Below, piece by piece: positions 1 to 13,970 of a stretch of DNA of 13,970 nucleotides. The stretch spans positions 1 to 13,970 of the forward strand of contig JACVGT010000020.1 of assembly GCA_018992685.1 (NCBI GenBank). The letters are read 5' to 3'. This stretch comes from Theionarchaea archaeon (GTDB taxonomy: Archaea; Methanobacteriota_B; Thermococci; Methanofastidiosales; SZ-28-30). Within the stretch, counting starts at the first letter, position 1; every line of letters begins with the position of its first letter. The notes under the pieces are model-generated. The model had not been told where the DNA came from and did no database searches. It saw only the letters and a program-made list of their open reading frames with translations. Both the position numbers and the translations under genes were made by a program.

Positions 1-453
1 GGGTCGAGAGTTCAATACAGGGACAATATCTGTGGAATTGGTCCCACAGTCTATCACCAGACCATCCTCAAACAGGTTCAAGTAGGACGTCAAATAGCAG
101 GTGGCGACCCAGTTCCTGCAGGCTACGTTCAAGTAGTGCTCTCTGGCTTCTGAAGCTGTGTACAGACGAGAAGAAAGACCCAGGTATCGCACCCTGTCGC
201 CAAACAACCGTTCAGTCACATCAATAATGTAATGGGTCCCCTCCCTTGCAGAAGAAAATAATTGACGACTGATACACAATGTCTGGGTGACGACAACAAA
301 ATCAGGAGAGCCAATGGAGAAAATGAGAGTTTCAATCATTTTTCCCTCACTGAGAAAGGGGATGGACATGGATTTTACATCCAGCCGGGTTTCTGTGAAG
401 TTCAGTTGTGTGAGCTTGACATTTGCTCCTCCAATGTCGACACCAGCAATCAC
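1..453 (-). CDS. MfnF-like hydantoinase-fold protein, N-terminal 151 codons (partial, runs off left edge)
   Basis: Frame is open without a stop from position 453 to the window edge. It starts at GTG (453-451); the only upstream in-frame codons before a TAA at 480-478 contain no other start. The N-terminus reads M-I-A-G-V-D-I-G-G-A-N-V-K, the nucleotide-binding opening of the hydantoinase/oxoprolinase family annotated as 'H4MPT-linked C1 transfer pathway protein'. Further on are E-G-T-H-Y-I-I-D-V (about residues 76-84), N-W-V-A-T and I-D-C-G-T-N-S-T-D-I-V-P, matching the family's phosphate-binding segment (usually DiGSTTTDiIP). In methanogens MfnF joins the furan unit to glutamyl-tyramine in methanofuran synthesis, so this function is likely but inferred. 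A TATA-like box lies about 26 nt upstream of the GTG, suggesting a leaderless mRNA. The remaining C-terminal part is outside the window. The family call is fairly sure; the exact reaction is less so. Confidence 0.78.
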   Translation of the reverse strand, partial: MIAGVDIGGANVKLTQLNFTETRLDVKSMSIPFLSEGKMIETLIFSIGSPDFVVVTQTLCISRQLFSSAREGTHYIIDVTERLFGDRVRYLGLSSRLYTASEAREHYLNVACRNWVATCYLTSYLNLFEDGLVIDCGTNSTDIVPVLNSRP

Positions 454-473
454 ACATGAGTTTGAAGGATGAA

Positions 474-485
474 GCTTTTAAATAT
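474..485 (-). promoter_or_regulatory. TATA-like box for the MfnF-like gene
   Basis: On the minus strand the sequence reads CATATTTAAAAG, centred about 26 nt upstream of the GTG start at 453. This is the usual TATA-to-transcription-start distance in archaea, so the transcript probably begins at or next to the start codon. No Shine-Dalgarno sequence is visible between box and start, which agrees with leaderless translation. Confidence 0.5.
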
Positions 486-708
486 GACTGAGGCGGAAGA
501 TCTGCCACTACGATATCGTGAGGTAAGACAAAATCTGGAGCCTCATAGTGCGGAGAAGACATGGGATTTTCGCCTCGGTGCTTCTTCCACCCGAAATGCC
601 AAAAAAAGTGTTCATCCTATCCTTTGTGGAGTACACCCGAATACTGGCAGTGAAGATAAAAGACATGAGAATGAGGGCGCCTGGTTTCTGTATGGCTTTG
701 AGTCGAAA

Positions 709-720
709 ACCTTATATGAT
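709..720 (+). promoter_or_regulatory. TATA-like box for the radical SAM/SPASM operon
   Basis: The sequence ACCTTATATGAT, preceded by purine-rich CGAAAA that could act as a BRE, lies about 60 nt upstream of the preferred GTG start at 776. It would give a short leader of roughly 35-40 nt that includes the GGAGG ribosome binding site. Confidence 0.45.
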
Positions 721-765
721 CTCTGATTCTCATTGCATAGAAGAGAAGGAATCAAGAGATGTCGA

Positions 766-772
766 GGAGGTG
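766..772 (+). promoter_or_regulatory. Shine-Dalgarno that decides the start of radical SAM gene 1
   Basis: GGAGGTG ends four bases before GTG 776. It is the only strong ribosome binding site upstream of this frame. A start at 776 also makes the N-terminus (M-K-S-S-Y-Y-N) align with that of the downstream paralogue (M-K-E-S-V-Y-N). Confidence 0.6.
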
Positions 773-775
773 TCC

Positions 776-2071
776 GTGAAGTCATCATATTACAACCTGT
801 TCTTTCCTCATGACGGGAAATTCATATTGTTCAATGCGTTGAGAGGGCCCATCTTCGTGGTTGATTCTGAAATCAAGCGCATCCTTGAGAAAAACGAGAT
901 ATCGTTCTTAGATGAGGAGCTTATTCATACGTTCGCAGACAATGACATAATCGTTGAAGATGAATTGAATGAGCAGGATGTGTACCGACTCCTCTTCGAA
1001 CGTTCGAAATACAGTACCGTTTCAACAACTGTGGAGGTTGTCACGACATATGCCTGTAATCTGGCGTGCACGTACTGTTATGAAGGAAAGGGTGAGCTCG
1101 AAAGCAAGAAGATGGATGAAAGGACAGTAGAATGTGCTTTAGAATTCATAAAAGGACTGGTGAGCGGCAATAACAGTACGGAGCTGAAAGTAACACTGTT
1201 CGGTGGTGAGCCGTTGCTGAACATGCCAGCGAATGTACTGCTTGCGGAGGAATTATGCCGATGGTGTGAGGAAAATAGTAGAGACTTTTTCATCAATGCA
1301 GTGACCAATGGAACACTCCTTGCTGAGGAGACCGTTGAAGACTTGGCTCAATACAACTGTGGCTTTCTGGTGGTCCTAGACGGCCCCCGAAAAATCCACG
1401 ATCAACGAAGAATGTACAAGAATGGAGAAGGAACCTTTGACGATATCTGTGAGGGGTTACATCGTGTTACTGATCATGGGTTAAGAATCAATATTCGGAT
1501 AAACTTGGATCAAACAAACAGAGACCACATTGTGTCTTTCTTCGAATTCTTGAAGCAAGAAGGCCTCACTGATATATCACTTAATATTACACCAGTTTTC
1601 AAGACGTCCCCTGCGTGTTCATCGTACAGCTATTGCATGACAGACATGGAGGGAGCTCTTGCTGCAACAGATCTCTACAATGTGGCCCGATCTATGAATA
1701 TTACGGTGGGGAGAAAGGACAGACCTTCGTGTCAAGGTGCGTGCAGAGCCCAAAAATACTCGAACTTCATCATAGATCCTTTTCTTAGGCTATTCAAGTG
1801 TAATATCCAGCTGCCCTTTTCGAAAAATGCAGTGGGCAGAATCAATCCGGAGAATTCAGAGCCGGAATTCAACCAGCTCTACTTTGATTTAATGCTACGA
1901 GATCCTTTTTCAGTTCAGGAATGTAGAATCTGCAGGCTTCTCCCCCTGTGTCGGGGAGGCTGCCTTGCCAAGGAATTTGAGAACATGGGTTCTGCCCGCG
2001 AGAAGATGTGCAGAAAACAACCGGTCTATGAAACACTGCAGGAGGATCTCAGAGCCTTCGTCAAAAAGTGA
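776..2071 (+). CDS. Radical SAM/SPASM domain enzyme 1
   Basis: Cytosolic iron-sulfur enzyme of 431 aa from the GTG start; the frame is open further upstream (ATG 548 and others) but those starts lack a ribosome binding site. Residues 1-90 form the N-terminal region common in radical SAM peptide maturases (Y-N-L-F, then F-N-A-L-R-G). The radical SAM core carries C94-x3-C98-x2-C101 for the catalytic 4Fe-4S cluster, and a G-G-E-P motif binds SAM. The C-terminal SPASM region has C319, C342, C383-x2-C386-x5-C392-x3-C396 and C412, enough ligands for two auxiliary clusters. Members of this class install thioether or carbon-carbon links in ribosomal peptides, or oxidise protein residues (anSME type); the reaction here is unknown. 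Its paralogue starts 63 bp downstream with the same spacing of cysteines, so the two are probably co-transcribed and may act on one substrate or as a pair. Confidence 0.85.
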   Translation: MKSSYYNLFFPHDGKFILFNALRGPIFVVDSEIKRILEKNEISFLDEELIHTFADNDIIVEDELNEQDVYRLLFERSKYSTVSTTVEVVTTYACNLACTYCYEGKGELESKKMDERTVECALEFIKGLVSGNNSTELKVTLFGGEPLLNMPANVLLAEELCRWCEENSRDFFINAVTNGTLLAEETVEDLAQYNCGFLVVLDGPRKIHDQRRMYKNGEGTFDDICEGLHRVTDHGLRINIRINLDQTNRDHIVSFFEFLKQEGLTDISLNITPVFKTSPACSSYSYCMTDMEGALAATDLYNVARSMNITVGRKDRPSCQGACRAQKYSNFIIDPFLRLFKCNIQLPFSKNAVGRINPENSEPEFNQLYFDLMLRDPFSVQECRICRLLPLCRGGCLAKEFENMGSAREKMCRKQPVYETLQEDLRAFVKK

Positions 2072-2084
2072 GGAAGGTGATGAT

Positions 2085-2138
2085 ATGGCCAGCCCCAAAG
2101 GCGCCGTATCCTCTCCAGCAATGAAGGTGACTCTATGA
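2085..2138 (+). other. Candidate 17-aa peptide ORF between the two radical SAM genes
   Basis: The ATG at 2085 follows GGAAGGTGAT with normal spacing and opens a 17-codon frame, MASPKGAVSSPAMKVTL. Its TGA overlaps the ATG of the second radical SAM gene (ATGA at 2135-2138). The placement resembles a translational coupling leader or a tiny substrate peptide. It has no cysteine, which argues against a thioether substrate. The GGTGA at 2126-2130 inside it serves the downstream gene. A chance frame is quite possible. Confidence 0.25.
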
Positions 2139-3463
2139 AAGAATCCGTATACAACGTGTATCTTCTGGATAAAGAAGGAGCGGATTGTCTGGTGTACAAT
2201 GTCCTGCACAGATCATTACTCCGTATTGACAATGAAGTCTTTCAGCTGATGAGATTGAGAAGAATTGACTGCATTGATGATGGAGTTCTGAAGGTACTCA
2301 AGAATGAAGGAATTGTCGTTGACGATGGTCTCAATGAATCTGACATGTTGAAGATCAGATTCAACAGAGCCAAGTACAGTGCAACCTCTCGAGGATTCAC
2401 CATCATTCCAACTCATGCCTGTAATCTGGCATGTAAGTACTGCTATCAGGGGCACGGTGACGTGCTGAGTGCCACGATGAATACAAAGACTGTGGAGCGG
2501 ACCATTGAATTCATCAAGAAGAATGTGACAGGATGTAAGAATCTGGACGTGAATTTCTACGGGGGGGAGCCCTTACTAGTTCCAGACATTGTGTTCAGGG
2601 TGGTGGAGGAGTTGCAGCATTTTGCAGATGAATCAGGTATTCATTTCTCAGCCTCCTTCACTTCCAATGGTACTCTTTTCACAGAAAGCATAATCGCAAG
2701 ACTCAAAGACTACAACTGCAGGGTGCAGATCACGTTCTGCGGTCCGAGGGAGGTGCATGATAGTATACGCGTTGATAAGCGAGGAAACGGCACATATGAC
2801 AAACTCATCAGTGTTCTCACACTGTTCAAAAAGCATGATATGGCGTTCCACATACGTGTGGATGTTGATCAAGATAATCTCGCAACAATCGATTCGCTGC
2901 TGAGAGACTTGAATGAAAAGGGATTCGGAGGCCTCTACATTGCATTTTGCTCTATAAGTAAGGATATTTGCTATACTGAACCTGACTGGGATTTAGAAGA
3001 AGTGAATGTGAAAGAACTGGCTCTTCTGTGTAAGAAGGCCCAGGATATGGGATTCACGACATTCCCAGTATATATACATAATTTCGTTGAAAAGTGCAGC
3101 GCCCTACCGGACAGGTATTTTGCCATTGATCCCAAGGGAGACATATACAAATGTATTGCGGCTTCGGGGTATCCTGAACACAGACTTGGGACGTTGAACG
3201 AGAAGGGTGAAATTGTGGATATGGACTATGAGGCCTACTGCACATGGACACTGAGAGATCCGCTTTTGATAAAAGAGTGCGCAGCATGCAAGTTCGCACC
3301 TCTCTGTGGCGGCGGATGTTCTCTGGTGGCATACCAGAAATATGGTTCAATAAATGCAGCAGGATGCAAAGAAAAGGAGCTGGGAGAAATTGTACTCACT
3401 GTTGTCAAGCTCAGATACCCGGAATTATTTGAGGGGCATCACTACGAAATCGTTGAACTCTAA
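2135..3463 (+). CDS. Radical SAM/SPASM domain enzyme 2
   Basis: A 442-aa paralogue of the preceding gene, similar over its whole length. The start is ATG 2135 with GGTGA at 2126-2130. The N-terminal segment has Y-N-V-Y then L-V-Y-N-V-L. The radical SAM motif is C96-x3-C100-x2-C103 (C-N-L-A-C-K-Y-C), followed by Y-G-G-E-P-L-L. The SPASM cysteines C321, C340, C382, C385, C391, C395 and C411 fall at nearly the same positions as in enzyme 1, so both should carry one SAM cluster and two auxiliary clusters. The sequence has an extra C-terminal tail of about 20 residues after the SPASM region. Known relatives mature ribosomal peptides or modify enzyme side chains; the substrate here cannot be named. 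Tandem duplication followed by divergence is the simplest origin. Confidence 0.86.
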   Translation: MKESVYNVYLLDKEGADCLVYNVLHRSLLRIDNEVFQLMRLRRIDCIDDGVLKVLKNEGIVVDDGLNESDMLKIRFNRAKYSATSRGFTIIPTHACNLACKYCYQGHGDVLSATMNTKTVERTIEFIKKNVTGCKNLDVNFYGGEPLLVPDIVFRVVEELQHFADESGIHFSASFTSNGTLFTESIIARLKDYNCRVQITFCGPREVHDSIRVDKRGNGTYDKLISVLTLFKKHDMAFHIRVDVDQDNLATIDSLLRDLNEKGFGGLYIAFCSISKDICYTEPDWDLEEVNVKELALLCKKAQDMGFTTFPVYIHNFVEKCSALPDRYFAIDPKGDIYKCIAASGYPEHRLGTLNEKGEIVDMDYEAYCTWTLRDPLLIKECAACKFAPLCGGGCSLVAYQKYGSINAAGCKEKELGEIVLTVVKLRYPELFEGHHYEIVEL

Positions 3464-3468
3464 AATTG

Positions 3469-3473
3469 TTTTT
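3469..3473 (+). terminator. Weak T5 tract after radical SAM gene 2
   Basis: TTTTT follows the stop codon by five bases. Archaeal transcription can end at T tracts without a hairpin, but five Ts are marginal. Because no clear TATA box lies before the methyltransferase gene, read-through into it is likely. Confidence 0.25.
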
Positions 3474-3505
3474 CATAGGGGGATCCTGCCGAGAATCCGG
3501 GAACA

Positions 3506-3610
3506 ATGTGTGACCAGGAAATTACCTCATCAGCAATGTGGCCCTCCCGTAGTCTTCATGATGATCCTGGGCTTTCTGTTCTGAATCTGAAGTCGTTCCC
3601 AGTAGAGTGA
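3506..3610 (+). other. Candidate 34-aa small ORF before the methyltransferase
   Basis: ATG 3506 opens a 34-codon frame in the 157-bp gap between radical SAM gene 2 and the methyltransferase, ending 10 bp before the latter's ATG. The product starts M-C-D-Q-E-I-T and ends L-N-L-K-S-F-P-V-E, with one cysteine and one tryptophan. The position between modifying enzymes fits a precursor peptide. There is no good ribosome binding site upstream, and no leader/core boundary can be seen. It may well be a chance frame. Confidence 0.22.
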
Positions 3611-3620
3611 GAGGTAGCAA

Positions 3621-4361
3621 ATGATAGAGTTCAACCAGCACCTTTATGGGCAGGACGTGCGAATGGTACCTGGAGATGTGGTGAGAATAATGACGACGTC
3701 CCCACAAGAAATCAGCAGAGTGACACGATCAAAGGAAGAAGCCCGCAGAAGTTATGACAGAATGAGCACATGGTATGATTTCCTGGCAGGCTCTGAGAGA
3801 AGGCATACACATGAAGGCTTGCAGAAACTCAACGTGAGAGACGGTGAGACGGTCCTGGAGGTTGGATTTGGCACAGGTGAAAGTATTGTTTCACTGGCTC
3901 ATTCAGTGGGTTCTTCAGGTGCAGTCTATGGGATTGACATATCCTCGGGAATGTTCTATGCTGCCATAGAAAGAGTACGAAGGGCAGGGCTCCAGGATAG
4001 CGTGGGGCTGATCTTGGGTGATGGTGCACACCTTCCTTTCAAGACGCATATCTTTGATGCTGTATTCATGAGCTTCACGTTAGAACTCTTCGATACTCCA
4101 GAGATTCAGGTTGTGCTTACTGAGTGCAGGAGAGTTCTCGTGGAAGGTGGTCGTATTGGTGTGGTGGCAATGTCCAAAAGGGGAAGGCAGGGTATCATGG
4201 TAGACCTGTACGAGTGGGCGCACAGGACTTTTCCTCAGTACGTGGACTGTCGGCCCATTTATGTTCGAAATGCACTGGAAGAGGGTCAGTTTCATATTGT
4301 TGATGATACAGCTATGTCCATGTGGGGATTGCCTGTGGAGATCGTTGTGGCACAGACCTGA
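3621..4361 (+). CDS. Class I SAM-dependent methyltransferase (UbiE/COQ5-like)
   Basis: A 246-aa soluble methyltransferase. ATG 3621 is preceded by GAGAGGT with six bases of spacing. The Rossmann SAM-binding motif is V-L-E-V-G-F-G-T-G at residues 78-86, followed by G-I-D-I-S as the acidic residue binding the ribose, G-D-G-A-H-L-P-F, and R-R-V-L-V-E-G-G-R. The S-Y-D-R-M-S-T-W-Y-D-F-L-A-G segment (residues 44-57) is typical of archaeal and bacterial UbiE-type proteins annotated as methyltransferase type 11. The substrate could be a quinone-like lipid, a small molecule or a modified peptide. No TATA box is evident in the gap before it, so it may be read through from the radical SAM pair; the shared SAM chemistry makes a common pathway plausible but unproved. 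A terminator hairpin follows about 65 bp downstream. Confidence 0.82.
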   Translation: MIEFNQHLYGQDVRMVPGDVVRIMTTSPQEISRVTRSKEEARRSYDRMSTWYDFLAGSERRHTHEGLQKLNVRDGETVLEVGFGTGESIVSLAHSVGSSGAVYGIDISSGMFYAAIERVRRAGLQDSVGLILGDGAHLPFKTHIFDAVFMSFTLELFDTPEIQVVLTECRRVLVEGGRIGVVAMSKRGRQGIMVDLYEWAHRTFPQYVDCRPIYVRNALEEGQFHIVDDTAMSMWGLPVEIVVAQT

Positions 4362-4382
4362 TCATCAAGAGAGCCACGTTCA

Positions 4383-4406
4383 CTCACAATTACTCATAAA
4401 TGCTCA
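4383..4406 (+). repeat. Three CTCA motifs at exact 10-bp spacing
   Basis: CTCA occurs at 4383, 4393 and 4403, so the copies lie on one helical face, and an inverted copy (TGAG) follows at 4420. They lie between the methyltransferase stop and its terminator hairpin. The spacing could reflect a protein-binding site, but four-base motifs recur by chance. Confidence 0.25.
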
Positions 4407-4426
4407 CTTACAGGATTACTGAGTAA

Positions 4427-4447
4427 GAACCTACAGGTTCCTTTTTC
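4427..4447 (+). terminator. Hairpin plus T tract after the methyltransferase
   Basis: GAACC-TACA-GGTTC forms a short perfect stem-loop directly followed by CTTTTTC. It is in the right orientation to end the radical SAM/methyltransferase transcript before the HAD gene. Confidence 0.5.
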
Positions 4448-4549
4448 TTCACGTTGATTGGTCTTATTTATCCACCGAGTTTCAAATATGATATTTAGAC
4501 ACGATCACAGCACAGTCGATGAAACCCTTCGTGACGTGGCGGAGAATAC

Positions 4550-4559
4550 TCTATAAACT
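4550..4559 (+). promoter_or_regulatory. TATA-like box for the HAD phosphatase gene
   Basis: TCTATAAACT is centred about 25 nt upstream of ATG 4579. Transcription would then start close to the start codon, giving a very short or absent leader. Confidence 0.45.
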
Positions 4560-4578
4560 GGTGCGTTGAAGGTCACTC

Positions 4579-5319
4579 ATGAGGCATGAAGGTGATGAAA
4601 GCAACAGATATTCCACAAAAGAGACCCGCTGTAGACGAGCCTGTAAATATGTGATATTTGACCTGGATGATACACTGTGCGACTATAAGAAGGCAAAATC
4701 AAATGCGATTACTCATCTGAACAAGGTCTTAAAGGGCAAAGGGATAGATTCACAGCGATTCTGGGAGGATTACGAGAATCTTGAACCTATTCTGTGGCGT
4801 CAGTTCCTGGACAAGGAAGTTACCAAGGAAGAATATCGAACTCGCCGCTTTGCTGAACCTCTCAGCCATGTGTCTGATGTCCCGAAGGAACTGGCATGCG
4901 AGCTAAATCAGATTTACATGGAAGATGCCAACCATGTCATTACCCTCTTCGACGACGTCATCCCACTTTTTGCATTTCTGAAGGAGAGAGGTATTGTCCC
5001 TGTCATTTCTACATCTGGACCTTCAGATGGTCAGAGAGGCAAGATTTCAGCACTTTCTCTTGAGAAGGCCACCCGGCATATCTATATCAGTGACGAAATT
5101 GGCGTGGCAAAGCCTTCTCCACGTGCGTTTGAGATAATTCTGCAGGATTTACATGCACATCCAGATGAGGTGGTCATGGTGGGGGATTCGCTTGAAGATG
5201 ATATTGAAGGAGCCGAAAAAGCGGGGATAAGAGCAATCCTCCTTGATCGGGAGCAGAAATACCCAAGATATACTGGTGAGAAGATAGAGAATCTCCAGGA
5301 ACTGGTGGTTCTCCTTTGA
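4579..5319 (+). CDS. HAD-superfamily hydrolase (subfamily IA phosphatase-like)
   Basis: A 246-aa phosphatase with all four HAD motifs. Motif I is F-D-L-D-D-T-L with nucleophile D28 and acid/base D30; motif II is the S/T in V-I-S-T-S-G (about residue 144); motif III is K178 in V-A-K-P-S; motif IV is V-G-D-S-L-E-D-D (residues 201-208). The helical cap lies between motifs I and II (about residues 38-125). Family IA enzymes remove phosphate from small phosphoesters such as phosphoglycolate or nucleoside monophosphates; the substrate cannot be read from sequence. The first 23 residues before the core strand are charged and not typical of the family. A GTG inside K-Y-V-I-F could be a shorter start, but it lacks a ribosome binding site. 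It stands alone between a terminator and a tRNA on the other strand. Confidence 0.82.
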   Translation: MRHEGDESNRYSTKETRCRRACKYVIFDLDDTLCDYKKAKSNAITHLNKVLKGKGIDSQRFWEDYENLEPILWRQFLDKEVTKEEYRTRRFAEPLSHVSDVPKELACELNQIYMEDANHVITLFDDVIPLFAFLKERGIVPVISTSGPSDGQRGKISALSLEKATRHIYISDEIGVAKPSPRAFEIILQDLHAHPDEVVMVGDSLEDDIEGAEKAGIRAILLDREQKYPRYTGEKIENLQELVVLL

Positions 5320-5479
5320 TTAGATTTTGTGATATGTGATTCCGTTTCATGATCTGGCATGTCAGTGCTTTCGGGGAGAAACGGGGCATATAAGACGTGC
5401 AACAGATCGCCAGCAGATAGCTATGTCATTCTCATCCCAAGAGAATCAAGGAGACCACAAGAAAGTGCCTTGGTAACAG

Positions 5480-5563
5480 TGCGGAGGAAGGGATTTGAAC
5501 CCTCGGATCCCTACGGAACAAGGCCCTCAACCTTGCGCCTTTTCCAAGCTCGGCAACCTCCGC
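5480..5563 (-). tRNA. tRNA-Leu (anticodon GAG)
   Basis: An 84-nt type II tRNA. The acceptor stem is GCGGAGG/CCTCCGC with discriminator A. The D arm contains GCC...GGC, and the anticodon arm is CAAGG-TTGAGGG-CCTTG, giving anticodon GAG for CUU/CUC leucine codons. A 14-nt variable arm (TTCCGTAGGGATCC) is consistent with leucine. The T arm is GAGGG-TTCAAAT-CCCTT. There is no intron, and the 3' CCA is not encoded, as is common in archaea. Confidence 0.93.
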
Positions 5564-5583
5564 TTTCACAGTCCTTTTCTGCC

Positions 5584-5596
5584 AAATATAAAAAGC
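5584..5596 (-). promoter_or_regulatory. TATA box of the tRNA-Leu gene
   Basis: On the minus strand GCTTTTTATATTT lies about 27 nt upstream of the mature tRNA 5' end. This is the standard position for an archaeal tRNA promoter, with purines (GAAA) just upstream that could be the BRE. Confidence 0.65.
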
Positions 5597-5599
5597 TTT

Positions 5600-5840
5600 C
5601 TGTAACCCGATTCACATAGTATCTGTACACACGGTGAGCTGTCAGTATACAGAACCAATCCTCAGTCAATGGAATGGAGCAGGACCCCTATTCACTCCCC
5701 ATTCCACGTTCTATCACTCCAACTGAAGGAATTTGACTCTCACTACATTCACCACGTCCAACCCTACCAATCCAGCGTGTCTTGGAATCCCCCCATCTGA
5801 GTCCTTCTCCACAAATCAGCCCACAACCTTCACAGTAATC
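5600..5840. other. Intergenic region without a recognised gene
   Basis: No convincing frame or RNA gene is seen between the tRNA promoter and the promoter of the zinc-ribbon membrane protein. The plus strand is C-rich and A-rich. The only structure noticed is an inverted repeat, GGAATGG at 5671-5677 and CCATTCC at 5699-5705, without a T tract. Confidence 0.4.
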
Positions 5841-5850
5841 TTTTTAAACA
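5841..5850 (+). promoter_or_regulatory. TATA-like box for the membrane protein/deacetylase operon
   Basis: TTTTTAAACA lies about 33 nt upstream of ATG 5879. A second candidate, CTATAAAC (5858-5865), is closer, about 17 nt before the start. A ribosome binding site, GAGGGTGATTT, precedes the ATG. This is the only clear promoter before the three overlapping genes. Confidence 0.45.
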
Positions 5851-5878
5851 TTTCACGCTATAAACAGAGGGTGATTTC

Positions 5879-6400
5879 ATGACCACTATTAGGCAAGAAA
5901 TAACAAGCTTTCTGGATGGCCTGGTTATCGGGTTTCTCATAGCATCCATTCTCCTGTTCCTGTTGCTGTACGCCGATTTCGTACCCGCCTACTCGTATCT
6001 GCTAGCCCTTCTTGTTGGAGGATGTGTTGCAGGTCTTATAGCGAGAGGCCTGTGGAAAGGAGGAGTTTCAGCCTTTTTCTCAGGATTCTTTGCACTATTC
6101 CTCTTTCAAGTAACGAGGGAATTCCTTTCTCTTGAATACGAGTTCTCCCTGTACCAAATCATGGTTGGGTTTGTGGCTGTCATTGTCGGAGGATGTGTCG
6201 GAGGATTTCTTACCCGACCCACTGTCATTGTCCTTGCTCAGCAAAAAGGAGAACCCCAGAAAGTGTATGTATGTCCCCAGTGTTCGGCAGAGATCCCCCT
6301 GAAAACCAAGTACTGTCCTGAGTGTGGAGCACGGCTTCAGAAAGTACCTCTAACAGAGAAAATACAGAAGATCACCAGGACAGGAGGGGAAGAGTCGTGA
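5879..6400 (+). CDS. Four-helix membrane protein with C-terminal zinc ribbon
   Basis: A 173-aa protein of no recognised function. Hydrophobic segments at about residues 13-35, 39-57, 63-79 and 93-112 should cross the membrane. Two of them contain the repeated pattern V-G-G-C-V-x-G (residues 46-52 and 103-109), suggesting an internal duplication of a two-helix unit. After a short linker, C132-P-Q-C135 and C146-P-E-C149 form a rubredoxin-like zinc ribbon, which would lie in the cytoplasm. Such domains occur in many archaeal membrane proteins and often bind nucleic acid or protein partners. The start is supported by GAGGGTGAT upstream. Its TGA overlaps the GTG of the next gene, so translation is probably coupled. 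Confidence 0.72.
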   Translation: MTTIRQEITSFLDGLVIGFLIASILLFLLLYADFVPAYSYLLALLVGGCVAGLIARGLWKGGVSAFFSGFFALFLFQVTREFLSLEYEFSLYQIMVGFVAVIVGGCVGGFLTRPTVIVLAQQKGEPQKVYVCPQCSAEIPLKTKYCPECGARLQKVPLTEKIQKITRTGGEES

Positions 6401-7188
6401 ACAGAAAGCTCCTGGCTACCCTTGGTGTTATTCTCATTTTCATCATTTCCTTTATTTATATTACAGCATCAGGGATATCACAACTGTCCAATGAGACAAT
6501 CCTTTTTCTCTTTCTGGATGAAACCAGGGGAGATCAAGGCACAGTAGAAGTAGCCAGCATTGCTCTCTTCAAAGATGCCCATCTACAGGGAAGTCTCATC
6601 AAGGTTAGCCCTCTCTCGTCTACAGAGGCCCTCAAGTCTCAGGGGGTTTACTTGTCTGACACCTTGGTCAAATCTTCCAGCCTGGCAGAAGGGTTACAGA
6701 ATGCCCAGGACATCGTTGAGACGACAGCTCAGATGAAGGTGGACAGAGTGGTACTCATTAATGCCGTCGCTCTGAAATCTGTGATAGATGCAGTCCATCC
6801 CATTCCTGTGGACATCTACGTGACCCCTCAGGTGCTTGACCGGCGATTCAGTTTTCCCATCAACACCTCCGTGACAGGACAACAGGCAGAACAATGCATC
6901 CGGGGTCAGTTCTATCCCGGGGTTACTGATGAAACCCTCCTATCCATGCCTGAAGACTATCTATGGGAAGTAAAGGCTGACATCATCAACAGTGTCACCC
7001 AGACACTCTTTGACTTCTCTGCCTATACCCCTGAAGAACAGAAGAGTCTGGCCCACGTCTCAGTGGAGCAATTCAGGTCTGATCTCATTTACGTGCACCA
7101 CAGGAACACCGTTCTCACCCTGGTGTACCATCTCCCAGAATCTGTGGCCAAGTACATTGTGAACTTCGCAGTGAGACGAATTGCATGA
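6397..7188 (+). CDS. Membrane-anchored extracytoplasmic protein, possibly LCP-like
   Basis: 263 aa from GTG 6397, which overlaps the previous stop in GTGA and has GGAGG nine bases upstream; an earlier ATG at 6322 lies inside the preceding gene and is unlikely. Residues 4-24 form one hydrophobic helix (L-L-A-T-L-G-V-I-L-I-F), an N-terminal anchor or signal, so the rest is probably outside the membrane. The pattern E-T-I-L-F-L-F-L-D-E near the start, S-D-T-L-V, and later V-D-R-V-V-L-I-N followed by V-I-D-A-V-H-P-I-P-V-D-I recalls the LytR-CpsA-Psr fold. The arginine-rich catalytic stretch of true LCP ligases is not evident, so enzymatic activity is doubtful. Its stop overlaps the start of the deacetylase gene (ATGA). 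Confidence 0.6.
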   Translation: MNRKLLATLGVILIFIISFIYITASGISQLSNETILFLFLDETRGDQGTVEVASIALFKDAHLQGSLIKVSPLSSTEALKSQGVYLSDTLVKSSSLAEGLQNAQDIVETTAQMKVDRVVLINAVALKSVIDAVHPIPVDIYVTPQVLDRRFSFPINTSVTGQQAEQCIRGQFYPGVTDETLLSMPEDYLWEVKADIINSVTQTLFDFSAYTPEEQKSLAHVSVEQFRSDLIYVHHRNTVLTLVYHLPESVAKYIVNFAVRRIA

Positions 7189-8228
7189 CAGACAAACCGT
7201 CCTTTCTCTATACTGATGAATTTCTCAGTTATGATTTTACCGGCATGCATCCACTAAAACCCATTCGATTGAAACTCACTTATGACACCATGAAGGTGAG
7301 GAAAACAGTGGATGAATTCGATATCGTTGAGCCCCGTCCAGCCACAGAAGAGGAATTGTTGCAGGTTCACACTCCAGATTATGTCAATGCAGTGAAGCAG
7401 GCAGACAAAGGAATTCCCCAGTTCAAATACGGACTGGGGACCTCTGACAATCCCTTGTTTCCCGGAATGTATCACAGCTCCCTGATCTACACGGGTGCCT
7501 CCATCTGTGCAGCAGAACATCTGAAGCGGAAGGACATGGCGGTCAATATTTCTGGGGGGCTGCATCACGCCCACCCTGCACAAGCAGCTGGATTCTGCAT
7601 TTTCAATGATCCGGGACTGGCCATTGCCACACTCCTCAAGACCCATGAGAAGATAGCGTATGTTGATATTGATGCTCATCACGGAGATGGAGTCCAGGAG
7701 ATTTTCTACCGATCCAACAGGGTATTAACCATTTCCCTCCATGAATCTGGCCAGTTTCTGTTCCCCGGGACGGGATTTCCTGATGAAATCGGGGAAGGTG
7801 AAGGGAAGGGCTACAGCGTCAACATCCCCTTCAATCCATATACGGCAGCTGATGTGTATATTGAGAGCTTTCTGGAGGTAGTTCCCCCCTTGATCACAGC
7901 ATTTCAGCCCGATGTCCTGGTGTGTCAGCTGGGAGTGGACACCAATACTGATGATCCCTTGGCTGACTTTCGACTGAGTATCCAGGGATATTTAAAGGTC
8001 GTGGAACTGATCAAGAACCTTCATCCCAGGAGAGTTGTTCTGGGTGGCGGGGGGTACAACTTGAATGTGGTTCCCAAGGCATGGTCCATGGCAATGGCAG
8101 TACTTGTAGGCCATAACCTGGATATCCCCTTCGAGTCTACGTATACAACGTCAGATAACGGAAGAGAGTACGCTGAATCCATGGTGAAAGAGGTTAAGCG
8201 GCTGGTGTTTCCATTTCACGGACTTTAG
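7185..8228 (+). CDS. Histone deacetylase / AcuC family zinc amidohydrolase
   Basis: A 347-aa cytosolic enzyme of the arginase/deacetylase fold. Visible are the charge-relay histidines H127-H128 with H130-P in G-G-L-H-H-A-H-P, A-G-F-C-I-F-N-D-P (residues 135-143), zinc ligands D163 and H165 in V-D-I-D-A-H-H-G-D-G, the third ligand D252 in L-G-V-D-T-N-T-D-D-P-L, and the transition-state tyrosine Y291 in L-G-G-G-G-Y-N. All catalytic residues of class I HDACs are therefore present. In archaea such proteins remove acetyl or other acyl groups from lysines of proteins such as chromatin proteins or acetyl-CoA synthetase (AcuC role), or from small molecules; the target here is unknown. It is the last gene of an operon with two membrane proteins, its ATG overlapping the preceding stop. 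No separate ribosome binding site is seen, which fits coupled translation. A T7 tract follows. Confidence 0.9.
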   Translation: MTDKPSFLYTDEFLSYDFTGMHPLKPIRLKLTYDTMKVRKTVDEFDIVEPRPATEEELLQVHTPDYVNAVKQADKGIPQFKYGLGTSDNPLFPGMYHSSLIYTGASICAAEHLKRKDMAVNISGGLHHAHPAQAAGFCIFNDPGLAIATLLKTHEKIAYVDIDAHHGDGVQEIFYRSNRVLTISLHESGQFLFPGTGFPDEIGEGEGKGYSVNIPFNPYTAADVYIESFLEVVPPLITAFQPDVLVCQLGVDTNTDDPLADFRLSIQGYLKVVELIKNLHPRRVVLGGGGYNLNVVPKAWSMAMAVLVGHNLDIPFESTYTTSDNGREYAESMVKEVKRLVFPFHGL

Positions 8229-8252
8229 GATTTTATCGATGTAGAGATGTCA

Positions 8253-8259
8253 TTTTTTT
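8253..8259 (+). terminator. T7 tract after the deacetylase operon
   Basis: Seven consecutive Ts lie 25 bp after the deacetylase stop, in front of the promoter of the next gene. Archaeal RNA polymerase commonly terminates at such tracts. Confidence 0.5.
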
Positions 8260-8332
8260 GTAGCAGTGAAGAATTAATTCTTATGTATGGATTCTTTCCA
8301 GGCAAAACCATTCAGAAATTTCAGAACCGAAA

Positions 8333-8343
8333 ACTATATAATA
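8333..8343 (+). promoter_or_regulatory. TATA box of the prenyl synthase gene
   Basis: ACTATATAATA lies about 38 nt upstream of ATG 8376 and would place the transcript start near 8362. GAAGGTG (8364-8370) then serves as ribosome binding site; an earlier AAGGAGG overlaps the expected start region. This argues against the longer frame beginning at 8247. Confidence 0.6.
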
Positions 8344-8375
8344 TCTATTCAAAAAGGAGGGCAGAAGGTGTACGA

Positions 8376-9284
8376 ATGAGTATTCCAGTAATTTTCCATG
8401 AGTACATGGAGCTGATCAACAGGAAGATAGACGAAATCTTCCAAGAAGACGATCCTTCCATCAGAGATATTGCACTGTACCACATCAGAGCTGGAGGAAA
8501 GAGGGCGAGACCCATATTGTCAGTATTGACCTGCCAGGGACTTGGAGGCACACTTGAGGACGTTCTCCCCTCTGCACTAGCTCTCGAAATCCTGCACAAT
8601 GTCTCATTGATATACGACGACATGATCGATGGGAACGTACTGAGGAGGGGACAGGAACCTCTCCACGTCAAATTTGGCCACAAAAACGCACTGCTCGCAG
8701 CAAGTTATCTTACCTGGAAGGCTCTGGAGGTTTTCTCAGAGAATGTGAAGCCTGCTGCCTTGAAGGAACTGGCCTATGCTGCCCGCATGACCACACTGGG
8801 CGAGAAGCTGGATATTGACTTTTCCCGGGTGACAGAAGAGGACTACATGCGTATTTGCGAGGCTAAAACCTCCTATCAGTTCAGTGTTTCCACATTTCTT
8901 GGTGCAATTGCTGCTACTGACGATGAGGCGATCCTGCAAGAATCCCGGCGTTTTGGAAAAAATCTGGGACTCGCTTTCCAGATAAGAGACGATATCCTCA
9001 ATATAGTGGGGAAAGAATCCGTGTTTGGAAAACCTGTGGGGACAGACCTTCTACAAGGCCGACCCAATTTTGTTGTTGTGAAAGCACTTGAGAAAGTAGG
9101 AGACACCCTGTACGAGGGTGACACAGCACAGAAGATAATGGAAAGTGGCGCGGTTGAGGAAGCAACCAGGACGGCTGAAGACTATCTGGAGAAGGCCAGG
9201 CAGTTCCTCGATATGTTTACAGTGGACAAGTACAGGGAGATGTTGGATGTGATGGTTCAGTTCATCATCAGGAGAACGCTCTAG
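8376..9284 (+). CDS. Polyprenyl diphosphate synthase, probably geranylgeranyl diphosphate synthase
   Basis: 302 aa from ATG 8376; an upstream ATG at 8247 would add 43 residues across the promoter and was rejected. The trans-isoprenyl diphosphate synthase features are G-G-K-R-A-R-P (residues 40-46), the first aspartate-rich motif D81-D-M-I-D85 in S-L-I-Y-D-D-M-I-D, the R-R pair at 90-91, G-E-K-L-D-I-D-F, the second motif D205-D-I-L-N209, and G-K-P-V-G-T-D-L. It condenses isopentenyl diphosphate with allylic diphosphates; in archaea the C20 product makes ether-lipid side chains. The residue five before the first motif is valine, not aromatic, which fits a product of C20 or longer. The last aspartate of the second motif is replaced by asparagine, a mild departure. 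The 3' end overlaps the convergent helicase gene by 17 bp. Confidence 0.87.
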   Translation: MSIPVIFHEYMELINRKIDEIFQEDDPSIRDIALYHIRAGGKRARPILSVLTCQGLGGTLEDVLPSALALEILHNVSLIYDDMIDGNVLRRGQEPLHVKFGHKNALLAASYLTWKALEVFSENVKPAALKELAYAARMTTLGEKLDIDFSRVTEEDYMRICEAKTSYQFSVSTFLGAIAATDDEAILQESRRFGKNLGLAFQIRDDILNIVGKESVFGKPVGTDLLQGRPNFVVVKALEKVGDTLYEGDTAQKIMESGAVEEATRTAEDYLEKARQFLDMFTVDKYREMLDVMVQFIIRRTL

Positions 9285-12200
9285 CAAATCGAGTGTCTTT
9301 GGTTGGTCTCCCATTGATGGTGCGGATTGATATGTGTTCTGAAGGTAGTTTTACTAGGATTGTTCCCCAGTAGTCCTTATACTCTCTAAACAGATAGAGG
9401 TCAGCTTGATTGTCCTCAGTGGTGTAGTACCCTGCGGGAACTCCATTTACCAGAATGATTGTCCCTTTCAAAGGCCATTCCTGGCGGTGGAGAAGACAAT
9501 AGGGATCTGTATCAGGGAGGAAGAGTATGGAATCTTCTTCTGGAGACTCTTCCTCTGGAGACTCTTCTTCGGGAGGCAGAGCGTAAAACACCTCATTCTG
9601 GTGGAATACCTTCTGCCCTGTTTCATCAAGCAGGGCCTCAATGATGTACAGTTCTTCATCCACCAGTTCCTGTACCTGGAAAGGGGACACGACTCCAAAG
9701 GATTTCAGTATCCGCTTCACCAGCTCTGGTACATCAGGGTCTGTGTATAGGTGTGCATCTTCAGGGAGGCAGACGTATTCTGTGTCATGATAGGAGACGG
9801 TCACCGCCTTTCCAGTCTGGAGCAGGTTCTGTACGTCCTCTGTGGTCCTCTTCTGGACTGATTTCACATTCAGAAAAGGCAGCTGGAGGGCAGTGGCAGC
9901 AGGATTCATGCTCAACAGGGACTGCAGTCTCAGCTGGGATTTGTAGACATGGTGCAGTTCTTCTGGTAGGGGTGGTGCTTCCACCAGGATTTCATTCACA
10001 AGAGGGACACCTGCACGTTCAGCTATTTTTTTCAAGGACTCTGGCTTCACCGTAATGTTTCTGGCTCCCTGGCACCTGTAAAACCGGTAGACCCTCATAA
10101 CCTCCTCCAGCAGCTCATGTGGAGATACTGAATCGTGGAGCTCCAACGCTTCCACACAGAAGGTATCACCCACAGTGAAGAGAATCCCTCCCGCCAGGTG
10201 TCCGTCAGCCAGAATTGGTGAGAAGGAATCCCCCAGCTCAGAAGAGCTCTCGTGCCTGATCTTGTCATAGAGGGGGTCAGTATGATCAATGATTCTGATT
10301 CCTGCAGGAAGCTCCGCTTTCATAACCTGAAAGTCTTCTTCTGTACAGTACATCTCTTGAACGATGCGAGAAAACACGGTGACCTTTCTGAACTCTTCAA
10401 GGACTGGATCCAGATCATCTGAGAAGCCCGTATGGTATAAGATCTCTTCCCTGGATACAGGACCACACGAACGTATGTATCTCCTGATAATTTCTCTTCT
10501 TGCTTCTTCAGGGGAGGTGCTTTCTGCATCTAATGGATAGAATCTGTTGTGTTCATCGCGATAGACATACAGGTGCTCCTCCAGCCCGTTGAAATACGAT
10601 CCACACGCGTCAACAATATCCCTTTTTTTCAGTCCGGGATGTTCCCGGATGAACTTCAATATGTGAACTTCTCCAGAAGGTATGTCCTGTCTGTAGGCTG
10701 AAACAAAGAGGGATTTGTGTTCAGGGAGGATGTAAACCAGTCTCCCTCTGACCTTGATCCTCACGAGTGTCTTTCTGAAAAATCCAATCCGATCATAGAT
10801 GGCCCTCCTTGATCTCATGTACCCATAAGCGTCAAATACTGCTTCCACAGAGGGATAGTCAAAGTGCTTCCGGGTTAAGAATTGATTAACAGTGCCAATT
10901 TCTATGCCTTCCCCATATTCAAGGTACCTCCTGTCCTTGATTAACATGTACTGCAGGACAGGGGCAGTGAAATATCCACAGGACACTTCGTTTTCCTCAA
11001 TGAGAGTATCAAGGACTTTCTCAGCCCTCTTTGCGTCAATATCAAGGTCAGACTGTATCTCTGTAGCCGTTCGTATCCCGGCGTACAGGATCGTCAGGAC
11101 AGCATCTTTCAATGCATCATCCGAAAGCGAGTCTCCCATGGGAAATGGGTCTTGTATCCGTTCTGCAAAATACTCTTCCACTGCTGAGAGAGAAAAAGCA
11201 GGAGTCTTTTCGATAATTCTCTCTGTAACTGCCTTCTGCATGTGCTGCAGGAATTCGCTGCGGTCTTTCAGGGTGATCACATCCTGGGCTCCTGTCATGA
11301 CAATGGATAGGGCAAAGGGTGATGGAATGGTGGTGTATTCAGATACCACCACCTCGATTTCCCCATTTTCAGTTTTCCTGAGAACCTCCAGTGCGTGGTT
11401 ACAATCCAGGGCGGAATACAGCACTTCATTGAAGGTCTCTTTAACCAGAGGGAAGTCGAAAGGCAGCTCTTTCAGCAACGAACGGGCCCTGAAGTACTGG
11501 GTACGGGGAGTGACAGACTTCCCTTTGTACCGTTTCAGGAGGAGGAACCCTCGTTCTGCACAGTGTCTGAATCGCTGACAGAAGAGTTCTGTTCCCCATA
11601 CAGAGGCTCTAATGACTTCAAGGAATTCCTCACTTCGTAGTATATCTGGGGAGAAATTGAGGGATTTCCTCGAATTGAGCATGAACCCATTGTCAGTCAC
11701 CGTAAAATCCAGGCAGGACAATTTCTGCCCATACCCTCTGGCCAGGGCTTCATTGACTCGTCTTCCAAAGGGACTGTGAAAGATCAGGTGGTAGGTGTGG
11801 TCCCCATCTATGTATCGTTCCACAAAGAGTACGTCTGCCGTGGGCATGATTCCTGTGGCTTTCTTCTGTTCCTCGATGTACTGCTGGATATCAGGATCAG
11901 CCCCTCCACAGAGCAATACCTCTTTTCTAAAGTCTGAGAGATCAGCCCCAAATTCATATGAACGCGAGAGTGCTTCTCCCCTCCAGGAGGGAACAGTGGG
12001 CTTTCCTCCCAGGGCATCTTTCACCACCACATACATTCCTTCAGTCCTGATAAATTCCAGAGAACGTCCTCCCAGAACGAATATGTCCTTGGCCTTCAGG
12101 TGGGAGACAAAGTGTTCTGATAGGGTACCCAGAGGAATGCCATCAAGAGCCACGGTGAAGGTGGCCTGTGACGGGATAGTCCCGCAGTTCAAAAAGTAGA

Positions 12201-13644
12201 GGTAGAGAGAACTCTTTACTCTCCCGAAATTCTGGCCATCAAACCACAACTTCCTGTACACATGTTTTTCCTCCAAATCTGCGTAGTACCCCCCCAGGTA
12301 TTCCAGAACAGTGAGAAAATCCTCGTATCCCAGGTCAGAAAAACAATAGGAACCCCGGATGACCCTGTATGCTTCGTTACTATCCCACACCTGTTCCAGG
12401 CTCATGCCAATGAGATGCTGGGCCAGGACATCAAGACAGTTGTGGGGGATTTCCACGGGCTCCAGCCTATAAGACAGGGCCTTTCTCTTGAGAATCTCCA
12501 GTTCCACCAGTTCATCTCTGTCCTGAGCAATCAACACCCCCTTGGAGACGGCATCCCTCCCATGTCCTGCCCTCCCCACCCGCTGCATGAGCTTCGCAGT
12601 ATTCTTAGGAGAGCCCAGCTGGACCACCAAATCTACATCCCCCACATCTATGCCTAATTCCAGGGATGTGGAGGTAATGACGGATTGGATGGAACCTTTC
12701 TTCAACAGGTGCTCAATTTCCTGCCGGGTTTCCTTACCCATGCTCCCGTGGTGAGCTGCCACCGAGTACAATTCGCGGTTCTTCAACTGGTAGACAATTC
12801 GTTCTGTCCGGGAACGTGTATTGGTGAAAACAATGGTAACATTGTGTGATTCAATGAGTTCTTTGAGGATATCATAGCTTTCGTCTATTGACTTCTCCAA
12901 GGAAAGAGAAGAAAGTGAGGCAGGCTTCACGATGGAGAGATCATACTTTTTTTCCTTTTCAGCTATGAGAACATGACAGGAACGGTTCGTCCCCACAAGG
13001 AATTTTCCAATCTCTTCTACTGGTGCCTGGGTGGCCGAAAGTCCAATCCTTACAAAGGGGCCGGCAATATTCTGGAGGCGTTCCAGTGATAATGAGAGAG
13101 ATACACCCCTCTTGGTATTGCATACGTCGTGAATTTCATCTATGATCACGTATTTGACCTTGGTCAATTTTTCTCTGAATTTGGGAGCATTCAAGATGAT
13201 TTGCAGGGTCTCGGGAGTGGTAATGAGAATGTGAGGGGGAGTTTTGAGCATTTTTGATCTTCTGTAGGATGAGGTATCTCCTGTCCGGACAACCACACGA
13301 ATATCTGCAAACGGAGCTTCCTTCTTGATCCCCTCCAGGGGAATCATCAAGTTCTTCTGTATGTCATTGGACAAGGCCCGCAGGGGGGATACATATATGA
13401 CGTAGACCATGTCCTCAAGCTGGGCCTTTTCTGCTTCGGAGACCAGATAGTCGATAGAAACCAGAAACCCTGCCAGTGTTTTTCCACTTCCTGTGGGAGA
13501 AAGGAGGAGGATGTTCTGATCGTCTTTGAGCAGGGGGAAGGCTAGTCTCTGGGGTTCTGTCAGGGAATGAAAGGACGAGGAGACCCATGCCCTGACTGCG
13601 GGATGAAACAGTGAGATGACGGAAGCGTCGCTATCCATGGGCAC
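9268..13644 (-). CDS. lhr: Lhr-family ATP-dependent helicase, long form
   Basis: A 1458-aa superfamily 2 helicase involved in DNA repair and recombination in known members. Motifs in order: Q-motif region E-P-Q-R-L-A-F (30-36), Walker A P-T-G-S-G-K-T (50-56), S-P-L-R-A-L (86-91), T-T-P-E-T (142-146), D-E-I-H (169-172), S-A-T (203-205), T-S-T-S-L-E-L-G-I-D (324-333) and Q-R-V-G-R-A-G-H (354-361). A winged helix and the Lhr beta-barrel core should follow to about residue 800. Beyond about residue 1000 lies a C-terminal extension with winged-helix-like patterns, as in bacterial long Lhr rather than the roughly 900-aa archaeal short forms. An acidic E-S-P-E-E repeat sits near residues 1356-1370. 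The start ATG 13644 has GGAGGAG just upstream; ATG 13638 is possible. The protein is intact and stands alone, flanked upstream by an insertion sequence. Confidence 0.92.
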   Translation of the reverse strand: MPMDSDASVISLFHPAVRAWVSSSFHSLTEPQRLAFPLLKDDQNILLLSPTGSGKTLAGFLVSIDYLVSEAEKAQLEDMVYVIYVSPLRALSNDIQKNLMIPLEGIKKEAPFADIRVVVRTGDTSSYRRSKMLKTPPHILITTPETLQIILNAPKFREKLTKVKYVIIDEIHDVCNTKRGVSLSLSLERLQNIAGPFVRIGLSATQAPVEEIGKFLVGTNRSCHVLIAEKEKKYDLSIVKPASLSSLSLEKSIDESYDILKELIESHNVTIVFTNTRSRTERIVYQLKNRELYSVAAHHGSMGKETRQEIEHLLKKGSIQSVITSTSLELGIDVGDVDLVVQLGSPKNTAKLMQRVGRAGHGRDAVSKGVLIAQDRDELVELEILKRKALSYRLEPVEIPHNCLDVLAQHLIGMSLEQVWDSNEAYRVIRGSYCFSDLGYEDFLTVLEYLGGYYADLEEKHVYRKLWFDGQNFGRVKSSLYLYFLNCGTIPSQATFTVALDGIPLGTLSEHFVSHLKAKDIFVLGGRSLEFIRTEGMYVVVKDALGGKPTVPSWRGEALSRSYEFGADLSDFRKEVLLCGGADPDIQQYIEEQKKATGIMPTADVLFVERYIDGDHTYHLIFHSPFGRRVNEALARGYGQKLSCLDFTVTDNGFMLNSRKSLNFSPDILRSEEFLEVIRASVWGTELFCQRFRHCAERGFLLLKRYKGKSVTPRTQYFRARSLLKELPFDFPLVKETFNEVLYSALDCNHALEVLRKTENGEIEVVVSEYTTIPSPFALSIVMTGAQDVITLKDRSEFLQHMQKAVTERIIEKTPAFSLSAVEEYFAERIQDPFPMGDSLSDDALKDAVLTILYAGIRTATEIQSDLDIDAKRAEKVLDTLIEENEVSCGYFTAPVLQYMLIKDRRYLEYGEGIEIGTVNQFLTRKHFDYPSVEAVFDAYGYMRSRRAIYDRIGFFRKTLVRIKVRGRLVYILPEHKSLFVSAYRQDIPSGEVHILKFIREHPGLKKRDIVDACGSYFNGLEEHLYVYRDEHNRFYPLDAESTSPEEARREIIRRYIRSCGPVSREEILYHTGFSDDLDPVLEEFRKVTVFSRIVQEMYCTEEDFQVMKAELPAGIRIIDHTDPLYDKIRHESSSELGDSFSPILADGHLAGGILFTVGDTFCVEALELHDSVSPHELLEEVMRVYRFYRCQGARNITVKPESLKKIAERAGVPLVNEILVEAPPLPEELHHVYKSQLRLQSLLSMNPAATALQLPFLNVKSVQKRTTEDVQNLLQTGKAVTVSYHDTEYVCLPEDAHLYTDPDVPELVKRILKSFGVVSPFQVQELVDEELYIIEALLDETGQKVFHQNEVFYALPPEEESPEEESPEEDSILFLPDTDPYCLLHRQEWPLKGTIILVNGVPAGYYTTEDNQADLYLFREYKDYWGTILVKLPSEHISIRTINGRPTKDTRFARAFS
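9541..9570 (-). repeat. 15-bp tandem duplication inside the helicase gene
   Basis: Two 15-bp units starting TGGAGACTCTTC (plus strand) follow each other with one mismatch. They are in frame and encode the repeated acidic E-E-S-P-E segment, probably a flexible linker. A replication-slippage origin is likely. Confidence 0.7.
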
Positions 13645-13659
13645 ATATGCTCCTCCATG

Positions 13660-13667
13660 TTTTAAAA
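13660..13667 (-). promoter_or_regulatory. TATA-like box of the helicase gene
   Basis: The self-complementary TTTTAAAA is centred about 20 nt upstream of ATG 13644 and 26 nt upstream of ATG 13638. The spacing would suit a nearly leaderless transcript starting around the second ATG, yet a GGAGGAG lies between box and start; the sequence does not settle which applies. Confidence 0.4.
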
Positions 13668-13841
13668 GGTGATTGTGGGTTCAGGGGGTGAGAGGATGAC
13701 AGGAGTCAGACAGGGATGCAAGGTTGTCACCTTGAAGGTTCACCGGCTTGGCATGGGGCAGGACACAGGAGATACTTTCAGGGTAGGGGCTCATAAAAAT
13801 GTGCCCAAAGAGCGCGTCAGCAACCGATGTAATATCACCAG

Positions 13842-13880
13842 ACATGGGTGACACTTTTGACACCACACATAGGTAACACT
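13842..13880 (-). repeat. Pair of 14-bp direct repeats at the insertion sequence end
   Basis: ACATGGGTGACACT (13842-13855) and ACATAGGTAACACT (13867-13880) match at 12 of 14 positions and start exactly 25 bp apart, with the copies facing the same way. The position outside the transposase gene suggests transposase binding sites. Confidence 0.6.
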
Positions 13881-13891
13881 TCTTATAAGTC

Positions 13892-13970
13892 TCATGGCAA
13901 CCGCTCCTCATATCTCGCGTGAGGCGTTGCACCGTTGATGCCCATGTGAGACCTTTCGTGATTGTAGTAG
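13892..13970 (-). CDS. IS481/IS3-type (rve) transposase, last 25 codons (partial)
   Basis: The minus-strand frame open from the window edge ends at TGA 13894-13892. It reads Y-Y-N-H-E-R-S-H-M-G-I-N-G-A-T-P followed by A-R-Y-E-E-R-L-P. This is the C-terminal signature of rve-type DDE transposases (Y-N-x-x-R-P-H-x-x-x-x-x-x-T-P-x-x-R-Y), with serine in place of the usual proline. The catalytic residues lie outside the window, so whether the gene is intact is unknown. Terminal repeats follow its stop as expected for an insertion sequence. Confidence 0.75.
   Translation of the reverse strand, partial: YYNHERSHMGINGATPHARYEERLP

Follow-up and report, generated by a model that had tools for sequence, protein, structure and literature searches.

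The window analysed here is the whole of contig C33 (JACVGT010000020.1; 13,970 nucleotides) from the Theionarchaea archaeon genome G000 (GCA_018992685.1), a draft assembly of 3.03 Mb that is 91% complete. It is compared with a sister genome from the same genus, G001, also a draft assembly (88% complete), whose contig C64 carries the orthologous locus with a 100-N gap inside its copy of RS2. The features at the locus are as follows.

1..453, minus strand: MfnF-like gene, cut by the contig end (NCBIfam TIGR03123/NF040623; 78% DNA match to the C64 contig)
709..720, plus strand: promoter-like element with the TATA-like box CTTATATG at 711-718 (conservation at C64 and box scan; putative function)
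762..770, plus strand: likely ribosome-binding site of RS1, GAGGAGGTG, with GTG at 776 five bases on (reading of the sequence)
776..2071, plus strand: RS1, radical SAM/SPASM peptide maturase of a CefB-like clade, with a predicted N-terminal RRE-like domain
2135..3463, plus strand: RS2, radical SAM/SPASM peptide maturase and paralogue of RS1
3621..4361, plus strand: UbiE-like class I methyltransferase, judged to lie outside the unit (Pfam PF01209/PF13649)

RS1 has a GTG start and encodes 431 amino acids, RS2 encodes 442 amino acids, and the two intact ORFs are separated by 63 bp. Both proteins match the Pfam Radical_SAM family. The CX3CX2C motif is formed by C94/C98/C101 in RS1 and C96/C100/C103 in RS2, and the seven SPASM cysteines by C323/C342/C383/C386/C392/C396/C412 and C321/C340/C382/C385/C391/C395/C411, respectively. 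These cluster motifs are colinear between the two enzymes, and all seven SPASM cysteine columns are invariant in alignments of 12 sequences each. Both enzymes look catalytically complete. The earlier note on this DNA had described two full-length radical SAM/SPASM enzymes with colinear motifs, 63 bp apart, and each of these points is confirmed. The promoter that it placed before them is supported by the orthologue on C64, where positions 516-615 align with 689-786 of the window at 83% DNA identity and preserve the TATA-like box, its flank and its distance from RS1, as well as the region around the RS1 start. The divergent MfnF-like gene is kept as the upstream neighbour of RS1 in both genomes, but lies outside the RS1-RS2 unit. 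A search for tandem repeats and structured RNA near the pair found only short repeats of 8 to 15 bp and a tRNA-Leu in the window, and no protease or transporter tied to RS1-RS2 was found there.

Predicted models of RS1 and RS2 have pLDDT values of 87 and 84, respectively. The N-terminus of the RS1 model is made up of strands at residues 7-12, 15-20 and 26-29 followed by helices at 31-38, 47-55 and 66-78, and RS2 is built likewise. The first 80 or so residues of each enzyme are predicted to adopt the RRE arrangement, in which three strands precede a three-helix winged helix-turn-helix. The best structural matches to both models in the PDB are CteB and TigE, followed by anSME, ChlB with its leader, and SuiB. 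The match to CteB and TigE covers the full length including the N-terminal domain, whereas the match to anSME leaves out the RRE-like domain. CteB also ranks first by sequence among solved proteins, for RS1 and for RS2. The best full-length match in NCBIfam is CefB (NF038107) at 315 bits for RS1 and 284 bits for RS2, which is about half of the 600-bit equivalog cut-off and does not reach it. Scores against the anaerobic sulfatase maturase family (TIGR03942; cut-off 349 bits, not reached) are 86 and 111 bits. RS1 and RS2 are thus RiPP-maturase-like, with a CefB-like sequence and a CteB/TigE fold, rather than sulfatase maturases, a clade whose membership would have counted against the reading of the earlier note. 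That note had also considered a resident protein as the substrate. Sulfatase maturases and quinohemoprotein amine dehydrogenase maturases modify such proteins, and the place of anSME among the top structural matches fits the idea; the much higher peptide-maturase scores of both enzymes and their predicted RRE-like domains, which fall outside the anSME match, argue against it.

The pairing of the two enzymes is conserved. Four copies of RS1 are present in the two genomes (on C33, C64, C52 and C105), and RS2 adjoins RS1 in all four. The three sister-genome copies of RS1 share 77% (C64), 54% (C52) and 52% (C105) identity with that of the window. The gene order is RS1-RS2 at C33 and C64, and RS2-RS1 with a 20-bp overlap at C52 and C105. 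In a tree of 54 proteins, the RS1s and the RS2s form two clades, each supported at 100/100, that are sister to one another (94/81), and both subtrees share the topology ((C33,C64),(C52,C105)). RS1 and RS2 are therefore ancient paralogues that have been inherited as a pair. The mirrored trees and the invariable pairing are most simply explained by one old duplication, after which the partners were copied and moved jointly. Conservation of the pair and the phylogeny of the SPASM proteins had both been proposed as checks in the earlier note, and both uphold the pair. Comparison of the C33 and C64 copies gives dN/dS values of 0.064 for RS1 and 0.128 for RS2, which indicate purifying selection on either gene. 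The window copy has therefore been kept functional. In a scan of genome contigs the sister genome was the sole one with close relatives (54%). The remaining matches are bacterial, with 23-30% identity over long matches and up to 38% over short segments, and a search of viral contigs found no relative.

Two of the pairs in the sister genome have candidate substrates next to them. These pairs, on C105 and C52, adjoin members of a new family of small ORFs, of which we found seven in G001. The family pattern is a leader, M-x-A-x-L-[IV], followed by three blocks of approximately C-x(2-4)-G-x2-P; all members have the leader motif and three cysteines, which fall mostly within these blocks. Three such ORFs with GGAGGTG sites surround the C105 pair (MIARLIEPGNIDDAVILGNCIVIGANPKNGECQGLGWDPSSGCNLGGLPFEH, MLAELVEPGISISGSSPDWWVCIIGGTPTKEQDCVPYGKFPAGIGDCGIGGTPGS and MMAKLIESGNTDDAVILGECVLGGEPLNGDCVIYGSKPHLTYCIWGGLPQYKPW). 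A decayed precursor copy is also present at this locus. The C52 pair has one precursor, MYAKLISEEVDSSGGILGNCRNGYSPAEPGECRTGKVPYLHCYLGNFPWM, in a setting that resembles a transcription unit, with a TATA box before it and a T-run after it. Three further members are orphans, located on the G001 contigs C97, C1 and C106. Shuffling of the C105 and C52 flanks yielded 0 such ORFs per 1000 shuffles of each flank, and two members tested against NCBIfam, including CefA (NF038108), gave no match (the C105 and C106 peptides). The M-x-A-x-L-[IV] peptides are probably the substrates of the adjoining pairs. Since the precursor family adjoins the pairs on C105 and C52, the RS1-RS2 pair is most likely a real peptide-maturation unit.

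The window itself is different. As the earlier note had observed, it contains no cysteine-rich precursor, and no repeat precursor is present in it either. No cysteine-rich, precursor-like ORF that could represent a CefA-like (NF038108) peptide adjoins its RS1-RS2 pair, and no member of the new family adjoins the orthologous pair on C64. The conservation of a short ORF with the pair, also raised in the earlier note, thus holds at C105 and C52 and fails at the window and C64. Searching G000 with the precursor-family profile at E<=10 returned one fragment only (E 0.9, with an internal stop), and the leader pattern returned no plausible short ORF in this genome. Three local ORFs were considered as precursors and rejected: a 34-residue ORF at 3506-3610 (MCDQEITSSAMW...), whose 34-residue counterpart at C64 is little similar and overlaps a convergent gene; a 17-residue ORF between RS1 and RS2 (MASPKGAVSSPAMKVTL), which is unconserved at C64; and the upstream ORF at 469-726, in a stretch mostly unconserved at C64. 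With no local precursor and none detected in a genome that is 91% complete, the substrate of the window copy is encoded in trans, lies in a missing part of the assembly, or belongs to another, unrecognised family. Because RS1 and RS2 are under selection, any of these is likelier than decay, and the orphan precursors of G001 suggest that separation of enzyme and precursor occurs in the genus. Absence of a local precursor from the window and C64 despite purifying selection is also what might be seen if the pair modified a resident protein. The precursor family beside the sister-clade pairs speaks against this; the enzyme family can be explained without such a substrate, even though that of the window copy was not found, and we regard a resident protein as rather improbable.

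RS1 and RS2 belong to a large set of related enzymes. The CefB profile matches 43 times in G000 and 53 times in G001 at E<=0.001, though split matches and distant radical SAM proteins are among those counted, and a search with RS1 alone gives 31 places in the genome to which it belongs. Related enzymes number about 30 to 40 in the window genome; many of them are in tandem and accompanied by cysteine-rich or repeat precursors. Tandem pairs are present at at least nine of the loci fetched, and other tandem SPASM pairs of the window genome have local precursors as well. In order-mates, just a few radical SAM proteins match, and these loosely. Given how many precursors and maturases a single genome encodes, and with three orphan precursors suggesting trans action in the genus, the window pair might be a promiscuous or shared maturase that acts in trans on other G000 peptides, for example those from the C13 locus or those with a KxLxxKxW leader. 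This we consider unlikely, as those peptides adjoin pairs of their own, which lie elsewhere in the tree, and have leaders unlike M-x-A-x-L-[IV].

The methyltransferase gene starts 157 bp after the end of RS2, beyond a T-run. The earlier note correctly identified a class I methyltransferase after the pair, the ORF at 3621-4361, but its proposed membership of the unit is not supported. No orthologue was found in the sister genome (best match 48 bits), and the methyltransferase is therefore judged not to belong to the RS1-RS2 unit. Its closest relative is in another family and lacks a neighbouring radical SAM gene. Downstream of the C64 pair lies a convergent P-type-ATPase-like gene, with no methyltransferase-like gene. 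These observations, together with the T-run and the gap, make it very unlikely that the three genes form one peptide-modification operon in which radical cross-linking is followed by SAM-dependent methylation, even though they share strand and order, the gap has no clear TATA box (best 6/8 at 3470), and class I methyltransferases occur near some other clusters, for example by the orphan precursor on C97. The terminator that the earlier note placed after the methyltransferase is no better than chance: two terminator-like sites occur between 400 and 4700, and 2.8 are expected in shuffled sequence. The gene at 3621 is best treated as an unrelated neighbour.

Overall, the best explanation of the locus is that RS1 and RS2 form a two-enzyme RiPP maturation unit, that the precursor of the window copy is non-local, and that the methyltransferase is unrelated; we give this reading a probability of about 0.72. 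In the mechanism that we propose, the RRE-like N-terminal domains would bind a precursor of approximately 50 residues by its short leader, M-x-A-x-L-[IV]-[ES]. The two SPASM enzymes, probably in complex with one another, would then abstract hydrogen atoms from the core, and the three core cysteines within the C-x(2-4)-G-x2-P blocks may become linked to nearby residues through thioether-type cross-links. Recognition of the leader, the complex and the thioether chemistry are all proposed by analogy with CteB and with TrnC/TrnD of thuricin CD. A more far-reaching proposal, which we put forward tentatively and at somewhat less than even odds, is an undescribed archaeal RiPP class in which a co-evolving, heteromeric SPASM pair jointly cross-links the three blocks of a precursor possibly supplied in trans, within a genus whose 3-Mb genomes encode dozens of maturases, many in tandem, and several unrelated precursor families. 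The literature searched contained no RiPP system from Theionarchaea. With its 30-50 related radical SAM enzymes, many of which are paired, and its several new precursor families, the genus offers a natural series for asking why one peptide needs two paralogous radical enzymes. To our knowledge, this has been answered so far for few systems, thuricin CD among them. The C105 and C52 precursors make a direct test of the pair possible.

Two-enzyme SPASM maturation of RiPPs is a known kind of system, and RS1-RS2 is a new variant of it with putative chemistry and substrate. RS1 and RS2 have the radical SAM and SPASM core with seven cysteines in common with anSME, and differ from it in their predicted RRE-like domain, in having no sulfatase nearby, and in scores far under the family cut-off. 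Thuricin CD TrnC/TrnD and RumMC1/RumMC2 likewise comprise two adjacent, motif-complete SPASM enzymes with one precursor set, and TrnC and TrnD act as a complex via their RRE domains (PMC12093266). The present pair is archaeal, has another precursor family and occurs in swapped gene orders. The closest solved folds, N-terminal domain included, are those of thioether-forming CteB (PDB 5WGG/5WHY) and of TigE (8VPO), at approximately 17-21% identity in structural alignment; these are single enzymes with other precursors. The nearest family is CefB (NF038107), the Cys-every-fifth maturase: RS1 and RS2 group with CefB-like proteins of Thermococcales, which also adjoin cysteine-rich peptides, one of them CefA, and to the eye L-I-E-P-G-N is similar to some of the Thermococcales leaders (WIVEP, EIIExGS). 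CefA (NF038108) has a cysteine at every fifth position, whereas the sister-genome precursors have three C-G-P blocks, and CefB is a single enzyme where the Theionarchaea locus has two paralogous ones.

The most striking RiPP precursor of the window genome is probably a repeat peptide encoded beside a tandem SPASM pair other than RS1-RS2, the paired maturase genes of the window. It is also found in the sister-species genome:

L060 (window genome, contig C2), 10883-11110 (-), repeat precursor directly 5' of the pair
L067 (sister genome, contig C128), about 10610-10730 (-), repeat precursor directly 5' of a tandem SPASM pair

The layout at both loci is MFMKSVVSDENLNLKDESGTLY(CALEVQPTF)n. The units are encoded by perfect 27-bp repeats and their copy number is unequal between the two species: the window genome has five units plus one incomplete unit, its sister four. 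The precursor has a strong GGAGGTG site.

A second precursor family, with short, Cys/Gly-rich cores behind the leader MKA-x-x-[LV]-N-K-K-[LT]-W, adjoins many SPASM pairs in both genomes:

L059, 10930-11088 (-)
L068, 7270-7422 (+)
L066, 8637-8777 (+)
L065, several

At two further loci (C154/C13), a 35-aa peptide, MNMTILIEAEEQIMEPLCITEGTGSWCC[KR]ICHPYV, precedes a SPASM pair:

L051, upstream of 3359 (+)
L052, upstream of 11054 (-)

It differs at one amino acid between the species (dN/dS 0.05), and its gene is followed 3' by a hairpin-like stretch and a T-run.

In the orthologous pair on sister contig C64, RS2 contains a 100-N scaffold gap (L054 3243-3342, reverse-complement coordinates). The approximately 100 bases that occur on each side of it are an unmerged overlap and not a real duplication. 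Downstream of the window's own pair, the genes for a histone-deacetylase-family protein, a polyprenyl synthetase and a helicase of the Lhr type that matches an AlkZ-like domain (7185-8228, 9268-13644) are ordinary genes.

Small proteins of the form M...YIRWSDNCVWQ... also adjoin SPASM genes:

L069, 4018-4668
L062, 7296-7946
L065, 16230-16856
L088, 2204-2818

These may be PqqD-like.
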